Positions 1 through 64,000 are shown, counted from the stretch's first letter. The stretch: 64,000 nucleotides of DNA from Halomarina halobia (GCF_029338575.1 NZ_CP119993.1:1-64000); one strand, 5' to 3'. Translations and numbers: made by a program. Notes: generated from the sequence alone by a model not told the origin.

Positions 1-1343
1 CTGATGACTTCATCCTCGGTGGTGGACAACTCGGTATCGCGCTCGGGATGACCTCGCTACTTGCCTTTTGGATAACGGGCAACACAATGCTCGCTGCTCC
101 TGAAAGTGCTTACACGTTTGGTATCCTCGGTTCTCTCGGCTACGGTATGCTCGGAGGTGCAGGCGTTCTCCTGTTCGGGTTGCTCTCGAAGCGTCTTCAC
201 CAGGTCATCCCGCACGGTAAGTCCGTCGGCGACTTCTACGGCACACGTTACGACGAGAAGAACTACTACGTGTTCGTGTCGCTGCTCGTCGTGTACGTTC
301 TCGGCCTCATCGTCACGCAGGGTATCGGCGGTGGCGTGTTACTCGAGCAGATATTCGGAATTCCGTACTATCTGGCTGTGTTCCTAACCTTCAGCATCGT
401 CATCGTTTACTCGTATCTCGGCGGATTCCGGAGCGTCACCGGTGTGGCGTACTTTCAAGTTCTTCTGATCCTCCTCGTCGCACTCATCGTGCCGCCGCTG
501 GTCTACTTCAACGTTGGATTCGAACCCGTCTATGAACGGATCGTTGCTGATTCGCCGGCAAAGCTCAGTCTCACCGCCCCCAGTGGTCTCCTGTTCGCGA
601 CGGCCGGGGCACTGCTCGGGATCGGAGAGGTGTTTATGGATAACACCTTCTGGCAGCGGGCATACGCTATCCGAAGCGACGTCGTCGCGAAAACGTTTGG
701 GCTTAGTGGTATCGGCTGGATTCTCGTCCCGCTCGCGATCTCAAGCCTCTCGTTCGTCGCGTTAGCGTTCAATCGGACCCCCGATCAGGTCAACCAGGTC
801 GCACCCATGATCGCTCAGATATACGGCGGGCCAGTAGCGGGATGGCTCTTCCTCGTCGCCGTCTGGAGTGCGCTCTGTTCGACGACGGCCGCGAGCATCA
901 ACGCACTCGCGACGCTCCTGATGAACGACGCCGTCCCACGTGTGACAGACGACGTGACCGAAGATGAACTCCTCCAGTACGGAAAATACTTCACGATCGG
1001 TATCGGAGTCCTCGGCTTCCTGTTTAGCCTTCCTCGCATTCTGACGATGTTACAGATGTTGTTCTTCTTGGGCGTGATTAACGTCGCGTTCGTCTTCCCC
1101 ATTATCGCCGGTCTCTGGTGGGAGAAGACGAACCCGCGGATCGTGTTCGTCGCGACGACCGCTGCGACAGTCGTCGGCTACACCGCGTACTTCACGCTCG
1201 GAGCAAATCAAGGCATTATCCTGAGCGGGTGGGTTTCGTGTCTCGTCACGTACGGCGGCTCATATCTCCGACCAGCGGACTTCGACTGGAGTAAACTCCA
1301 ACGCGTCGGTCGAGATATAACCAGTGGGGGTGATAGGGTATGA
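1..1343 (+). CDS. Sodium:solute symporter (SSS family), 5' end outside window
   Basis: Integral membrane transporter of the solute:sodium symporter family, expected to couple import of an organic solute to the sodium gradient. The reading frame is open from base 3. The residues ahead of the first internal Met at 48 (DDFILGGGQLG) fit the usual SSS N-terminal motif, so the true start lies upstream of the window. About 446 codons are visible, with roughly eleven hydrophobic spans, typical SSS glycine-rich loops (ILTQ-like region VTQGIGGG, YSYLGGFRSVTG) and a short polar C-terminus. Its stop overlaps the start of a small membrane protein (ATGA). The substrate cannot be read from sequence. A nitrilase-family gene and a DUF1028 gene follow on the same strand, suggesting an amide or amino-acid-like substrate, which is inference only. 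Confidence 0.9.
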   Translation, partial: DDFILGGGQLGIALGMTSLLAFWITGNTMLAAPESAYTFGILGSLGYGMLGGAGVLLFGLLSKRLHQVIPHGKSVGDFYGTRYDEKNYYVFVSLLVVYVLGLIVTQGIGGGVLLEQIFGIPYYLAVFLTFSIVIVYSYLGGFRSVTGVAYFQVLLILLVALIVPPLVYFNVGFEPVYERIVADSPAKLSLTAPSGLLFATAGALLGIGEVFMDNTFWQRAYAIRSDVVAKTFGLSGIGWILVPLAISSLSFVALAFNRTPDQVNQVAPMIAQIYGGPVAGWLFLVAVWSALCSTTAASINALATLLMNDAVPRVTDDVTEDELLQYGKYFTIGIGVLGFLFSLPRILTMLQMLFFLGVINVAFVFPIIAGLWWEKTNPRIVFVATTAATVVGYTAYFTLGANQGIILSGWVSCLVTYGGSYLRPADFDWSKLQRVGRDITSGGDRV

Positions 1344-1474
1344 TCCTCCCACTCGTTGTCAGTCAAACGTTCTTCATCGGGATGGTCGTCGTCGGTATTA
1401 TCGGGACGCTCATCGTGACTGGCATCATCCTCCGATATACCATTCGAGAACTGCGTAATGATACGATGTGGTAA
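1340..1474 (+). CDS. 44-residue single-span membrane protein coupled to the symporter
   Basis: This small ORF begins inside the symporter stop codon (ATGA overlap at 1340-1343) and ends at a TAA at 1472-1474. The product starts MILPLVVSQ, has one long hydrophobic segment (about residues 4-31, rich in Ile, Val and Gly) and a short charged tail RYTIRELRNDTMW. The overlap implies translational coupling with the transporter. Many SSS transporters have a small membrane partner, but the better-known ones are encoded upstream rather than downstream. I do not recognise a family. The hydrophobic-then-basic layout and exact overlap argue for a real gene that length-filtered gene callers would miss. Confidence 0.65.
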   Translation: MILPLVVSQTFFIGMVVVGIIGTLIVTGIILRYTIRELRNDTMW

Positions 1475-1595
1475 TCATGTTCAGAAGGAGTAATGAGGGC
1501 CACGGTCGGACTGCATCGAATCACACGGAGAGTCGACGGTCGAACAACGGTCACCGTCCGTCCGCCTGGGCAACGGTGAATCGAGATCAGTTAGA

Positions 1596-2536
1596 ATGAG
1601 TGAAACACAACCTTCCACAAACGAAATCAGCAGTAGCGAAGACGAACAGTCACCCAACAGGCAGTCGTCCGTTACCATCGCCTGCGTGCAGTTCGAACCA
1701 CACGTCGGAGAACTTGGGACAAATCGCCGGGAAACGTGTCGACTTATCGAGGAAGCAGCAAAACGGGGGAGTGACTTCATCGTCCTCCCGGAACTCGCGA
1801 ACTCGGGATACGTCTTCAAGAATCGAACAGAGGCCCAGTCACTAGCCGAATCCATCCCGGACGGCAAGACGGTCCAGCAGTGGGCCGACCTCGCGGCCGA
1901 CCGTGACCTATACATTGTTGGCGGTTACGCTGAACGAGACGGAAGTGATCTCTACAACTCCGCGGTGCTCATCGGCCCCAACGGATACATCGGGACGCAT
2001 CGAAAGCTCCATCTATGGAACGAGGAGAAGCTCTGGTTCGAGCCAGGAAACGAGATCAACGTATTTAATACGGAAATCGGACGAATCGGTATGCAGATCT
2101 GTTACGACCAGTGGTTTCCAGAACTTTCGCGCATCCAGGCTGCGAAAGGTGCTGATCTCATCGCGGAGCCAACCAACTGGGTACCGATAAACGAACACGA
2201 GCGAACGGCACTCGCGGACGGCGAGTTCGCCCGGGCGAACTATCTCGCTATTTCAAACGCCCACGTCAACACTGTCTGGTTCGCTTGCGCGGACCGAATC
2301 GGGACGGAACGTGGACAGCCGTTCCTCGGACGGAGCCTGATCGTCGATCCAACTGGAACGACGATCGCCGGGCCCTGAGTCAGTCGGACGAGGAGTTGCT
2401 CATCGCCAAGGACTGTGATCTGATGGACGCACGAACGGAAAAGGTCTGGAATGAGCTGAATGTCATCCCTCGAGACCGACGAACCGACCTTTACGACGAA
2501 TTGCTCGGATATGACGACGATGCCCATCCCCATTGA
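1596..2536 (+). pseudogene. Carbon-nitrogen hydrolase (nitrilase superfamily), frameshifted near the 3' end
   Basis: Nitrilase-superfamily amidase that would hydrolyse a C-N bond of an amide, carbamoyl or nitrile compound. The catalytic Glu-Lys-Cys triad is visible: Glu in VLPELANSGY, Lys in THRKLHLWNEEK and Cys in MQICYDQWFPE. An N-terminal tail of about 28 polar residues precedes the domain. After IAGP at about 2376 the frame meets TGA. The next frame continues with LSQSDEELLIA and ends with DLYDELLGYDDDAHPH at 2536, which is the normal C-terminal extension. One missing base around the GGGCCC run near 2370 would restore a protein of about 313 residues. It lies 120 bp after the small membrane protein, in an apparent operon. 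The lesion could be real or an assembly error. Confidence 0.85.
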
Positions 2537-2675
2537 TGAACTCGTATCGACGACTGGAGACGACACTCAGTCCCGCTATGCAAGATCACCACCACTCCGC
2601 GATCTGTCGCCCGAGCGCAGCAGGGTTAGACAGAAGGACTGATTCGACCTGGGTGAACGTGACTATGAGGAACAC

Positions 2676-3349
2676 ATGACATACTCGATTTGTACTACTG
2701 ATGGCACGCGCCACGGTATCGCTATCGCGACCAAAGCCCCTGCAGTCGGCGGGTTGGCACCGTTTCTCTCCCCGAACGGAGCCGTCTGTACGCAGTCGAT
2801 CGTCAACGTCCCGCTCGGCCCAAAGGCAGTTACGCTCCAGATGGAGAGGCAAGCGTCGACGATGCGATCGAAACCCTCATTGAGAAAGATAATGATGCAT
2901 CTGTTCGACAGCTCCATGGGGTAGACGTGTGGGGCAACACATCTACGTACTCCGGCGACGAGTGCGTCGACTGGTTTGGGTCGGTAACGGGCACAACCGA
3001 TTACGAGACGTACACTGTCGCCGGTAACATGCTTGAGGGTAAATCTGTCATCGAAGCGATTTCCGACGAATACGTGGCCACAGCCGAGACGGAGCAGTCG
3101 TTCGAGAAGCGACTGATAGCTGCCCTTCAAGCAGGGGAAGACGCAGGTGGGGACAAGCGAGCGGGGAACGCACAGAGTGCTGCACTGAAAATATACGATC
3201 CAGAGAACCCTCGGCTGTATCACGATCTCCGGGTCGACGATCACGAGGATCCGGTTGCCGAATTACGGCGAGTGTACGATGTTGCTCGGCAGGATGACGA
3301 GCAGTGGAAAGAGGAATTCCCTGAAGCGGTTCTTCAACGGACACTGTAG
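2676..3349 (+). pseudogene. DUF1028 family protein (Ntn-hydrolase-like), one frameshift
   Basis: Family hallmarks appear in two frames. The first (from 2676) has the start MTYSICTTDG, AIATKAPAVGG and the GAVCTQSIVN stretch. The second (from about 2840 to 3349) has DGEASVDDAIETLI, the YTVAGNMLEGKSVIEA motif, AGEDAGGDKRAGNAQSAAL and the terminal LRVDDHEDPVAELRR signature. A single-base frameshift lies between about 2831 and 2840. With it corrected the product would be about 224 residues, the family's normal size. DUF1028 proteins are predicted Ntn-type hydrolases of unknown substrate, often encoded near amidases and transporters, which fits the preceding nitrilase and symporter. The short gap from 2537 to 2675 shows no other gene. 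Confidence 0.85.
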
Positions 3350-3754
3350 CTGCCACCTTCTCGCTTAAGGGAGTGTCTGATGATCGTTGACTTTCGAGTA
3401 TGGTCTCGTATTGATCGTTCGGTTCTTAAAGGAACTCAGATTAAGCAGAACGATGTGCCTCGATAGGGCGGGAGATACGCTCGAATGACTCCCGCAACCC
3501 TACTGATGAAAGAATATATTCCATTTCCAATAGCCTGTATAGCGTGCACTTGCGTTCAGTCCTCATCGGAGCCGTGTGCAATTTTGATCGGTGTGAGTGT
3601 CGAGCAATGCGGACGGATTTCTTGGAGATGCGTCGCGGGCAGTAGACGATACTCGGTCAAATGGTGAGCACACGACCTACTGACGCGGCTCGTGTCCGAA
3701 TGAAGGCATGCGACGCACACCAAGGTCCGTCTATCGTCAGATCTGCTCGGTTAC
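3350..3754. other. Intergenic stretch without a recognised gene
   Basis: No reading frame here looks like a protein. Base composition is more AT-rich than in the flanking genes, and no strong promoter or hairpin stands out. It separates the hydrolase operon from the first copy of the long repeat. Confidence 0.5.
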
Positions 3755-4513
3755 ATAGAGGAGGTGACCCGCAGTTGCTCTATTCGTGACACTGGCGGTC
3801 TTCTCGCCACACCACTCAATTCTACGAGGGCAATAGTGCTAATACTAATTACTCGGTCAGCTACTGAATGCGCTGCTTCACTGGGCCGTGCATCGACAAG
3901 CCAGGGTCAGGGCAACAGACGTGGCAAACTCCGACTAAAACTCGGTACGAGAACAACTGTTAGCATATCCTCAAAGATCATACGTGCTCGGTCAACTTTT
4001 CAATGCGCGTATACTACTCGACTGTCGGACCATGGAGAATAAATATGCCACTCACGGACCATGCACTGACTGTCGCACCGATCTCTCAGTATCGTGTACC
4101 TTACGTCATATTTTCCTATTGACGTACGACGCTCCTCTCTTCGCCATCTTGACTTTCGATCTGTCTAAGATGTTTTCTATTACTCGCTCACTCGACAGCT
4201 GGTGTCCAACCGCCTGCACAGACCGCTCATGCTGCGCATGCGCTGAGAACGAAGATAGGTGCGTTGTAGGGCACAGTCGCATACAGAGGGAGAACGGGTC
4301 TGTCTCAACGCGTACCGTCCGCGGTGCTCCTCTAGAGCGGCGAACCCTCCACAGCGTGGAGTAACGCGCCGATTCTCCAACGGAGTATCCCATCTGACTC
4401 ACCTCGTGACGATGTGTCCGTCGCGTTTCCGTGGCGCATATTCCGCCCAGTGCCCAGCACCGGTCATGGCCGGTGTCGATGGTGTCGCATCTATCCGAGT
4501 AATTACTTTCAGC
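3755..4513. repeat. Long degenerate repeat, copy A (with copies near 7.8 kb and 53.5 kb)
   Basis: This non-coding-looking stretch aligns by eye with 53511-54463. Shared landmarks are the left motif TAATACTAATTACTCGG (3840-3856), TCAACTTTTCAATGCGCGTA / TCAACCATTTTTACGTGTA, CTGCACAGACCGCTC (4214-4228), GACTCACCTC (about 4396) and GTGTCGATGGTGTCGCA (about 4472). It ends in CCGAGTAATTACTTTCAGC (4495-4513), nearly the reverse complement of the left motif. Homology continues about 80 bp to the left of the left motif (TTCTCGCCACRCCA), so that motif is not the outer boundary. No intact protein is encoded. It may be a decayed mobile element or MITE-like sequence, and the family is not recognised. Confidence 0.65.
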
Positions 4514-5066
4514 GTATTTCATGACTGAGACCTAGGGTAAATCACGAGCCCTCCGTCGACTGGAACTGTCGCATGATACGTGCACTGTCTATTTCACTGA
4601 CTACAAAGCAGATGCCAGGCGGGGCGAAACGCCAGGCGTCGGCAGCCAGAGATCGGACGGACACTGATACGATCCGTCTCGATCTCTCAGCATGACCCGA
4701 GGGGTCCACGGCTGGTCCCCCACTCCCTCGGATTCCGCCGTGCCACGGTGGTCCCCCGCGCCCGGTCATTGACTCACGCCCGATCGCGGTCCCCCTCGGC
4801 GGGGATGCCGACGCTTCCTCCACTCCTGCGTCGGCACGTGACACAGAGTGTATGCCGTGAAATGACTCATTACTAACACTAATTCATCGGTGAGTGATCA
4901 TCCGGACCGTGGGGAGCTCCGATTCACACTCGTCAAACACCGTTCATGGAATCTCTTCAATCGTGTTTGATGTGCGAGCGAGACACTTGTGATCGTTGTG
5001 CGGGGCAACGATCTAGGAGGCTCTGTATCACCTGTGTAACAATACTCCATGCCCAATACTAGACGC
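4514..5066. other. Gene-poor stretch upstream of the broken PadR gene
   Basis: No convincing coding sequence. Near 4868-4885 there is TTACTAACACTAATTCATCGG, which partly resembles the left motif of the long repeat. The last 100 bp before 5067 are AT-richer and probably hold the former PadR promoter. Confidence 0.4.
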
Positions 5067-5078
5067 ATGTGGTTGATG

Positions 5079-5441
5079 ATGTCACTGTTTGAGCTCACCG
5101 GGTTCCAGCGCGATCTGCTGTACGTGATCGCCGGCTTCGACCAGCCCTCGGGGCAGGAGATCAAAGCCGAATTGGAGGCCTAAACTGGTCGCGAGATCAC
5201 CCACGGCCGATTGTATCCCAACCTGGATACGCTCGTGAATCAGGGCTACGTCGACAAGGGCCAGATCGACCGTCGTACGAATTGGTATGCGCTCTCAGAG
5301 AAGGGCCGGGAGACGTTGTCCGAGCGCCACGACTGGGAAGACAACTACCTCCCGTTCGACACCCCACGCCGACGTAGCAGGGCCAGCCGGCATCTCCTCT
5401 GGTCTGGAGACATCACACGAGGCTTGGCTTCCCGGCCATAG
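5079..5441 (+). pseudogene. PadR-family transcriptional regulator, broken by a nonsense codon
   Basis: The frame reads MSLFELTGFQRDLLYVIAGF, then QEIKAELEA followed by TAA at 5181-5183, then continues TGREITHGRLYPNLDTLVNQGYVDKG and RRTNWYALSEKGRETL. This is the small haloarchaeal PadR-type winged helix seen intact at 6000-6287 (FQRDLLYVIAG, RLYPNLD.LV and DRRTN.Y are shared). The stop replaces the Tyr of the paralogue's ETYYERE. The C-terminus beyond YLPFDTPRRR is unlike the paralogue and probably reads into unrelated DNA. In-frame ATGs at 5067, 5076 and 5079 are alternative starts. The gene is probably dead, and with the intact copy 0.6 kb away it suggests an old duplication. Confidence 0.8.
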
Positions 5442-5999
5442 GGGAGACCAGCGGTAGTGATGCCTACCAGTCGTCGATGACTGGATGGTGTGGGACCGTG
5501 CTGTGTCGTCATTGGTCACGCCTGGTGCTGCGTCACGGTGGCGCCTGCAGCCAGCCACATTCACGCCTTTATTGCTGAGGGTAGATTCTCGATTCGATTA
5601 AAATCGCTTACTGGGACGGAGGGAGTCATGAAGATGGGGCTGTGGCAGTGCAGACCCAGAGAGGGTGTGTGAATGCTCTCCATCCCCACGATGGACGGCG
5701 CCGTCCCCTCTCTCCCCACCTATGTCCGGCGATGAAGTGCACTGGACCGAGGCATCGCCATGCTTCTCGAACGGTGAAGAGGGCCACCGATAGTTGGTCG
5801 GAACGAGCCGGTAACTGACCACGTACATTCACAGCCATCGCAGCGAGGCAGCCGTCGCGATGGCTGGAGAGAGACCCGAGCCGATACGACCGTTCCTATA
5901 GCGATCTCTACCGTGTGTTGTCGGGTGACGCTTGACCCAGTCGTGCGGCCAACCAACACCTACATCTTTACGTCGGAGAGGAGAATCCTCCATGACGCA
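5442..5999. other. Intergenic region between the two PadR genes
   Basis: No protein is recognised on either strand. The final 40 bp before the intact PadR gene contain an AT-rich patch (ACATCTTTACG, about 5961) at a plausible promoter distance. The rest shows no structure beyond short imperfect inverted repeats. Confidence 0.4.
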
Positions 6000-6287
6000 A
6001 TGTACGATTTTACCGGGTTTCAACGCGATCTGTTGTACGTGATTGCCGGGCTTGAGGAGCCCCATGGCCTCGCGATTAAGGACGACCTCGAAACGTATTA
6101 TGAGCGGGAGATCCAACACGGGCGCTTGTATCCGAATCTCGATGTCCTCGTCGAGAAGGGTCTCGTCGACAAAGCACAGAAAGATCGCCGGACCAACGAG
6201 TATACGATCACGCGGCGCGGGCGGCGTGAACTCGCTGATCGGGCCGCGTGGGTGGACCAGTATGTCGATATCGAAGCGCTACGCTAA
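6000..6287 (+). CDS. PadR-family transcriptional regulator, small haloarchaeal type
   Basis: DNA-binding protein of 95 residues with a PadR-type winged helix-turn-helix spanning almost the whole chain. It starts MYDFTGFQRDLLYVIAG. RLYPNLDVLVEKGLVDKAQ corresponds to the recognition helix and the turn before the wing, and RRTNEYTITRRGRREL forms the wing. It probably dimerises and represses a nearby promoter. The start at 6000 is preferred over an upstream in-frame codon because the family begins M-[YF]-[DE]-[FL]-TGFQRD and the upstream residues are not conserved. Only decayed genes surround it, so a target cannot be named. It is an intact paralogue of the broken copy at 5079-5441. Confidence 0.85.
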   Translation: MYDFTGFQRDLLYVIAGLEEPHGLAIKDDLETYYEREIQHGRLYPNLDVLVEKGLVDKAQKDRRTNEYTITRRGRRELADRAAWVDQYVDIEALR

Positions 6288-6413
6288 GCGTGAATCTTAA
6301 TACGAGTGTGGAAGTGATAGATGACAGCACAAAATCGTGATTGTCTCAATTTGCTGTGACGACCGAGCGCTACTATCGTTCGTACAGCGTGTGGCAGTGA
6401 TCCTCGGCGCTGT

Positions 6414-6915
6414 TTACGGCACGTCAGCGGGCAGTTTACCGGTATCACGCCAGCGCTGATAGGCGGTTTCGACGTGGCGCCAGTTGCCGTCGAAGCGCTT
6501 GTAGTAGGTGTTGACGCTGTGGGTGCCGTCGCGCACAACATCGTTGGCGCGCGGCAGCCGGCCAAGCTTGATTTCTAAGCGCTTGAGGTCGAGAACCGTC
6601 TGCATCGATTTCCTGGACAACCTGTTCCATGGCACCCCAGAAACGACAACGAGATCCGGCGGATGGCTGCTCAGGACGGTACAACCCAGTATCATCGGTA
6701 CTGCACGGCGTTCGTGCTGAGCGCAGGGAAAGCCACTGACGCTGGCGGTTGAACCGGTAGATGGCGAGGAAAGCAAGGCTGACGCGGGCGAGCACCCGCT
6801 CGCCCGCGTCGAGATCTATCTGTTCGAGATCGAGCGGATTGTCATGGATCGAGCAACCTATATCGGAGAGGTGATCGGCGTGCCGGGCGATTGCGCCACC
6901 AGTCTTCCCAGTCAA
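6414..6915 (-). pseudogene. Remnant with a homing-endonuclease-associated (HNH) repeat-like C-terminus
   Basis: The last 63 codons (6414-6605) read LEIKLGRLPRANDVV, then THSVNTYYKRFDGNWRHVETAY. This resembles the small repeats found beside HNH endonucleases and in haloarchaeal DNA-binding proteins (LGR.P...D.......Y..RFG.W..A). The upstream part on the same strand continues in another frame (MEQVVQEIDADG and, earlier, NPLDLEQIDLDAGERVLARVSL), so at least one frameshift is present. No nuclease domain is visible. Probably a degraded DNA-binding protein, with family assignment tentative. Confidence 0.4.
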
Positions 6916-6929
6916 GACCCGGAAGGCGT

Positions 6930-7446
6930 CGCTTCAGGAGAAACTCTTAGCGATGGCGTCGTTCATGACCGAAGCGACGATCTGTGAAGGAAAAGAGCAC
7001 GAACAGATGTTCCTGCTGGCGGTGAACGTCACCTACCACAATAGTGATCGTGGGGAGTCTGGCGTGAAAGCGACGGGACACGCGGCGTACGGTCTTCAAG
7101 ACCGCACGCTGCCGCAGGTCGCAGCGGTCTACGACAAGCGAACACGAATCGAAAAGAGCTACGAGAAGTTCCGTGAGGCACGTGCAATGACGACGACCCC
7201 ATCGACGACGATTCGGTTGTTCTACGTGGGCGTAAGCTTTCTGTTAGAGCAGTGGGGTTGGTGTTGCAGTGGACTGTGCTCGTCCAGGCATAGCGTGGCG
7301 GATGAGCACTTACTGAGGAGCTCACGTTCGATGACGCGTTTCTCCATGGGATCGAGCGGGAGTTAGACAACGAACTGGGGTGGAAAGAGAAACACCGAAC
7401 GAACGGTGTCGGGCTGCTGGCAGAGTGTGAACACGGCCTCGGTTGA
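6930..7446 (+). pseudogene. IS4-type (ISH3-like) transposase, C-terminal remnant with frameshifts
   Basis: The C-terminal third of a DDE transposase. From about 6930 the frame reads EKLLAMASFMTEATICEG, then NVTYHNSDRG, and VYDKRTRIEKSYEKFREARA. The last matches the IS4-family Y-(2)-R-(3)-E-(6)-K/R signature that carries the catalytic Glu. It continues TIRLFYVGVSFLLEQ and then breaks. The rest appears in a different frame: ELTFDDAFLHGIEREL and LGWKEKHRTNGVGLL, ending at TGA 7444-7446. The N-terminal catalytic Asp residues are missing, so it cannot be active. A perfect hairpin follows the stop. Confidence 0.75.
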
Positions 7447-7449
7447 GCC

Positions 7450-7473
7450 GCCTCGCTTCGTCCGAAGCGAGGC
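7450..7473. repeat. Perfect 11-bp hairpin after the transposase remnant
   Basis: GCCTCGCTTCG, a 2-nt loop and CGAAGCGAGGC form an 11-bp perfect stem four bases after the transposase stop. It may be part of the original IS end or a transcription-terminating structure. No T-run follows, so a classical terminator is not supported. Confidence 0.6.
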
Positions 7474-7797
7474 TGGCGAGGAGCGACACCCGTGTTCTGA
7501 GACTGGCCTCAGCACCGGCCACAGCAGGAACAAGTAGTTAATTTGACACTCCCTCGACTTCTCGCAGCGTTCTTGCCACTCTTCGTCTCTTTTCGGCGGT
7601 CTTCCAGTCTGATATCGAGCTTTTGCTTCCAGCGTTATCGATGGAGTGGACAACTGCAGCGATTCTCCGCTGTGGACCGGCAGTCAAAGGCGGTAACGGC
7701 CACGGAAACGTCTGTCAGGATTGCTTCGAGATTGGATTTGAGATAGATTGGTAAGGGATTGCGACGCCCCTCAGGGGGCGTCTGTCGACAGAGCTGT
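7474..7797. other. Gene-free spacer with an 8-bp hairpin at 7763-7782
   Basis: No convincing gene. GACGCCCC-TCAG-GGGGCGTC at 7763-7782 is a perfect 8-bp stem with a 4-nt loop and may belong to a vanished mobile element. Confidence 0.5.
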
Positions 7798-8406
7798 TTC
7801 GCCGGTATTCAGTGAGCGGTTCACGATCATGCCATTCGCGACATGTGCTGGTACCCTTGTCACGCCACTCGCGTTCATGAAGGCAACAGCAGTCGGAGTA
7901 ATACTAATTACTCGATTCATTGAAGAGGTGCACTGTTTGAGTGGAGGGAGATATTGACGCGGCAGTGCTAGTAAAAACGACCATGATCCGCGAGGGCTAT
8001 AACTCGTTGCGAGCATCGCGATGAATGCGTCTCTGAGAGTCCCCTGTGTCTAAACGACTGCTTCTACGCATTTATGCTTCCCAGTCGCCATTCAAGCGAG
8101 TATCGTCTATCTAGCACGTCTACTACCGCTTATTCGGTTATTTGATCTGCGGAATCTAGCTATCTTTGAAGATGATCTTCACTGCGCGTACCCAATGGGA
8201 AGTAGTTGTGAAACCTAGGTAGTATACACTAGGGGTTCCATGGCTTATTGAACGTCTTCGGCAAATATCGGGCTATAGACGGCATATATAACAAATAATG
8301 GTCACGTATATCGGTATATTCTGATATCTGCTTAACGTTCATTCCTCGGTACCGAGCACGTACATTGTTTCCTGTAGTGGTTCTCTATCCGAGCAATTAT
8401 TTTTAC
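7798..8406. repeat. Long degenerate repeat, copy C (most diverged)
   Basis: Shares with copies A and B the CACGCCACTCGCG-like left flank (about 7860), the motif GTAATACTAATTACTCG (7898-7914) and the right-end motif CTATCCGAGCAATTATTTTTAC (about 8385-8406) in inverted orientation. The interior matches only in patches (for example around CGCATTTATGCTTCCCAGTCGCCA, near 8068) and is shorter than in A and B. It is AT-rich between 8220 and 8410. No protein is encoded. Confidence 0.5.
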
Positions 8407-8439
8407 TCGATCTGCTGTTAGTAATCGATGTAACCTACC

Positions 8440-8960
8440 CTGCCCTAACTACATGTCCTATGTCCCGCTTGGTCGCAAGCTCGCCGTCCAGTCGGCTGCT
8501 GAAGCGCTGCTCACAGCGCTCGTGCAGTTATTTGATCAGATCCTCGCCGTTCAGTTCGTCTTCGCGTAAATTGCACCGACTGAGGCGAATTCACCGGCAA
8601 CCAGTACTATTTGGACCTAGAGGTACTCCTGGACAGTCGAAACGAGAGTGCGGACGAGGTCGCCCCGCGTCATCTCCTTTTTGACAGGCACCATCGCAGT
8701 GGTGAATGCGACAGGCTCACTCACGGCCGTTCGCGTGGCAACCCGATACGTCCACGCGTGCTTGTCCTCGATTTCATTCCTATCCCTATCTCTGCGTCCG
8801 CGTGATCGCCATAGTACTCTCAGTGGGTGATATCGATCGCGGCCGTCACGCTCCGATCGGTGAGCCTCTGTACCCCCTGGTGAGTGAGGATCTCGAAGAG
8901 CTGTTGAATGACGTTTCCCGCCCAGGCTTCGGGTCTCTCGTCCTAATCTGTTGGTTGTCC
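8440..8960 (-). pseudogene. IS4-like DDE transposase remnant
   Basis: On the minus strand, pieces of a transposase appear in shifting frames. A stretch corresponding to VIQQLFEILTHQGVQRL leads into LTDRSVTAAIDITH (the first catalytic Asp region, near 8825-8845), a stop codon, EYYGDHADAE, then in another frame AWTYRVATRTAVSEPVAFTT and MTRGDLVRTLVSTVQEYL. This order is the usual one for haloarchaeal IS4-type enzymes (AIDITH..YYGD, then K.YAW.YRFAT, then the second Asp region). Multiple stops and frameshifts show it is dead. Boundaries are approximate. Confidence 0.6.
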
Positions 8961-8972
8961 CAGGGCTATTCG

Positions 8973-10320
8973 CTACGCCCGGTCTTGGTCATGATCAGGA
9001 TGGTCACTATTCGTTTCGATTGGCAGGGTACCGTACTCGTTATTGAACGACGTTCGGATCACTTTCTTATTATACTTCCCCGTGCTTGTTCGGGGGATCT
9101 CCTCCGAGAAAACGAATCGGTCTGGAAGCCACCATCTGGGAACCTCTTTCAGGGGATGCTCGCGAAGGTCGTCTTCACCCACCTCGTTTTTCGTGACAAT
9201 GTATGCGACTGGACGTTCTTGCCACCGTTCATGGTCAACACTAATGACTGCCGCTTCTATGGCCGATTCGTGCGCTAGTAGCTCGTTCTCGCTTTGACTG
9301 ATGAGATCCACTCGCCGCCACTCTTGATGATATTGTCTACCCGGTCAACTACGGCGAGGTACCCGTGTTCGTCAATCGTGCCGATATCACCGGTCTTGAA
9401 CCATCCATCGTCGGTGAACGATTCTTCGGTCGCTTCTGGTCGAGCGAAGTATTCATCGATGACCCATGGTGCTCTCGCCTGAATCTCACCCTTAGATGTA
9501 CCGTCGTGGGGAACGGGTTCACCGTCCTCACCGCGGAGTCTGAGCTCCGCACCGGGAATCGGGATACCTGGCTTTGTTCGAAGCTCGTACTGTTCGTCCT
9601 CCGGAAGATCTTGAATCTCGGTGGTCACTAACGTATTGACGAGGTGGGGAGAGGCCTCCGTCATGCCGTATCCCTGGATGATAGGGGCCTCAAACTCTTC
9701 GTCGAATCGTCGCATTATCGCAGGCGGTGGCGAGCTTCCGCCGGTAAGAATGCGATCGAGTGTGCTGATGTCCGCCTCGGAATTTTCGCCGATATAGGCG
9801 GCCATATTAGTCCAGATCGTAGGCACACCGGCTGCCACGGTCACGTCTTGTTTCCGGATCTGTTCCTCGATACTCGCTGGTCAGTGTGCTGGTTTGGGAG
9901 GACGAACGACGAGCCGTAGAACGTCCCACTGTACGGGAGGCACCACCTGTTCACGTGGAACATGGGGACGATCGGAAGAATGATGTCCGACTCACAGATG
10001 CCGAAGGTGTCCTTTGCGCCGTAGTTCATGCTCAACAGGTACAGACCACGGTGAGAGTAGGCTGCGCCCTTCGGGAGGCCGGTCGTACCAGACGTATAGC
10101 AGATGCCACACTCGCGTTCCTCGTCGAGGTCTGGCCAGTCGTACTCCGTATCGTGTCCGCCGACGAATGCTTCATAGTCGCGAACCGGGGAGAGTGACGT
10201 TTCTGGGACCTCACCGGCGAGGATGACGTACTCTTCGACCGTCTCTAATTGGTGAGCAATCTCCACGGTCCGGACAAATTGCGTAGCGTCGCGCTCATTC
10301 AGTCTTCTCACGGTGATTTC
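8973..10320 (-). pseudogene. Acyl-CoA synthetase (AMP-forming), truncated and in three frames
   Basis: ANL-superfamily long-chain or medium-chain acyl-CoA ligase that would activate a carboxylic acid to its CoA thioester via an acyl-AMP. Piece one (about 10320-9841) carries the P-loop-like CYTSGTTGLPKGAAYSHRG and PMFHVNRW. Piece two (9844 to about 9300) carries GYGMTEASPHLVNTL, DDGWFKTGDIG and VVDRVDNIIKSGGEW. Piece three (about 9311-8973) carries the C-terminal lobe AIEAAVISV and RTSTGKYNKK with the catalytic Lys region. Frameshifts fall near 9870 and 9300, and about the first 110-130 residues are missing. It abuts a carrier remnant on the opposite strand at 10323, which suggests a rearrangement junction. 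Confidence 0.85.
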
Positions 10321-10322
10321 GG

Positions 10323-10910
10323 GTGCTTCGGGGTCCCGGTCGTTGCAGCGACGCTCGGGCGACAGCGGTGGCGATTGCGAGTGTGATCTCGGGACTCGGG
10401 ACGCTGATACAGGTATCGTTGACGGTCTATTTACTCGTGCGTATCAATGACCGCGATGCGGACATCCCTCGTGAGGTCACGAACGTCGTAACGAATCCGA
10501 TCTTGTTATCGCTCGCCGTGAGCCTCTGCTTCACGACGTTCAACCTACCTGTCCCAGACGCCGTTGACGTGAGTCTGTGACGCGTGTCGACGCTCGCACT
10601 CCCCGTAGCGCTCCTCACCGCCAGGGGGTCGCTCAAGCCCACGGGCGCCGGAACGCCACTCGGCTGGACTGGGTGGGTCGTCGGCTTGAAGGTCCTCGTG
10701 ATGCCGCTCGTCGCGTTCGCGGTGTTTTCGGATTGGACGCGGACGTACTCACTCGGAACACCGGTATCATGTTCGGGGCACCTCCGCAGTCTCGACGTAC
10801 GTCTACTCGCCGGACCCGGCGGTGATCCCACATTCGCGTCCGTGAATGTCTTCGCGACGACGATGGCCTCCACCGGCTCGCTGTTCGTCCTCCTCTACTT
10901 CATCACGTGA
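10323..10910 (+). pseudogene. AEC-type (auxin efflux carrier) transporter, C-terminal half, decayed
   Basis: Membrane carrier remnant with hydrophobic helices: AIASVISGLGTLIQVSL, VVTNPILLSLAVSL and, after an in-frame TGA at 10578-10580, STLALPVALLTARGSL, GWVVGLKVLVMPLVAF. The family's C-terminal signature (MFGAP.AV.TYVYS....GDP.FASVNVFATT.AS) is present but split across frames between about 10765 and 10840, ending FASVNVFATTMASTGSLFVLL. The N-terminal half is absent and the element starts abruptly against the acyl-CoA synthetase remnant. It is dead. The class II aldolase gene begins about 95 bp downstream. Confidence 0.75.
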
Positions 10911-11005
10911 GCGACCTACAGCGAAGCGGCACGTCCGGATCCCGTGCGGCCCACCCTCCGTTAGCGAAACCTTTGTCTCTATCCCGTGAGTCGGAGGTGC
11001 TACCC

Positions 11006-11662
11006 ATGACGACAGAGCGACCACTGCGAGCCGAACGCGAGGACATCTCGCGTATCGGACGGGAGATGCGCGAAAAGGGCCTGACCAAGGGGTCGGGTGG
11101 GAATGTCAGCGCTAGAAGCGGCGACCGGGTGGCGGTCAGCCCATCGGGAATCCCCTACGAGGATATCACCCCCGAAACCGTCCCCATCACCGACCTGAAT
11201 GGGACGCTCCGCGACGGGGAGCGAGACCCGTCGAGCGAGACTCCGATGCACGTGCTCATCTACGCCGGTCGACCCGACGTCGGAGGGATCGTTCACACGC
11301 ACTCACCGTATGCGAGTACGTTCGCGAGCCTCGGCGAACCGATACGGGCGTCTCACTACCTTATCGCCTTCGCCGGGAAGGAGGTTCCGGTTGCCGGATA
11401 CGAACCGCCTGGGACCGAGGCGCTCGGCGAACTGGCAGTCAACGCGCTGGGTCACGACCACGACGCGTGTCTCCTCCAGAACCACGGCGTCATCGCCGTC
11501 GGAGAAGACGCCGACGCTGCCCTGGAGACCGCGGAGATGGTCGAGTTCGTCGCCCAGATTCACTATCAGGCGTCGGCCATCGGGGACCCTGTCATCATGG
11601 CAGACGACGATTTAGAGTACCTCGTGGACATGTTCGGGTCCTATCGACAGCAGAGCGAGTGA
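11006..11662 (+). CDS. Class II aldolase/adducin family protein (sugar-phosphate aldolase or decarboxylase)
   Basis: Zinc-dependent class II aldolase-type enzyme of 218 residues. Family motifs are KGSGGNVSAR (phosphate-binding loop), SPSGIPYEDI, the catalytic Glu in SSETPMH, the zinc ligands in IVHTHSPYAS and the later His in LLQNHGVIAVG. Homologues cleave fuculose-, rhamnulose- or ribulose-phosphates, or decarboxylate 3-oxo-tetronate 4-phosphate (OtnC). ATG 11006 is chosen because upstream in-frame residues are not family-like. It converges with the Fe-dependent alcohol dehydrogenase gene, whose reading frame overlaps its last 50 bp. With the DUF1537 kinase at 16-17.6 kb and the HIBADH homologue at 26 kb it resembles a four-carbon sugar-acid pathway, which is inference. 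Confidence 0.88.
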   Translation: MTTERPLRAEREDISRIGREMREKGLTKGSGGNVSARSGDRVAVSPSGIPYEDITPETVPITDLNGTLRDGERDPSSETPMHVLIYAGRPDVGGIVHTHSPYASTFASLGEPIRASHYLIAFAGKEVPVAGYEPPGTEALGELAVNALGHDHDACLLQNHGVIAVGEDADAALETAEMVEFVAQIHYQASAIGDPVIMADDDLEYLVDMFGSYRQQSE

Positions 11663-12937
11663 GGGCCGGTGAGTCAGCGTATGTCGAGCACGAGAGCGTT
11701 CGACAGAGCCGGTCAGAGCGACCGCTCGATCATGTCTTCGACGGCCGACAGGGAGGGCTCTCGGATTGTTCGACGTCAAGCGCTCGAGCTGTATGGTTCG
11801 TTCGGCGAACGACCGGACGTCGTCGGCTGTGGCGCCGAAAGCCGAGAGGCCGTCCGGAAGTCCCAGCTCTGACCGCAGTTGCTCGACCGCGTCCGCCGCC
11901 TCCTTGCTTCCCGTCCCCGAACCGTTCTCGGCGTCGGCGAGCAGCGTCGCTATTCTGGCGTGTCGGTCCGGGCTCGCACCGGCGTTGTACCGCATCGACG
12001 CTGGCAACAATACCGCCACGGTCGCGCCGTGGGGACTGTGTAACCGGCCGCCAATCGCCATCGCCATCGCGTGATTGACTGTGACGCCCGCGTTCGTGTA
12101 CGCGAGTCCGGCGAGGAAGCTCCCGAGGAGCATCCCGGATCGAGCCTCGAGGTCCTCGCCGTTCCCGACGGCCCGTCTGATGTTCCCGGAAACGAGTTTA
12201 ATCGCCTGCTCGGCCAGCGAATCCGTCAACGGGGTGCGCCCGCCGTAATCGGGTCGACCCACGGAGTCGTCTGCGCGTGGCTTCTGGTCGTACCGTCGGA
12301 CGGTGTGCGCCTCGATCGCCTGTGCGAGCGCGTCCATGCCCGACGAGGCCGTCTGTTCGGGCGGGAGCGTCACGGAAAGCGTCGGGTCGAGCACGGCGAG
12401 GTCGGGATACTGGTAACGACTCGAAATCCCGACCTTCGTCTCTCGGTCCGGAAGGGAGATGACCGTAACCGGCGACGTCTCGGCGCCGGTGCCGGCCGTC
12501 GTCGGTAGACAGACGACGGGGCGACCAGATCGAGGAACGGGCTTTCCCTCGCCCGTCGGCGGTGCCACGAACGCGAGCGGGTCCTCGTCGACCTCGAGGA
12601 GCGCGCCGGTCGTCTTGGCGACGTCCATCGCGCTTCCGCCCCCCACGCCGACGACGACGTCCGGCGAGTCTGCGCGTGCACGCTCGAGTGCGTCCCGGTA
12701 GACGTCGATGTCGGCTTCCGGCTCGACGTCGCCGTACACGCCGTATTCGATTCCATCCGGGAGTCGGTCAGTCAAATACGAGACGATGCCGGCGTCGACC
12801 ACGCCCGCGTCCGAGACGAACAGCACGCTCGATGCGTCGAACGCCGACAGTTCGTCGCCGAGTTCGTTCGCTGCACCCACGCTGAACGATACCCGGTCGG
12901 CTGCATCGAACGTCCAGACTGTCTCCGGTTCGAACAT
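11612..12937 (-). CDS. Iron-containing alcohol dehydrogenase with an aberrant C-terminus
   Basis: NAD(P)-dependent group III (Fe) alcohol dehydrogenase, 441 codons. The N-terminal nucleotide domain shows VVVGVGGGSAMDVAKTTG and LPTTAGTGAETSPV. The metal domain shows SSGMDALAQAIEAHT, NHAMAMAIGGRLHSPHGATV and further His/Asp ligands. After TSNNPRAL the reading frame becomes PVGRRRHDRAV..., about 43 residues without family resemblance. One base change of frame near 11755 gives SAVEDMIERSL and a stop at 11713-11715, the usual end for this family. The natural gene is therefore probably 11713-12937 with a frameshift, and the overlap with the convergent aldolase is an artefact of that shift. Possible role: reducing an aldehyde from the adjacent aldolase. 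Confidence 0.82.
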   Translation of the reverse strand: MFEPETVWTFDAADRVSFSVGAANELGDELSAFDASSVLFVSDAGVVDAGIVSYLTDRLPDGIEYGVYGDVEPEADIDVYRDALERARADSPDVVVGVGGGSAMDVAKTTGALLEVDEDPLAFVAPPTGEGKPVPRSGRPVVCLPTTAGTGAETSPVTVISLPDRETKVGISSRYQYPDLAVLDPTLSVTLPPEQTASSGMDALAQAIEAHTVRRYDQKPRADDSVGRPDYGGRTPLTDSLAEQAIKLVSGNIRRAVGNGEDLEARSGMLLGSFLAGLAYTNAGVTVNHAMAMAIGGRLHSPHGATVAVLLPASMRYNAGASPDRHARIATLLADAENGSGTGSKEAADAVEQLRSELGLPDGLSAFGATADDVRSFAERTIQLERLTSNNPRALPVGRRRHDRAVALTGSVERSRARHTLTHRPSLALLSIGPEHVHEVL

Positions 12938-13013
12938 AGCCCCCTTGTGGTCGATAACAACCTATCTCTTTCCCCCGAAGAAGCAGCCCGGTCCCGCTCC
13001 GATGTCGGTGCGA

Positions 13014-14090
13014 CTACGGGTCGAGGATGTCGGCGTTCGGAGGGAGGGGGAGCCCTCGCTGTTTCCGCGCAGCCATCACACGTTCGTACTCCTCGATCTG
13101 TCCCGGTCGGTCCGCAACATCCAGGTTCGCGATGTCGAAGTCCCCCTCGATACCGCCTCGCGCTCCCCACGCCCCGATCCAGAGCGTCTCCGTGCCGACG
13201 TTTCCGATCCCGTGTGGGTTCCCGGTCGGGAAGAACGCGCAGTCGAACCGACGCAATCTCGCATCCCTGTACTCCGTGATCAAACGCGCTTTCCCCGCCA
13301 TGACCCAGTATATCTCCTCGTGTGGCCCCTCGTTCTCGAAGTGCGTGTGGGTGCTCGCGTACATCCCGGGATCCAGTTTCATCACCGTGCTGTCCGAGAA
13401 CCACTCCAGTTCTGGAAGCTCGGCGATCCACGCGAGTCGGTCGGCGTTGCATCCCACCTCCGGCGCTTTGGGACATAGTTTGGCCGCCGTGTTAGCGAAC
13501 GACGTAACGACGGGTTCCGGTCGGTCCTCGTCTGGGTCCGCATCGTATTCACCATCGTACCCGGGTGATGTCGCGAGGTCGCGGTCGGATCGCGTCGCCA
13601 TGATCCGGTCGAATTCGGCGTTCCCCTCCGGTCTCGCAGCGGGTTCGAGCGTGGACTCGTCTGTGATCTCGTCGCCGCCGACAGACGACCAGGCACCGAT
13701 CCAGAGCGGCTCCGTACCGGTATACCCGATCTGATAGGCTGTATCGGGAGGGACCGAAACCAGGTGGAACCGTTCGATCGTCGCGTCCCAGTATTCTGTC
13801 CGGAGCACACCACGTCCAGAGAAGACTCGCAACGATCTCTCGAGCGCGCCTTCCACGTCCGGCTGATGTGACTGAAAGTCGGTGTATGCACCGGGATCGA
13901 GCCGGACGAGTTCCCCGCTGTCGAACCACTTCGAGGCCGGGAAGTCGTACTCCCACGTGGCGTGGCTGAAATTACAGCCCGCCGTCGACTCGTGGCGCGT
14001 ACGTGGAATGCACTCGTCGAATCGCACGACGCTCGCCTTCGGTCGTTCCTCGACCGGTCGAAACGGGTCTGACTCTCGTTCGACATCCAT
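13014..14090 (-). CDS. Bicupin protein (paralogue of 21119-22201)
   Basis: Soluble protein of 358 residues with two beta-barrel cupin domains. In domain 2 (about residues 215-320) the metal-binding pattern is complete: THTHFENEGPHEEIYWVMAG (His-X-His and Glu) and a later His in FPTGNPHGIGN. In domain 1 (about 45-145) only DFQSHQPDVEG remains, so it probably lacks metal. Both domains end with a matching G.VGTE.LWIGAW-type strand. It starts 5 bp downstream of the MDR dehydrogenase stop on the same strand, so the two are probably co-transcribed. Cupins of this kind act as isomerases, dioxygenases or binding proteins, and the reaction is unknown. A close paralogue lies 8 kb away. Confidence 0.75.
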   Translation of the reverse strand: MDVERESDPFRPVEERPKASVVRFDECIPRTRHESTAGCNFSHATWEYDFPASKWFDSGELVRLDPGAYTDFQSHQPDVEGALERSLRVFSGRGVLRTEYWDATIERFHLVSVPPDTAYQIGYTGTEPLWIGAWSSVGGDEITDESTLEPAARPEGNAEFDRIMATRSDRDLATSPGYDGEYDADPDEDRPEPVVTSFANTAAKLCPKAPEVGCNADRLAWIAELPELEWFSDSTVMKLDPGMYASTHTHFENEGPHEEIYWVMAGKARLITEYRDARLRRFDCAFFPTGNPHGIGNVGTETLWIGAWGARGGIEGDFDIANLDVADRPGQIEEYERVMAARKQRGLPLPPNADILDP

Positions 14091-14095
14091 CGTGC

Positions 14096-15165
14096 TCAGA
14101 TCTCCCCCGGAACGAGCACTGCGTGAACGATGTCGGGATCGAATTGCTCGCCCGGTAATTGCCGGTGGATCGCCGTCTCCGCCTCGGCGATCGCAAAGGT
14201 GTGGGTGTTAATCCGCGCGACATCGTCGGCGTTCCGTTCGAGGACGTTCATCGCCTTTTCGACGTCGCCCGCCTGTCCACGCCCCCGAGTAGCGTGATCT
14301 CGTCCCCGACGATATTGTCGAGTGGAATGCTCGCATCGGATCCGAGGAGTCCAACCTGCACGAGACGCCCGCGCGGTCTCACCACGTCGATGGCTAGGTG
14401 CACCGCGGCTTCTGCCGGAGCAGTCACCACGACGACGTCGAACCCGGATCCGCCCGCAATGTCGATCGCTCGCTCCGCGACATCGTCCTCGTCGGTGTAG
14501 AGCGTGTGTGTTGCGCCGACGGCCTCCCCGACTTCGAGGTTTTTCTCGTCCGCGGACAGCCCCATGACGACCAGCGGGTCGGCGCCTGCCTCCTTCGCGA
14601 CGATCGTGGACGCCAACCCCTGCGCGCCGGGACCGACGATCGCGACGCTGTCACCGGGGGACACCTTCCCCTTTCGACTAATCCAGCGAACGCCGTTCCC
14701 GATCACGCTACTGAGACAGGCCGCCTTCGGCGAGATGTCGTCGCTGACGGCGTGGACTCGGGACTTCGGATGCAGGTACATGTACTCGCCGTAGCCGCCC
14801 CAGAGGCTCGGTTTGACATGTGTCGGGAGCGTGATCCCGTAGAGGCGACCCTCGGAACACATGTGGTAGTGGCCCTGGAGACAATCCCCGCAGTCATTAC
14901 AGGGGAGGTACGGCTCGGGGGACACGCGATCGCCGACCCCGACACCCCATCGGTCCAGGGTTTCCGCCGCCCCGTCGACGATAGTGCCTGCGACCTCGTG
15001 TCCGAGTACCACGGGGAGGACGCCCATATTCGACGTTCCCTTATACAGGCTCAGGTCGGTCCCACAGACCGACGCCGCTTCCACTTCGAGAATCGCCCCT
15101 TCGTCAGCGACGTCGGGCACGGGGAACGCTACCTGCTCGAGACGACCGGGTTCGGATAGTACCAT
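14096..15165 (-). pseudogene. Zinc-dependent MDR alcohol dehydrogenase, one frameshift
   Basis: Medium-chain dehydrogenase/reductase. The catalytic zinc site is ASVCGTDLSLYKG plus LGHEVAGTIV. The structural zinc cysteines are in CNDCGDCLQGHYHMC, and the Rossmann motif is VAIVGPGAQGLAS. The frame ends prematurely at 14248 (GGVDRRATSKRR). The next frame continues AGDVEKAMNVLERNADDVARI and QLPGEQFDPDIVHAVLVPGEI to a stop at 14096-14098, the expected C-terminus, so one base is gained or lost near 14270. ATG 15165 (MVLSEPGRLE) is preferred to the GTG five codons upstream. It is followed after 5 bp by the bicupin gene and is divergent from the SDR gene. Substrate unknown, probably a polyol or sugar. 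Confidence 0.85.
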
Positions 15166-15348
15166 CGAGGTTGACTCCACGCTAACTCACTCCTCGGTGT
15201 ATGTTATGTCGTACCATAAATGGAGGGGTCAAACGGAGCGTTCGCACCATCGCCGTCCTCGGGTGTCGGATCAGGTTCGCACCGTCGGCTTACGAACGTT
15301 CGAGGCGTAATCGTTAACAGGGTGCACACTAAGGGCACAGGTGGTACA

Positions 15349-16146
15349 ATGACCGACTGGTTAGCTAGCGACGTAGCGGTAGTCACCGGTGGTGCAAGTG
15401 GGAATGGACGAGAGATCAGCTGTACACTCGCCGAGTACGGCGCCGACGTGGTCGTCGCCGACCTCCGGATGGAGCCCCGGGAGGGCGGTCAGCCGACGAC
15501 CGAGCTCATCGAATCCGAGTACGGTCAGCGCGCAGAGTTCGTCGAGTGCGACGTCACGGATTCTGAGGACCTCCAACGCACCTTCGACGCGGCCGAGACA
15601 CTCGGCGGCGTCTCGATCCTCGTCAACAACGCCGGCATCACCGAGAACCGCGACTTCCTAGACGAAACCGAGGCTGACTTCGACCGCATCATCGACATCA
15701 ACGTCAAAGCACCGTTCTTCGCGTCGCAGCTCGCTGCCGAACGCATGATCGACGCGGACCACGACGGACGCATCGTCAACATCGCGAGCATCTCGGGTAT
15801 TGCCGGACGCGGGAACGGTGTCGTCTACAGCGCCTCCAAGGGAGCATTGCGACTGATGACGTACGCGCTGTCGGCCTCGCTCGGCCCGCGGGGCATCCGT
15901 GTGAACGATGTCTCCCCCGGCGTCATCGAGACCAGCATGACTCGCAACGACCTCGAAATGTTCGACTCGGGCGCAGCCGAGGAGTACGCGACCACCACAC
16001 CGATTGGACGCGTCGGCACGCCGAACGACGTTGCGAACGCTGTTCTCTACCTCGTCAGTCCCCTCGCGGGATTTGTCAACGGTGAAACCCTCGTCGTCGA
16101 CGGTGGCGCGACGAACTCCTGGGGTGGCATCGCCGGCGAGGACTAA
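15349..16146 (+). CDS. Short-chain dehydrogenase/reductase (SDR, classical)
   Basis: NAD(P)-dependent oxidoreductase of 265 residues. Motifs are TGGASGNGREI (cofactor loop), CDVTDSED, LVNNAGITENRDF, the catalytic Ser in IVNIASISGIAG, YSASKGAL (Tyr/Lys) and the C-terminal NGETLVVDGGATNSWGG. An acidic residue after the second strand (VVADLRME) favours NAD over NADP. ATG 15349 is chosen because the SDR fold begins there; codons upstream to 15220 are open but unlike the family. The gene is divergent from the MDR gene. The promoter side contains CGTTAACAGGGTGCACAC (about 15312), and this region is duplicated at about 19.45 kb. Substrate unknown, with sugar or polyol oxidation likely. Confidence 0.88.
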   Translation: MTDWLASDVAVVTGGASGNGREISCTLAEYGADVVVADLRMEPREGGQPTTELIESEYGQRAEFVECDVTDSEDLQRTFDAAETLGGVSILVNNAGITENRDFLDETEADFDRIIDINVKAPFFASQLAAERMIDADHDGRIVNIASISGIAGRGNGVVYSASKGALRLMTYALSASLGPRGIRVNDVSPGVIETSMTRNDLEMFDSGAAEEYATTTPIGRVGTPNDVANAVLYLVSPLAGFVNGETLVVDGGATNSWGGIAGED

Positions 16147-16196
16147 GCCATCTGACCGGCGTAATCGAACGACGAGCCCGATCCGACGCGGGATGA

Positions 16197-17608
16197 TCAC
16201 TCTCCAGCGACGCCGCCCTCGCGCACGACACCGAAGTAATCCGCGGCTTCGTGCCTCGTCCCGATCTGCCCACCCTTGAGCGCGATCTCGAGGCCGTCGA
16301 ACGCGGGGTCGTCGGCGTGAGCCCGGCAGAGAGGGGCACCCGGGCCAACGGGTGCGATCGCTTCGAGCGCGCGGATGCCGAGTCGCGGAATCGCGTGACT
16401 GCTCGTGTCGCCGCCGGCGACGCACGCCCGACGCAACCTCGTCCGCTCCAGGACCTCGCGGAGGATCTCGCCCTGCTCTCGACCGAGGCGAGTTTCGAGC
16501 GCTCCGCCGATACCGAGCGACCGGAACCGCCGTCTGGTGGCCTTGAGCGCGGGATCGTCCGAACCGCGAGCCGAGTAGAGGACGACGCTATCGCCCGCAA
16601 CGAGCGCGTCGGTCGCCACCTCGACTGCGGATTCGCGGGCCGTGGCGGCCGCGTTGGGATCGACGAGCGCTTCGGTGTCGAGCCGGATGTCCCGGAACCC
16701 GTTCTCGCTCGCCCAATCGATCTGTGCGGCGGTCATCCCCGACGCGCTCCCTGCCACGACGAGCAGTTCGTCGACGGACTCGCGCTTCCGGTATAGTCGC
16801 TCCTCGCGGTCGATTCGGCCATGTTCAGCCCACGTGTGAACGAGCGCGTGATGTTCCAGACCGGACGAACCGACCACGAACAGTGGATCCGAGATCGCGA
16901 TCGCACGGTCCCAGAGGAGTCGCCCGATCGTCTCCAAATGATCGGTGTGGAGCGCGTCCAAGACGACGATCTCGGAAGCGGCGCTCGCGTCCGAGAGCGC
17001 CGAGTCCGCTGCCACAGCAGGTTCAGGTCCGTCACGTGGACGTGACCGACGTCGCGCTCGGTCTGCTCGCCGAGGTGCCGGCGGAGGTCACCCTCCCGCA
17101 TCGGCGTGACCGGATGGTCGCGCATCGTCGGATGACGGTCGATCCGGTACGTCTCGCCGTCCTGAACGGCGAAGAGGTTCGAGAAGGCGACGTAGCGACC
17201 GTGCGGTACCTCGGTCCCCTGCGAGACCGGGACGACCGGGGAGTCGAACATCTCTTGACCGATGTCGATTGCGCGACCGATACTCCCGACATCGGGCGCG
17301 GAATCGAACGTCGAACAAACCTTGTAGTGGACGATCGGCACGTCGAAGGCGGAAAGCGCCTCGAACGCCGGTCGTAGTTCCTCGGTCATCTCACCCGGCG
17401 TCATCGACCTGCTCGCACCGGCGATTCCGAGCGCGTCCAGGTCGTCGAACCGGTCGAGGTCGGCTCGCGTCGGTGGATCGAGGAAGAGCACCGCACGAAC
17501 GCCGTTGGCGGCGAGCCCCTCCAGTGCGTCCGTCGACCCCGTGAAGTCATCCCCGTAGAACGCCAAGAGGAGATCGTCGTCGGTCGGCCGGTTCGTTTCT
17601 TCGGTCAT
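16197..17608 (-). pseudogene. DUF1537 four-carbon acid sugar kinase family, one frameshift
   Basis: ATP-dependent kinase of the OtnK/DUF1537 family, which phosphorylates oxidised sugar acids such as 3-oxo-tetronates or 3-oxo-isoapionate. The N-terminal domain is clear: FYGDDFTGSTDALEGLA, VPIVHYKVCSTFDSAPDVGS and VTDLNLLW. At about 17012 the frame changes and the rest continues SALSDASAASEIVVLDALH, FVVGSSGLEHHALV and the C-terminal ATP-site motif RRACVAGGDTSSHAIPRLG, ending EIALKGGQIG... at 16197. With one base corrected it is about 470 residues, slightly longer than usual. It begins 19 bp after the RuBisCO-like gene, on the same strand, so the two form an operon. If the frameshift is real the kinase is inactive. 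Confidence 0.85.
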
Positions 17609-17627
17609 AGCTTCGGCTCGTGTTGTC

Positions 17628-18911
17628 TCATCGTTTCCCGTAGAACGCCAGTGCAGTTCCGAGTTCCTCGTGGTCCTCCGCGTACTCCTCCAGCGGGATT
17701 CCTCTTACTGCGGCCTCCCAGCCTTGTTTGAGGTGGGCGACGCCCGCTCCCGGACCATCCGGATGACCGAGTATCCCGCCCCCCGCGAGGTACAGCAGGT
17801 CGCAGTTCCCGAGCGCCTCGTAAGTGTCCGGCGCCTGGTCGGCCCACTGGCCGGAGGAGAACACCGGCATCGCGACATCGTCCGTAGCGGCGATCGGGCG
17901 CTGGACGGCCTTCGCCGATCGGATCACGGACTCGTCGGACTCAGTGAACTTGTTCCGGAGCCCGCTCACGTGGAGGTGGTCGATTCCGGCGAGCCGCCAA
18001 AACTTCTGCCACACTTCGTAATTGAACCCTAACTGCGGGCAGCGCGACAGGGCACCCCAGCCGTTTCGATGCCCGTGGATCGGCAGGTCGGCTTCGGCCC
18101 GGAGCGTCTGCACCGCGGCGAGGCCGACGCTGTGGAGGCTGACCATCACGCAGTTTCCGCCGGCATCCTTCACGGCGTCGTGGCGTTCCAGCATCTCGTC
18201 GACGGTTCCCGTGATGTTGCAGGCGTACATGACCCGGCTGCCGGTTGCCGCCTCGTGCCGGTCGATGACTTCCATCACTGCCACGACGCGCTCGTGGACC
18301 GGCGAGTACGGCGGATCAGCGATCAGCTCGTCGTCCTTGACGAAATCCACGCCGGCCTCGACGACCGCTTCTACGACGTCTGCGGTTTCCGCCGGAGTGA
18401 GGCCGACGTTCGGTTTGACGATCGTCCCGATCAATGGGCGGTCGTGGACACCGACGAGGTCGCGCGTCCCCTCGACGCTGAACTGGGGTCCAGGGTTCGC
18501 CGCCGCAAACGCTTCGGGGAGCGCGATATCGACGAGCCTGATGCCCGAGAGCGGCCATAACTCGTAGAGGTTCCCGGCGACCGTCGTCAGCAGGTTCGGG
18601 AGCGACGTCCCGGTGTTCTCGATCGGGTACGATATCTCGACGTCCGCACGCGTGTACGGCGAGTCGGCACCCTCGGAGGGTGACGACGCTCCAGGGAGAG
18701 ACGGTTCCGCGACCGTCTCCTGCTCCGTAATCGATTCGACGCGGGCCGCGTGTCGCTCGCGGAGGGCGTCCGTCTCGCCGGGAACGTCGACGAACGTCCC
18801 CGAGGACTGCTCGCCCGCCATCAGCTCGGCGACCTTCGTGACATCCTCGGCGGTCTCGACGCGGTACGTCGCCGTCGTTCGAGCGGTATCGTGCGTCGTT
18901 CGGTCCGTCAT
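17628..18911 (-). CDS. RuBisCO-like protein (type IV), OiaX-like candidate
   Basis: 427 residues with the RuBisCO large-subunit fold. IGTIVKPNVGLTP corresponds to the first catalytic Lys loop, and VDFVKDDELIADPPYSP keeps the metal-site Lys-Asp-Asp-Glu. HGHRNGWGALSR replaces the canonical His motif, VFSSGQWADQAP replaces the SGG loop, and LAGGGILGHPDGPGAG keeps the phosphate loop. The altered loops mark it as a RuBisCO-like protein, not a carboxylase. The metal triad is intact, so it should be an enzyme acting on a phosphorylated substrate. The tightly coupled DUF1537 kinase downstream matches bacterial D-apionate pathways in which OiaK phosphorylates 3-oxo-isoapionate and OiaX decarboxylates it. 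Alternatives are the transcarboxylase/hydrolase variant or a new activity. The family is certain and the role is inferred. Confidence 0.85.
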   Translation of the reverse strand: MTDRTTHDTARTTATYRVETAEDVTKVAELMAGEQSSGTFVDVPGETDALRERHAARVESITEQETVAEPSLPGASSPSEGADSPYTRADVEISYPIENTGTSLPNLLTTVAGNLYELWPLSGIRLVDIALPEAFAAANPGPQFSVEGTRDLVGVHDRPLIGTIVKPNVGLTPAETADVVEAVVEAGVDFVKDDELIADPPYSPVHERVVAVMEVIDRHEAATGSRVMYACNITGTVDEMLERHDAVKDAGGNCVMVSLHSVGLAAVQTLRAEADLPIHGHRNGWGALSRCPQLGFNYEVWQKFWRLAGIDHLHVSGLRNKFTESDESVIRSAKAVQRPIAATDDVAMPVFSSGQWADQAPDTYEALGNCDLLYLAGGGILGHPDGPGAGVAHLKQGWEAAVRGIPLEEYAEDHEELGTALAFYGKR

Positions 18912-18950
18912 TTGGTAGTGTGACCGGTTGCGTTCATTGCTGTCTCGTGG

Positions 18951-19226
18951 TTATTCCGCGTTTTGGACCGTCTCTACGAAGTCCCGTGGCGTGTCACCCG
19001 GTTCGACGCACAGGCTCGCGGCGCGTTCGTTGGCGTGACTCGGGACGCCGTCCCCCCACGCTGACAATGCGTCGCTGACGTGCGCGTCGTTGAAGACGAC
19101 CCCTGTCACTCCCTGCCGGGCGGTCGGCCACCCGGAGGAGATACCGCCGTGGCTGCCCGCGGTCACCGCGGTACCGGTCGCATCGGGTTTCGTGCTACTG
19201 TCGACGGTACGTCTGTCTCCCGGCAT
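18951..19226 (-). pseudogene. Truncated conserved protein (SHGG...GVTGVVFNDA type)
   Basis: 91 codons, 39 bp upstream of the RuBisCO-like gene on the same strand. Visible pieces are AVTAGSHGG, ARQGVTGVVFNDA and HANERAASLCVEPGD. I recall a family of about 110-130 residues with SHGG, GVVFNDAG and a conserved central segment, but cannot name it. Here the segment between FNDA and the C-terminal SHANERAA part looks shortened by about 30 residues, and the N-terminus is not family-like, so the gene is probably damaged. Its placement first in the RuBisCO-like/kinase operon suggests a role in that pathway. Function unknown. Confidence 0.4.
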
Positions 19227-19399
19227 CCTTCCCCTCAGTGCGTGGGGAGCAGCCTAAAACGTTCCCCCGGTCTCGACCGCCACGGTCGACGGACGCGGGA
19301 CCGTTTGTTTTGGTGGTCCCCCGGAGCCGAGATCGTCACGACCCGTAATCGTAATATGTGTTCGTACCGACCGCTCGGACGCTGTCGACGCCGGTTCCG

Positions 19400-19560
19400 G
19401 TCAGCCGATTCGGTTCTGGGTTCTGTTCGGCTTCGAACGTCTCGTGCGGGAAGGACCGTTAACAGGGTACACGCTGAATGCGTAGGTGGGACAACGGCCG
19501 ACTACTTAGCACGTACCGGTGTCGTCGTCGACAGCGACGCCACGGACACGTAGCGAATCG
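19400..19560 (+). repeat. Decayed copy of the SDR promoter and 5' end
   Basis: The stretch around 19456-19545 (CGTTAACAGGGTACACGCTG and onward through a CCGACTACTTAGCACGTACC segment) aligns with 15311-15375, which is the promoter, start codon and first codons of the SDR gene (CGTTAACAGGGTGCACAC, ATGACCGACTGGTTAGCTAGC). The similarity extends about 60 bp upstream (GGCTTCGAACGTCTCG against GGCTTACGAACGTTCG). The start codon is changed to ACG and the body of the SDR is absent. This marks an old duplication whose coding part was lost or replaced. Confidence 0.6.
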
Positions 19561-20015
19561 AATCTCTAGTGCCACGACGATCCACGACTCCCTCCTCCAC
19601 ACGGTCACGGCGCTCTCGGAGCGGTTCGAAGCTCTGATCGCGGACTACCTCGCGGACGGGTGGTACCACGCCGTCGACGAGAGCGCCCCTGACGACGTGC
19701 TCACGGCGGGTGAGTTCACGCCGGGCGCACCAGCAGATCTATACACAGCTCTCGCTCGCCGAACGCGGCGGGGTCGACGTAATCTTGGACACGTACTCGA
19801 GTACGTCGCCCGCGGTCGATATCGCCCGCCGTAACGACGACGTGAACGCGCACGACCGCCTCGTGACTGGCGCGATCGAGGACGTGATCGACGTCGACGT
19901 CGTCGTGCTCGCCCAAGCATGGCTGAGCCATCTCGAACCGTCGCTCGCCGACCGGGTGAGCGCCCCGGTGCTCTCGGGACTGACCTCGCGGTTGAACGCG
20001 TCGCAGAACTTCTAC
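19560..20015 (+). pseudogene. Asp/Glu/hydantoin racemase-family remnant
   Basis: Fragments in two frames: SLLHTVTALSERFEALIAD and DDVLTAGEFTPG, then (shifted) QQIYTQLSLAERGGVDVILDT and TSPAVDIARRN, then VDVVVLAQAWLSHLEPSLADRV and SAPVLSGLTSRL. The LHTVTA...DVLTAGE...D.ILDTCSS and VLAQ.SL..L..PVL architecture is that of the aspartate/glutamate racemase superfamily. The first active-site Cys position (ILDTCSS in relatives) reads ILDTYSS here. A middle segment of roughly 40-50 residues is missing and there is at least one frameshift. It is inactive. It lies between the SDR-duplication remnant and the alpha/beta hydrolase. Confidence 0.65.
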
Positions 20016-20136
20016 TTTAGAATATCCAATCGTGACGGGTCGAGGCGCGGACAGAGAGGACGGGAGGACGCCGTTCCGAAGAGACGCCATCAGCCAGGGT
20101 ACAGTTATACGGACCTGGGGCCTGTACTCGAAGGTG

Positions 20137-21018
20137 ATGACGTCATGGAACCACGAGTATGCCCGGGTAAACGGCGTCGAACTGCACTACGTTCGAGAGG
20201 GCTCGGGCTTCCCGCTATTTCTCGTTCACGGGTGGCCCGAGTACTGGCGGACGTGGCGGAAGAACGTCCCCGTCCTCGCCGAATCGTTCGAGGTGATCGT
20301 CCCGGACCTTCGGGGGTTCGGGGACTCGGAGAAGCCCGACGTTCCCGCCGTGAAGGGATACGGCGTCGACGCACACGTCGCTGACCTAACAGCACTCGCA
20401 GCCGAACTGGACATCGACGAATTCGGGTACGTAAGCCACGACCTCGGCGCGTACGTCGGGCAGACGATCGCGCGCGAACGCCCAGGGTCACTCCGCGGCT
20501 TGTTTTTCTTCGATACCCCGTATCCGGGGATCGGCAAACGGTGGCGCGACCCCGATCACATCGGCGAGATCTGGTACCAGTCGTTCAACCAGCAGCCCTG
20601 GGCCGCGGACCTCGTCGGTTCCAGTCGAGTGGCCTGTGAGACGTACATCGGCCACTTTCTCGATCACTGGTCGGGCGACCCATCGGAGTTCGATGCTGAC
20701 GACCGGGAATCCTGGATCGACACGTACCTCAAACCTGGAAACCTGCAGGGCGGGTTCAACTGGTACGTAGCCGCGGACGAGGATCGAAAGCGACTGATGC
20801 GCGACGGCGCACCCTCGATGGACCCGATCGAGGTCCCGACGCGCATCCTCTGGGGGGAACTCGACCCGATCGTTGACTCCGAGTGGAGCGACCGACTGGA
20901 CGAGTACTTCGCGGACTATCGCCTCGATACCGTCCCGGACGCCGGGCACTTCGTCCACCACGAGAAACCCGACCTGGCCAACGACGAGATCGAGTCGTTC
21001 TTCGCGGGGCTCGACTGA
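20137..21018 (+). CDS. Alpha/beta hydrolase (epoxide hydrolase/haloacetate dehalogenase-like)
   Basis: Soluble hydrolase of 293 residues. The oxyanion-hole motif is FLVHGWPEYWRTWRKN. The nucleophile elbow is SHDLGAYVG, with Asp as nucleophile, as in epoxide hydrolases and haloacetate dehalogenases. A cap region (DHWSGDP, NWYVAADEDR) follows, then the acid in LWGELDPIVD and the catalytic His in DAGHFVHHEKP. An Asp nucleophile makes a simple esterase less likely. ATG 20137 (MTSWNHEYARVNG) is chosen because the fold begins directly after it. The gene converges with the second bicupin. It could open a lactone or epoxide, or dehalogenate, in the surrounding pathway. Confidence 0.85.
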   Translation: MTSWNHEYARVNGVELHYVREGSGFPLFLVHGWPEYWRTWRKNVPVLAESFEVIVPDLRGFGDSEKPDVPAVKGYGVDAHVADLTALAAELDIDEFGYVSHDLGAYVGQTIARERPGSLRGLFFFDTPYPGIGKRWRDPDHIGEIWYQSFNQQPWAADLVGSSRVACETYIGHFLDHWSGDPSEFDADDRESWIDTYLKPGNLQGGFNWYVAADEDRKRLMRDGAPSMDPIEVPTRILWGELDPIVDSEWSDRLDEYFADYRLDTVPDAGHFVHHEKPDLANDEIESFFAGLD

Positions 21019-21118
21019 CCGACGCTCTGTCCGCTCTCGCCGCGAACCCCTCGCATCCGGGTCTCGACGCCCGGAGTCGCCTTCAGAAGTCGAGGCGCGT
21101 GTAGCGAACGGGGACGGT

Positions 21119-22201
21119 TCACTGCAGGTCGACCGATACCCAAGGCGGGAGCGAGAGTCCTCGCTTCTTTCGCGCGGCCAGCACTCGCTCGTACTCTGCC
21201 ACCTGCCCCGGCCGCTCCGAGACCTCGAGGTCCTCGAGCGTGAACTCCCCCTTTCGCCCGCCTCGAGCGCCCCACGCCACGATCCAGAGGGTATCGGTCC
21301 CGACGTTCCCGACTCCGTGTGGGTTTCCGGTCGGGAAGAACGCGCAGTCGAACGTTTCGAGCGTGGTATCCCGGTACTCCGTGAGGAGACGCGCCCTGCC
21401 GTCGACGACCCAGTAGATCTCCTCGTGCGGCCCCTCGTTCTCGAAGTGCGTGTGGAGGCTCGTGTACGCGCCGGGGTCCAGTCGCATGACGACGCTGTCG
21501 GAGAACCAGGTCACGTCGGAGACCGTCGTGACCCAGTCGGGTCGATCTGCGTTACAGCCGACCTCGGGTGCCTCGTGGAACACCTTCGGCATCGATTCCG
21601 CAAAGCGAGTGACGGCCGGCTCCGGTCGGTCCTGGTCCGGGTCGTCCCCGTACTCGTCCGAGTACCCGGGGGCGGTGGCGAGTCCCGCCGCGGCTCGCGC
21701 AGCCATGATCCGCTCGTACTCTTCCCGTGCACCCGTTTGCGCGGACGGTTCTCGCATCGATTCCTCGCCCAGTTCGGTATCGCCGGCCGACGTCCACGCT
21801 GTGATCCAGAGCGAGTCGGTCCCGACGTTCCCGAACTGGTAGGCGGCACCCGTCGGGACGGTGACGAGGTCGAACCGTTCGAGCGGAACGTCCCGCCGCT
21901 CGGTTCGGAGGACGCCGCGCCCCGAGACGACGCGGACGCACATCTCGAGGGGTCCCTCTACGTCCGCTCGATGTGACTGGAAGTCGGTGTACTCGCCCGG
22001 TTCGAGCCGCCGCAACTGCCCTCGGTCGAACCACTTCGAGGCCGGGAAGTCATACTCCCAGACCAGGTGATCGAAGTTACAACCGGTGTTCGATGCGTGC
22101 CGCGTTCGTGGTTTGACGTCACCGAATCGAACGACGCTGGCGTCCGGCCGTTCCTCGGGTGACCTGAAGGGATCACCATCATACGTTATCTCGACGACCA
22201 T
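21119..22201 (-). CDS. Bicupin protein (paralogue of 13014-14090)
   Basis: 360 residues with the same two-cupin layout as the gene at 13-14 kb. The second domain is nearly identical around the metal site: HTHFENEGPHEEIYWVVDG and FPTGNPHGVGNVGTDTLWI. The first domain keeps SKWFDRGQLRRLEPG and DFQSHRADVEG, but only one candidate metal His. Long runs are shared between the paralogues (YDFPASKWFD, GCNADR). It is divergent from the second MDR dehydrogenase (22334-23431), with 132 bp between them. Each bicupin therefore neighbours an MDR dehydrogenase, suggesting that the bicupin plus dehydrogenase pair was duplicated as a unit. The reaction is unknown. Confidence 0.75.
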   Translation of the reverse strand: MVVEITYDGDPFRSPEERPDASVVRFGDVKPRTRHASNTGCNFDHLVWEYDFPASKWFDRGQLRRLEPGEYTDFQSHRADVEGPLEMCVRVVSGRGVLRTERRDVPLERFDLVTVPTGAAYQFGNVGTDSLWITAWTSAGDTELGEESMREPSAQTGAREEYERIMAARAAAGLATAPGYSDEYGDDPDQDRPEPAVTRFAESMPKVFHEAPEVGCNADRPDWVTTVSDVTWFSDSVVMRLDPGAYTSLHTHFENEGPHEEIYWVVDGRARLLTEYRDTTLETFDCAFFPTGNPHGVGNVGTDTLWIVAWGARGGRKGEFTLEDLEVSERPGQVAEYERVLAARKKRGLSLPPWVSVDLQ

Positions 22202-22333
22202 TGGAACGGATTGTGGCTACCCATCGCATTAAGCATTCGCGTGCCCGGTGGCGCGATCAGCGAGCGTGTTTCGTTGACAGGCCAGCCCCGGCGAGGGAAA
22301 AGAGTAATCGCCCCCCGCGACACACGTTGTACC

Positions 22334-23431
22334 ATGACACCGAAGGAAACGGGTACGGTCGCGTATCTCGCGGAACCTGGTCGCGTGGAGTTCAGGGAGT
22401 ACCCCGTTCCGGACCCGGCGCCAGGCGAGGTCGTGACGACCGTCGAGCGGGCGAACGTGTGTGGGTCGGAGTTGCATATCTGGCGCGGGAACCACCCCGA
22501 GGTCAAGGAGGGCTCGCTCGGTCACGAGGCGCTGTGTCGCGTCGACGCACTCGGGGAAGGCGTGGAGACGGACTACGCGGGCGAACCCGTCGAGGAGGGG
22601 GACCTGGTCGCACCGGTGTACTACCTCACGTGCCGGCGATGTTCGGCCTGCCAGAACGGCCAGTTCCACCTGTGCGAGAACGTCTACGAGTACTGGTCGC
22701 GGTCCCCTGAGGAACCACCGCACTTCCACGGCACGTTCGGGACGCACTACGTCGTTCACCGGGACCAGTACTTTTATAAGGTCCCCGACGGAATCGACCC
22801 AGGCATCGCCGCGGGTGCGAATTGCGCGCTCTCACAGGTGATATTCGGCCTCGACTCGACCGGTGTCGAGTACGGGGACACGGTCGTGATCCAGGGTGGT
22901 GGCGGGCTGGGACTGAACGCGATCGCGTACGCGAACGAGTGTGGTGCAGAGACGATCCTCATCGAGGGCGTAGACGGCCGCATCGAGCGGGGTCGCGAGT
23001 TCGGCGTCGACCACGTGATCGACTTCCGTGAGTACGACTCGGTGGAGGCGCGCGCGAAACGCGTCCGGGCGCTCACCGACGGTGTTAGCGCGGACGTCGG
23101 CGTCGAGGTCGCGGGCGCACCCGAGGCGTTCGCAGAGGGGATCCACCTCCTCCGCGACGGCGGCCGGTACCTGGAGATGGGGAACGTCACTCCCGGGGCG
23201 ACGACCGAGTTCGACCCCGGGCTTCTGACGCGGAAGTCCATCGACGTCACCTCGGTGGTCCGGTACGATCCGTGGTACCTCCACCGGGCGCTCGAGTTCC
23301 TCGAAGCACAGAGCGACGTCTATCCCTACGAGAACCTAATTGACGCGGAGTTCGACCTCCGCGACGTCGACGATGCCCTCCGGCAGTCCGACGCTCGCGA
23401 GGTCACGCGGGCGACGTTGTTCCCGAACTGA
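22334..23431 (+). CDS. Zinc-dependent MDR alcohol dehydrogenase
   Basis: 365 residues. Catalytic zinc ligands are in ANVCGSELHIWRGNHP and SLGHEALCRV. The structural zinc site is CRRCSACQNGQFHLC. The Rossmann motif is VVIQGGGGLGLNAIAYA and the cofactor-binding Glu follows strand 2 (ILIEGVDGRIE), favouring NAD. ATG 22334 (MTPKETGTVAY) is chosen over an upstream in-frame codon because the family starts there, with an AT-rich GGGAAAAGAGTAAT box about 30 bp ahead. The gene is intact, unlike the MDR relative at 14.1-15.2 kb, and divergent from the bicupin. Probable oxidation of a secondary hydroxyl of a sugar, polyol or sugar acid. Confidence 0.9.
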   Translation: MTPKETGTVAYLAEPGRVEFREYPVPDPAPGEVVTTVERANVCGSELHIWRGNHPEVKEGSLGHEALCRVDALGEGVETDYAGEPVEEGDLVAPVYYLTCRRCSACQNGQFHLCENVYEYWSRSPEEPPHFHGTFGTHYVVHRDQYFYKVPDGIDPGIAAGANCALSQVIFGLDSTGVEYGDTVVIQGGGGLGLNAIAYANECGAETILIEGVDGRIERGREFGVDHVIDFREYDSVEARAKRVRALTDGVSADVGVEVAGAPEAFAEGIHLLRDGGRYLEMGNVTPGATTEFDPGLLTRKSIDVTSVVRYDPWYLHRALEFLEAQSDVYPYENLIDAEFDLRDVDDALRQSDAREVTRATLFPN

Positions 23432-23608
23432 ATCGCGGCGTCTCCTTTCTCCCGAACTGCGCCACGCCGTCTCCGTCGCTCGGGTCTTTGGCCTTCCCGT
23501 ACCCACTGCACCATCGCCGATCGACTCTCAACAGCGCGACGGGAGCGTGATCCCCTGTTTCTCCTCACGTTCCATTCCTGTACGGAAAGGGCGATTGGGT
23601 CGACCCGT

Positions 23609-25768
23609 TCAGGTCGTCCGAACGAGCGTATCCACGACGGAAACGCCGTCTTCGTGGACGACAACCGGATTCAGGTCGAGTTCGGCGACGCCCGCGACCT
23701 CGGTGCACAGTTGACCGACGTTCCGGACGAGTTCGGCGAGTTCGTCGATGTCGTGCGGCGGACTACCGCGGTACCCGGCGAGTTGCTCGCCAAGGGTCGT
23801 TGCGTCGATGGCGTCTAGCGCGCCGCGCTTTGAGAGCGGGGCGACGCGAACCGCGACGTCGCCGTGAAGTTCGACGGCGACGCCGCCCGACCCGACCGTC
23901 ACGACCGGCCCGAACGCGTCGTCGCGCGTGACTCCGACGAGCGCCTCGACGCCCGCGCCGGCGTGGGGCTGCACAAGCACGCCCTCAAGCCGCGCGTCGG
24001 GCGCGTATTCCAGTGCGTTCGTCACGACCTCGTCGTACGCCTCGCGGACCGCGGTGACGTCCTCGAGTCCGGTCCGGACCGCGTCCGCGTCGGTGCGGTG
24101 GGGGACGTCCGGCGAGTCGACCTTGAGGACGACGGGGAAGCCGAAGTCGGTCGCAGCGTCGACGGCCTCGCTCGGATCGGCCGTGAGCACGGTCGGATGC
24201 ACGTCCATGCCGTACGACGCCAGGAGCGCGGACGCCCGATTCCACGAGAGCACGTCGTTCGACGGGAGGGCCCCGCTATCCCCGCCACCGTCGATCTCGG
24301 CGTCGGTGTCTGCGTCGGTCCCGGTGTCGACTTCTCGTTCGAGTGTTGCGCGCGAGGGTCGGTCGGCGAGTCGGTGGCGGAACGCTCCGGCGTCGACGAG
24401 GGAGGCGACGGCGTCCATGCAACGGCCCGGGTCGTAGTAAAGCGGCGTGCGCCGACGCACGCGTTCGTACGGCTGGACGCCGTCGGGGTCGATCGGTTTC
24501 TTCCGTCCCGTCCACAGGAAGAACACGGGGTCGGATGCGACCTCGGCGACCGCGAGCACCGAGTCCGCGATGCGTTCGGCGTCGTCGCCGACAACGGGGA
24601 GGCCGATCGCGAACACGTACGCGTCGAAGGCGTCGTCTGCGAACAGCACCTCGGCGATCGCAGGAAGGACGTCGGCACCCTGCCCGCGGATGTCGGCCGG
24701 ATTGTGAAGTTCACCGAACGTCAGCAGATCGTCCATGTCGAGCAGCGCGCGTTCGGTCTCGTCCTCGATCGCGGGGAGGTCGAGTCCCCGATCGGCGGCC
24801 ATGTCCGCGAGCAGGCTCCCCATGCCGCCGCTCGTCGACGCGATGCACACCCGGTCGGACGCGGGCGGATCGAACGCGGCGTGCGCCCTCGCTCGGCCGA
24901 GCAAGTCGGGGATGTCCGGGACGCGTTCGACGCCGACCTGCGCCAACGCCCCGTTCCAGACATTGTCGCTCCCGGTCACCGAACCCGTGTGTGAGCGGAT
25001 CGCGGTCTCGGCGACCGACGACTTGCCGACCTTCACGGTCAGGACGGGCGTCCCGTTCCGGACGACCTCGTCGGCGACGCGGACGAATCGGCGCGGGTCG
25101 TCGAGCCCCTCGACGTACGTGCAGACGACATCTACCGCGTCCCGCGCGCCGAGGTACTCGACGACGTCGGTCACGGAGAGCGCCGCTTCGTTCCCCGTCG
25201 AGACGACGTGCGAGAAGCCGACGTCCTCGTCGGCTGCGCGTTCGAAGAACGTCGTGAAGGCGAGCGCACCGGATTGGCTCACGAGTCCGATCGACCCCGG
25301 CTCGGGCTGGCGTGAACACGTGCTCGTCAACACTGTTCCGTCGATGACGTTCGCCAGTCCGATACAGTTCGGTCCGACGATCCGCATGTCGTACGTCGCG
25401 GCCACCTCCACGAGTTCGGCCTGGAGGCGTCGTCCCTCCTCGTCGGCTTCTGCGAACCCGGCGGTGATGACGAGCGCGGCGGGAACACCGCGTTCGCCCG
25501 CCGCACGGACGACGTCCGTGACGGCGCCCCGAGGGACGCAGACGACGACCAGGTCGACGGGCTCCGGAAGCGTGGAAACGTCGTCGTAACACCGCCTGCC
25601 CCAGGCTTCGTCCCGCCCCGGATTGACGAGGTAGACGTCCCCTTCGAACCCGTACTCAAGGAGGTTGTCCACGAGCTTCCCGGAGTACCAGTTCTCCGGA
25701 CTGGCTCCGACGACGGCGACGGAATCGGGCGAGAAGAGTGCGTCAAGCGGCGAGCGATCGGCGGTCAT
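23609..25768 (-). CDS. Acetate/acyl-CoA ligase, ADP-forming (fused alpha-beta ACD)
   Basis: 719 residues in the fused haloarchaeal ACD arrangement: CoA-binding domain (LFSPDSVAVVGASPENW, about residues 10-130), succinyl-CoA-ligase-like domains with the phospho-His region AIRSHTGSVTGSDNV, and a C-terminal ATP-grasp domain (FGFPVVLKVDSPDVPHRTD, VGSGGVAVELHGDVAVRV, ELDLNPVVV). It interconverts acyl-CoA plus ADP and phosphate with acid plus CoA and ATP, so it can activate an acid or harvest ATP at the end of a pathway. ATG 25768 (MTADRSPLDALF) is chosen because the preceding 59 in-frame codons are not family-like. A D/A/T-rich linker (about residues 463-485) separates the ligase and ATP-grasp parts. 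Confidence 0.9.
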   Translation of the reverse strand: MTADRSPLDALFSPDSVAVVGASPENWYSGKLVDNLLEYGFEGDVYLVNPGRDEAWGRRCYDDVSTLPEPVDLVVVCVPRGAVTDVVRAAGERGVPAALVITAGFAEADEEGRRLQAELVEVAATYDMRIVGPNCIGLANVIDGTVLTSTCSRQPEPGSIGLVSQSGALAFTTFFERAADEDVGFSHVVSTGNEAALSVTDVVEYLGARDAVDVVCTYVEGLDDPRRFVRVADEVVRNGTPVLTVKVGKSSVAETAIRSHTGSVTGSDNVWNGALAQVGVERVPDIPDLLGRARAHAAFDPPASDRVCIASTSGGMGSLLADMAADRGLDLPAIEDETERALLDMDDLLTFGELHNPADIRGQGADVLPAIAEVLFADDAFDAYVFAIGLPVVGDDAERIADSVLAVAEVASDPVFFLWTGRKKPIDPDGVQPYERVRRRTPLYYDPGRCMDAVASLVDAGAFRHRLADRPSRATLEREVDTGTDADTDAEIDGGGDSGALPSNDVLSWNRASALLASYGMDVHPTVLTADPSEAVDAATDFGFPVVLKVDSPDVPHRTDADAVRTGLEDVTAVREAYDEVVTNALEYAPDARLEGVLVQPHAGAGVEALVGVTRDDAFGPVVTVGSGGVAVELHGDVAVRVAPLSKRGALDAIDATTLGEQLAGYRGSPPHDIDELAELVRNVGQLCTEVAGVAELDLNPVVVHEDGVSVVDTLVRTT

Positions 25769-26172
25769 CGCCACCACCGTCGGCCGCCCGGTGTAGACCG
25801 CCGTCGAGGGGCGACCACGGGAACCCATCTCGAGAGTGGGACCAGCGTCCGAAACGTTTCGACGACGACGGAGGAACCGTTGGCACCTCGCTCGGCATGA
25901 GAACACGTACTGGTCGACATACGCCGTACGTTGGCGGCCGGCCATGTAAAACTACGGCGCGTCTGCAGGTCGCGGTCGAGCCCCCACCACGGTGCGAAAC
26001 CGGGTCGACGCCACGGTAAGAGTTAAGAGGGGCGATACAGATATTCGTACTGTTCGTTGCGAACAGGCCACACAGTGGCCTGTGGTGCGCGAATACGGGT
26101 TCGCGATCGCACAGCGAGCGTTCGATACATGAGTACGGATACCAATAATCACGAAACTGGGCGAGCTAACCG
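25769..26172 (+). promoter_or_regulatory. Divergent intergenic region with overlapping hairpins before the HIBADH gene
   Basis: This 400-bp gap lies between the divergent ACD and HIBADH-type genes and holds no gene. Bases 26050-26066 form CTGTTCG-TTG-CGAACAG. Bases 26063-26083 form ACAGGCCAC-ACA-GTGGCCTGT. Bases 26088-26105 form CGCGAA-N6-TTCGCG. The first two stems share 26063-26066, so they are mutually exclusive in RNA. If transcription starts near an AT-richer patch around 26020, all lie in a leader of about 140 nt. It may be an operator array or an RNA switch-like leader; function unproven. Confidence 0.4.
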
Positions 26173-27014
26173 ATGACTGTCGGATTCGTTGGCCTCGGTC
26201 GAATGGGGCTTCCGATGGCGATAAACCTCGTTGAGGACGGAGTCGACGTCGTCGGGACCGACCTGGATGAGGAACGGAAACGAGCGCAGAAGATGCAGGC
26301 GGCAGAACCGCCGACACGGTCGCCGAAGCCGTCGTTGACGCCGACGTCGCGATTACGGTGCTACGCACACCCGAACAGGTCCTTGCCGTGGCGGAAGACC
26401 TGCTCTCCGCAATGGACGAGGGCGACCTCTACATCGACATGAGTTCGATCGATCCACTAACGAGCGAAACAGTTGCCGAACTCGCTGCGGAGGAGGGGAT
26501 CCGGACGGTCGACGCGCCCGTCAGCGGCGGCGTGTCCGGCGCTGAAGAGGGAACCCTCTCGGTCATCGTCGGCGGTGCAAACGACGACGTCGCGGAGGCT
26601 GAGGAACTGTTCGAGTCGATGGCGGCGACTGTGTTCCACGTCGGATCGATCGGCGCTGGCCAAACTGTCAAACTCGCGAATCAACTTCTCGTCGGCGCAC
26701 AGACTGTGCTCGTCGCGGAAGCGTTCCGCTTCGGTGACGCGAACGGAATCGACCGCGAAACGCTCCGGGACGTCCTCGTCGAGAGCGCGGGCTCGTCGTG
26801 GGTCCTCGAGACGTGGGGCGAGCGGTACATCGAGGAGGAGCACGAACCGGGGTTCGAGATCAACCTGCAGCACAAGGACCTCCGGCTCATGACCGAAGCC
26901 GCGGTCGAACTGGACGTCCCGGTGCCCCTCGGTGCCGCAGCGATGCAGACGTACGTCGACGCGAAGCGCAACGGACTCGGCGACCGTGATGTCACGGCCG
27001 TCTTCCAGTTGTGA
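26173..27014 (+). pseudogene. 3-hydroxyisobutyrate/tartronate-semialdehyde-type dehydrogenase, one frameshift
   Basis: Beta-hydroxyacid dehydrogenase (HIBADH family; members include GarR, L-threonate dehydrogenase and HIBADH). Frame one has the Rossmann start TVGFVGLGRMGLPMAINL and VVGTDLDEER. At about 26290 the frame shifts and continues TADTVAEAVVDADVAI, VLRTPEQVLAVAEDLL, the substrate-binding VDAPVSGGVSGAEEGTLSV, the catalytic Lys in GAGQTVKLANQLL and LQHKDLRLMTEAA, ending at 27014. One base corrected gives about 280 residues, normal for the family. It is followed by a VOC protein and a 3-hydroxyacyl-CoA dehydrogenase-like gene on the same strand. HIBADH-family enzymes act in tetronate and glycerate routes, which fits the DUF1537 kinase and class II aldolase in this region. 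Confidence 0.85.
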
Positions 27015-27098
27015 CGCTCCCACTCAGAGCGCCGTCGACCGGATCGACTATCGAGCGACTACTAACCGACCGACCGTAGCAACCCAACACGAGACACA

Positions 27099-27500
27099 AT
27101 GTTCACCAAGATTCACCACATCGCGTTCGTCGTCGAAGACATCGAGGACGCAATGGAACGATTCGAGGCCAATTACGGCATGACGCTCGTCAACCGCGAC
27201 GAAGTCACGGGCGCGTTCTCTATGGACGTCGCTCTTTACAATGCCGGCGACAACATCGTCGAATTGATCGCCCCGCTCAGCGACGAAGGCTGGACGTACG
27301 ACTACCTCCAGGAGAACGGCGAGGGCTGGTTCCACATCGCCTTCGAGGTCGACGACATCCGCGAAAGTATGGCCGAACTCGAGTCGCGCGGCATCCGCGT
27401 GAAGGACGACGAACCCCAGGAGGGCTATGATTGGGAGGTCGTCACGCTCGACGAGCGAGACACCATCGTCCCGATGCAGCTCGTCGAAGAGTACAGCTGA
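27099..27500 (+). CDS. VOC family protein (methylmalonyl-CoA epimerase/glyoxalase-like)
   Basis: 133 residues forming two beta-alpha-beta-beta-beta modules. Candidate metal ligands are His in FTKIHHIAFVV, Glu in DNIVELIAPL, His in GWFHIAFEV and Gln or Glu in IVPMQLVEE. This H-E-H-(E/Q) pattern is that of methylmalonyl-CoA epimerases and related lyases. It is 3 bp from the following dehydrogenase gene, so the two are translated together, and it may epimerise or isomerise that enzyme's substrate. A related VOC gene lies at 28.6-29.0 kb on the opposite strand. Exact reaction unknown. Confidence 0.85.
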   Translation: MFTKIHHIAFVVEDIEDAMERFEANYGMTLVNRDEVTGAFSMDVALYNAGDNIVELIAPLSDEGWTYDYLQENGEGWFHIAFEVDDIRESMAELESRGIRVKDDEPQEGYDWEVVTLDERDTIVPMQLVEEYS

Positions 27501-27503
27501 GCG

Positions 27504-28451
27504 ATGCGGGCTGCACCGACCGTCGCCGTCATCGGCGCGGGCATCATGGGTAACGGCCTGGCGACGCACTTCACGCTCGAGGGCTGCGACGTCACGCTGA
27601 TCGACCACCGTCAGTCGAACCTCGACGAGGCCGGTGCGAGGATACTGGACGCCGTCGAGTTCCTCCGTGACGCCCGGGTCGTCGACGACGACCCCGAGGA
27701 CGTGTTGTCCGCGACCGAGCTGACAATCGACCGGGACGTCGGCGTCGCCGACGCCGATATCGTCCTCGAGACCATCTCGGAGGACCTCGCCGTCAAGCGA
27801 TCGCTGTTCGAGGACGTGGCCGCTGCGGCGCCCGATGCCGCGGTACTCGCGTCGAACACGTCGAGCATCCAGATCTCGAAGATCGCCGACGCCGTCCCGG
27901 ACGCAGCCGGCCGTATCGTCGGGTGTCACTGGTGGAATCCACCGTACCTGATGCCGCTCGTCGAGGTCGTCCGCGGTACGGACACCGCCGACGAGACCGT
28001 CGATCGCGTCGTCGCGTTCGTCGAGTCCGTCGACCGGAACCCGATCGTCGTCCGGCGCGACGTCCCCGGGTTCGTCTGGAACCGCGTCCAGTTCGCGGTG
28101 CTCCGCGAGTGCATGCACATCGTCGAGGAGGGCATCGCGTCCATCAAGGACGTCGACGCCGCCGTCCGCGACGGCTACGCGCTCCGGACGGCCGTCGTCG
28201 GGCCGTTCGAGACCGTCGACCTGAGCGGCCTCGAGTTGTTCCGCGACATCTCGGACGACCTGTACCCGCACCTCTGTAACGACGACGAGGCGAGCGATAT
28301 CTTCGACGAGTACATCGACGACGGCCGGAGCGGCGTCGAGGACGGCGCGGGCTTCTACGAGTACGACCGGTCGGCGGAGGCCGTGCTGGATGACCGCGAC
28401 CGCACGATCCTGGCGCTCCTGCAGGCTCGCGGTGGCCCGGACGAGACCTGA
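27504..28451 (+). CDS. 3-hydroxyacyl-CoA dehydrogenase family protein (or L-gulonate dehydrogenase-like)
   Basis: 315 residues with an NAD-binding domain (TVAVIGAGIMGNGLATHF, acidic residue in TLIDHRQSN), ADADIVLETISEDLAVK, SNTSSIQISKIA, the catalytic His-Glu pair in GCHWWNPPYLMPLVEVV and the helical C-terminal domain with FVWNRVQFAVLRE. The length and two-domain layout match both 3-hydroxybutyryl-CoA dehydrogenase and the lambda-crystallin/L-gulonate 3-dehydrogenase branch. In a sugar-acid context the latter is attractive, but sequence alone does not decide. It follows the VOC gene by 3 bp. Confidence 0.85.
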   Translation: MRAAPTVAVIGAGIMGNGLATHFTLEGCDVTLIDHRQSNLDEAGARILDAVEFLRDARVVDDDPEDVLSATELTIDRDVGVADADIVLETISEDLAVKRSLFEDVAAAAPDAAVLASNTSSIQISKIADAVPDAAGRIVGCHWWNPPYLMPLVEVVRGTDTADETVDRVVAFVESVDRNPIVVRRDVPGFVWNRVQFAVLRECMHIVEEGIASIKDVDAAVRDGYALRTAVVGPFETVDLSGLELFRDISDDLYPHLCNDDEASDIFDEYIDDGRSGVEDGAGFYEYDRSAEAVLDDRDRTILALLQARGGPDET

Positions 28452-28586
28452 AGTCGAGTCGAAGGACGAACGCTGCAGTCGAATCGAGGCACGACCAACT
28501 GTCATCCCACCATCCGCTCGGGCCCCCCCGGGCGGTCGTTCTACGAGCCCGCGAGTGTGACGACCGAGTCGTTCGGTCGTCGTCCG

Positions 28587-28997
28587 TCAGTCCGCTGGGC
28601 GTTCCTCGACGAGTTCGATGGGCGTTCCGGGGACCTCACTGGGTTCGACGAACGCCCGCACGTACGGGCCGAGCCCCTCGACCGGTTCCTCGTCGTGCAT
28701 CGGGACGTCAGCTGCTTCGAAGGTCTCCATCGCGGCGACGATGTCGTCGACGACGAACGCGACGTGCGACTCGGGTTTCGCGACGAGTTCGTCGAGCAGG
28801 TCGTCGAGGTACGTGCCGCGCTCGTGTCGACAGATCAGTTCGGTCCGGTACTCCGGGAGTTCCACGAACGCGACGTCGACCTTCCCGTCGACGCTTCCGC
28901 AGCTCGTGATGGTGCCGTCGAGTACGTCCCGGTAGAACGCCTTCGTCTCCTCGATGTCGTCCACTATCTGTCCGACGTGGTGTACGCCCTCGAACAT
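28587..28997 (-). CDS. VOC family protein
   Basis: 136 residues, two-module vicinal-oxygen-chelate fold. Ligand candidates are His in VHHVGQIVDD, Glu in RTELICRHE, His in ESHVAFVVDD and Glu in TPIELVEERP. It shares the VHHVG...ETKAFYRDVL start and the ...PIELVEE end with methylmalonyl-CoA epimerase-like proteins and resembles the VOC protein at 27.1 kb only moderately. It stands alone on the minus strand, converging with the dehydrogenase gene. Function unassigned within the superfamily. Confidence 0.8.
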   Translation of the reverse strand: MFEGVHHVGQIVDDIEETKAFYRDVLDGTITSCGSVDGKVDVAFVELPEYRTELICRHERGTYLDDLLDELVAKPESHVAFVVDDIVAAMETFEAADVPMHDEEPVEGLGPYVRAFVEPSEVPGTPIELVEERPAD

Positions 28998-29416
28998 ACC
29001 GGGTCGTTGACCCGCGGGGTACTTTAGCGTTCACCAGCCACACCGGGCAGCGACTCCCGGTAGGGTTGTGGAGTGGCCGAGGGGCGCGGGCCGCGACCGC
29101 GGGTACCGTGGTCGGTTCCCGGTGTCAGCGCGCCGAGAGCCTCCCCAGCGGACCCACATCGGGGCTGATTTGTTTCGGTTCAACGAGTCCGCTCTCGTGT
29201 GGCCGGAGGTTCCAGCGACGGAGCGGGAGCGACCCGTACGGCGTACGACCGCTTCGTCGACGGTACGTACCGTCCCTCGAATGGCGACGAACGAATCCGG
29301 GTCAGTTCACCGTGCGACGGGACTGCATGGGCGACCGTTCCCAACGGGACCGAGACGGACGTCGACGCCGCACGCAGCAGGTCAGCGAGGCACCGGGAAG
29401 CGCGCTCGCTGGCGAT
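28998..29416. other. Intergenic region, no gene recognised
   Basis: Several short open frames exist because of the high GC content, but none has a recognisable motif or haloarchaeal protein composition. It holds the upstream region of the minus-strand VOC gene. Confidence 0.5.
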
Positions 29417-29770
29417 TCACTCGTCGAGCCAGTTCGGCGAGTGGCGGGGTGGACTGAAAATATCGATCGCGAGCATCTCCTCGTCCCCCTGATTCTCCGC
29501 GGCGTGAACCTCATGGCTCCTCAGCCAGTAGGACTCGCCGGGGCCGGCCGTGACCTCCGACCCGTCCTCGAGGATGAACGTCTGCTCGCCCTGATAGACG
29601 AACCCCAGTTGCTCGTGATGGTGGCTGTGCTCCGGGACCAGCCCGTCGGGTTCCATGCGAACGTGCTGGATACTCATCTCATCACCGGCGGCGAGCTGCG
29701 ACAGGTACACGCCGGGCCTTACCTCCACTTCGTCGGACGGGTCGCTGTGACCAGGTCCATACGACTGCAC
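29417..29770 (-). CDS. Single-domain cupin protein
   Basis: 117 residues, one cupin barrel. The first conserved motif is complete (LVPEHSHHHEQLGFVYQGEQTF: His-X-His, Glu, Gly) and the second is ESYWLRSHEVHAAENQG, with the fourth ligand His. A metal ion is therefore likely. Homologues are small sugar- or keto-acid-binding or isomerising proteins. It stands on the minus strand ahead of a decayed SDR, so it may once have belonged to an SDR/cupin operon. Reaction unknown. Confidence 0.8.
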   Translation of the reverse strand: MQSYGPGHSDPSDEVEVRPGVYLSQLAAGDEMSIQHVRMEPDGLVPEHSHHHEQLGFVYQGEQTFILEDGSEVTAGPGESYWLRSHEVHAAENQGDEEMLAIDIFSPPRHSPNWLDE

Positions 29771-30205
29771 CGACCGCCTGCACTATAGTGCTACCGCCGA
29801 TCAGCAACCGTCCGCTACTACTCGACCGACGCGAATCGACCGTCGCGGCCGTGCCCACTACGTCGGTCGCACCCGGACAGACCGCGTTCGCCCCGGCGCC
29901 CGCCGGCCCTCCTCGGCGATGTGCCTGGTTAGCCCGACGACACCCCACTTCGAGGGCGTGTAGTGGGCGACGGCGAGCAAGCTCCCCCGGCGTTCAGCCG
30001 CCGACGCGACGGCGGCGATCCGCCGTCCATCAGTTCGGCGTACGCCGCTGCAGCACAGCTCTGGACGCCCGTTCGAGTCGTCGTCGATCACTGGCTCACA
30101 GGGCTCGTGAGTGATCCTCTCGTAGGATCCGGGATCGATGATCGCGGCGTCTCCGCCGAGCAACTCCATCCTCGCACGTCGACCGTTTCACCCGTCGGTA
30201 TCTAG
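29771..30205 (-). pseudogene. SDR dehydrogenase remnant
   Basis: On the minus strand about 30 residues remain recognisable: RRIAAVASAAERRG and AHYTPSKWGVVGLTRHIAEE, which is the catalytic Ser/Tyr-X3-Lys segment of a short-chain dehydrogenase (HYTASKWGVVGLT in relatives). The cofactor-binding N-terminus and the C-terminal VDGG region are missing or scrambled by frameshifts. It is dead. Boundaries are approximate. Confidence 0.5.
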
Positions 30206-30323
30206 CTGTACCGTCGACACCACGCCCCCCAGACGGACAGGGAGTCGCTGGACGGAGTGGTCGTCAGTACGGAAGTCGAGCCGGCGATCGGTCGAGGAAA
30301 GGACGGCCCGGAACGAGTCCGCG

Positions 30324-31628
30324 TCAGGCGAACCCGAACATCCGGGGCAGGAACAGCACCACGTCGGGGACGAAGATAACGAGCAACAGCACCGCGAAGA
30401 GGGGGATGTAGAACGGTCCGACTCCCCGAATGATGTCGAGTAGATCCAGATTCGTTACCCGTTCGAGGACGAACAGGACGACGCCGAACGGCGGCGTGAT
30501 GAGGCCGATCATGAGCGTGATCATCATCACGATCCCGAACACGAGCGGGTCGATGCCGAGCCCTGGGAAGGTGGGTGCGAGGATCGGGACAGTGATGAGG
30601 ATGATCGCGAGGGTCTCCATGAATGTCCCGAAGACGAGGAGCACCACCACGAGCAGTAACGTGGCGACGATCGCGGTGTCGGCGACCGTGAGTAGCGTCT
30701 CGGTCAGGTACCGGGGAACGCCCGATATCGTGACGAGGAACCCATAGAGGTTCGCGAGGCCGATGATCAGTATGAGCGCGGCCGTGTCAATAAACGTCTT
30801 CTTGATGACAGCGTACAGCGTTTCCCCGTCGAGTGAGCGGTAGTAGAACGCGCCGAGGAAGGTCGCGTACATGACGGCCACGACGGCGGACTCGGTTGGG
30901 GTGAAGTACCCGGAGATGATGCCTCCGATGATTATCACGGGGGCGACGAAGGCCGGAGCAGCCCGCACCAAGGTGCCGAGGAGCTTCCGTGCGTTGTACG
31001 CGTTGCGCGATGCGAACCCCTCCCTGATGGCGATGTACGTCACCATCCCCATCAGGGACACGCCCATCAGAATGCCCGGGATGACACCGGCGATGAACAG
31101 CGCACCGATCGACACCTGCGCCATCACGCCGTAGACGATCATCGGAATACTCGGCGGGATGATGGGCCCAATGGTCGATGACGCGGCGGTGATTCCGGCC
31201 GAGAACCCGGGTTCGTATCCCCGATCGGTCATCGCTTCGTACTCGATCGTCCCGAGACCAGCGGCGTCGGCGACGGCCGCGCCACTCATCCCCGAGAAGA
31301 TCATGCTGACCACGACGTTGACGTGACCGAGACCGCCGGGGAGCGGACCGACGGCTTCTTCCGCGAAGTCGAAGATGTCGGACGTCATCCCGATGACGTT
31401 CATGATGCGCCCCGCGAACAGGAAGAACGGGATCGCGAGGAGTGTGAACGAGTTCATCCCCGTGTACATGCGTTGTGCGATCACCTGGGCATTGAAGTCC
31501 GGGCCGACTGGGAGTACCATCACCACGATGGCGCTCAAGCCGATCGCGTACGCGACGGGGACACCGAGCACGTACAGTAACAGGAGCACGAGGATGAACG
31601 CCAACGTCAGGGTGAGCATCTCGGCCAC
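30324..31628 (-). CDS. dctM: TRAP transporter large permease DctM
   Basis: 434 residues, about twelve hydrophobic spans, the sodium-coupled transport subunit of a tripartite ATP-independent periplasmic-type transporter. Family motifs include MNSFTLLAIPFFLFAGRIM, GLGHVNVVVSMIFSGMSGAAVADAAGLG, IPPSIPMIVYG, SGYFTPTESAVVAVMYA and the C-terminal LITPPFGVVLFVLERV. It forms an operon with DctQ (3-bp gap upstream) and DctP. Substrates of the family are C4-dicarboxylates, sugar acids, keto acids and ectoines; which one applies here is not evident. Confidence 0.95.
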   Translation of the reverse strand: MAEMLTLTLAFILVLLLLYVLGVPVAYAIGLSAIVVMVLPVGPDFNAQVIAQRMYTGMNSFTLLAIPFFLFAGRIMNVIGMTSDIFDFAEEAVGPLPGGLGHVNVVVSMIFSGMSGAAVADAAGLGTIEYEAMTDRGYEPGFSAGITAASSTIGPIIPPSIPMIVYGVMAQVSIGALFIAGVIPGILMGVSLMGMVTYIAIREGFASRNAYNARKLLGTLVRAAPAFVAPVIIIGGIISGYFTPTESAVVAVMYATFLGAFYYRSLDGETLYAVIKKTFIDTAALILIIGLANLYGFLVTISGVPRYLTETLLTVADTAIVATLLLVVVLLVFGTFMETLAIILITVPILAPTFPGLGIDPLVFGIVMMITLMIGLITPPFGVVLFVLERVTNLDLLDIIRGVGPFYIPLFAVLLLVIFVPDVVLFLPRMFGFA

Positions 31629-31631
31629 GGT

Positions 31632-32210
31632 CTAGTCACCCCCCTCGCCGTCCGGCATCGCGAGATTCCCGTTACCACCCTTCGGTTCTGACACTCCCGC
31701 CGTGATCGGGGCTTCATCGGATAACCACACGAGTATCGTTTCCTCGATGGCGAACAGGATGACGATCCCGAACATGACGCCGAGGACGATCTGAGCGTGG
31801 CCCACGGTCAACCAGTCTATCGTCGCGAGCGTCACGCCGAGGGTCCGGTTCGTGGCTCGGTCGACGGCATGGATGACCAGTATGGAGAACACGACGATCA
31901 TGATATTCGAGAACGTGATCAGGACCTTCTGGGTGCGTGCTGAGAGGAGCCGGAACAGGGGACGGATCGATATGTTGTCGTCGTTCCGCATGGCGTACGG
32001 TGCACCGACGAAGACCATGATGACGAGCAGGTACCGCGCCAGTTCTTCCGTCCAGACCGTACTGAAGCCGAGGTCGACGAACCGCATGAGGATCTGGAAT
32101 GCGGCTATGAGGTTGATGATGACGAACAGCGCGATCCCGAGTAATACGGTTCCCTGCTCTACGTAGTCGAAAGCACGGTCCACTTTGGAAACCACCTTGG
32201 ATACGTTCAT
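31632..32210 (-). CDS. dctQ: TRAP transporter small permease DctQ
   Basis: 192 residues with four predicted membrane spans and the DctQ signature region (FQILMRFVDLGFSTVWTEELARYLLVIMVFVGAPYAMR, in segments). It works with DctM to couple the binding protein to sodium-driven uptake. The C-terminal tail is long and hydrophilic (Gly/Asn/Asp-rich, halophilic). It is located between DctP (32-bp gap) and DctM (3-bp gap) on the minus strand, in the usual P-Q-M order. Confidence 0.92.
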   Translation of the reverse strand: MNVSKVVSKVDRAFDYVEQGTVLLGIALFVIINLIAAFQILMRFVDLGFSTVWTEELARYLLVIMVFVGAPYAMRNDDNISIRPLFRLLSARTQKVLITFSNIMIVVFSILVIHAVDRATNRTLGVTLATIDWLTVGHAQIVLGVMFGIVILFAIEETILVWLSDEAPITAGVSEPKGGNGNLAMPDGEGGD

Positions 32211-32242
32211 AATGTGGCGACTATCTGGGGTGCGTTAGAACG

Positions 32243-33322
32243 TCAGGCGAGGCCCATCACTTCCTCGAAGGACGGGTCCCAGCGATTCTCGAAGAACCGC
32301 TCGAGTTGAGGTCGCCCCGCTTCGACGAACGCCTCCTGGTCGACATCTTCCGCCCGCGTGATGGTCGTGCCGTGCTCTTCCTCGGCTTTCTTGAGCAGGA
32401 CGTCGACCTCCGACCGCGTCTCCTCGTTCGCCCATTCGATCGCCTCGTCCAGGCTCTCCTGGATCATCTGCTGGTCGTCGCTGGAGAGGTCCTGCCAGAG
32501 GGCCTCGTTGATAAGCCAGCTGAGCCCCTGAAGCAGGTGTTGGGTCTCCGAGAAGTGCGTCTGGACCTCGTAGAGACTCGTATCCATGAACTGCTGGATT
32601 GGACCTTCGGACGCCTCGACGACGCCGGTCTCGAGTGCGGAGTAGAGTTCGTCGAACGCGACGGGCGTCGCGTTCACGCCGATTTCCTGCCAGGTCTTGA
32701 CCCACGTCTCGAACTGTGGCAGTCGCATGTCGAGGCCTTGGACGTCGTCCGGGTGCTTCACGACCTTGTTCGAGGTCGTGCCGCGGAGCCCCCGGAAGGA
32801 TTCGCTGAGTTGGCGCTGATTACCTTGGTTGATGATCTTCTCGTTGAATCCGCCGTCGGCGTACGTGTACTCCTCTTGCATCGCCACGAAGTGATCCCAG
32901 TTCTGGGCGACGAAGGGCGCTTCGAGGAACCCGTACTCTGGGCCGTACGCGGCGGCTACCGACGAGATACTCGTGCCGTGCATGTCGACCGTGCCGGATG
33001 CGACTGCTTCGATCTGGTCTTCCTCGCCACCGACGGATGCAGCAAGTACGTCGAACGTGATCCGACCGTCGGTCGCCGAATCGACGTTGTCGGCGAATCG
33101 ACTGGCGAGCTTCGTCTGCGTGTGCTCCGGGTTGAACGGCGTCGCGATGGACAGGCTCCGGCTCTCTCCGCCACCACCGCCCCCGCCCCCACCGCTGCCA
33201 CCGCCGCCGTTCCCGTCGTTCCCATCGTTTCCACCGAGGCACCCTGCGAGGCCGGTGAGTACCATAGCGCCCCCGGCTCCGAGTGCTCGCAAGTAGCTAC
33301 GACGACTGGTCCGTGATACCAT
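32243..33322 (-). CDS. dctP: TRAP transporter substrate-binding lipoprotein DctP
   Basis: 359 residues. The N-terminus SRRSYLRALGAGGAMVLTG ends in the lipobox LAGC, so the protein is probably exported by Tat and lipid-anchored outside the membrane. A Gly/Asn/Asp linker (about residues 30-52) precedes the binding domain with SIATPFNPEHTQTKLASRF, VDMHGTSISS and the central DMRLPQFETWVKTWQEIGV, corresponding to the conserved Arg-containing ligand-binding region of DctP proteins. ATG 33322 is chosen because the signal sequence starts there; 53 upstream in-frame codons are not signal-like. It is first in the DctPQM operon and its promoter region faces a SAF-domain oxidoreductase gene. Confidence 0.93.
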   Translation of the reverse strand: MVSRTSRRSYLRALGAGGAMVLTGLAGCLGGNDGNDGNGGGGSGGGGGGGGGESRSLSIATPFNPEHTQTKLASRFADNVDSATDGRITFDVLAASVGGEEDQIEAVASGTVDMHGTSISSVAAAYGPEYGFLEAPFVAQNWDHFVAMQEEYTYADGGFNEKIINQGNQRQLSESFRGLRGTTSNKVVKHPDDVQGLDMRLPQFETWVKTWQEIGVNATPVAFDELYSALETGVVEASEGPIQQFMDTSLYEVQTHFSETQHLLQGLSWLINEALWQDLSSDDQQMIQESLDEAIEWANEETRSEVDVLLKKAEEEHGTTITRAEDVDQEAFVEAGRPQLERFFENRWDPSFEEVMGLA

Positions 33323-33466
33323 ACCTACAGCCTTGCCAACCTGGTTATCAATATATCGTGTCGGGGAATTTTTGCCTATACAATAACTTATAAAAGTGGA
33401 TCTTGCATGGTCTGACACAGATTCCACCTCCGACCGGACGCGACCGCAGCCAGTCCTCACGCAACC
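33323..33466. promoter_or_regulatory. Divergent promoter region between the TRAP operon and the SAF-domain oxidoreductase
   Basis: AT-rich island in GC-rich surroundings. CTTATAAAAGTGG at 33388-33400 fits a haloarchaeal TATA box for the rightward gene, with a leader of about 45 nt. Read leftward, GATATATTGATAACC (33341-33355) is a TATA candidate 20-35 bp ahead of dctP. The shared control region suggests that transport and the oxidoreductase are regulated together, possibly by the IclR gene at 37 kb. Confidence 0.6.
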
Positions 33467-34822
33467 ATGATCAATACTCATCGCAAACTGGGGGAACTAG
33501 ACGAACCGATCGACGTCGGAATAATCGGTGCCGGCCTGTTCGGGACGAAACTGATGGACCAGATCGCGCGAGTCCAAGGCATACGAACGGTCGCTGTCGC
33601 CGACCTGAACCTCGACGCCGCCGAGCAGTCCCTCGAGGAAGCCGGTGTCGCCGACCGCAGGACGCGAGCGTCAGGGACCGACAGCATCGATCGAGCCATC
33701 GCCGACGACAAGATCGCCGTCACGGACGACGCGATCGCGCTCACGGCATCGGGCGTCGACGTCGTCGTCGAGTCGACCGGCGTCCCGGACGCCGGGGCTC
33801 GCCACGCGTACAACGCGATACTCGAGGGGAAACACGTCGTCATGGTGACCGTCGAGACCGACACCGTCGTCGGCCCGCTCCTCGCAGACATGGCAGCGAG
33901 CGCCGGCGTGACGTACTCGCTCGCGTACGGTGATCAGCCCGCACTCATCGTCGAGCTGTACGACTGGGCTCGAAGCATCGGCATGGATGTCGTCGCCGTC
34001 GGCAAAGGGAATCCGTATCGCGAGGAGTATCGGCTGGGGACGCCCGACGATGTCTTCGAGCGCTACGGGTTCAACGACTCGTTCGTCGAGGACCACGGCC
34101 TGAACCCGCGGATGTACAACTCGTTCCTCGACGGCACGAAGGTCGCCGTCGAGATGTGCGCCGTCGCCAACGCCCTCGACCTCGAACCGGACGTCTCCGG
34201 CATGCACCTCCCGACGTGCGAGATCCCGGAGATACCGAACGAACTCCGTCCGGCCGAGGACGGCGGACTCCTCGACGGGACCGGCGTCGTCGACACCGTC
34301 AGCACGCTCTATCCCGACGGCACGAGTGTCGACCACAGCATCAGTTTCGGCGTCTTCGTCGTTACCTCGACCCCGAACCGCGCCGTCGCCGAGTACATCG
34401 AGCAGAACAGCTGCGACGGACTGTACGTCTCCGACGACGGCGAGTACCAGGTGTTCTATCGTCCCTACCACCTCCCGGGCGTCGAGACGACCATCAGCAT
34501 CGCCAGCGCGGCACTCGAGAACGAACCGACGGGAGTCGCTCGCACGCACGCGGCAGAGGTCGTCGCCGCCGCGAAACGCGATCTCTCGCCGGGCGACGAA
34601 CTCGACGGCGGTGGCGGCTACACCGTCTACGGAACGCTCGAAACGGCGGAACGCGCGGCGAGCGAGGGATACGTTCCCTTCGAGTTGCTCGACGGCGCGG
34701 AGGTCGTCGCGGACGTCTCGACGGACGACGTCATCACGTACGACGACGTGAGCCTCGACGAGTCGTCGTTCATCTACACGCTCAGAGCGATCCAGGACGA
34801 ACGGATGGCCGGCGGCCGATGA
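33467..34822 (+). CDS. NAD-binding homoserine-dehydrogenase-like oxidoreductase with C-terminal SAF domain
   Basis: 451 residues. The N-terminal Rossmann domain is IDVGIIGAGLFGTKLMDQI, and AVADLNLDAA gives the acidic NAD-binding residue. GVDVVVESTGVPDAGARHA and the EGKHVVMVTVETD segment follow, as in COG4091-type predicted homoserine dehydrogenases. The middle part (AYGDQPALIVELYDWAR, VAVGKGNPY) is conserved in that family. The last about 100 residues, with RDLSPGDELDGGGGYTVYG, form the SAF domain, a fold shared with sialate synthases and sugar-acid dehydratases. These proteins are poorly characterised and often sit in sugar-alcohol or sugar-acid clusters. Divergence from dctP links it to the imported substrate. 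Confidence 0.85.
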   Translation: MINTHRKLGELDEPIDVGIIGAGLFGTKLMDQIARVQGIRTVAVADLNLDAAEQSLEEAGVADRRTRASGTDSIDRAIADDKIAVTDDAIALTASGVDVVVESTGVPDAGARHAYNAILEGKHVVMVTVETDTVVGPLLADMAASAGVTYSLAYGDQPALIVELYDWARSIGMDVVAVGKGNPYREEYRLGTPDDVFERYGFNDSFVEDHGLNPRMYNSFLDGTKVAVEMCAVANALDLEPDVSGMHLPTCEIPEIPNELRPAEDGGLLDGTGVVDTVSTLYPDGTSVDHSISFGVFVVTSTPNRAVAEYIEQNSCDGLYVSDDGEYQVFYRPYHLPGVETTISIASAALENEPTGVARTHAAEVVAAAKRDLSPGDELDGGGGYTVYGTLETAERAASEGYVPFELLDGAEVVADVSTDDVITYDDVSLDESSFIYTLRAIQDERMAGGR

Positions 34823-34948
34823 ACAGACAGACGGCCGGTGAGTACCGCGTACGGACGACCTCCCTTCCGAAGTGAGGGATTCGGGGCCGTCTCGGTCGCT
34901 CGCTTCGCGAACGACGGTCGGACGAGCGTTCGGAACAACCGTTCGATA

Positions 34949-34955
34949 TTTATAG
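34949..34955 (+). promoter_or_regulatory. TATA box of the universal stress protein gene
   Basis: TTTATAG at 34949-34955 is centred about 26 bp before ATG 34978, the spacing expected for a leaderless haloarchaeal transcript. Confidence 0.6.
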
Positions 34956-34977
34956 CTCCTGGCCATCGTCCCCTTCT

Positions 34978-35427
34978 ATGGCAATCCTTGTCGTAGTTGA
35001 CGACGACGAACACGTCGGGGATATCGAGGAGACGATTCGCGTCGCGACGGACATGGCACAGGTGTACGAAGACGAACTGGTAGCGCTCAACGTGATATCC
35101 AAGGACGAATTCCTCAAGGAACAACAGGGGAAGACGTCCATCGCCGACGTCGAACCGGAACCCATCAGGCGCTACGAGCGCGAGGCCGCCGACCGCGCCA
35201 GGGCGCTCGTCGAGCAGATTCTGGACGAACCGCTGGACGTGACGTACCTGGGACGGGTCGCGGACCCGGCCGACGAGATCGTCGAAACCGGACGCGAGGT
35301 CGACGCTCGATTTATTGTCATCGGCGCACGCCGACGGTCTCCGGTCGGGAAGGCGATCTTCGGGTCGACCACTCAGTCCGTCCTCCTGAGCGCGGACCGA
35401 CCAGTCGTCACGGTCATGGAAGGATGA
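34978..35427 (+). CDS. Universal stress protein (UspA family)
   Basis: 149 residues, one Usp domain: ILVVVDDDEHVGD at the N-terminus and the ATP-binding signature FIVIGARRRSPVGKAIFGSTTQSVLL (G-2X-G-9X-G-S/T) near the C-terminus, followed by ADRPVVTV. It is expected to bind ATP and dimerise. A Usp beside a TRAP operon recalls bacterial TeaD-like proteins that modulate TRAP transport, but that link is inference. It follows the oxidoreductase gene with its own TATA box. Confidence 0.9.
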   Translation: MAILVVVDDDEHVGDIEETIRVATDMAQVYEDELVALNVISKDEFLKEQQGKTSIADVEPEPIRRYEREAADRARALVEQILDEPLDVTYLGRVADPADEIVETGREVDARFIVIGARRRSPVGKAIFGSTTQSVLLSADRPVVTVMEG

Positions 35428-35469
35428 CGATGCTGACCGAAGACCCGGGCCGCCCGGGTACGGACGTGA

Positions 35470-35817
35470 CCGAGGGTCAGAGCGTGCACCCTCCGTGCGA
35501 TGTTCCGCGCGATGGGGTTCGATGACGACCAGAGCTCGTCTCTGATCAGCGTCACCGACCCCACGGCGGACGCCACGCCCTGCAACGTCAACCTTGCCGT
35601 GGAGGTCGTCCGAGAGGACCGGCGGCCGTCGGACGTTCCCACTCGAGAGTCCGTCGAGAATGCCATCGCGGTACAGGCCGCGACCGGCGGCTCGACCGGC
35701 GGTGTCCTCCACCTGCTCGCGATGGCGTGCGGGGCGGGTATCGATCTCGAACTCACGGACTTCGATCCGGCCGCGAACGGGGCCGTCACGAACTCAGGCT
35801 GTTCGGACCGTCAGTAG
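35470..35817 (+). pseudogene. IlvD/Edd family dehydratase remnant with a large internal deletion
   Basis: The frame reads LRAMFRAMGFDDD and TADATPCNVNLA (the N-terminal part of a dihydroxy-acid or sugar-acid dehydratase, including the Cys-containing TPCN iron-sulfur motif), then jumps directly to SVENAIAVQAATGGSTGGVLHL and GIDLELTDFD, which in intact relatives lies about 200 residues later. It ends soon after at 35817. Most of the protein, including the other cluster ligands, is missing. A sugar-acid dehydratase would fit beside the TRAP operon, but this copy is dead. Confidence 0.75.
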
Positions 35818-36975
35818 CGGTTTCGACGGGCTCTCGGAGCGGGGCGATGGGATGGGGAGCTCGGGAGACGGGGGCGTGGATCCCCCGTTGAATCGTTCAC
35901 CACGCCGTATCGAGCGCGTCGAGGTCGTCGCGCCGGGTGTGGCGTGGGACCGGCCCTGCCCGCGCCAATCCACCATTAAAGAACATTCGATATAGTCGAA
36001 GGTATATGTGACCATACCACACGCGACGGTCGCAGAGTGTGCTTTGAGAGGGCGTTCGAGTCGGTGACGAACGCCAGATCTCCAGAAGGATTGCCAGACG
36101 TCCGCATCACCGCCAGACTGGTCTCGGAATCACGCGAGAGAGGTGATCACCCGATAACCACTCGATCGGGCCGTCGCACCCTGTGCTACGAGTTACCGTG
36201 GACCGCATCCACGTCTCGTGAATATTAGATACTCTACGACTATCGTGGGCGGAAACGGTTCCGATGACGCCCGCATCGGGACTGGAAGCGAAAGCCGTCG
36301 GCGTCGACCTCTGGTCGACAGCGCACGGAGTACGGCCCGTTCGAGGCCCGCCATCGGACGTATCCTGCAGGAATCTGCGGCTGCGTTCGGGCGAGCGTTT
36401 CGTTGTGAGTGTCTTCCGAGATACCCCACGGTCGCGCCCGAAATCGAGGACGTCGGGACCGAGGCAGCATTGTGACGGTCCGAGTTCCGGGGATCGATTC
36501 CCTGTCCGGAGTCCAGCGTCCGAATCGCCTACTGACGACGGTCTCACCCAGTCGGTCTCCGACACTACGACGAAAGGTGGGAAGCGGTTGGGCGAGGAGT
36601 CGGTCTCGAGACGACCTGTCCCCTTTCGCCGCAACACATCCCCCGGAATTCACGAGAATAGAATATCTATATTATAATAGGTTTGGGGGTACATCGCTCT
36701 CAGCGGTTCGGTACTCGTGACTGGCCGGGGATGGACTCCGCTAGAGAGGTGAGACGGAGCCGTCTGTTACCGTCGCTGTAACGAGTTACGACTTTATGAT
36801 CGTCCCCGGAAGTCGCAACCGCGTTCGAACCGGGTCCGAACCGTCGCGACCACGAACCCTTCGTCCGCATTCCTCGGGCGGGGTTCCGAGACCGACTGAT
36901 CCGAAACGCGTCAAAGGAACCCGATCCATCGATCTCCCCCGACCCGTACCGACGAGTCAGCCGCGCCCGGCCCGA
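35818..36975. other. 1.16-kb gene-free region before the IclR regulator
   Basis: Open frames exist on both strands, but none resembles a known protein and their compositions (Arg/Ser-rich) look like shadow frames. AT-rich patches lie near 35988, 36221-36240 and 36655-36680. The last resembles the IclR promoter of 37.76 kb and is listed separately. It may be the eroded site of one or more lost genes. Confidence 0.5.
36642..36680 (+). promoter_or_regulatory. Promoter-like copy of the IclR upstream element
   Basis: GGAATTCACGAGAATAGAAT followed by ATCTATATTATAATAG closely matches the reverse strand of 37761-37795 upstream of the IclR gene (GGATTCACGAGAACCGAAT, then CTTTATGTT). The shared ATTCACGAGAA core may be a regulator-binding site and the following A/T run a TATA box. 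No intact gene follows it. The 10-nt core TCTCGTGAAT also occurs at about 36213. Confidence 0.45.
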
Positions 36976-37734
36976 TCACTTCGGTCCGTAGAATGATCGG
37001 ATGTCCGCCTCGAACTGTCGCTTCACGTCGAGTATGATCTCGGGAAACTCCTCGTGGAGCTTCTCGCCGGCGATCCGGTAGGTGGGACCGCCGACGCTCA
37101 GCGCGCCAAGGACGGACGAATCCGGGCGCTTCACCGCCACACCGACCGCGGAGAGACCGTTCAGCATCTCCTCCTGGTTGAACGCGAGCCCGGTGTGTCG
37201 GATCTCCTCGAGCTCGTCGAACAGTTCGTCCTCGTCCGTGATCGTCTGATCGGTCTGTGCTGGCAGCCCCCACTCATCGATCACCTCGGAGACCGCCTCG
37301 TCCGTCATCTCCGCCAGGAGCGCCTTGCCGACGGCAGTGGTGTGCATGTCGAAGACGTTCCCGGTGTCGTACGCCGGGTCGTACGCCGTGCTGGCGCCGT
37401 TCAGGACGATCACCTGGCCGTGCTCCTCGACACAGAAGTTCGCCCCCTCGTTCGTGTCGTTCGCGAGCCGCTCCACGTTGTCCGCAGCGAACTGGTACTC
37501 CGGTTTCCGTTGCTTCGTGAAGTTCCCGTAGTGGAAGAACTGTAGCCCGAGGTGGTACTCGTTCCCCTCCTTGACGAGCAACTGGTTCGCCTCGAGCGTC
37601 TTCAGATGCCCGTGCACGGTACTGTTCGCGAGACCGAGGCGGTCGCTAATCTCGGGCATCGTCGCCCCGTCGAGCTCTTTGAGCAGGTCGATGATCTCGA
37701 ACGACGTTTCGGTCGTCTGGATTCGCCTCGACAT
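36976..37734 (-). CDS. IclR family transcriptional regulator
   Basis: 252 residues. The N-terminal winged helix-turn-helix (about residues 5-65) shows SFEIIDLLKELDG, MPEISDRLGLANSTVHGHLKTL and NQLLVKEGNEYHLGL. The C-terminal effector-binding domain shows ANFCVEEHGQVIVL, MHTTAVGKALLAEM, GLAFNQEEMLNGLSAVGVAV and LGALSVGGPTYR. ATG 37734 (MSRRIQTTETSFEII) is preferred over a start seven codons upstream. The protein should bind a small acid and control a nearby catabolic operon, most simply the TRAP/SAF-oxidoreductase genes. Its own upstream region carries the ATTCACGAGAA element. Confidence 0.92.
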   Translation of the reverse strand: MSRRIQTTETSFEIIDLLKELDGATMPEISDRLGLANSTVHGHLKTLEANQLLVKEGNEYHLGLQFFHYGNFTKQRKPEYQFAADNVERLANDTNEGANFCVEEHGQVIVLNGASTAYDPAYDTGNVFDMHTTAVGKALLAEMTDEAVSEVIDEWGLPAQTDQTITDEDELFDELEEIRHTGLAFNQEEMLNGLSAVGVAVKRPDSSVLGALSVGGPTYRIAGEKLHEEFPEIILDVKRQFEADIRSFYGPK

Positions 37735-37760
37735 TGGTATACAGTACCGCGTCACCGACC

Positions 37761-37795
37761 AACATAAAGATTCGGTTCTCGTGAATCCGCGGGAG
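37761..37795 (-). promoter_or_regulatory. IclR gene promoter with ATTCACGAGAA element
   Basis: Read on the minus strand: GGATTCACGAGAACCGAATC, then TTTATGTT, ending about 27 bp ahead of the IclR start at 37734. The same layout recurs at 36642-36680. The element overlaps the expected TFB/TBP site, as would be expected for an autoregulatory operator. Confidence 0.5.
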
Positions 37796-38470
37796 CAGCG
37801 GGGCGTCTACGGGGCTGTCGACCGGGCGCGTCACAGAGCACCGACCAGTGACGGTCGGTCGTCACCCTGACGAAGAGCCACTCGCTGTCCGCTCGTCCTC
37901 CCGTGTTTCCTCTAGATTGTATCGTGCCCGTACATAGAACATTATCCATGAATTATATATAAAATTAGTCGGACGGGATCGAGATAACGACCGTATGTCT
38001 GTTATCCCCGCCGCTGAACCCGGGCATCGAGATAGAGAGATAACGAAGTCTGTCCGCTCCACGGAATTGATAGCAGATGAGTGTAATCCGGGCTGCGGGA
38101 ATCTAGTCAAGACGCGTGCGAACCCGCTCTTTCGTCCGCTCTTTCGGCGATCGCACCGCGCTCTCGCCATTGAATGCGCAGAAGCCGACCGTTTGTCCGG
38201 GTCGACGAACAAACGGTCGGTAGATATGTGGATCATCAACGTACCACATACGCCGCGAGTTATCCCATAGATACGGGCGCGACGCATCGAAAAGTCAACG
38301 ACGGTGCCGCCGTCCATGTGAATGTCCTCGTCGACCGTCCAACCGTCATCGTCGTCGCCTTCAGTGATGGACGACGTCGATCCATCAAACAGTAATACTC
38401 TTTACTCATATGAGGGATGGGTGCTGCCTGATCAGGCTAGTTCGAGCCGCGAACAGGTCGTTGAGTGACT
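37796..38470. other. Gene-free region with AT-rich patch
   Basis: No protein recognised. TATATATAAAATTAG at about 37955-37969 looks like a strong promoter core without an obvious gene. A perfect inverted repeat lies at 38185-38220 and a perfect 12-bp palindrome GCCTGATCAGGC at 38426-38437. GTAATACTCTTTACTC at 38395-38410 resembles the left motif of the long repeat family. Confidence 0.5.
38185..38220. repeat. Perfect 12-bp inverted repeat with 12-nt spacer
   Basis: CCGACCGTTTGT, 12 bases, ACAAACGGTCGG. All 12 positions pair. It may be an operator, a hairpin, or the relic of an IS end near the dead IS6-type transposase. No T-run follows on either side. Confidence 0.7.
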
Positions 38471-38528
38471 TGGTCATGACGCTCGCAGACCTGCTCGGCA
38501 AGAGCGTAGATCGGTATTCTGAAGAATT

Positions 38529-39155
38529 ATGAGAAATGAGCGGACGGCGATCGCGTCAGGGCGTTCGCCGTCCGCGGCCACGCGATCGGTTGTTCGCTTA
38601 GAGAGACAACAGACGTTCTTCGGCGATTCTGCGTGGAACGCTCGCATCAATCGATCTTTTAGTTGGTATATCGCGTATCTGATGGCGTTGTTAGCCTATC
38701 TGAGACGCAGTCGAAGCGGGTCGCGGGTGACGAGGCTGCTATTGAGATTGACGGTAAGTGACCTCGGTTGTATGCTCCAATCGACCTGGGCACGAAGGCA
38801 GTCCTCGACATTCGGTTGTTTGGACGGCATGACACCGGTCCGGCGGCTTGCGTTTCTGGCTGGGTTCAACGAGAAACACGATCTCTCAGACACCGTGTTT
38901 CTCGTCGATCAGTTCGGCTATCGGACTGCCCTTGCTCGAGTAGGGTTGAACGGTCGGGTGGATTATACTGACCGAAACCTGATCGAAAGGTAGTTTCATA
39001 CGCTCAAAATGCGCATCGGCCGTTTCCATAACTCGTGGGTGGGCAGTCGGTCGAGCGCACGCGAGTGGATTGAACAGTTCGTGCATCACAACAACCATCA
39101 AAGACCGCACCAATCACCCGATGGGAGAACGCCATCTGACGAGGTACTAAACTAG
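38529..39155 (+). pseudogene. IS6-family transposase, degenerate
   Basis: DDE transposase of the haloarchaeal IS6 group in several frames. The first catalytic Asp region (AAIEIDGK, then a stop, about 38745-38760) is followed by YAPIDLGTKAVLDIRLFGRH, KHDLSDTVFLVDQFGYRTAL (second Asp) and VDYTDRNLIER. After a stop at 38991 come FHTLKMRIGRFHNSWVG and WIEQFVHHNNHQRPHQS, ending EVLN at 39155. The N-terminal zinc-finger/HTH part is barely recognisable (about 38529-38660). Multiple stops and frameshifts exclude activity. Terminal inverted repeats were not clearly found. Confidence 0.8.
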
Positions 39156-39707
39156 ACAGTACCGTACATGGAACTACTCTTATAAAAAATATTATATATG
39201 GATCATCACTCCTATCAATTTCCTCGAAGGTGATGCTCTCAGCGCGCGGACGACCCACGGGTGGTCTTGGTGGGGCCGTAGGTACACACAGAAACGCCAG
39301 CGATACATAACGGCTATACTATTGTTATTCTATCGTCGTGACGGTGTTGGGATCGCAGAAGTGAGCGTTGACGCTTGCGCCGGCCGTCAAGGTCTCGAAT
39401 TCTAAATCCCATAGGACGGAATGTACCACCTAGTCGCGGTGATTCGGCCACCTGGCAAAACGAATGGATTCGACGCATTCGCCGGGTATTATTACGTATG
39501 GATCACCGTAACCGGTCACTGGCTGCTCGATTCTGGTGCTTCAGTGTAATTCTGCTCTGTAGAAGGGATTTTCCCCCGGCGAATTCCGGCTGGTGGCCTT
39601 TTCTCCGTTTGAGAACCGCTGAACGCCTGTATTGAGACTGCTCGGCTCTCTCCGACATGATTCTGTAGAGTAGAAAAAACTATGGTTTACGAGTGGTACG
39701 CCCAAAC
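39156..39707. other. AT-rich gene-free region and promoter of the second IclR gene
   Basis: No gene recognised. TATAAAAAATATTATATATGG at 39181-39201 is a striking AT run. Just before the IclR start, GAAAAAACTATGG (39673-39685) is a plausible TATA box 25-35 bp ahead of ATG 39708. Confidence 0.55.
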
Positions 39708-40508
39708 ATGCCAAAAACGAAGGGCTCAGCACTGATCCAGACGACCGCGACGAGCTTCGAGATCATCCACGTTCTGCAAGAAAACGGTCCGTGCCGACTC
39801 TCGGCTATCGCATCCGAACTCGGCATGCCGGAGAGCACGGTCCACCGCCACCTGAACACGCTTCACTCGCTCCGATACGTCTCCCGATGCGGCCCGAAGT
39901 ACCAGATCGGCCTCCGGTTTGCCCGACTAGGCGAGGCGGCGCGAACCCGTGACCCGGCGTTTCGCCAGGCGAAAGACTACGTCCGCGAGGTGGCCGAGGA
40001 AACTGGTGAACGCGCCCAATTCGTCGTCGAGGATCACGGACTGGGAGTGTATCTCTATCTGGAGACGGGACGCAAGGCCGTCCGCGCCGGTCTCGAGGTC
40101 GGCCGGCAGATTCGCCTCCACTGCTCGTCGGCGGGAAAAGCCATCCTCTCCGGGTATCCGCGGGCACGCGTCGACGAAATCCTTGACCAGTGGGGCTTAC
40201 CGCAGCAGACGGAACGCACGATCACGGATCGGGACGCATACCACGAGGAACTCCAGCGCGTCCGCGAGCGCGGAGTGGCGTTCAACGAGGAAGAACACAT
40301 CCACGGCCTCAACGCCGTTGGCGTCCCTGTCACGGGAGCCGACGACGATGTCCTCGGCGCGCTCTGCGTCTCCGCCCCGTCGCACCGGATGAAGGGTGAG
40401 TTGTTCCGAGAGACGGTCCCCGACCTGCTGCTCGGGTCGGCCAACGCGCTCGAACTGAAGCTCGCCTACAGCGACCGTGAACAGACCGACAGCGTCGTCG
40501 TCGAGTAG
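39708..40508 (+). CDS. IclR family transcriptional regulator
   Basis: 266 residues. HTH domain: SFEIIHVLQENG, LSAIASELGMPESTVHRHLNTL, YVSRCGPKYQIGLRF. Effector domain: RAQFVVEDHGLGVYLY, LHCSSAGKAILSGYP, GVAFNEEEHIHGLNAVGVPV, LGALCVSAPSHR. ATG 39708 (MPKTKGSALIQTTATSFEII) is chosen because a TATA-like box lies about 28 bp upstream and the preceding GTG adds non-conserved residues. It is transcribed toward the ADP-forming acyl-CoA synthetase, which is on the opposite strand. Likely target: the CoA-catabolism/TRAP-TAXI module at 40.9-53 kb. Confidence 0.92.
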   Translation: MPKTKGSALIQTTATSFEIIHVLQENGPCRLSAIASELGMPESTVHRHLNTLHSLRYVSRCGPKYQIGLRFARLGEAARTRDPAFRQAKDYVREVAEETGERAQFVVEDHGLGVYLYLETGRKAVRAGLEVGRQIRLHCSSAGKAILSGYPRARVDEILDQWGLPQQTERTITDRDAYHEELQRVRERGVAFNEEEHIHGLNAVGVPVTGADDDVLGALCVSAPSHRMKGELFRETVPDLLLGSANALELKLAYSDREQTDSVVVE

Positions 40509-40520
40509 CCTGATTAGTCG

Positions 40521-40960
40521 TTATTTCCCGAGACTGACCGATCGTTCCGCGCTCAGTACTACCGGTTGGGTGGTACTCCCGAGGAGCGCCCTACGGATCA
40601 GACTCCACTTTCGCCCGCCAATCAGCATGTTGCCCGCGTCAGCCTCAGCCGCGACGGCGACGATGTACGCGGCCGGGTTCCCGCGTTCGCGGCGTACTGT
40701 CGCCTCGATAGCGCTCACCTCCAATTGCTCGCTGGCGCTCGTGACCGTCTCGGGGATGTCGTTCGGGTCGTACGGTTTCATGGAGGGTCATCCCATGACT
40801 CATCCTTGATGCCCTCGAACTCCTCGAAGACGTCGAGCAGCGTCACCCTGACCGGACAGCCCTTCTCGGCGCGTCTCGCCGGCGTCGCCGACTCAGTAGG
40901 TCCGTTCGTCGTCCTCGTTGACTGGGAAGAGGACGCGGTACGAAACGCCGTCATCACCCT
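40521..40960 (-). pseudogene. Universal stress protein, frameshifted
   Basis: The C-terminal part is in one frame (40781-40521): IEATVRRERGNPAAYIVAVA and MLIGGRKWSLIRRALLGSTTQPVVLSAERS, the Usp ATP-loop region. The N-terminal part is in other frames upstream: YRVLFPVNEDDERTY (about 40950-40900), then EKGCPVRVTLLDVFEEFEGI. At least two frameshifts and a stop interrupt the gene. The GXXGX9G(S/T) motif is altered (GGRKWSLIRRALLGSTT lacks the second Gly). It would be co-directional with and immediately downstream of the acyl-CoA synthetase. Probably non-functional. Confidence 0.75.
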
Positions 40961-43047
40961 CCGTCGTCGGTGGGTTCGTACCCGCTTGCGAGTGCGTCGA
41001 CGGCGACGGCTCCGTCGGCGGTGACGACCAGCGGATTGACGTCCGCCTCGGTTATCCATCGGTTGTCCATAAACAGTTTCGAGAGCCCGGTCACCGCATC
41101 GACGACCGCCGAACGTTGTCCCTCAGTGAAGGACTCAACCGGCACCGTCGTCAGCTCTTCGAGCATTTGGCCGGCTTGCGCCCTTGAGACGGGGACCGTC
41201 CGGAACGTGACGTCGTCGATGGTCTCTATCTCCGTCCCGCCGCGCCCGAGCATGAGGACGGGGCCGAAGTCGTCGTCGATTGTCAGTCCAAGGCCGAGTT
41301 CGTGTTCGAACTCGACCTGTCGCTGGACCGTGAGTCCGACGCCCTCATCCACCGCGCCGCCGACGTTGAGAAGTTCTGCGGCCGCCTCCCGTACCGCGTC
41401 CACGTCTCCCATCCCGAGCCTGACGCCGCCGATTCGGTTCTTGTGGTCGATCGCCGAGGAGACGATCTTCACCACCACCGGATAGCCGATTTCATCGGCC
41501 GCCGCGGCCGCCTCGCTGACGCTCGTTACGTACCGTTCCATGGGCGTCTCGATTCCGTAGTCAGCGAGCAACTCTTTCGCATCGACCTCCGTGAGTTTCT
41601 TCGGCCGGTCACGGTCGAGCGGTGGTACGGTAACCCGGGCGGGATGGTCCTTACTGGCGTGGAGCGCGGGGCGCGCCGCGACGAACGCGCCGACCGCTGC
41701 GATCGACTTCAGACACCGGGCGGGGTTCTCGAAGACTGGAACGCCGGACGCTCGATATCTATCGAGGCTTTCCACCTTCTCGAGTCCCCCCGTCCAGCAG
41801 ACTACCACCGGTTTCTCGTACTCGTCCTTGACTCGACAGAGCGTATCCGCGAGCTCCGCTGCGCGTTCACCGCTGACGTTCGTGAGTTGGAACAGCAGCG
41901 TGTCTACCCCGTCGTCTTCGAGGAGCGCGGTCAAGCACTCCTCGAACGCGTCCGTCGAGTTCAGGACGGCGGCCGTGGTGTCAACTGGGTTCGTCGCCGA
42001 CCCGTACCCTGGCAGGTGATGACCGATGCGTTCGCGGGTTCGAGCGGAGAGCGTTGCGAGTTCGAGACCCAGGTCGTCAGCGCGGTCGGCGATGTAGACG
42101 CCGGCGCCGCCGGACGTCGAGATGACACCCAGTCGGCCGTGGGGCAGCTCCTCGACGCCGGTTTCCAGTATCAGCTGCGTGACCTCCACGAGGAGGTCGA
42201 TGTCGTCGACGGCGACGACGCCGTGCTCGCGGAGTACGGCGTCGTAGACTGCCGATTCGCCCGCGATCTTCCCAGTGTGAGAGCTCGCAGCTGCGCGCCC
42301 GCGCTCCGACGTTCCGACCCTCAGAACGACGAACGGGAGGTCGATGCCCACGTCGGTGCGCTTGAGTTCGACGAGCTGACGGGCGTCCTCGAATCCCTCG
42401 ACGTAGCCGACGACGACGTCGGTCGTCTCGTCACGGGCGAGTTGGTCGACGAACGTAAGCGCCCCGACGGCTGCCTCGTTGCCGGTCGCGACCCACTTGT
42501 TGAGCCCGACGCCTGCCTCCTGGAGGAGCGTCGTGAGCGCACCGCCGAACGCCCCGCTCTGCGTGACGAAGCTCACCGGTCCGACGAGCAGTTCGTCCCG
42601 CTTGAGCGCTGGGGTGAAGCAGGCGGTGACGCCCGTCGAGAAGTTGATCATCCCCTGGCTGTTCGGCCCGATGACGGTCGCGTCGTGCTCTTCGGCCAGC
42701 CGTTCGATCTCCCTCTCCCATCGTTCCCCCTCCTCCGTGCCGGTCTCGGAGAACCCGGAACTGACGACGATCACGTCCTCGACCCCGACGGCGAGGCAAT
42801 CGGCGACGATGCCGGTGACCAGCGACGCGGGGAGCATCACCATCGCCAGGTCCGGCGTTTCCGGGACGGCCTCGATGGACGGGTAACACCGTCTCCCGGC
42901 GATTTCATCGCGGTTCGGGTTGACGGGATAGACCGCCCCGGCGTAGCCGTGCTTGTCGAGGTAGTGTAGCGGCAACCCCGATATTCGCGTCAGGTCGGAC
43001 GAAGCGCCGACTATCGCGATGCTACCGGGATTGAAGTCGAATCCCAT
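40954..43047 (-). CDS. Acyl-CoA ligase, ADP-forming (fused ACD), second copy
   Basis: 697 residues. CoA-binding domain FNPGSIAIVGASSDLTRI and YPVNPNRDEIAGRRCYPSI. Ligase domain with VSFVTQSGAFGGALTTLL and the phospho-His region AAASSHTGKIAGESAV. C-terminal ATP-grasp with LADYGIETPMERYV, EIGYPVVVKIVSSAIDHKNR, MLGRGGTEIETIDDVTFR and EADVNPLVV. ATG 43047 (MGFDFNPGS) is preferred to a GTG six codons upstream. It resembles the ACD at 23.6-25.8 kb in layout but differs in many motifs, so it may handle a different acid. Next to TRAP-TAXI genes and beta-oxidation-type enzymes it is well placed to activate the imported acid to its CoA ester. Confidence 0.9.
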   Translation of the reverse strand: MGFDFNPGSIAIVGASSDLTRISGLPLHYLDKHGYAGAVYPVNPNRDEIAGRRCYPSIEAVPETPDLAMVMLPASLVTGIVADCLAVGVEDVIVVSSGFSETGTEEGERWEREIERLAEEHDATVIGPNSQGMINFSTGVTACFTPALKRDELLVGPVSFVTQSGAFGGALTTLLQEAGVGLNKWVATGNEAAVGALTFVDQLARDETTDVVVGYVEGFEDARQLVELKRTDVGIDLPFVVLRVGTSERGRAAASSHTGKIAGESAVYDAVLREHGVVAVDDIDLLVEVTQLILETGVEELPHGRLGVISTSGGAGVYIADRADDLGLELATLSARTRERIGHHLPGYGSATNPVDTTAAVLNSTDAFEECLTALLEDDGVDTLLFQLTNVSGERAAELADTLCRVKDEYEKPVVVCWTGGLEKVESLDRYRASGVPVFENPARCLKSIAAVGAFVAARPALHASKDHPARVTVPPLDRDRPKKLTEVDAKELLADYGIETPMERYVTSVSEAAAAADEIGYPVVVKIVSSAIDHKNRIGGVRLGMGDVDAVREAAAELLNVGGAVDEGVGLTVQRQVEFEHELGLGLTIDDDFGPVLMLGRGGTEIETIDDVTFRTVPVSRAQAGQMLEELTTVPVESFTEGQRSAVVDAVTGLSKLFMDNRWITEADVNPLVVTADGAVAVDALASGYEPTDDGG

Positions 43048-43107
43048 GGTGTGTCTCTGCGACACATGATATCGTAAAACTATCGGAGTATGTGACGCAG
43101 ATTCGAT

Positions 43108-45228
43108 TTAACTACCGAGGTCGGTGCGGGTGAACCGAGCGAGGAGCAGTGCATAGACACGGGTCTTCCAGGCGAAGACCGACAGCAAGAGCAGCGCGGA
43201 GACGATTTGGACGGCCTCGGCGTAAGCGCCGGCGAACGCGTTGGCGAAGAGGGCGACCAGCGCCACGACGACCATCCCGACTCGCACCGGCAGCATGAGC
43301 GGTCCGTCGATGTAGTTAATGACGGCGACGGAGATTGCCACCAGGCCGAGGTAGAGGACGCAGAACGTGATGAGCGTCATCGGAAACTCCCAGTAGAGGA
43401 GCGTCGGGTTCACGAGGAAGACGTAGGGGAGGACGAATAGCGGGAGGCCGATCAATACTGCCTTATAACAGACCTGCCAGAAGTTCGCGTTGGCGATGCG
43501 TGTAGTGACGATGCAGGCGATGGCGACGGGAGGAGTTAGCGCCGAGAGGATGGCGAAGTAGAACACGAAGAAGTGGGCGGTCTCGAGAGGGACACCTACG
43601 TTGACCAGCGCGGGCGCGATCAGCAAGACGGCGACGATGTACGCCGCGACCGTCGGCATCCCCAGGCCGAAGAGGATGGCGGCGAACATCGCGAAGATCG
43701 CGAGCAAGATCAGGACGCCGCCGGCGAGGTCGACGAGCGTCGACGCGAACACCTGTGTGAACCCCGTCAGGTTGAGGATGCCGACGAAGAGGCCCATCAC
43801 TGCCAGCGCCATCGTGATCGGAGCCGTGTTCTCGATACCGATACGACATGCGTCTAACGTGTCGGCGATGAACCCGATGACTGTGATCTTGAGTCCCTCG
43901 TCACTCAGGACAAGTCGCTGGACGAACGCCACGGGAATCGTCGAAACCGTTGCATAGAACCCCGCGAGGAGGGCACCGTACCGGAGCCAGACGAGCGTGT
44001 AGATGAGCACCCCGACCGGTACCCAGAGAAAGGAGCTCTTGACGAGTTGCTTCCAGAGCGGAAGCGCCCCGCTGGAATCGAGCTGTGCGGCGATCCCCTC
44101 GTCCGTGGTTCCGATAGCGATATCGTTGACGTCCGTCGGGTCCTCGGGCGTTCGAGTGTTGATAATGACCGGTGTCTCCGTCTCTGTCACTGTCTCCGCG
44201 TCGGAGACGAGGTCCGGCTTTCCGGCGCCCTCTTTCAGCGTGATCAGGTGGACGGCGACGACGATGGTCCCGTAGAAGAGCAGCGCTGGGAGCAGCCCTA
44301 TCTGGACGATACCGAGGTATCCCGTGCCGGTGATCTCGGCCATGATGAACGCTGCCGCTCCCATGATCGGCGGCATCACTTGCCCCCCCGAAGAGGCCAC
44401 TGACTCAATGGCGGCGGCGGTTTCGGAGCGGATATTCTCGCGTTTCATCAGCGGGATGGTGAACGCGCCGGTCGTCGCGGCGTTGGCCGCTGCGCTTCCA
44501 TTGACCGACGCCATCCCGAGGCTGGCGATGACCGCGGTCTGGGTGACGCCCGACCGGATGTTCCGACCAACTCGTGCTCCGAGATCGATAAAGTAGCTGA
44601 GCGCCCCGTAGGATTCCAGAAACCCAGCAAAAATGATGAAGATAACGATGTACGTGGACCCGACTCGGAGGATCTGGCCGTAGATGCCCGCGAGTTCGAC
44701 GGTATTCGCCGTAATGAGTCGGTCGAATGAGACGCCTTGGTGCTGGAGGATCCCCGGGAAGAGTTGGCCGTAGAGGGCATACACCATCCCGAAGATCGCG
44801 ATTCCGGTGAGCACCCATCCGAACGTCCGTCTAGAAAGGTCGAGCACCAGGAGTATCAGAATACCGCCGACGAGGACGTCGGTGTCGCTGTAGATGCCGA
44901 GGCTCTCGAACGCGAGTCGCTGGTAGTTCGACCAGAGGTAGTACGTAAGGCCGACGGATACTAGGAACTCGACCGGGATGACCACCGCATTGTCTATCTT
45001 GGTGAGCAGGCTATCGGCCTCGCGGAAGTCCGGATCGAACACGAGGACGCTCGTCAGAGCGGCGAGTAATCCCAGGTGGATGACCATGTGAAGGCCGATC
45101 GAGAACGGGTACGACCTGGCGTACCACAGGTGATACACCGTCGCGACGACTCCGAGGACAAGTAACAGCAGGTACTTCATCCGCAGCAGTAGTTTCCCCC
45201 GAAGAGGACGTGTCAGTAACTCGCTCAT
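43108..45228 (-). CDS. TRAP transporter fused permease (DctQM type, TAXI-associated)
   Basis: 706 residues, about 16-18 hydrophobic spans, combining the small (N-terminal) and large permease parts. Signatures include ILRVGSTYIVIFIIFAGFLE, VNGSAAANAATTGAFTIPLM, ASSGGQVMPPIMGAAAFIMAE, and near the C-terminus GLGMPTVAAYIVAVLL and ILSALTPPVAIACIV. A hydrophilic loop of about 70 residues lies in the middle (VSDAETVTETETPVI, TPEDPTDVND). It partners with the TAXI binding protein at 46.6-47.7 kb on the same strand, although an acyl-CoA dehydrogenase gene on the other strand now separates them. Expected to import an organic acid with sodium or protons. Confidence 0.93.
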   Translation of the reverse strand: MSELLTRPLRGKLLLRMKYLLLLVLGVVATVYHLWYARSYPFSIGLHMVIHLGLLAALTSVLVFDPDFREADSLLTKIDNAVVIPVEFLVSVGLTYYLWSNYQRLAFESLGIYSDTDVLVGGILILLVLDLSRRTFGWVLTGIAIFGMVYALYGQLFPGILQHQGVSFDRLITANTVELAGIYGQILRVGSTYIVIFIIFAGFLESYGALSYFIDLGARVGRNIRSGVTQTAVIASLGMASVNGSAAANAATTGAFTIPLMKRENIRSETAAAIESVASSGGQVMPPIMGAAAFIMAEITGTGYLGIVQIGLLPALLFYGTIVVAVHLITLKEGAGKPDLVSDAETVTETETPVIINTRTPEDPTDVNDIAIGTTDEGIAAQLDSSGALPLWKQLVKSSFLWVPVGVLIYTLVWLRYGALLAGFYATVSTIPVAFVQRLVLSDEGLKITVIGFIADTLDACRIGIENTAPITMALAVMGLFVGILNLTGFTQVFASTLVDLAGGVLILLAIFAMFAAILFGLGMPTVAAYIVAVLLIAPALVNVGVPLETAHFFVFYFAILSALTPPVAIACIVTTRIANANFWQVCYKAVLIGLPLFVLPYVFLVNPTLLYWEFPMTLITFCVLYLGLVAISVAVINYIDGPLMLPVRVGMVVVALVALFANAFAGAYAEAVQIVSALLLLSVFAWKTRVYALLLARFTRTDLGS

Positions 45229-45378
45229 GATCTATGATACCACGATGTAGTTGCGACATATATACCTTGAGGAATAATATCTGTCAATTCGCTCTTCGAT
45301 GTGAGTCTCTCGAAAATGCAACTCTCGGCGTTCGGATGAGGAAATGATTTATTAGGGTAATTCGCCTCGGTCCGTGTG

Positions 45379-46524
45379 ATGTCATCGTTGTCAACCGACC
45401 AGCGACAGTACGTGAAATCGGTGCAGGACGTCGTCGAAGCGGAGATACGGGACCGGGCGTTCTCGTGGAACGGCGAGACCCCTTGGGCGAACCTTCGGGC
45501 GCTCGCGGGGAAGGACCTGCTATGTGCGAACTTTGCGCCGGAGTACGGCGGTCGGGGATTTGGAGAGTTCGAGGCCATGCTGGCGGTCGAAGCCGTTGGA
45601 CGGGTCTGTCCGGACACCGCCTGGTTCGTCTACACTCAGCAGATGGTCGGCCCACGTGCCATCGAGATGTTCGGGAGCGAGTCCGCGAAAGAGACGTACC
45701 TCCCGCCGGTCGCCGAGGGCCGCAGCCACATTGCTATCGCCATTTCCGAACCCGACGCGGGGTCGGACGTCGGGTCGATGAACACGACCGTCACCGAGAC
45801 CGACGACGGGTCGTTCGTCCTGAACGGCGAGAAGATCTGGGTCGGAGGCGTCCCTGCGTCGGACGCCGCGGTCGTCTGGGCGAAGTTCCCCGACGGACTC
45901 GGATCGCTCGTTCTCGACCTCGATGCGCCGGGAGTGGAGGTCCAGAAACACTACCGGAACATGGCGAACTACACCCAGACGCACTTCACCATCGCCGAAG
46001 TCGAGATTCCGGAAGAAAACGTCCTCACCCGCGGTCGCGAGGGGTTCAAACAGCAATTGAAAGCGCTCAACTGGGAGCGCCTGGGAAGCGCCGTCGTCGC
46101 CAACTCGTGGGCGATCTGTGCGCTCGATCACGCCCTCTCCTACGCCGCTGAGCGTGAACAGTTCGGCCAGCCAATCGCTGACTTCCAGGGGATGGAGTGG
46201 AAGTTCGCCGACATGCTCACCGAGATCGGGGTGTCGACGGCTATCGCCTACCAGGAGGCCGTTCGGGCGGCCAACGCCGGAACGTCCCCGGATCGCCTGG
46301 CGACGTCGATGGCGAAACTCTACTCCTCGAGGATGGTTGAGCGGGTCGTGAGTGAGGCCGTCCAGACGGTCGGGGCGCGCGCCTACCAGAAGGGTCACCC
46401 GCTTGAGTATCTCTTCCGGTTGGTTCGCGGCCGACGGATCGCTGCAGGGACCGATGAGATACAGAGGAACACTATCGCTCGGACGCTGAAGAAGGAGGGT
46501 ATCCCGTCGATGCTCGACCGATAG
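45379..46524 (+). CDS. Acyl-CoA dehydrogenase
   Basis: 381 residues. FAD/acyl-CoA binding motifs: IAISEPDAGSDVGSMNT, LNGEKIWVGG, FTIAEVEIPEENVL, REQFGQPIADFQ and AGTDEIQRNTIARTL. It introduces a double bond alpha-beta to a CoA thioester. At the position where medium-chain enzymes have the catalytic Glu (EGT) this protein has AAGT, so the base, if any, must lie elsewhere, as in isovaleryl-CoA-type enzymes. ATG 45379 is chosen over the GTG one codon earlier. It is transcribed opposite to, and between, the TAXI binding protein and its permease, with its stop 56 bp from the TAXI stop. Confidence 0.92.
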   Translation: MSSLSTDQRQYVKSVQDVVEAEIRDRAFSWNGETPWANLRALAGKDLLCANFAPEYGGRGFGEFEAMLAVEAVGRVCPDTAWFVYTQQMVGPRAIEMFGSESAKETYLPPVAEGRSHIAIAISEPDAGSDVGSMNTTVTETDDGSFVLNGEKIWVGGVPASDAAVVWAKFPDGLGSLVLDLDAPGVEVQKHYRNMANYTQTHFTIAEVEIPEENVLTRGREGFKQQLKALNWERLGSAVVANSWAICALDHALSYAAEREQFGQPIADFQGMEWKFADMLTEIGVSTAIAYQEAVRAANAGTSPDRLATSMAKLYSSRMVERVVSEAVQTVGARAYQKGHPLEYLFRLVRGRRIAAGTDEIQRNTIARTLKKEGIPSMLDR

Positions 46525-46580
46525 GCTGCTCTCTTGGGCGTCGTTCTGGAGCGTGAAAACCGCGATAGCGAGGTGCTCGC

Positions 46581-47702
46581 TCAGTCCTCGTAGTCGTCGA
46601 GCGAGAGGAGATCGTCGCTCCAGAGATCGTTCTCCTTGTAGTAGCGCTCCGCACCTGGATGGATCGGCCCGTTCTCGCTTTTTAACAACCACTCGAGGGC
46701 GAACTCGGGGCTGAGTTTTTCGAGGTACTCCGCGTACTCGTTGACCTCGTCCGAGTTGTCGAGAATGGTCTTGGTGAACTCGTATACCGCCTCCTCGTCG
46801 GTGTCTGCAGGGAAGCCGACGAGGTAGCCAGTGACGAGCGCCGTGGCCGGCTTGGTGACCTCCTGGTCCCATACGTCCGGCGAAATCTCGCCGTAGGCTA
46901 CTGGGAGGCTGCTGTTCTGGAGGTCCTCTTCGGAGAAGGTGAAGTTGACCGGTTCGATATCGACCGTCGCGTCGAGTTCCTGAACCCACCCCAGTTTGCT
47001 CGTGAGGTTCGCGGTATAGGGCATGATGATGTCGACGCGCCCCTCGCGCAGCGCTTCGGCCTGGTCGGCGACCGCGATGTCGCGGAGGTCGGTAAAGTGT
47101 TCCGTCGGGTTGTCGATGCCGGACAGTTCCATCGCCTCAATCGCGACCTCGAAGTTCGTTCCTTGGCGCTGTCCCCACGACATCGGTGTGTCCGGGGGGA
47201 TGTCGTTGACCGTCTCGACGCCGTCGAGCCCCGCGTCCTCACGCTTCATCAGGTGAAAGTCGAGCGTGAGATACGAGAACGTCTGCGTGATGGTCGTGTC
47301 GACGTCTTCGAAGGGTGCGACGCTTCGGTTCGCCCGGTCGACGAGGACCGTAGTGATGGTTCCCGCCTCGTTTTCTCCTTGCGCCATGAGCGCCAGACTG
47401 GCGCCCGTCCCGCCGCTCGTCTGGGCGCTCATCTGAATCATGTCGCTGTGTTCGTTGACGACCTCCGAGAACGCGACGCCGGCGGTGTGTGCGGTCGTGC
47501 CATCGCTACTCGTTCCGATGACCCAGTTGTACTGCCCGCTCCCGCCGCCGCTGCCGTTTTCGCCGTCTCCGCCACCACTGCCGTTTCCGTCACCGCCGTT
47601 TGTCCCGCCAAGACACCCTGCAACACCCGCGATGCCGCCGACGCCGAGCGTCCGTAGTACTGTCCGTCGGTCCACTGTCCTACCGCTGGCTCTGTCAGCC
47701 AT
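46581..47702 (-). CDS. TAXI-family TRAP solute-binding lipoprotein
   Basis: 373 residues. Tat-type signal RTVDRRTVLRTLGVGG, lipobox VAGC, then a Gly/Asn/Asp/Ser linker (about residues 31-57). The binding domain starts YNWVIGTSSDGTTAHTAGVA. TAXI-family features are the QTSGGTGASLALMAQGENEAG segment, corresponding to the nucleotide-like T-x-G-x-x-N pattern, and VDIIMPYTANLTSKL. It is membrane-anchored outside the cell and feeds the fused permease at 43.1-45.2 kb. ATG 47702 is the only start that gives a complete signal. An AT-rich stretch upstream (about 47705-47735) serves as the promoter. Confidence 0.92.
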   Translation of the reverse strand: MADRASGRTVDRRTVLRTLGVGGIAGVAGCLGGTNGGDGNGSGGGDGENGSGGGSGQYNWVIGTSSDGTTAHTAGVAFSEVVNEHSDMIQMSAQTSGGTGASLALMAQGENEAGTITTVLVDRANRSVAPFEDVDTTITQTFSYLTLDFHLMKREDAGLDGVETVNDIPPDTPMSWGQRQGTNFEVAIEAMELSGIDNPTEHFTDLRDIAVADQAEALREGRVDIIMPYTANLTSKLGWVQELDATVDIEPVNFTFSEEDLQNSSLPVAYGEISPDVWDQEVTKPATALVTGYLVGFPADTDEEAVYEFTKTILDNSDEVNEYAEYLEKLSPEFALEWLLKSENGPIHPGAERYYKENDLWSDDLLSLDDYED

Positions 47703-47708
47703 GGCATA

Positions 47709-47966
47709 TCATAACATTACCTTGTATATATGCCTTTTCAGCGAGTGCTGGGTCATTCGGTTTGCTCGTCGAAGCGCATCTCGCCGTCGACGAGGGTAGG
47801 CAACGAATTCGATCTCGATTCGGTCGGTGAGTTCATCGACCAGTGTCGGTGAGAACCGGAGCCGTGACTGTTCCGAGGTGTTCTCTGGCCAGACGCCCTG
47901 AACCGTCCCGTCGTCGACCGTGTCGCGGGTTAGGAAGTCCGTGAACGCTGTGCTAAGTCGTTGCAC
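47709..47966 (-). CDS. Unassigned small ORF between the TAXI and enolase-family genes
   Basis: 85 codons, with segments such as STAFTDFLTRDTVDDGT, RLRFSPTLVDELTDRIEIEFV and YPRRRRDALRRANRM. The acidic, amphipathic first 55 residues look protein-like for a haloarchaeon; the basic tail does not. I do not recognise a family. It could be a C-terminal remnant of a lost gene. It lies immediately upstream of the TAXI gene on the same strand but overlaps its promoter, which argues against a working gene. Confidence 0.3.
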   Translation of the reverse strand: MQRLSTAFTDFLTRDTVDDGTVQGVWPENTSEQSRLRFSPTLVDELTDRIEIEFVAYPRRRRDALRRANRMTQHSLKRHIYKVML

Positions 47967-48051
47967 AGATCACTTATCGCACTCCCGTCGAGAGTCGACC
48001 GATACCTGCCGGCGTGGAAATCTATTTCACACTGTGCTGTGCCTACGTGGC

Positions 48052-49164
48052 ATGGAGATCGAATCGGTAGAGTCCTTTCCGGTGACGCTTCCGCTCGCGG
48101 AGCCGGTCTCCTTTTCGAACCGAACGATAGAGTACCGCGATCACGCCATCACGTACGTCAGAGCGTCCGACGGTACCGAGGGCGTCGGCTACTCGCTCGG
48201 ATACGGGGGGGCGGCCCTGATCTCCCGCGCGGTCGAGTCCCTACTGGAACCGATGCTCGACGGCGAGGACCCCCGAAACACCGAACGGCTCTGGCGTAAG
48301 ATGTTCGACGGAACGGTCCAGATCGGGCGCGCGGGCCTCCTCCTACGCGCCATCTCCACCGTCGACATCGCGCTCTGGGACCTCAAGGCGAAGGCGGCAG
48401 GGCAACCCCTCTGGAGACTCCTCGGTGGGTACGCGGACCGCGTCCCGTCGTACGCTAGTGGAGGGTACTACCGCGACGAGAAGGGACACGGAGCGCTCCG
48501 CGACGAGGTCGCCCGCTACGTCCGAGAGGGACACGACATCGTGAAGATGAAGGTGGGACGGCTGTCGACGGCCGCCGAGGTCGAACGGGTCGCGGCGGTC
48601 CGCGACGAGATCGGCCCCGACCGGACGCTTCTCCTGGACGCGAACGGGGCGTGGTCCACTGCGACGGAGGCCATCCGCGCCTGTCGGGCCTTCGAACCCT
48701 GCGACCCCTACTTCATCGAGGAGCCAGTAATGATCGATAGGGTCGATCTGATGGCGACCGTCAACGAGGCCATCGACTACCCGGTGGCGACGGGCGAACT
48801 GGAAGGGCCGCGATACCGGTTCGCACAACTGTACGACAGGGGGGCGGCGGAGATCCTCCAGCCCGACGCTACGGTCTGTGGGGGCATCACGGAGTGGCTC
48901 AAGATAGCTCACCACGCCGCCGCGTACGACGTGCCGGTCGCCCCGCACTACAACTGGAACCTCCACGCCTCGCTCGTCGCGGCCGCCGAGAACGGCCTCT
49001 GGGTCGAGTACTTCTACCGGGACATGGAGGTGAAGCTGTTCGACGACCTCGTGTCCGCCCCGCTGACGCCCGACGACGAGGGGTTTCTCTCGGTCCCTGA
49101 TCGACCGGGACACGGTGTCGAACTCGACGAACACGCCGTAGAACGCTTCCGCGGCGTGCCGTGA
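48052..49164 (+). CDS. Enolase-superfamily enzyme (mandelate racemase/muconate lactonizing type)
   Basis: 370 residues with the N-terminal capping domain and a TIM barrel. The catalytic KXK is in DIVKMKVGRL. Metal ligands are Asp in LLLDANGAWS, Glu in FIEEPV and Glu in VATGELEGP. The barrel end has ILQPDATVCGGITEW and APHYNWNLH with the candidate His. These match the mandelate racemase subgroup (sugar-acid dehydratases, racemases). The substrate cannot be assigned. ATG 48052 (MEIESVESFPVTLPL) is chosen because the family start is here; the upstream 44 in-frame codons are not conserved. It is first of a rightward series that includes a second, decayed enolase-family gene and CoA enzymes. Confidence 0.9.
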   Translation: MEIESVESFPVTLPLAEPVSFSNRTIEYRDHAITYVRASDGTEGVGYSLGYGGAALISRAVESLLEPMLDGEDPRNTERLWRKMFDGTVQIGRAGLLLRAISTVDIALWDLKAKAAGQPLWRLLGGYADRVPSYASGGYYRDEKGHGALRDEVARYVREGHDIVKMKVGRLSTAAEVERVAAVRDEIGPDRTLLLDANGAWSTATEAIRACRAFEPCDPYFIEEPVMIDRVDLMATVNEAIDYPVATGELEGPRYRFAQLYDRGAAEILQPDATVCGGITEWLKIAHHAAAYDVPVAPHYNWNLHASLVAAAENGLWVEYFYRDMEVKLFDDLVSAPLTPDDEGFLSVPDRPGHGVELDEHAVERFRGVP

Positions 49165-49264
49165 TGCGCCCTTCTAACCGGCCGTTCAGGGTTCGACCCC
49201 TTGCCCCGATGGGCGACGCGAACCGACGTACCGTGCGATAGACCGACGACGCGGACGATCACCG

Positions 49265-50270
49265 ATGAAAGACTTCTCCAACTAGACGGCGGACCGAGGC
49301 GTAGCGGTTACGGACACCCGGTGTTGCGTGGTCGATGATAGGTTCGAGTGGAACCTCATTGAGGCCGATACGGACGCCGGGGTGACTGGTATCGGTGAGT
49401 CCTACCGTGGTGGTGGCCCTCGAGATCATAGAGTACACGAAATAGTTTCTCGTCGGTGAGAACCCGCTCGACATCCGGCGGTTCTTCCGGCGCGTCCTCC
49501 AGGAGATGTCCGGGCACAGCGGGACGACTGGCAAGGTCGTCACCGCGACCTCGGGTATCGAGATAGCGCTCTGGGACGCGGTGGGGAAGATCCTCGACCT
49601 GCCGATGTACCAACTGCTCGTCGGGAGTACCGCGACCGGGTGCGGATGTACTGCGACTGCGACACGGGTGAGGTGAATGCCATTGAGGACGGCTACACGA
49701 GCTACACTGAGTCGTCGGTGTACAGCCCCAAAGCGTACGCCGTGGAGACCGCACAGGTGAGAGACTTCGGTTACACGGTGCTGAAGTTCGATCTGGACTT
49801 CGCGATGGACAACGATTCCGATCCGTTCAACGGTCCGCTGAGCAACGCCACGATCGAGCGCAAGCGCGAAATCGACGTCGCCGTCCGTGACGAATTCGGC
49901 CCCAAGGCAGATCTCGCCTCCGACTTTCACTGGGATACACCGTCGAAAGCGCGAAGCGCCTCGCCCATGAACTGGAGGAGAACTACATCCCGATGTCGCC
50001 CCACAACGTCTGCAGCCCGGTCGGCACGATGGCGTGCGTCCACCTGGGCGCGGCGGTACCGAACTTCGACCTGTTAGAGTTCCACGCCCTCGAGGTCGAC
50101 TGGTGGGACGACCTCGTGACCGCCCAGGACCCGCTCATCCAAAACGGCTACATCGAGATACCGGAAGGGATGGGTCTCGGTGTCGAGCTCAACCACGACG
50201 TTGTCGAAGAACATCCCCTGGAGGGAACCGAGGGGTTCTGCGCCACGAGCGTAGTTATTTTTATCGCTCC
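49265..50270 (+). pseudogene. Second enolase-superfamily enzyme, decayed
   Basis: Recognisable pieces in changing frames: EWNLIEADTDAGVTGIGESY, NPLDIRRFFRRVLQEM, TATSGIEIALWDAVGKILDLPMYQLL, RVRMYCDCDTGE and GYTVLKFDLDFAMDN (KXK-type strand), FGPKADLASDFHWD, then a jump to YIPMSPHNVCSPVGTMACVHL, FDLLEFHALEVDWWDDL and GYIEIPEGMGLGVELN. Stops occur near 49283 and 49444. The segment holding the metal-ligand Glu residues is deleted near 49980. It is inactive. It differs clearly from the intact neighbour and belongs to a GalD/mandelate-racemase-like branch. Confidence 0.75.
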
Positions 50271-50294
50271 CCTCTATCGGTAGCGCGACGACCC

Positions 50295-50834
50295 ATGCCG
50301 TCGTACCCACTAGCGGACCTGAAAGCGCGTATCGGCGAGACGAAGACAACTGTCGAGGACTTGGTGGTTGAAGCGGGGAAGGTAGAGGAGTTCGCGACCG
50401 CGATACACGATCCGAACCCCCTCTATCGGGATCCCGAGTCCGCCCAAGTTGCGGGCCTCGACCCCATTCCCGCACCGCCGACGTTCCTTCGGACCTGGTA
50501 CTTCCCGCGCTACCGTCCGGACGGAGTCGGCATCGACTTCGGGTTCGACCTCGGACTCGACCCGCGTCACACGATTCACGGGCAGCAGCGCTACGAGTAC
50601 CACCGGCCGGTGTTCGTCGGCGACACGCTGTCTGGGGAGACGACGCTCGCGGACGTGTACCAGCGGACGGGGAGTCGCGGAGGGACGATGACGTTCGCGG
50701 TGTTCGAGACGACGTTTACCGCCGACGATGGGACGTGCGTCGCTCGCGTCGAGAACACGCGTATCGAGACCGAAGGGGCGATAACGGGCGACCCGAACAC
50801 CGACGACCGCGATTCGGAGGGCCGGGATGACTGA
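50295..50834 (+). CDS. MaoC-like hotdog protein, N-terminal-type (FAS1_DH) domain
   Basis: 179 residues. The hotdog fold of the MaoC_dehydrat_N type is indicated by FATAIHDPNPLYRDPESAQ, PAPPTFLRTWYF and the strand HGQQRYEYHRPVFVGDTLSG, with TADDGTCVARVENTRIE at the end. This type usually lacks the Asp/His catalytic pair and dimerises with a catalytic MaoC protein. The partner is encoded directly downstream, overlapping by 8 bp. ATG 50295 is chosen because the family starts with a short acidic helix here. Together they probably hydrate an enoyl-CoA. Confidence 0.85.
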   Translation: MPSYPLADLKARIGETKTTVEDLVVEAGKVEEFATAIHDPNPLYRDPESAQVAGLDPIPAPPTFLRTWYFPRYRPDGVGIDFGFDLGLDPRHTIHGQQRYEYHRPVFVGDTLSGETTLADVYQRTGSRGGTMTFAVFETTFTADDGTCVARVENTRIETEGAITGDPNTDDRDSEGRDD

Positions 50835-51291
50835 GGTCGCCGGCGAGTCGACGCTCGACCCGGCGACCGTCGCCGTCGGTGATACGGGGCCAACAGTCGA
50901 AGTCGGGGACCTGACTCGTAAGGACTTCGTGCGCTACGCGGGAGCGAGCGGCGACTTCAATCCCGTCCACTACGACGAACCGTTCGCCCGCGAGGCGGGC
51001 TACCCGAGCGTGTTCGCCCAGGGGATGTTCACTGCGGGCGTCGCCTCGCGCTTCGTCGTAGACTGGGTCGGCGTCGAGACACTCGCATCGTTCTCGACAC
51101 GCTTCGCCGCCCAAGTGTGGCCAGGCGACAGCCTTACGGTCGAGGGGTCGGTCGCCGCGGTGGACCGGACGGCCGACGGGACGACCGTCGAACTGGAGTT
51201 CGCGGTCCGTTCGGACCGTGAGGATGCGGTTCTCACCGGGACCGCGGCCGCTTTCTACCCCTCGACTGACCGGGAGCGCCCGATGGATTGA
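50827..51291 (+). CDS. MaoC-like enoyl-CoA hydratase subunit
   Basis: 154 residues, one hotdog domain. The catalytic motif is complete: FVRYAGASGDFNPVHYDEPFAR with Asp, Asn and His, followed by FAQGMFTAGVASRFVVDW. It overlaps the upstream FAS1_DH-type gene by 8 bp, so the two are translationally coupled and probably form a heterodimer. The reaction is likely (R)-specific hydration of a 2-enoyl-CoA, or mesaconyl/methylfumaryl-CoA-type hydration. Which one cannot be read from sequence. Confidence 0.88.
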   Translation: MTEVAGESTLDPATVAVGDTGPTVEVGDLTRKDFVRYAGASGDFNPVHYDEPFAREAGYPSVFAQGMFTAGVASRFVVDWVGVETLASFSTRFAAQVWPGDSLTVEGSVAAVDRTADGTTVELEFAVRSDREDAVLTGTAAAFYPSTDRERPMD

Positions 51292-51381
51292 AGTAGAGAG
51301 CCATCGCATCACCCCGTGACGTGAGAACATGACAATCATCACCGAAGCGATGACTACGGCCGACGAGGGGTGGAGCGAACA

Positions 51382-52158
51382 ATGACTGACGACGTGCTGT
51401 ACGAGGTCGACGCCGGCATCGCGACCATCACTATGAATCGCCCGGATGTCCACAACGCATTCACCAGAGATACGATATTCCAGCTCAATGGGGCAATTCG
51501 CGACGCGCGGGACGACGACGCCGTGTACGCTATCATCCTGACCGGGGCGGGCGACGGGTTCTGTTCCGGTGCCGACGTGCGTAGCATGCCCGACTGGACG
51601 CAGATGACAAAGGAGGATTACGCCGGTTACCTGTGGAGCGTCCAGAACGTCATTCGACAGCTTCGCACGACTACGAAGCCGAGCGCGGCAGCAGTCGACG
51701 GCCCTGCGGTGGGTGCGGGGTGCGACTTCGCGCTCGCCGCTGATGTCCGCTACCTCTCTCCGAATGCCCTCCTCCGCGAGGGATTTGTCAGGATCGGCCT
51801 TATTCCCGGTGACGGCGGCGGATGGCTGCTTCCCCGACTAATCGGAGAGGCGAAGGCCCGCGAGTATCTCCTTACTGGAAAGGACATCACTCCGAGCGAC
51901 GCCGTGGAGCTGGGGCTGGCCGTCGAGGTGACGGACGACCCACTCGGGGCGGCCCGAGGATTTACAGAGGAGGTTCGCGACCTGCCGGCGACTGCTGTCC
52001 AACACACGAAGGCGCTCATCGACTCCGAGCAGAGCTACGAGGACTACTCGGAGCGGGCCATCGAGTACCAGTGGGCGTGCGTGAACGATGCAGAACACCA
52101 CGAGGCCGTCGCGGCGTTCAACGAAAAGCGGGTACCCGACTTCGATCGTGAGTACTGA
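51382..52158 (+). CDS. Enoyl-CoA hydratase/isomerase family protein (crotonase fold)
   Basis: 258 residues. The oxyanion-hole segments are ILTGAGDGFCSGADVRSM and AAVDGPAVGAGCDFALAADVRY. Aligned with rat crotonase, the Glu144 position is Phe (EGFVRIGLIPGDGG), whereas the Glu164 position keeps Glu (AREYLLTG). A classical hydratase needs both, so this member may be an isomerase, hydrolase or lyase. ATG 51382 (MTDDVLYEVDAGIATITM) is chosen over an in-frame GTG at 51370. It lies 90 bp after the MaoC pair and 23 bp before a second crotonase-family gene. Confidence 0.88.
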   Translation: MTDDVLYEVDAGIATITMNRPDVHNAFTRDTIFQLNGAIRDARDDDAVYAIILTGAGDGFCSGADVRSMPDWTQMTKEDYAGYLWSVQNVIRQLRTTTKPSAAAVDGPAVGAGCDFALAADVRYLSPNALLREGFVRIGLIPGDGGGWLLPRLIGEAKAREYLLTGKDITPSDAVELGLAVEVTDDPLGAARGFTEEVRDLPATAVQHTKALIDSEQSYEDYSERAIEYQWACVNDAEHHEAVAAFNEKRVPDFDREY

Positions 52159-52181
52159 GTACCCTCGCCTGGATACGCCCG

Positions 52182-53006
52182 ATGGATAACCGCGATAGGC
52201 TGGTCGAGGTCGACGACGCGACGAGCCTAATTACGGTCACCGCCGACGACTACGCACCCGATGTCGTCACGGTCGAACTCGACCGCCCCGACCGTCGAAA
52301 CGCCCTCAACGCAGCGCTCCGAGCGGAAATCTGTGAGATCTGCGACGCACTGGAAGCCGTAGGCGGCCTCAAGGGCGTGGTGCTCACCGGTTCGGCGGCG
52401 GCTGGCTCGTTCGCCGCGGGCGGCGATGTTCGCGAAATGCGCGGCAGAGACGCGCTCGAACAGCGCGCCGCTCTTGAGGACGTGCCTATCTACCGGCGGA
52501 TCGCGGAACTCTCCGTCCCCGTCGTCGCGCGAATCACCGGTTACGCGCTCGGCGGCGGCTGCGAACTCGCGATGGCCAGCGACATCCGCGTCGCGCACCA
52601 CGAGGCGATGCTCGGACTTCCCGAGATCAACCTGGGCATCTTTCCGGGCGGCGGCGGGACGCAGCGGCTGCCGCGCCTCGTCGGCGTGGGGCAGGCGTCG
52701 CGGTTGATCCTGACCGGCGAGCACATCGACGCCCCTGAGGCCGCCGACATCGGACTGGTCGACGAAGTGTGCGACGACACCCACGCGCTCGACGAACGGG
52801 TCGCTGAGATCGCGACGGCGCTTTCGGCGAAGAGTGGGCTCGCGTTGCGGACGGCTAAACGGGCAATTCGCGCCAGCTCCCAGACCTCGCTCGATGCCGG
52901 CCTCGAGTATGAACAGGAACTCTTCACGACGCTATTCGCCTCCGGCGAGAAGGATGAGGGTATTGACGCGTTTCTGGAGGGGCGCGACCCGAACTGGCGG
53001 TACTGA
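52182..53006 (+). CDS. Enoyl-CoA hydratase/isomerase family protein (crotonase fold)
   Basis: 274 residues. VTVELDRPDRRNALNAAL, SFAAGGDVREM and ARITGYALGGGCELAMASDIR form the CoA pocket. The Glu144 position is kept (GLPEINLGIFPGGGGTQRL), but the Glu164 position is Arg (ASRLILTG), the reverse of the neighbour at 51.4 kb. It is the last gene of the rightward series and ends GRDPNWRY. It probably acts on a CoA ester made by the ADP-forming synthetase and the acyl-CoA dehydrogenase of this module. Confidence 0.9.
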   Translation: MDNRDRLVEVDDATSLITVTADDYAPDVVTVELDRPDRRNALNAALRAEICEICDALEAVGGLKGVVLTGSAAAGSFAAGGDVREMRGRDALEQRAALEDVPIYRRIAELSVPVVARITGYALGGGCELAMASDIRVAHHEAMLGLPEINLGIFPGGGGTQRLPRLVGVGQASRLILTGEHIDAPEAADIGLVDEVCDDTHALDERVAEIATALSAKSGLALRTAKRAIRASSQTSLDAGLEYEQELFTTLFASGEKDEGIDAFLEGRDPNWRY

Positions 53007-53510
53007 CGGACGACTTGGATTTGTCCCTCTCGTCCGTCAATAAGTCCCAGTACCTTCCCCTTCCACGTCGGCGTCGCTCCCTCGCGACAGGTCCCCTGCA
53101 TAGGGTGTTCCTTCCGATTCGATGGCGAGCACGGAGATAGACCGGACGGTCACAACGTAGTGCGCAACAAGGACCGAAGTTCCGGCGACGGTGACTTCGT
53201 CGTAGGATGTGACGGGCCCGTCGTGTACGGCGCTCGAGCTATGGTCGTCGGCCACTGTCCGGGCGTAGCGGAGGAGCGCACGCCCGTCGTCGTTGACCAG
53301 CTCGTTGTCGTGTGCGCCGATGGCACGGACCCCCGCGTTGACGAGCCCATGTCGTCGACGACGTCGACGTTTTAAAACCACTCGTGGGTTGATCCGAGCT
53401 TCCGAGCGACCGTCCAGATGACCAGTCCGACCTGCCGGCGTGGTTCGTATACGAAGGAAGGGAGGCGATGCTCTTCGAGGTTCGCATGTCGCCAGAACTG
53501 CCCAATGTAT
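53007..53510. other. Downstream region with an unassigned minus-strand frame
   Basis: On the minus strand a frame from about 53350 to 53037 reads GVRAIGAHDNELVNDDGRALL and YDEVTVAGTSVLVAHYVVTV, which looks somewhat protein-like. Upstream in another frame (about 53560-53390) are GEKATEYQERSDYG and IGQFWRHANLEEHRLPSF. Together they may be a frameshifted gene of an unknown family that overlaps the left part of repeat copy B. No start or family could be fixed. Confidence 0.35.
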
Positions 53511-54463
53511 ACTGTGAGGGGTCCGTAGTCGCTCCGTTCCTGGTACTCGGTGGCTTTCTCGCCACGCCACGCGTGCCCGAAACCAGTATTGACCTTAATA
53601 TTAATTACTCGGATTAATGGTCCGAATAGCCTGCCTCAATGGGGGTGTACCGATGAGTTAATGCTGGGGAGATACGCTTGGCATGCTCCGGCGAAAACCC
53701 GGTACGCGAACGGTGATTGGCGCAGTCACTGCGACCAGGTGTCTCCGGTCAACGTCAACCATTTTTACGTGTATACCGTCCGACTGCCGTACTATGGAGC
53801 GTCATGGATTGCCCACGGGCCACGTACTGGAGATGGGCGTAGTACCGGAAATTTCAGTACAAGGGATATTACACAGCAGTTCCCTCAGGGCGTGCAATGT
53901 TCATCTCGGTACGTGACCAACGGGGAGCACATCGCTCGGAAAACACACATCCAGTGGCCAGTAGAGCCACGCGCATACCGCTTGACTGCCCTACCGTGGA
54001 GGACACACGTCACGGACTCAGTACTGGACGACGGATGTCGCATCACTCATCTCAGTTCGGTGAAGCTCATGCCATACTCCCCGCAAAAGTACGACGTCCC
54101 TCCCTTCGTCGTCCCGCCCCCCGATCTCCCCCGATCCCTCACTCGTTCACCCGGTATCTGGCGCCAAACAGCCTGCACAGACCGCTCGTGCTGTGTGAGC
54201 GTCAAACAACGAGGATGAGTGTAGAGCTCAGTAGCGTGTGGAGGGGAAGTCTGTAGCAACGCTTTTCGTCGGCGGTGGATGAGAGCGCGGTGAGCTCCAC
54301 AGGGGATAGAATACGTCCTCTGTTCTCGAACGGACGATTCCACTCGACTCACCTCCTGACGGTGTGTACGACGCATTTCCGTGGCGTATATTCCGTCCAG
54401 AGTCCAGCACTATCTACAGTCGGTGTCGATGGTGTCGCAGCTATTCGAGTAATCACTTTCAGC
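53511..54463. repeat. Long degenerate repeat, copy B
   Basis: Best-preserved partner of copy A (3755-4513). The left motif TTAATATTAATTACTCGG (53595-53612) and right motif TTCGAGTAATCACTTTCAGC (54444-54463) are in inverted orientation. CTGCACAGACCGCTC at about 54173, GACTCACCTC at about 54347 and GTGTCGATGGTGTCGCA at about 54423 match copy A in the same order. This copy is about 195 bp longer between the motifs. Homology to copy A continues left of the left motif. No intact protein. Unknown element family. Confidence 0.65.
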
Positions 54464-54643
54464 TCAGACGATAGGAGCCCCGACCGGGGACCGCACTCGA
54501 CGATCTCGGGAGTCTCCCTCGCCCCGGTTGCGTGGACCGTCACGTCGGTTTTACCCCGCGTCGCTGATACCGCCGATATGAGCCGCGTTCGCGTACTGCC
54601 GACCGGAACGAATCTCGGTGCTGGACCCCTCTCGTTCCTCCCG

Positions 54644-55432
54644 TTATCGTTGCACCCCTTCACCGTCGGTGGGGGCCGGGCGTCGCGTCGGGGATAACCG
54701 CGCTTCGAACGGTGTCGCGGAGGGTGTGGCGTCGAGCGTGAGTATGCGCTGTCTCTCGACCTCCGCGTGAACGGCGTCCGTTATCCGCGGATGCTCTCCG
54801 AACGGGTCGGCGTACTCGATGCCGCCGCGTGCGAGTTCGAGTTCGTCGGGGATCCGGCCCTCGGTCGCTTCGGTCCGCGTCAGAAAGAGCGGGACCGCCA
54901 CCGAGCGGCCCTTCGTGACGTTGTACCGGACACATTCGACCGCGGGATTCTGGAGGAGATAGCAGGTCAGCACCTCCCCGTATCCCGACTGTTCACGGAG
55001 TCGGGCCGCGTGGTAGTCGGCAGTCCGCCGGTAGTACGGTTTCGAACTGCTTCCCGTCCCCACGAGGACGAGCGAGGCGTCGTCCGATGCCGGAACCAGC
55101 TCCGTTCCCCGCTCCGCTATCACGTCGGTCACGGCGGGACTCCGTCCGAGTGGCTCGCAGTAGCGGACGTCCCCGGGGACGGAGGAGAGCGCGGCGGGGA
55201 CGCCGTGGATCGTGTCGTGGGTGGGTGCGACACACATCGGGACCGCGTACACCGTATCGGCGGAGATCCGCTCGAGCGCTCCTCGGAGCTCACGGGTCGG
55301 TTCGCTCTCGTACGTCACCACCTCGACGTCGTCGACGACAGCACGCCGGTCGAGGCGGTCGGCGTGCGTCCCGAGCACTTCGCGGGCGTTTCTCGTATCA
55401 CGGCCGATGAGCAGGATCGATTCGGATGTCAT
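54644..55432 (-). CDS. CbiX-like cobaltochelatase/sirohydrochlorin chelatase family protein
   Basis: 262 residues, probably two chelatase-like half-domains. SILLIGRDTRN and YAVPMCVAPTHDTIHGVPAAL carry a candidate metal-binding His. ASLVLVGTGSSSKPYYRRT starts the second half, where the motif reads GTGSSS in place of the usual GHGS. VAVPLFLTRTEATEGRIPDEL follows. Haloarchaeal proteins of this type are annotated DR2241/CbiX-like. The C-terminal tail is Pro/Arg-rich. It is isolated, with no cobalamin genes nearby. Classification is reasonable, but activity on a tetrapyrrole is not demonstrated. Confidence 0.7.
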   Translation of the reverse strand: MTSESILLIGRDTRNAREVLGTHADRLDRRAVVDDVEVVTYESEPTRELRGALERISADTVYAVPMCVAPTHDTIHGVPAALSSVPGDVRYCEPLGRSPAVTDVIAERGTELVPASDDASLVLVGTGSSSKPYYRRTADYHAARLREQSGYGEVLTCYLLQNPAVECVRYNVTKGRSVAVPLFLTRTEATEGRIPDELELARGGIEYADPFGEHPRITDAVHAEVERQRILTLDATPSATPFEARLSPTRRPAPTDGEGVQR

Positions 55433-56273
55433 GGGTCACTACTTTTGCAATTGCGTTTGAATTAACCCCGATAGGGTTGTCTTCCGCCTCGGGACGGAAC
55501 CAAAAATACGTTTCGGTGATGTCGGTCCCGTTCCGAGGGTGGCCGCATCGGTCGATCCCTAGGGGCGGTGTGAGCTGTCGTTGCAGCCGGGCTCTCGGGT
55601 ACGACGTCTCGCGTAGTTGCGCTCGTACCAGGCGACGCGACGTTGTCGACGTGTCTTCGTCTCCCGACTCGATCGTGTGGCTTCCGGCGTCGCCGTTCGA
55701 CGACGACGCGACGCAACCCGCGCCGTTCCGACATTGTCGTATTCCGTCCGATACCCGGGAGCACATCCCCGAGAAGGTATGGGGGATGGGCGCTCCCGGG
55801 CGTGACTGGTCTCTCCCCTCACGCCGCGTAAACCCGACAGACTATATAACAAGCGTACTAGTGTTATCCGATTCGCGGTCGTCACCCCCCTCTGGAAACA
55901 CTGGCGTAGCGTGGGAGTCCGTCGCACACGTGAGGTGTGGCGCTGCACGCCGACCGCGCGGGTTCCGAGCGCGGAGAGATCGGCGGTGATCGCGCGTCGA
56001 CATCGTCGTAATCCGCCGGAGTCGGCCGAAATCACTCCCCGAAGCGCATATTTTCACCGTGTCACTGTTCTAACTATCCGTCCTCCGCGGTCATTCTCCC
56101 CGGACGGTTGATCGATCCACCCCGTAACGACCATCGCCGTCGCGGTATTGTCGGACCCGTTCGGATCGTACGTCGGCACGTGCCCACCTCCGCTCGTAGG
56201 GTACCGAGTGACGGGACGATATTGTCGGACAAGCTTAAGTGGTGTCGACCCGGGTGTTGGTTACGAATACGCT
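55433..56273. other. 840-bp gene-free region before the third IclR gene
   Basis: No protein recognised on either strand. ACTATATAACAAGCG at 55842-55856 looks like an orphan TATA box. Near the right end GCTTAAGTGG (56233-56242) lies about 35 bp before the IclR start and may be its promoter. Confidence 0.5.
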
Positions 56274-57032
56274 ATGTCCGATCGCGTCCCGATAAAAAGC
56301 GTCCGAACCACGTTCGAACTACTCGAAGCGTTAGTGACGTCGGGCGGCATGTCGTTACCGGAGCTTTCGGAGGAGCTGGCGATGCCGAGGAGTACCGTCC
56401 ACGACTATCTACTTAGTCTTCGAAACCTCGGGTACGTCGTCAAAGACGGGATGGAGTACCGCATCAGTACGCGCTTTCTGGCCATGGGACAGTCCGCGCG
56501 GGGGAAGATCGGGATCTTCGGCCCCGCGAAGAACACCGTCGACGATCTCGCGGAGAAGACGGGCGAGCACGCGAGCCTCATGATCGAGGAGAACGGGCTC
56601 GGCGTCCTGCTGTACATCGCGAAAGGGGAGAACGCGCTGGATCTAGGGGTGTCCGAGGGGTTCCGGATGGAACTACCGACGAACGCGCCCGGGAAGGCGA
56701 TACTGGCGCATCTCTCGACGGCGCGTGTCGAGGCGATACTCGACCGTCACGGACTTCCGAAGGTGACGGAGAAGACGGTGACGAGCCGTGAGGTCCTCTA
56801 CGAACAGCTGGAAGCGATCCGCGAGCAGGGATACGCGATCGACGAAGGCGAACGGGTGGAGGGTGTTCGCGCGGTCGCCGCGCCGATCGTCACCGGGGAC
56901 ACGGTCCACGGCGCTCTCGCCGTCAGCGGTCCCGCCCACCGTCTGGAAGGGACGCGGTTCGAAACCGAACTCCCCGATCGGGTACTCAGAGCGGCGAACG
57001 TCACTCAGGTACAGTACACGCTCGGCGAATGA
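56274..57032 (+). CDS. IclR family transcriptional regulator
   Basis: 252 residues. HTH domain: PIKSVRTTFELLEALVTSGG, LPELSEELAMPRSTVHDYLLSL, GYVVKDGMEYRI. Effector domain: ASLMIEENGLGVLLYI, LPTNAPGKAILAHLS, GYAIDEGERVEGVRAVAAPI and VHGALAVSGPAHRLEG. ATG 56274 (MSDRVPIKSVRT) is chosen because a CTTAAG box lies about 35 bp upstream and the preceding in-frame residues are not conserved. It is immediately upstream of, and co-directional with, the Liv-type ABC operon, which it probably regulates. Confidence 0.93.
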   Translation: MSDRVPIKSVRTTFELLEALVTSGGMSLPELSEELAMPRSTVHDYLLSLRNLGYVVKDGMEYRISTRFLAMGQSARGKIGIFGPAKNTVDDLAEKTGEHASLMIEENGLGVLLYIAKGENALDLGVSEGFRMELPTNAPGKAILAHLSTARVEAILDRHGLPKVTEKTVTSREVLYEQLEAIREQGYAIDEGERVEGVRAVAAPIVTGDTVHGALAVSGPAHRLEGTRFETELPDRVLRAANVTQVQYTLGE

Positions 57033-57130
57033 GGGTGCGAGCGAGGGCGGAAAGGACGCCGGACCGCTCAATGTGAAATGAGTCTTACAGCAAACCAAAA
57101 CGTTAATAACCATTAAAATTGTTAAGTGCC
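57033..57130 (+). promoter_or_regulatory. Promoter region of the Liv-type ABC operon
   Basis: This AT-rich 98-bp gap contains AAACGTTAATAACC and ATTAAAATTGTTAAG (about 57097-57126), including overlapping TATA-like elements and TTAATAACCATTAA, an imperfect palindrome that could be an IclR operator. Exact transcription start not determined. Confidence 0.5.
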
Positions 57131-58444
57131 ATGGCACATGGTGCCAGTTCAAAGAGTCGACGACAGGTATTGAAACGGGCCAGCGTACTCGGTACGCTCG
57201 GGATAACTGGTCTGGCTGGCTGTACCGGTGGCGGCGGTGGCGGCGGTGGCGGCGGTGGCGGTGGCGGCGGCGGTGGTGGAAACGGTTCCTCCGGGGGCGG
57301 CGGTGGGATCGAGAAGATCCACGTCGGTCTCGCCGATCCGTTCAGCGGCGTGTACGCCAGCCTCGGGAAGGCCGAGCAGCAGGGGGCGGAACTCGCGATA
57401 GCCGATCTGAAGGAGGAGCTGGGTGTCGATATTCAGCTCACCACCGCGGACACGGAAGCGAACCCCGACACCGGCGTACAGAAGGCACAGGAACTCGTCA
57501 CCGAAGACCGGGTGGACGTTCTGATGGGGGGCGTCTCGTCCTCGGTAGCGATCGCCATGGGCCAGTGGGCGACGCGGAACAGCGTCGCCTTCATCGCGTC
57601 GGGGAGCCACTCCGACGCGACGACGGGCTCGTCCTGCGCTAAACACATGTTTCGGACGCCGAGTTCGAACACGATGCTCGCGCGGACGGCGGGCAATGCC
57701 ATGGCCGAGCACGCCGACTCGTACGCGCTCATGTACGCCGACTACACGTGGGGACAGACGGCGCGTGACGCCGTGCGTTCGGTCCTCGAGGAACAGGACG
57801 TCGAGGTCGTCGGCGAGATCGCCGTGCCGCTCGGTGCGGACGATTACAGCGGCGCTCTGAGCCGTATCGCGGACTCGGGCGCGGAAGCGATGGCGAACAT
57901 CACGGCCGGCGCGGACACGACTCGGAGTTGTAAGCAGTACCTCGACAGCGGTATCTCGGACCAGGTCAAAATGAGCGGCGTACTGCTGGAAGACGAGAAC
58001 CTCTTCGCCCTCGGACCGGAGGGTGTAGCGAAGATGGGTGTCTGGGGTACCGTCTGGGGTCCCGCCATCCAGGAGGGGAAAACGGGCGAGCTCGTGGAGC
58101 GCGTCGCCAGCGAGTACGACCGAACCGCGTTCTCTCGACACTATCTCGGATACACGTCGATGGACCAACTCGTCCGTGCGGCACATCGAGCGGGTTCCGT
58201 GAGGGCCGAGGACATCACGGAGGCGCTCGAAGGTCACGACTACACGGACGGCGGTCTCCTCGAGGGGACCCAGAAGTGGCGCGAGTGCGACCACCAGAAC
58301 CTGAAGCCGACCTACGCCGTCAAAGCGAAGGACGCGAGCGAGATGGGCAGCGAGCACCCGCGGGTCTGGTTCGAACAGACGGCGAAGAAACAGGCCGACG
58401 AGGTCGTCCGATCGTGCGACGAGACCGGCTGTCAGTTCGAGTGA
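57131..58444 (+). CDS. livK: ABC transporter substrate-binding lipoprotein, branched-chain amino acid (LivK) type
   Basis: 437 residues. Tat signal SKSRRQVLKRASVLGTLG, lipobox LAGC and then an unusually long Gly linker encoded by tandem GGCGGT-like codons (about 57225-57305). The periplasmic-binding type 1 fold follows: KIHVGLADPFSGVYASLGK, GAELAIADLKEELGVDIQL, VLMGGVSSSVAIAMGQWA, FRTPSSNTMLARTAGNAM and YTWGQTARDAVRSVLEEQDV. Expected to bind an amino acid, amide or aromatic/organic acid outside the membrane. It starts the operon with LivH, M, G and F. Confidence 0.93.
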   Translation: MAHGASSKSRRQVLKRASVLGTLGITGLAGCTGGGGGGGGGGGGGGGGGGNGSSGGGGGIEKIHVGLADPFSGVYASLGKAEQQGAELAIADLKEELGVDIQLTTADTEANPDTGVQKAQELVTEDRVDVLMGGVSSSVAIAMGQWATRNSVAFIASGSHSDATTGSSCAKHMFRTPSSNTMLARTAGNAMAEHADSYALMYADYTWGQTARDAVRSVLEEQDVEVVGEIAVPLGADDYSGALSRIADSGAEAMANITAGADTTRSCKQYLDSGISDQVKMSGVLLEDENLFALGPEGVAKMGVWGTVWGPAIQEGKTGELVERVASEYDRTAFSRHYLGYTSMDQLVRAAHRAGSVRAEDITEALEGHDYTDGGLLEGTQKWRECDHQNLKPTYAVKAKDASEMGSEHPRVWFEQTAKKQADEVVRSCDETGCQFE

Positions 58445-58506
58445 CTGTCGGACCGTAACAGCTAACAGTCTCCGTTTTCCACTATCGGCCATGTGGGTGT
58501 GTAACT

Positions 58507-59550
58507 ATGTCAAGTGAAACAGCGTCACAGGGGAGATGGCACAGCGATCTCACCGAGGCGCTCGCGAACATGCGAACGACCTGGAAGGTGCTTTACGCCC
58601 TGCTCGCGGGGTGGATCCTCCTGACGATCGCCGTCTACAGGGACCTGTTCTTCACGCAGGTCATAAACGGGCTCGTGTTCGGAATGACGCTCGTGATGAT
58701 CGCGCTCGGGCTGGCGCTCATTCTCGGGTTGATGGGGGTGATCAACTTCGCCCACGGCTGGTTCTTCATGCTCGGCGGGTACCTGTCGTACGCCGTCGTC
58801 GTGCAGTCCGGCATGTCGATCTGGGTCGCGCTGCTCGTCGTGCCGATCGCCGTGGGACTCTTCGGTGCCGTCATGGAGCGGTTCCTGCTCAGGCGGCTCT
58901 ACGGCACTGAGCCGATCAACGGCCTGTTGCTGACGTTCGGCGTCGCGCTGATGCTCGAAGAAGTGATACGGTACACGTGGGGAGCTTCTCCCCTCGCGTA
59001 TCCGGCCGAAATCCTCGGCCGACCGATCTCCCTGGGGATCACGTCGGTGGCCGGGATACGGATATTCACGGCTACGGTCGGGATCCTGGCGGTCATCGCG
59101 TCGTACCTCTTGATCGTCCGGACTGACTTCGGGCTTTCCATCCGAGCAGGTGTGCAGGACGCCGAGATGACGGAACTCGTCGGTGAGAACTTGCCGATCA
59201 AGTTCACGGCGCTGTTCTTCTTCGGGTCGCTCCTCGCCGGGCTCGCAGGTGTGCTCCGGGGGGCCGCAACGGGAATCAACCCCGGGATGGGAGGGCAGTT
59301 CATCATCATCGCGTTCGTCGTGATCGTCGTCGGCGGTATGGGGAGCTTCTTCGGGAGCGTCGTCGGCGGTCTTCTCATCGGACAATCGATGCTCTTAGCG
59401 CCTATAATGTTCAAAACGCTCGCGATCTACACCGGCCTTCCCTGGCTCGGACTCCAGGGAGTCCGGCGGGTCATCCCGTTCATCGTCATGATCGTCGTGT
59501 TGCTCGACCGGCCGCGCGGCCTCTTCGGTCAGGAGGGATTCCTCGAATGA
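58507..59550 (+). CDS. livH: ABC transporter permease LivH type
   Basis: 347 residues, about eight to nine membrane spans. FTQVINGLVFGMTLVMIALG and LILGLMGVINFAHGWFFMLG are the LivH N-terminal hallmark. RTDFGLSIRAGVQDAEMTELVG is the EAA-like cytoplasmic loop that contacts the ATPases, and GGMGSFFGSVVGGLLIG is the conserved C-terminal helix. An N-terminal cytoplasmic tail of about 28 residues is present. It is 62 bp after the binding-protein gene. Confidence 0.95.
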   Translation: MSSETASQGRWHSDLTEALANMRTTWKVLYALLAGWILLTIAVYRDLFFTQVINGLVFGMTLVMIALGLALILGLMGVINFAHGWFFMLGGYLSYAVVVQSGMSIWVALLVVPIAVGLFGAVMERFLLRRLYGTEPINGLLLTFGVALMLEEVIRYTWGASPLAYPAEILGRPISLGITSVAGIRIFTATVGILAVIASYLLIVRTDFGLSIRAGVQDAEMTELVGENLPIKFTALFFFGSLLAGLAGVLRGAATGINPGMGGQFIIIAFVVIVVGGMGSFFGSVVGGLLIGQSMLLAPIMFKTLAIYTGLPWLGLQGVRRVIPFIVMIVVLLDRPRGLFGQEGFLE

Positions 59551-59619
59551 TCATCACGCGCGGATCCACCCTTCGACCGGTCGTCGCTACGGTGACCCCC
59601 CGCCGGGAGGTGATCACGG

Positions 59620-60699
59620 ATGAGTAGACGAGCGTCCACGGGGAAAGAACGGATCAGGCAGTTCGTCAACGGAACGACGACGGTACCGGGGTGGCGGGCC
59701 GACCTCCTCGTCATCGCCTCGCTGGGGATGCTCGTGCTGATCATGCCGGTCGTCGCAGAGACGCTGATGGGGTTCCGTGGTGTTGCCGCGAACGTCCTCA
59801 TCTGGATGTTGTTCGCGGTCGCGTTCAATCTTCTCTTGGGGTACGCCGGGCTGCTATCGTTCGGGCACGCGATGTTCTTCGGCGGCGGTATGTACGTTCT
59901 GGCGATCACAATGAGAGAGCTCGGTCCGGTAATGATCGTCGTCGGGGCACCCCTGGCGCTGCTCTCGATGGGCCTCCTCGCGTACGTGATCGCGCGACTG
60001 ATCGCCGAAAAGGGTGAGATCTACTTCGCCCTGCTGACGATCGCCTTCGGCGAACTCGTCTGGTACATCGGGAACTCGAATCCGGGCGGCCTCACCGGGG
60101 GAAACGACGGGCTTTCCTCCGGCATGCTCCCCCCGTTCGTGGAGGCGTTCCGCGGCAATCTCCAGGTCGTGGTCGGCTCCGTACAGGTCGACATCTACTG
60201 GGCGGTCGCGCTCCTGTTCGTCGTCGGGGTCTTCCTCCTGTACCGCATCGTTCGTTCGCCGTTCGGGCGAACGCTCCTGACGATAAAGGAGAACGAACAA
60301 CTCGCCCGGAGTATCGGCGTCAACACCTACCGGTACAAGGTTCACACGTTCGTCATCAGCGCTATCTTCACCGCCGCTGCGGGTTGCATGCTGGTGGTGG
60401 TCAATCAGAGCGTCGCGACGAGCCAACTGACGTGGCACACCAGCGGCGAAGTGGTCATAATGTCGATCCTCGGCGGTATCAATACCTTCGCCGGCCCGAT
60501 GTTCGGCGTCTTTCTCTGGTTCCTCGCCGAGGAGTCCCTCAGCGGGTTACAGGCCATCGGCGAACTGCGTCACTTCTGGCAGTTCGGCCTCGGCCTGCTG
60601 TTCGTCACCGTCATCCTGGTCGCACCTCGGACGGGAGGCTACGGAGCGATCAAGGGAGGCATCCGCCGGATCGCGAACGAACTCCTGGGAGGGAAGTGA
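59620..60699 (+). CDS. livM: ABC transporter permease LivM type
   Basis: 359 residues, about ten membrane spans. AFNLLLGYAGLLSFGHAMFFG is the LivM signature and GGLTGGNDGLSSGMLPP is the family's GG.TGG..G loop. RSPFGRTLLTIKENEQLARSIGV is the EAA-like loop and SILGGINTFAGPMFGVFL the terminal helix. It follows LivH after 69 bp and is separated from LivG by 3 bp. Confidence 0.95.
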   Translation: MSRRASTGKERIRQFVNGTTTVPGWRADLLVIASLGMLVLIMPVVAETLMGFRGVAANVLIWMLFAVAFNLLLGYAGLLSFGHAMFFGGGMYVLAITMRELGPVMIVVGAPLALLSMGLLAYVIARLIAEKGEIYFALLTIAFGELVWYIGNSNPGGLTGGNDGLSSGMLPPFVEAFRGNLQVVVGSVQVDIYWAVALLFVVGVFLLYRIVRSPFGRTLLTIKENEQLARSIGVNTYRYKVHTFVISAIFTAAAGCMLVVVNQSVATSQLTWHTSGEVVIMSILGGINTFAGPMFGVFLWFLAEESLSGLQAIGELRHFWQFGLGLLFVTVILVAPRTGGYGAIKGGIRRIANELLGGK

Positions 60700-60702
60700 A
60701 CG

Positions 60703-61509
60703 ATGGCAGAGTCAACTGACGTGAGACGAGACGCGGACGTGGAAGCGGACACGGTGCTCGAAGCGAGAGACCTCACCAAGAAGTTCGGCGAAGTCGTGGC
60801 CAACGACGCTATCTCCCTCAGCGTGAAGCGCGGCGAGATGCGCTCGATCATCGGCCCGAACGGCGCCGGGAAGACGACGTTCTTCAACCTCATAACCGGC
60901 GTGTTGGCCCCGACGGACGGTACGGTCCACTTCAAGGGCGAGGACGTTACGGGCGTTTCGATCGAGGACCGCGCACAGCGCGGCCTCGGCCGTTCGTACC
61001 AGAGTAACGAACTGTTCTTCGACCGGACCGCCTTCGAGAACGTCCGAATCGCCGCGCAGACGGCCGAACTCGGGTCGTTCAGCTTCGACGTGTTCTCGAG
61101 GGCAGACACTATGAAGCGGGACCGGGCCGAGGCGCTAATCGAGCGGCTCAGTCTCACCGACGAGCGCAACACGAAAGCGAGAAACCTCTCACACGGTGAC
61201 CAGCGCCGTCTCGGTATCGCGATCTCGCTGGCGACGGATCCGGACCTGCTGTTACTGGACGAACCGACCAGCGGAATGGGCCCCGAGGCGACCGACGAAA
61301 CCGCGGAACTCATTCGGACCATCGGCGATGAGTTGGGGATCTCGATCGTGCTCATCGAGCACGACATGAGCGTAGTGATGGGAATCAGCGACCGTATCAG
61401 CGTGCTGTACAACGGTGAACACATCGCCACGGGCACTCCAGAGGAGATTCGAGGGAACGAGGACGTACAGGACGCCTATCTCGGTGGCCTGAAGGAGGGG
61501 ATAGAGTAG
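60703..61509 (+). CDS. livG: ABC transporter ATP-binding protein LivG type
   Basis: 268 residues. Walker A is IIGPNGAGKTTFFNLITG, Q-loop region QRGLGRSYQSNELF, signature LSHGDQRRLGIAISL, Walker B LLLLDEPTSGMGPEATDE and H-loop VLIEHDMSVVMGISDRI. The signature has SHGDQ where SGGEQ is usual, normal for LivG. The C-terminal QDAYLGG is typical. It pairs with LivF to energise uptake through LivHM. An acidic N-terminal extension of about 15 residues is haloarchaeal. Confidence 0.95.
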   Translation: MAESTDVRRDADVEADTVLEARDLTKKFGEVVANDAISLSVKRGEMRSIIGPNGAGKTTFFNLITGVLAPTDGTVHFKGEDVTGVSIEDRAQRGLGRSYQSNELFFDRTAFENVRIAAQTAELGSFSFDVFSRADTMKRDRAEALIERLSLTDERNTKARNLSHGDQRRLGIAISLATDPDLLLLDEPTSGMGPEATDETAELIRTIGDELGISIVLIEHDMSVVMGISDRISVLYNGEHIATGTPEEIRGNEDVQDAYLGGLKEGIE

Positions 61510-61511
61510 CC

Positions 61512-62215
61512 ATGACGTTCTTCGAAATAGCGGACCTCTGTGCGGGGTACGGAACCGGACAGGTACTGTTCGACGTATCGCTCGACATCGAGAGGGGTGA
61601 GGTCGTCTCGCTACTGGGGCGTAACGGCGCCGGAAAGTCGACGACCATGCGTTGCGTCGCGGGCGCGAAACCGCCGTACGTACAGGACGGAGCGATCCGT
61701 CTCGACGGGGACGACGTGACCGATCTGAAGACGTACGAGCGGATAAATAGAGGGATCGGGTACGTCCCCGAGGAACGCCGCGTCTGGCCCGGTCTCACTA
61801 TCAGCGAGAACATCCGGATGGCGATCAACAACGCGGACGACCCGCTGTCGATGGACGAGGTCATGGGATACTTCCCCCGGCTCCGAGAGCTGGGGGACAA
61901 GGCCGCCCGGAACCTCAGCGGCGGCGAGCAACAGATGCTCGCCATCGGTCGCGCCCTGGCCAGCAACCCCGAGATCATGCTCATGGACGAGCCCAGTGAG
62001 GGGCTCGCACCGTTCATCGTACGTGACGTCGAGAACATCATTACGACCCTGAACGAGGAGGAGGGGCTCACGATCTTCCTGGTCGAGCAGAACGTCGTCA
62101 TGGCGATGGACGTGAGCGACCGCCACTACTTCATCGACCAGGGGAGCATCGTCGACGAGATGACGCCGAACGAACTCCGGGCGAGCCCCGATCTCCGCAA
62201 GAAGTACCTGAGCGT

Positions 62216-62219
<4 letters not shown>
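61512..62219 (+). CDS. livF: ABC transporter ATP-binding protein LivF type
   Basis: 235 residues. Walker A LLGRNGAGKSTTMRCVAG, Q-loop IGYVPEERRVWPGL, signature NLSGGEQQMLAIGRAL, Walker B IMLMDEPSEGLAPFIV and H-loop IFLVEQNVVMAMDVSDR. It follows LivG after 2 bp and is the last gene of the operon. Its stop codon TGA (62217-62219) lies at the very edge of an IS200/IS605-type right-end remnant, so an insertion took place at or just after the end of this gene. Confidence 0.95.
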
Positions 62220-62490
<271 letters not shown>

Positions 62491-62555
62491 TAACGTGCGA
62501 GAGGTCGACGCTTCGGACGCGAACGTCACGACAGGTCATAGCGCGGCTTTTCCGA

Positions 62556-62975
62556 TCACTTCTCGCCGTCTACGGGGTTGCCCGCTTCGTCGACCGTGTA
62601 CGTGTCTCCGTTGATGATCGCCGGCGAGTGGATGAACATGGCCCGGAACGTCTCGCCGGCGTCGCCGGGGTTGCGCGGATAGTGCGGAACACCCGGCGGG
62701 ATGAACACGAGATGCTCGTTCGCGTGGCAGGGGACTGGCTCGCCCTCGATGACGATCTCCCCCTCGCCTTCGAGTCCGTAGAAGGTCTCGCCACTGTAGC
62801 GATGGACGTGGCGAGTAACGCTCTCGCCCGGTTCGACGTGGATGATACCCTGGTCGAACATCTGCGCGTCATCGCGGTCCTTGGCGTTCATCAGGAACTG
62901 AATGCCGATGCCGAGTCTGTCGTCGATCGGTTGTTCACCGACCTCGTAGAGGTGGTAGGGTCTGGAGTGATCCAT
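62556..62975 (-). CDS. Cupin domain protein
   Basis: 139 residues, one cupin barrel. Motif one is complete (ESVTRHVHRYSGETFYGLEG with His-X-His, Glu and Gly) and motif two is HLVFIPPGVPHYPRNPG with the last ligand His. The N-terminal strand is HLYEVGEQPIDDRLGIG, and VDEAGNPVDGEK closes the chain. It probably binds a metal and acts on, or senses, a small acid. It is divergent from the thiamine-diphosphate enzyme gene, so the two may share regulation. Reaction unknown. Confidence 0.82.
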   Translation of the reverse strand: MDHSRPYHLYEVGEQPIDDRLGIGIQFLMNAKDRDDAQMFDQGIIHVEPGESVTRHVHRYSGETFYGLEGEGEIVIEGEPVPCHANEHLVFIPPGVPHYPRNPGDAGETFRAMFIHSPAIINGDTYTVDEAGNPVDGEK

Positions 62976-63084
62976 TCCACGTCACTCCAGAGCGGGAGTA
63001 GATAAAAAAGCTCAGGCCCCTCTATCGACTCGTCCTCGCGAACGTATTCGGGCGTAATCGCGCCTTACCCGCCTTCGAGCACCG

Positions 63085-63097
63085 AAAAAATAATACG
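63085..63097 (+). promoter_or_regulatory. TATA box of the thiamine-diphosphate enzyme gene
   Basis: AAAAAATAATACG is centred about 30 bp before ATG 63121, with CG-rich flanks: the standard position for a leaderless haloarchaeal transcript. Confidence 0.65.
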
Positions 63098-63120
63098 TCG
63101 TCCAGCAACAATTGCTCTGG

Positions 63121-64000
63121 ATGGCAACCACTCACACGGGAGCTCGCATAGCAGCCAGAACCTTGTCCGAGTTGACCGAACGGGTGTACGGTCTCTGTGG
63201 TGGACACGTCCAGCCGATCTGGGACGAGATCGCGGACACTGACGCCGATCTCGTGGACGTGCGCGACGAGCGTGCGGCCGTCCACGCGGCCCACGCCCAC
63301 GCCGAAGTCACGGGCGAGTTGGGCGTGGCGATGGTCACCGCGGGGCCGGGTTTTACGAACGCGGTGACGGGAATCGCTAACGCCCACACGTCGGGTGTAC
63401 CGGTACTCGTCGTGACCGGTCGACCGCCAATTCCGCAATTCGATCGTGGAGCACTGCAGGGGACCCCTCACCGGGCCATAGCGGACGCCATAACGGTAGC
63501 GGACCGAACAGCGTTCGAACCGGATCGGATCCGGGACCACCTGGTCGAGGCCGCTGGCGCGGCGCTCGACGAGCGAGCGCCCGCGGTCGTCGAGGTCCCC
63601 ACCGACGTGCTGCGCGATGTTGGACGGGCGAACTTCCAGCGACCCGTCCCGACCGGACCTCACGACACGAGTGCCGACGGGGACGCACTCGACCGGGCTG
63701 CTACGATCTTGAACGAGGCCGAGCGGCCGGCGGTCGTGCTGGGCCGCGGCGCGCGCGCCGCGGCGGCGGAGGTCCGATCGTTCGTCGCCGCGGCGCAGTT
63801 ACCGGTCCTCACGACCGCCGGTAGCAAGGGCGTCGTCTCCGGGTCGAACGAGTACTGCGTTCCGGGTGCCCGAGGGGACGTCATGGCGCAGGCGGACACG
63901 CTCCTCCTGCTGGGCAAGCGAATGGATTTCACGCTCGGGTACGCGAGTCCGGCCGTCTTCGAGGACACGGCGTTCATTCAGGTCGACGTCGATTCCGGAG
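63121..64000 (+). CDS. Thiamine-diphosphate-dependent enzyme (acetolactate synthase-like), 3' end outside window
   Basis: 293 codons are open to the window edge. The N-terminal Pyr domain shows ERVYGLCGGHVQPIWDE, the catalytic Glu in DVRDERAAVHAAHAHAE and GVAMVTAGPGFTNAVTGIANAH, followed by VPVLVVTGRPP. The central domain begins at about residue 190 (AATILNEAERPAVVLGRGAR, VLTTAGSKGVVSGSNEY). This is the layout of acetolactate synthase, glyoxylate carboligase, oxalyl-CoA decarboxylase and 2-hydroxyacyl-CoA lyase. The cofactor-binding GDG domain that would help to separate them is beyond the window. It is divergent from a cupin gene and has its own TATA box. A carboligase or lyase would fit a C2-C4 acid pathway. 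Confidence 0.85.
   Translation, partial: MATTHTGARIAARTLSELTERVYGLCGGHVQPIWDEIADTDADLVDVRDERAAVHAAHAHAEVTGELGVAMVTAGPGFTNAVTGIANAHTSGVPVLVVTGRPPIPQFDRGALQGTPHRAIADAITVADRTAFEPDRIRDHLVEAAGAALDERAPAVVEVPTDVLRDVGRANFQRPVPTGPHDTSADGDALDRAATILNEAERPAVVLGRGARAAAAEVRSFVAAAQLPVLTTAGSKGVVSGSNEYCVPGARGDVMAQADTLLLLGKRMDFTLGYASPAVFEDTAFIQVDVDSG

Follow-up and report, generated by a model that had tools for sequence, protein, structure and literature searches.

Bacteria that degrade D-apionate use a pair formed by the DUF1537 kinase OiaK and the RuBisCO-like protein (RLP) OiaX (Carter et al. 2018, cited in PMC6302742 and PMC10176493). Two RLP reactions are known on 3-oxo-isoapionate-4-phosphate: decarboxylation and transcarboxylation/hydrolysis (PMC6302742). 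A bacterial RLP has also been described for D-hamamelose (Kim et al. 2018, as cited in PMC8914248); it is reported to act last in the route, giving 3-phosphoglycerate and glycolate (PMC8914248), and to do so as an oxygenase (PMC10176493). The RuBisCO active site comprises Tyr20, Glu60, Thr65 and Asn123 from one subunit and Lys175, Lys177, Lys201, Asp203, Glu204, His294, Arg295, His327, Lys334 and Leu335 from the other (PMC5786004).

The window analysed here is a stretch of 64,000 nucleotides. As the sequence-only reading had stated, it contains an RLP gene with the KDDE metal site, followed after 19 bp by a DUF1537 kinase gene. The features of the window are as follows (L007 is the second copy of this stretch, described below).

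10907..11662, plus strand: class II aldolase; best NCBIfam match a haloarchaeal ribulose-1-phosphate aldolase, below cut-off
11711..12937, minus strand: iron-containing alcohol dehydrogenase; intact in L007, with a frameshift near 11750 in the window
13014..14090, minus strand: double-cupin protein; pairs with the zinc-dependent dehydrogenase, also on the syntenic Natronosalvus rutilus plasmid
14095..15180, minus strand: zinc-dependent dehydrogenase; reading frame broken near 14281 in the window, intact in L007
15349..16146, plus strand: SDR-family dehydrogenase (family 5); recurs near haloarchaeal RLP-kinase pairs
16197..17608, minus strand: OiaK-like DUF1537 acid-sugar kinase; broken by a frameshift at 17024 in the window, 470 aa in the intact copy
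17609..17627, minus strand: intergenic gap of 19 bp between RLP and kinase
17628..18911, minus strand: RLP of 427 aa in the OiaX superclade; most RuBisCO catalytic residues kept
18951..19226, minus strand: internally deleted remnant of fam21; inner part (about residues 52-221) gone between repeats
20032..21018, plus strand: alpha/beta hydrolase; syntenic in N. rutilus
30324..33322, minus strand: TRAP transporter (large permease, small permease, solute-binding protein)

The RLP reading frame is uninterrupted and contains the Pfam N- and C-terminal RuBisCO_large domains. In other haloarchaea, homologous RLP and kinase genes are 22 bp apart or overlap. In the window, a T missing from CTAG at 17024 leaves the kinase as two frames that overlap, 17608..16733 and 17015..16197; SBD_N and NBD_C domains (PF07005, PF17042) were found across the two pieces. 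The first ~40 kb of contig C2 (1,162,939 bp) recurs at its far end, 99.92% identical over 39 kb, and an intact kinase frame of 470 aa is present in this second copy (G000:C2; L007:16287-17699). Nearly all differences between the copies lie at CTAG sites or in homopolymers. Since the second copy is intact and the differences cluster at CTAG, an assembly or base-calling error is the best explanation for the frameshift; a pseudogene is ruled out on the same grounds.

Window positions 1-40047 overlap G000:C2:1122891-1162939, that is, ~40 kb at the contig ends belonging to an untrimmed circular replicon of ~1.12 Mb. The CTAG differences most likely represent a systematic long-read error which splits the kinase at 17024, an acyl-CoA ligase at 9878 and a 3-hydroxyisobutyrate-type dehydrogenase at 26287, and which probably inflates the contamination estimate. 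Homopolymer errors split the zinc-dependent dehydrogenase at 14281 and the iron-containing one at 11750. An Rfam scan of the window detected no RNA family.

The neighbours of the pair (SDR, zinc-dependent dehydrogenase/double-cupin, iron-containing dehydrogenase, aldolase and TRAP transporter) are largely common to N. rutilus. Comparison with this species gave a dN/dS of ~0.16 for the RLP (0.135/0.852) and ~0.18 for the kinase (0.154/0.857), with differences mostly at third positions; both genes are under purifying selection. Full-length fam21 is a two-repeat protein of ~267 aa with a weak DUF1805 match; in several haloarchaea its gene lies directly upstream of that for the RLP. An oxidoreductase with DRL catalytic and SAF domains (33468-34823, plus strand), which has a homologue in haloarchaeal locus L124, adjoins the TRAP transporter.

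Profile searches indicate that the kinase is OiaK-like. The intact protein matched OiaK best among NCBIfam models (NF042436, 448.5 bits; next, 3-oxo-tetronate kinase, 181.5), below the cut-off of 700 that no haloarchaeal kinase reaches, and it keeps 70 of the 71 residues invariant among bacterial partners. The best NCBIfam match of the RLP was OiaX (NF042437), with 505.8 bits against 265.7 for the next model. This is also below the curated cut-off of 700, which PGAP-named OiaX proteins exceed (Shinella, 779.8 bits; Marivivens, 770.8). In a maximum-likelihood tree, the RLP belongs to a superclade with all OiaX-type RLPs, on a long stem and with 100/100 support; archaeal form III, MtnW and photo-type RLPs lie outside it. 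Within this superclade, it falls outside the subclade of PGAP-named OiaX. Thus, the kinship to OiaK and OiaX that had been proposed holds at the level of best profiles and superclade; it does not extend to the cut-offs or to the OiaX active-site signature. Only 9% of bootstrap trees showed the haloarchaeal RLPs as monophyletic, because the RLP of L124 branches apart. The AlphaFold model of the RLP (mean pLDDT 89.1) best matched PDB 3NWR, an RLP from Burkholderia fungorum (TM 0.91, 46% identity), which was also the best sequence match among solved structures (430.7 bits, 49% identity).

Grouping with MtnW or with true carboxylases had been named as fatal to the sequence-only reading; the tree places the RLP elsewhere. 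It scored 158-213 bits against MtnW models with cut-offs of 409-514, and keeps both Lys334 and Asn123, whose absence we used as the mark of MtnW-type residues. Against form III RuBisCO (TIGR03326) it reached 265.7 bits for a cut-off of 497, and form III is encoded separately in this genome (C1:894959-895783). It is therefore very improbable that the protein is a true RuBisCO, an MtnW enolase, another form IV isomerase or a non-functional relic: it has the RuBisCO fold with many of the catalytic residues, and the kinase looks broken in the window, but the tree splits the RLP from form III and MtnW with full support, the kinase is intact in the second copy and dN/dS values are low.

A Methanonatronarchaeales RLP (L079, 10001-11101), 39-40% identical, is sister to the whole OiaX/OiaT superclade. 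It keeps E60, N123, H327, S379 and also W66, and no DUF1537 kinase was recognised alongside it.

Conservation of the pair in related genomes, on which the original proposal depended, was assessed in 392 haloarchaeal genomes. The RLP profile scored 460-515 bits in 11 of them and at most 196 bits in the rest (form III). An OiaK-type kinase, counted at E < 1e-60, was found in 14 genomes. Every one of the 11 RLP genomes was among them, and the two genes were adjacent in 10 of these 11. Fisher's test gave p = 5e-19 for their co-occurrence, a value which is no strict probability since the genomes are related. Across phyla, 42 of 49 loci had RLP and kinase side by side on the same strand; these loci came from haloarchaea, Alpha- and Betaproteobacteria, Chloroflexota, Planctomycetota and others. 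The kinase was not found in the four same-genus genomes searched; the distribution of the module is therefore patchy, and several copies are on plasmids. A literature search, with subscription journals mostly outside its reach, returned no report of such a pair in haloarchaea.

In bacterial loci, ApnL (NF049900) and a Gfo/Idh dehydrogenase are accompanied by a PGDH_C protein (PF16896) that we take to be ApnO. ApnO was detected in 7 of the 392 haloarchaea, all seven kinase-positive (p = 1e-11) and six also RLP-positive (p = 7e-10), these genomes again being related. On a plasmid of Halalkalicoccus sp. FCH27, the genes for RLP, OiaK-like kinase, ApnO and a GntP permease lie in a row. Plasmids of Haloterrigena, Haloarcula and Natrinema contain a TRAP transporter, SDR, VOC, fam21, RLP, kinase, ApnO and IclR. 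Because the pair is conserved and ApnO is confined to kinase-positive genomes, the archaeal D-apionate-type route that had been proposed is well supported at gene level for the haloarchaeal group. For the window's own genome it is unproven: the search that was positive in the seven genomes found no ApnO here, and four other genomes (G233, G278, G281 and G264) also have the pair without it. ApnL had no match in the 11 RLP genomes, this one included, in a search run without a positive control genome, and neither ApnO nor ApnL was found elsewhere in this genome. RpiB, the family of DerI in the decarboxylase branch, was absent from all 11 RLP genomes in a search that was positive in seven controls, so that no RpiB-type isomerase was found for this branch.

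Related loci without an RLP were also observed. One of them, L157 (G122:C2, 8657-12596), groups an OiaK-like kinase and ApnO with a GntP permease, a DeoC/LacD aldolase and a protein resembling triosephosphate isomerase, and may represent an archaeal D-apionate variant that works without an RLP. In L158 and L159, an OiaK-like kinase occurs with a class II aldolase, which shares 60-63% identity with that of the window, and with a member of the Asp/Glu racemase family. The gene for this racemase-family protein is also found repeatedly next to RLP-kinase pairs, in Planctomycetota, Rufibacter, Sphingobium and haloarchaea.

The active site of the RLP was then compared with that of RuBisCO. The VKDDE motif is present, K192, D194 and E195 corresponding to spinach K201, D203 and E204. 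Equivalents of E60, T65, N123, K175, H294, R295, H327 and K334 are kept, as are those of S379, G381, G403 and G404. Changes affect K177 (to N), L335 (to F), W66 (to F) and loop 6 (GTVVGKL to SGLRNKF), and the N-terminal Tyr20 region is missing. The earlier description of altered loops understated how widely RuBisCO residues are retained. With K177 and L335 changed and the Tyr20 region missing, it is not certain that the RLP can carry out RuBisCO chemistry in full. Whether position 177 holds N or S does not follow the presence of ApnO.

Four of the retained positions separate this protein from OiaX. E60, N123, H327 and S379 are kept in the window RLP (as E34, N114, H314 and S352 in its own numbering) and in all haloarchaeal RLPs. 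Rhizobial-type OiaX, including PGAP-named ones, have D60, G123, Q327 and G or C379 in 20 of 20 sequences, a signature derived here from the PGAP-named clade. RLPs that keep E/N/H/S occur in complete bacterial D-apiose clusters of Phyllobacterium (L164), Roseibium (L150) and Shinella sumterensis (L162), and in a D-apiose cluster of Paraburkholderia sprentiae (L165) with a PGAP-named OiaK. Chloroflexota and Trueperaceae RLPs have lost E60, N123 and S379. Those of Trueperaceae (L047, L049) adjoin ApnL and have the signature V/S/H/G, apparently an independent loss of RuBisCO residues. The E/N/H/S state is common to form III; from the tree it looks ancestral, with the losses derived.

The absence of the OiaX decarboxylase signature points to an RLP of the transcarboxylase/hydrolase type found for D-apiose, or of the hamamelose type, rather than to OiaX itself. 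Transcarboxylation requires enediolate carboxylation, hydration and C-C cleavage, the later steps of RuBisCO catalysis, and decarboxylation does not; retention of these residues therefore favours a transcarboxylase/hydrolase. As the RLP keeps E60, N123, H327 and S379 like the RLPs of complete D-apiose clusters, we predict a RuBisCO-type transcarboxylation/hydrolysis of a 2-C-branched 3-oxo sugar-acid phosphate, not a simple decarboxylation. The link between signature and transcarboxylase is one that we infer from chemistry and gene context, not from a reference OiaT sequence. Our working definition of OiaT is an RLP that keeps the RuBisCO catalytic residues within an apionate-type gene context; the window RLP keeps the residues, and such a context occurs in other haloarchaea and in bacteria, but this genome lacks ApnO.

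An RLP that only decarboxylates, as OiaX does, would take CO2 from the phosphorylated 3-oxo acid and leave a ketose phosphate, either L-erythrulose 1-phosphate or a homologue, to be split by the aldolase at 10907-11662 or by another enzyme. The clear lead of the OiaX model over all others is consistent with this. So is the class II aldolase ~7 kb away, whose relatives adjoin OiaK-like kinases elsewhere in haloarchaea (L141, L158 and L159), as is the G122 locus with its kinase, ApnO, aldolase and triosephosphate-isomerase-like protein. However, the RLP misses the cut-off that PGAP-named OiaX pass at 770-780 bits, lies outside their subclade, shows none of the OiaX-specific losses at E60, N123, H327 and S379, and comes without an RpiB-type isomerase. 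We consider simple decarboxylation unlikely, though worth keeping in view.

Transcarboxylation/hydrolysis of 3-oxo-isoapionate-4-phosphate yields 3-phosphoglycerate and glycolate. That kinase and RLP act together as a kinase-lyase module on a branched sugar acid, with the RLP as an OiaT-type transcarboxylase/hydrolase giving these two products, has in our estimate about an even chance of being correct. The analysis itself establishes the two genes with their intactness, family, conservation, purifying selection and retained residues; we infer the following substrate, order of steps and type of reaction. A branched sugar acid would be imported, probably through the nearby TRAP transporter, a candidate acid-sugar importer. 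A dehydrogenase would then oxidise it to a 2-C-(hydroxymethyl)-3-oxo acid, a step at which ApnO would make 3-oxo-isoapionate in some haloarchaea; here the adjoining SDR (15349..16146) or the zinc-dependent dehydrogenase is the candidate for oxidising the sugar acid. The DUF1537 kinase would phosphorylate the terminal hydroxyl of the 3-oxo acid. At its carbamylated-lysine/Mg site, the RLP would release CO2 to leave an enediolate, re-carboxylate this on the other carbon, hydrate the product and cleave it like RuBisCO into 3-phosphoglycerate and glycolate. No dedicated glycolate or 3-phosphoglycerate enzyme was demonstrated adjoining the pair.

The same products could arise from another substrate. 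In the hamamelose route, the RLP substrate has a HOCH2-C(OH)(COOH)-C(=O)- head, as in 3-oxo-isoapionate-4-phosphate, and forming it takes a dehydrogenase alone, not ApnO. For the window, the SDR would oxidise a C6 branched acid (hamamelonate, i.e. 2-carboxyarabinitol, or a relative) without ApnO, the kinase would add the phosphate, and the RLP, as oxygenase or hydrolase, would cleave the product to 3-phosphoglycerate and glycolate. The bacterial precedent cited above ends in these products, and this genome has an SDR beside the pair and no ApnO. SDR-RLP-kinase-transporter loci without ApnO in Bradyrhizobium, Chimaeribacter, Caballeronia and Agrobacterium have the same make-up, and this parallel leaves room for a hamamelonate-like substrate. 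Against it, the closest RLP relatives on the tree after N. rutilus sit in ApnO-bearing loci, and SDRs are too common to be specific. This substrate appears somewhat less probable still than simple decarboxylation.

We also put forward, tentatively, an evolutionary scenario that we regard as unlikely. The haloarchaeal RLP lineage would lie near the root of the OiaX/OiaT superclade and still combine RuBisCO-type enediolate carboxylation with C-C hydrolysis on an undescribed branched acid, without ApnO (hamamelonate/2-carboxyarabinitol-like, for example). Bacterial OiaX would then be later and degenerate, and the superclade may stem from halophilic archaea, the L079 RLP being its sister.

Altogether, these results extend to haloarchaea an acid-sugar module of DUF1537 kinase and RLP described in bacteria, with strong co-occurrence and in a minimal four-gene version. 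The archaeal hosts of this RuBisCO-superfamily enzyme also have form III, and its active site predicts a RuBisCO-like carboxylation/hydrolysis in which the substrate would supply its own CO2. The signature separating the RLP from OiaX offers a simple annotation rule for RLPs named only 'RuBisCO large subunit family protein', and it bears on the gain and loss of RuBisCO chemistry.

Compared with the bacterial OiaK/OiaX pair, the locus shares the adjoining kinase and RLP genes on the same strand, the best profiles, the superclade and, in several haloarchaea, an adjoining ApnO. It differs in missing both curated cut-offs, in having E60, N123, H327 and S379 instead of D/G/Q/G-C, in the lack of ApnO, ApnL and RpiB matches in this genome, and in haloarchaeal transport by TRAP or GntP systems instead of a sugar ABC system. 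Archaeal form III RuBisCO has the same fold and most of the same active-site residues, but is only ~34% identical and forms a separate clade, represented in this genome by its own gene on contig C1. PDB 3NWR, the closest solved protein by sequence and fold, has the same residue signature; the examined members of its clade showed no ApnO nearby, and the 3NWR entry gives a structure without a stated function. The D-hamamelose RLP, by its description, stands at the end of a branched-sugar route to 3-phosphoglycerate and glycolate, the products also predicted here; that route has a dehydrogenase and no hydroxymethyl migration. Finally, the Xanthobacter 3-oxo-isoapionate-4-phosphate transcarboxylase/hydrolase, an RLP reported alongside OiaX that we take to be OiaT, has the chemistry that we predict for the window RLP, and RLPs with the residue signature of the window sit in bacterial D-apiose clusters (L150, L162, L164 and L165).
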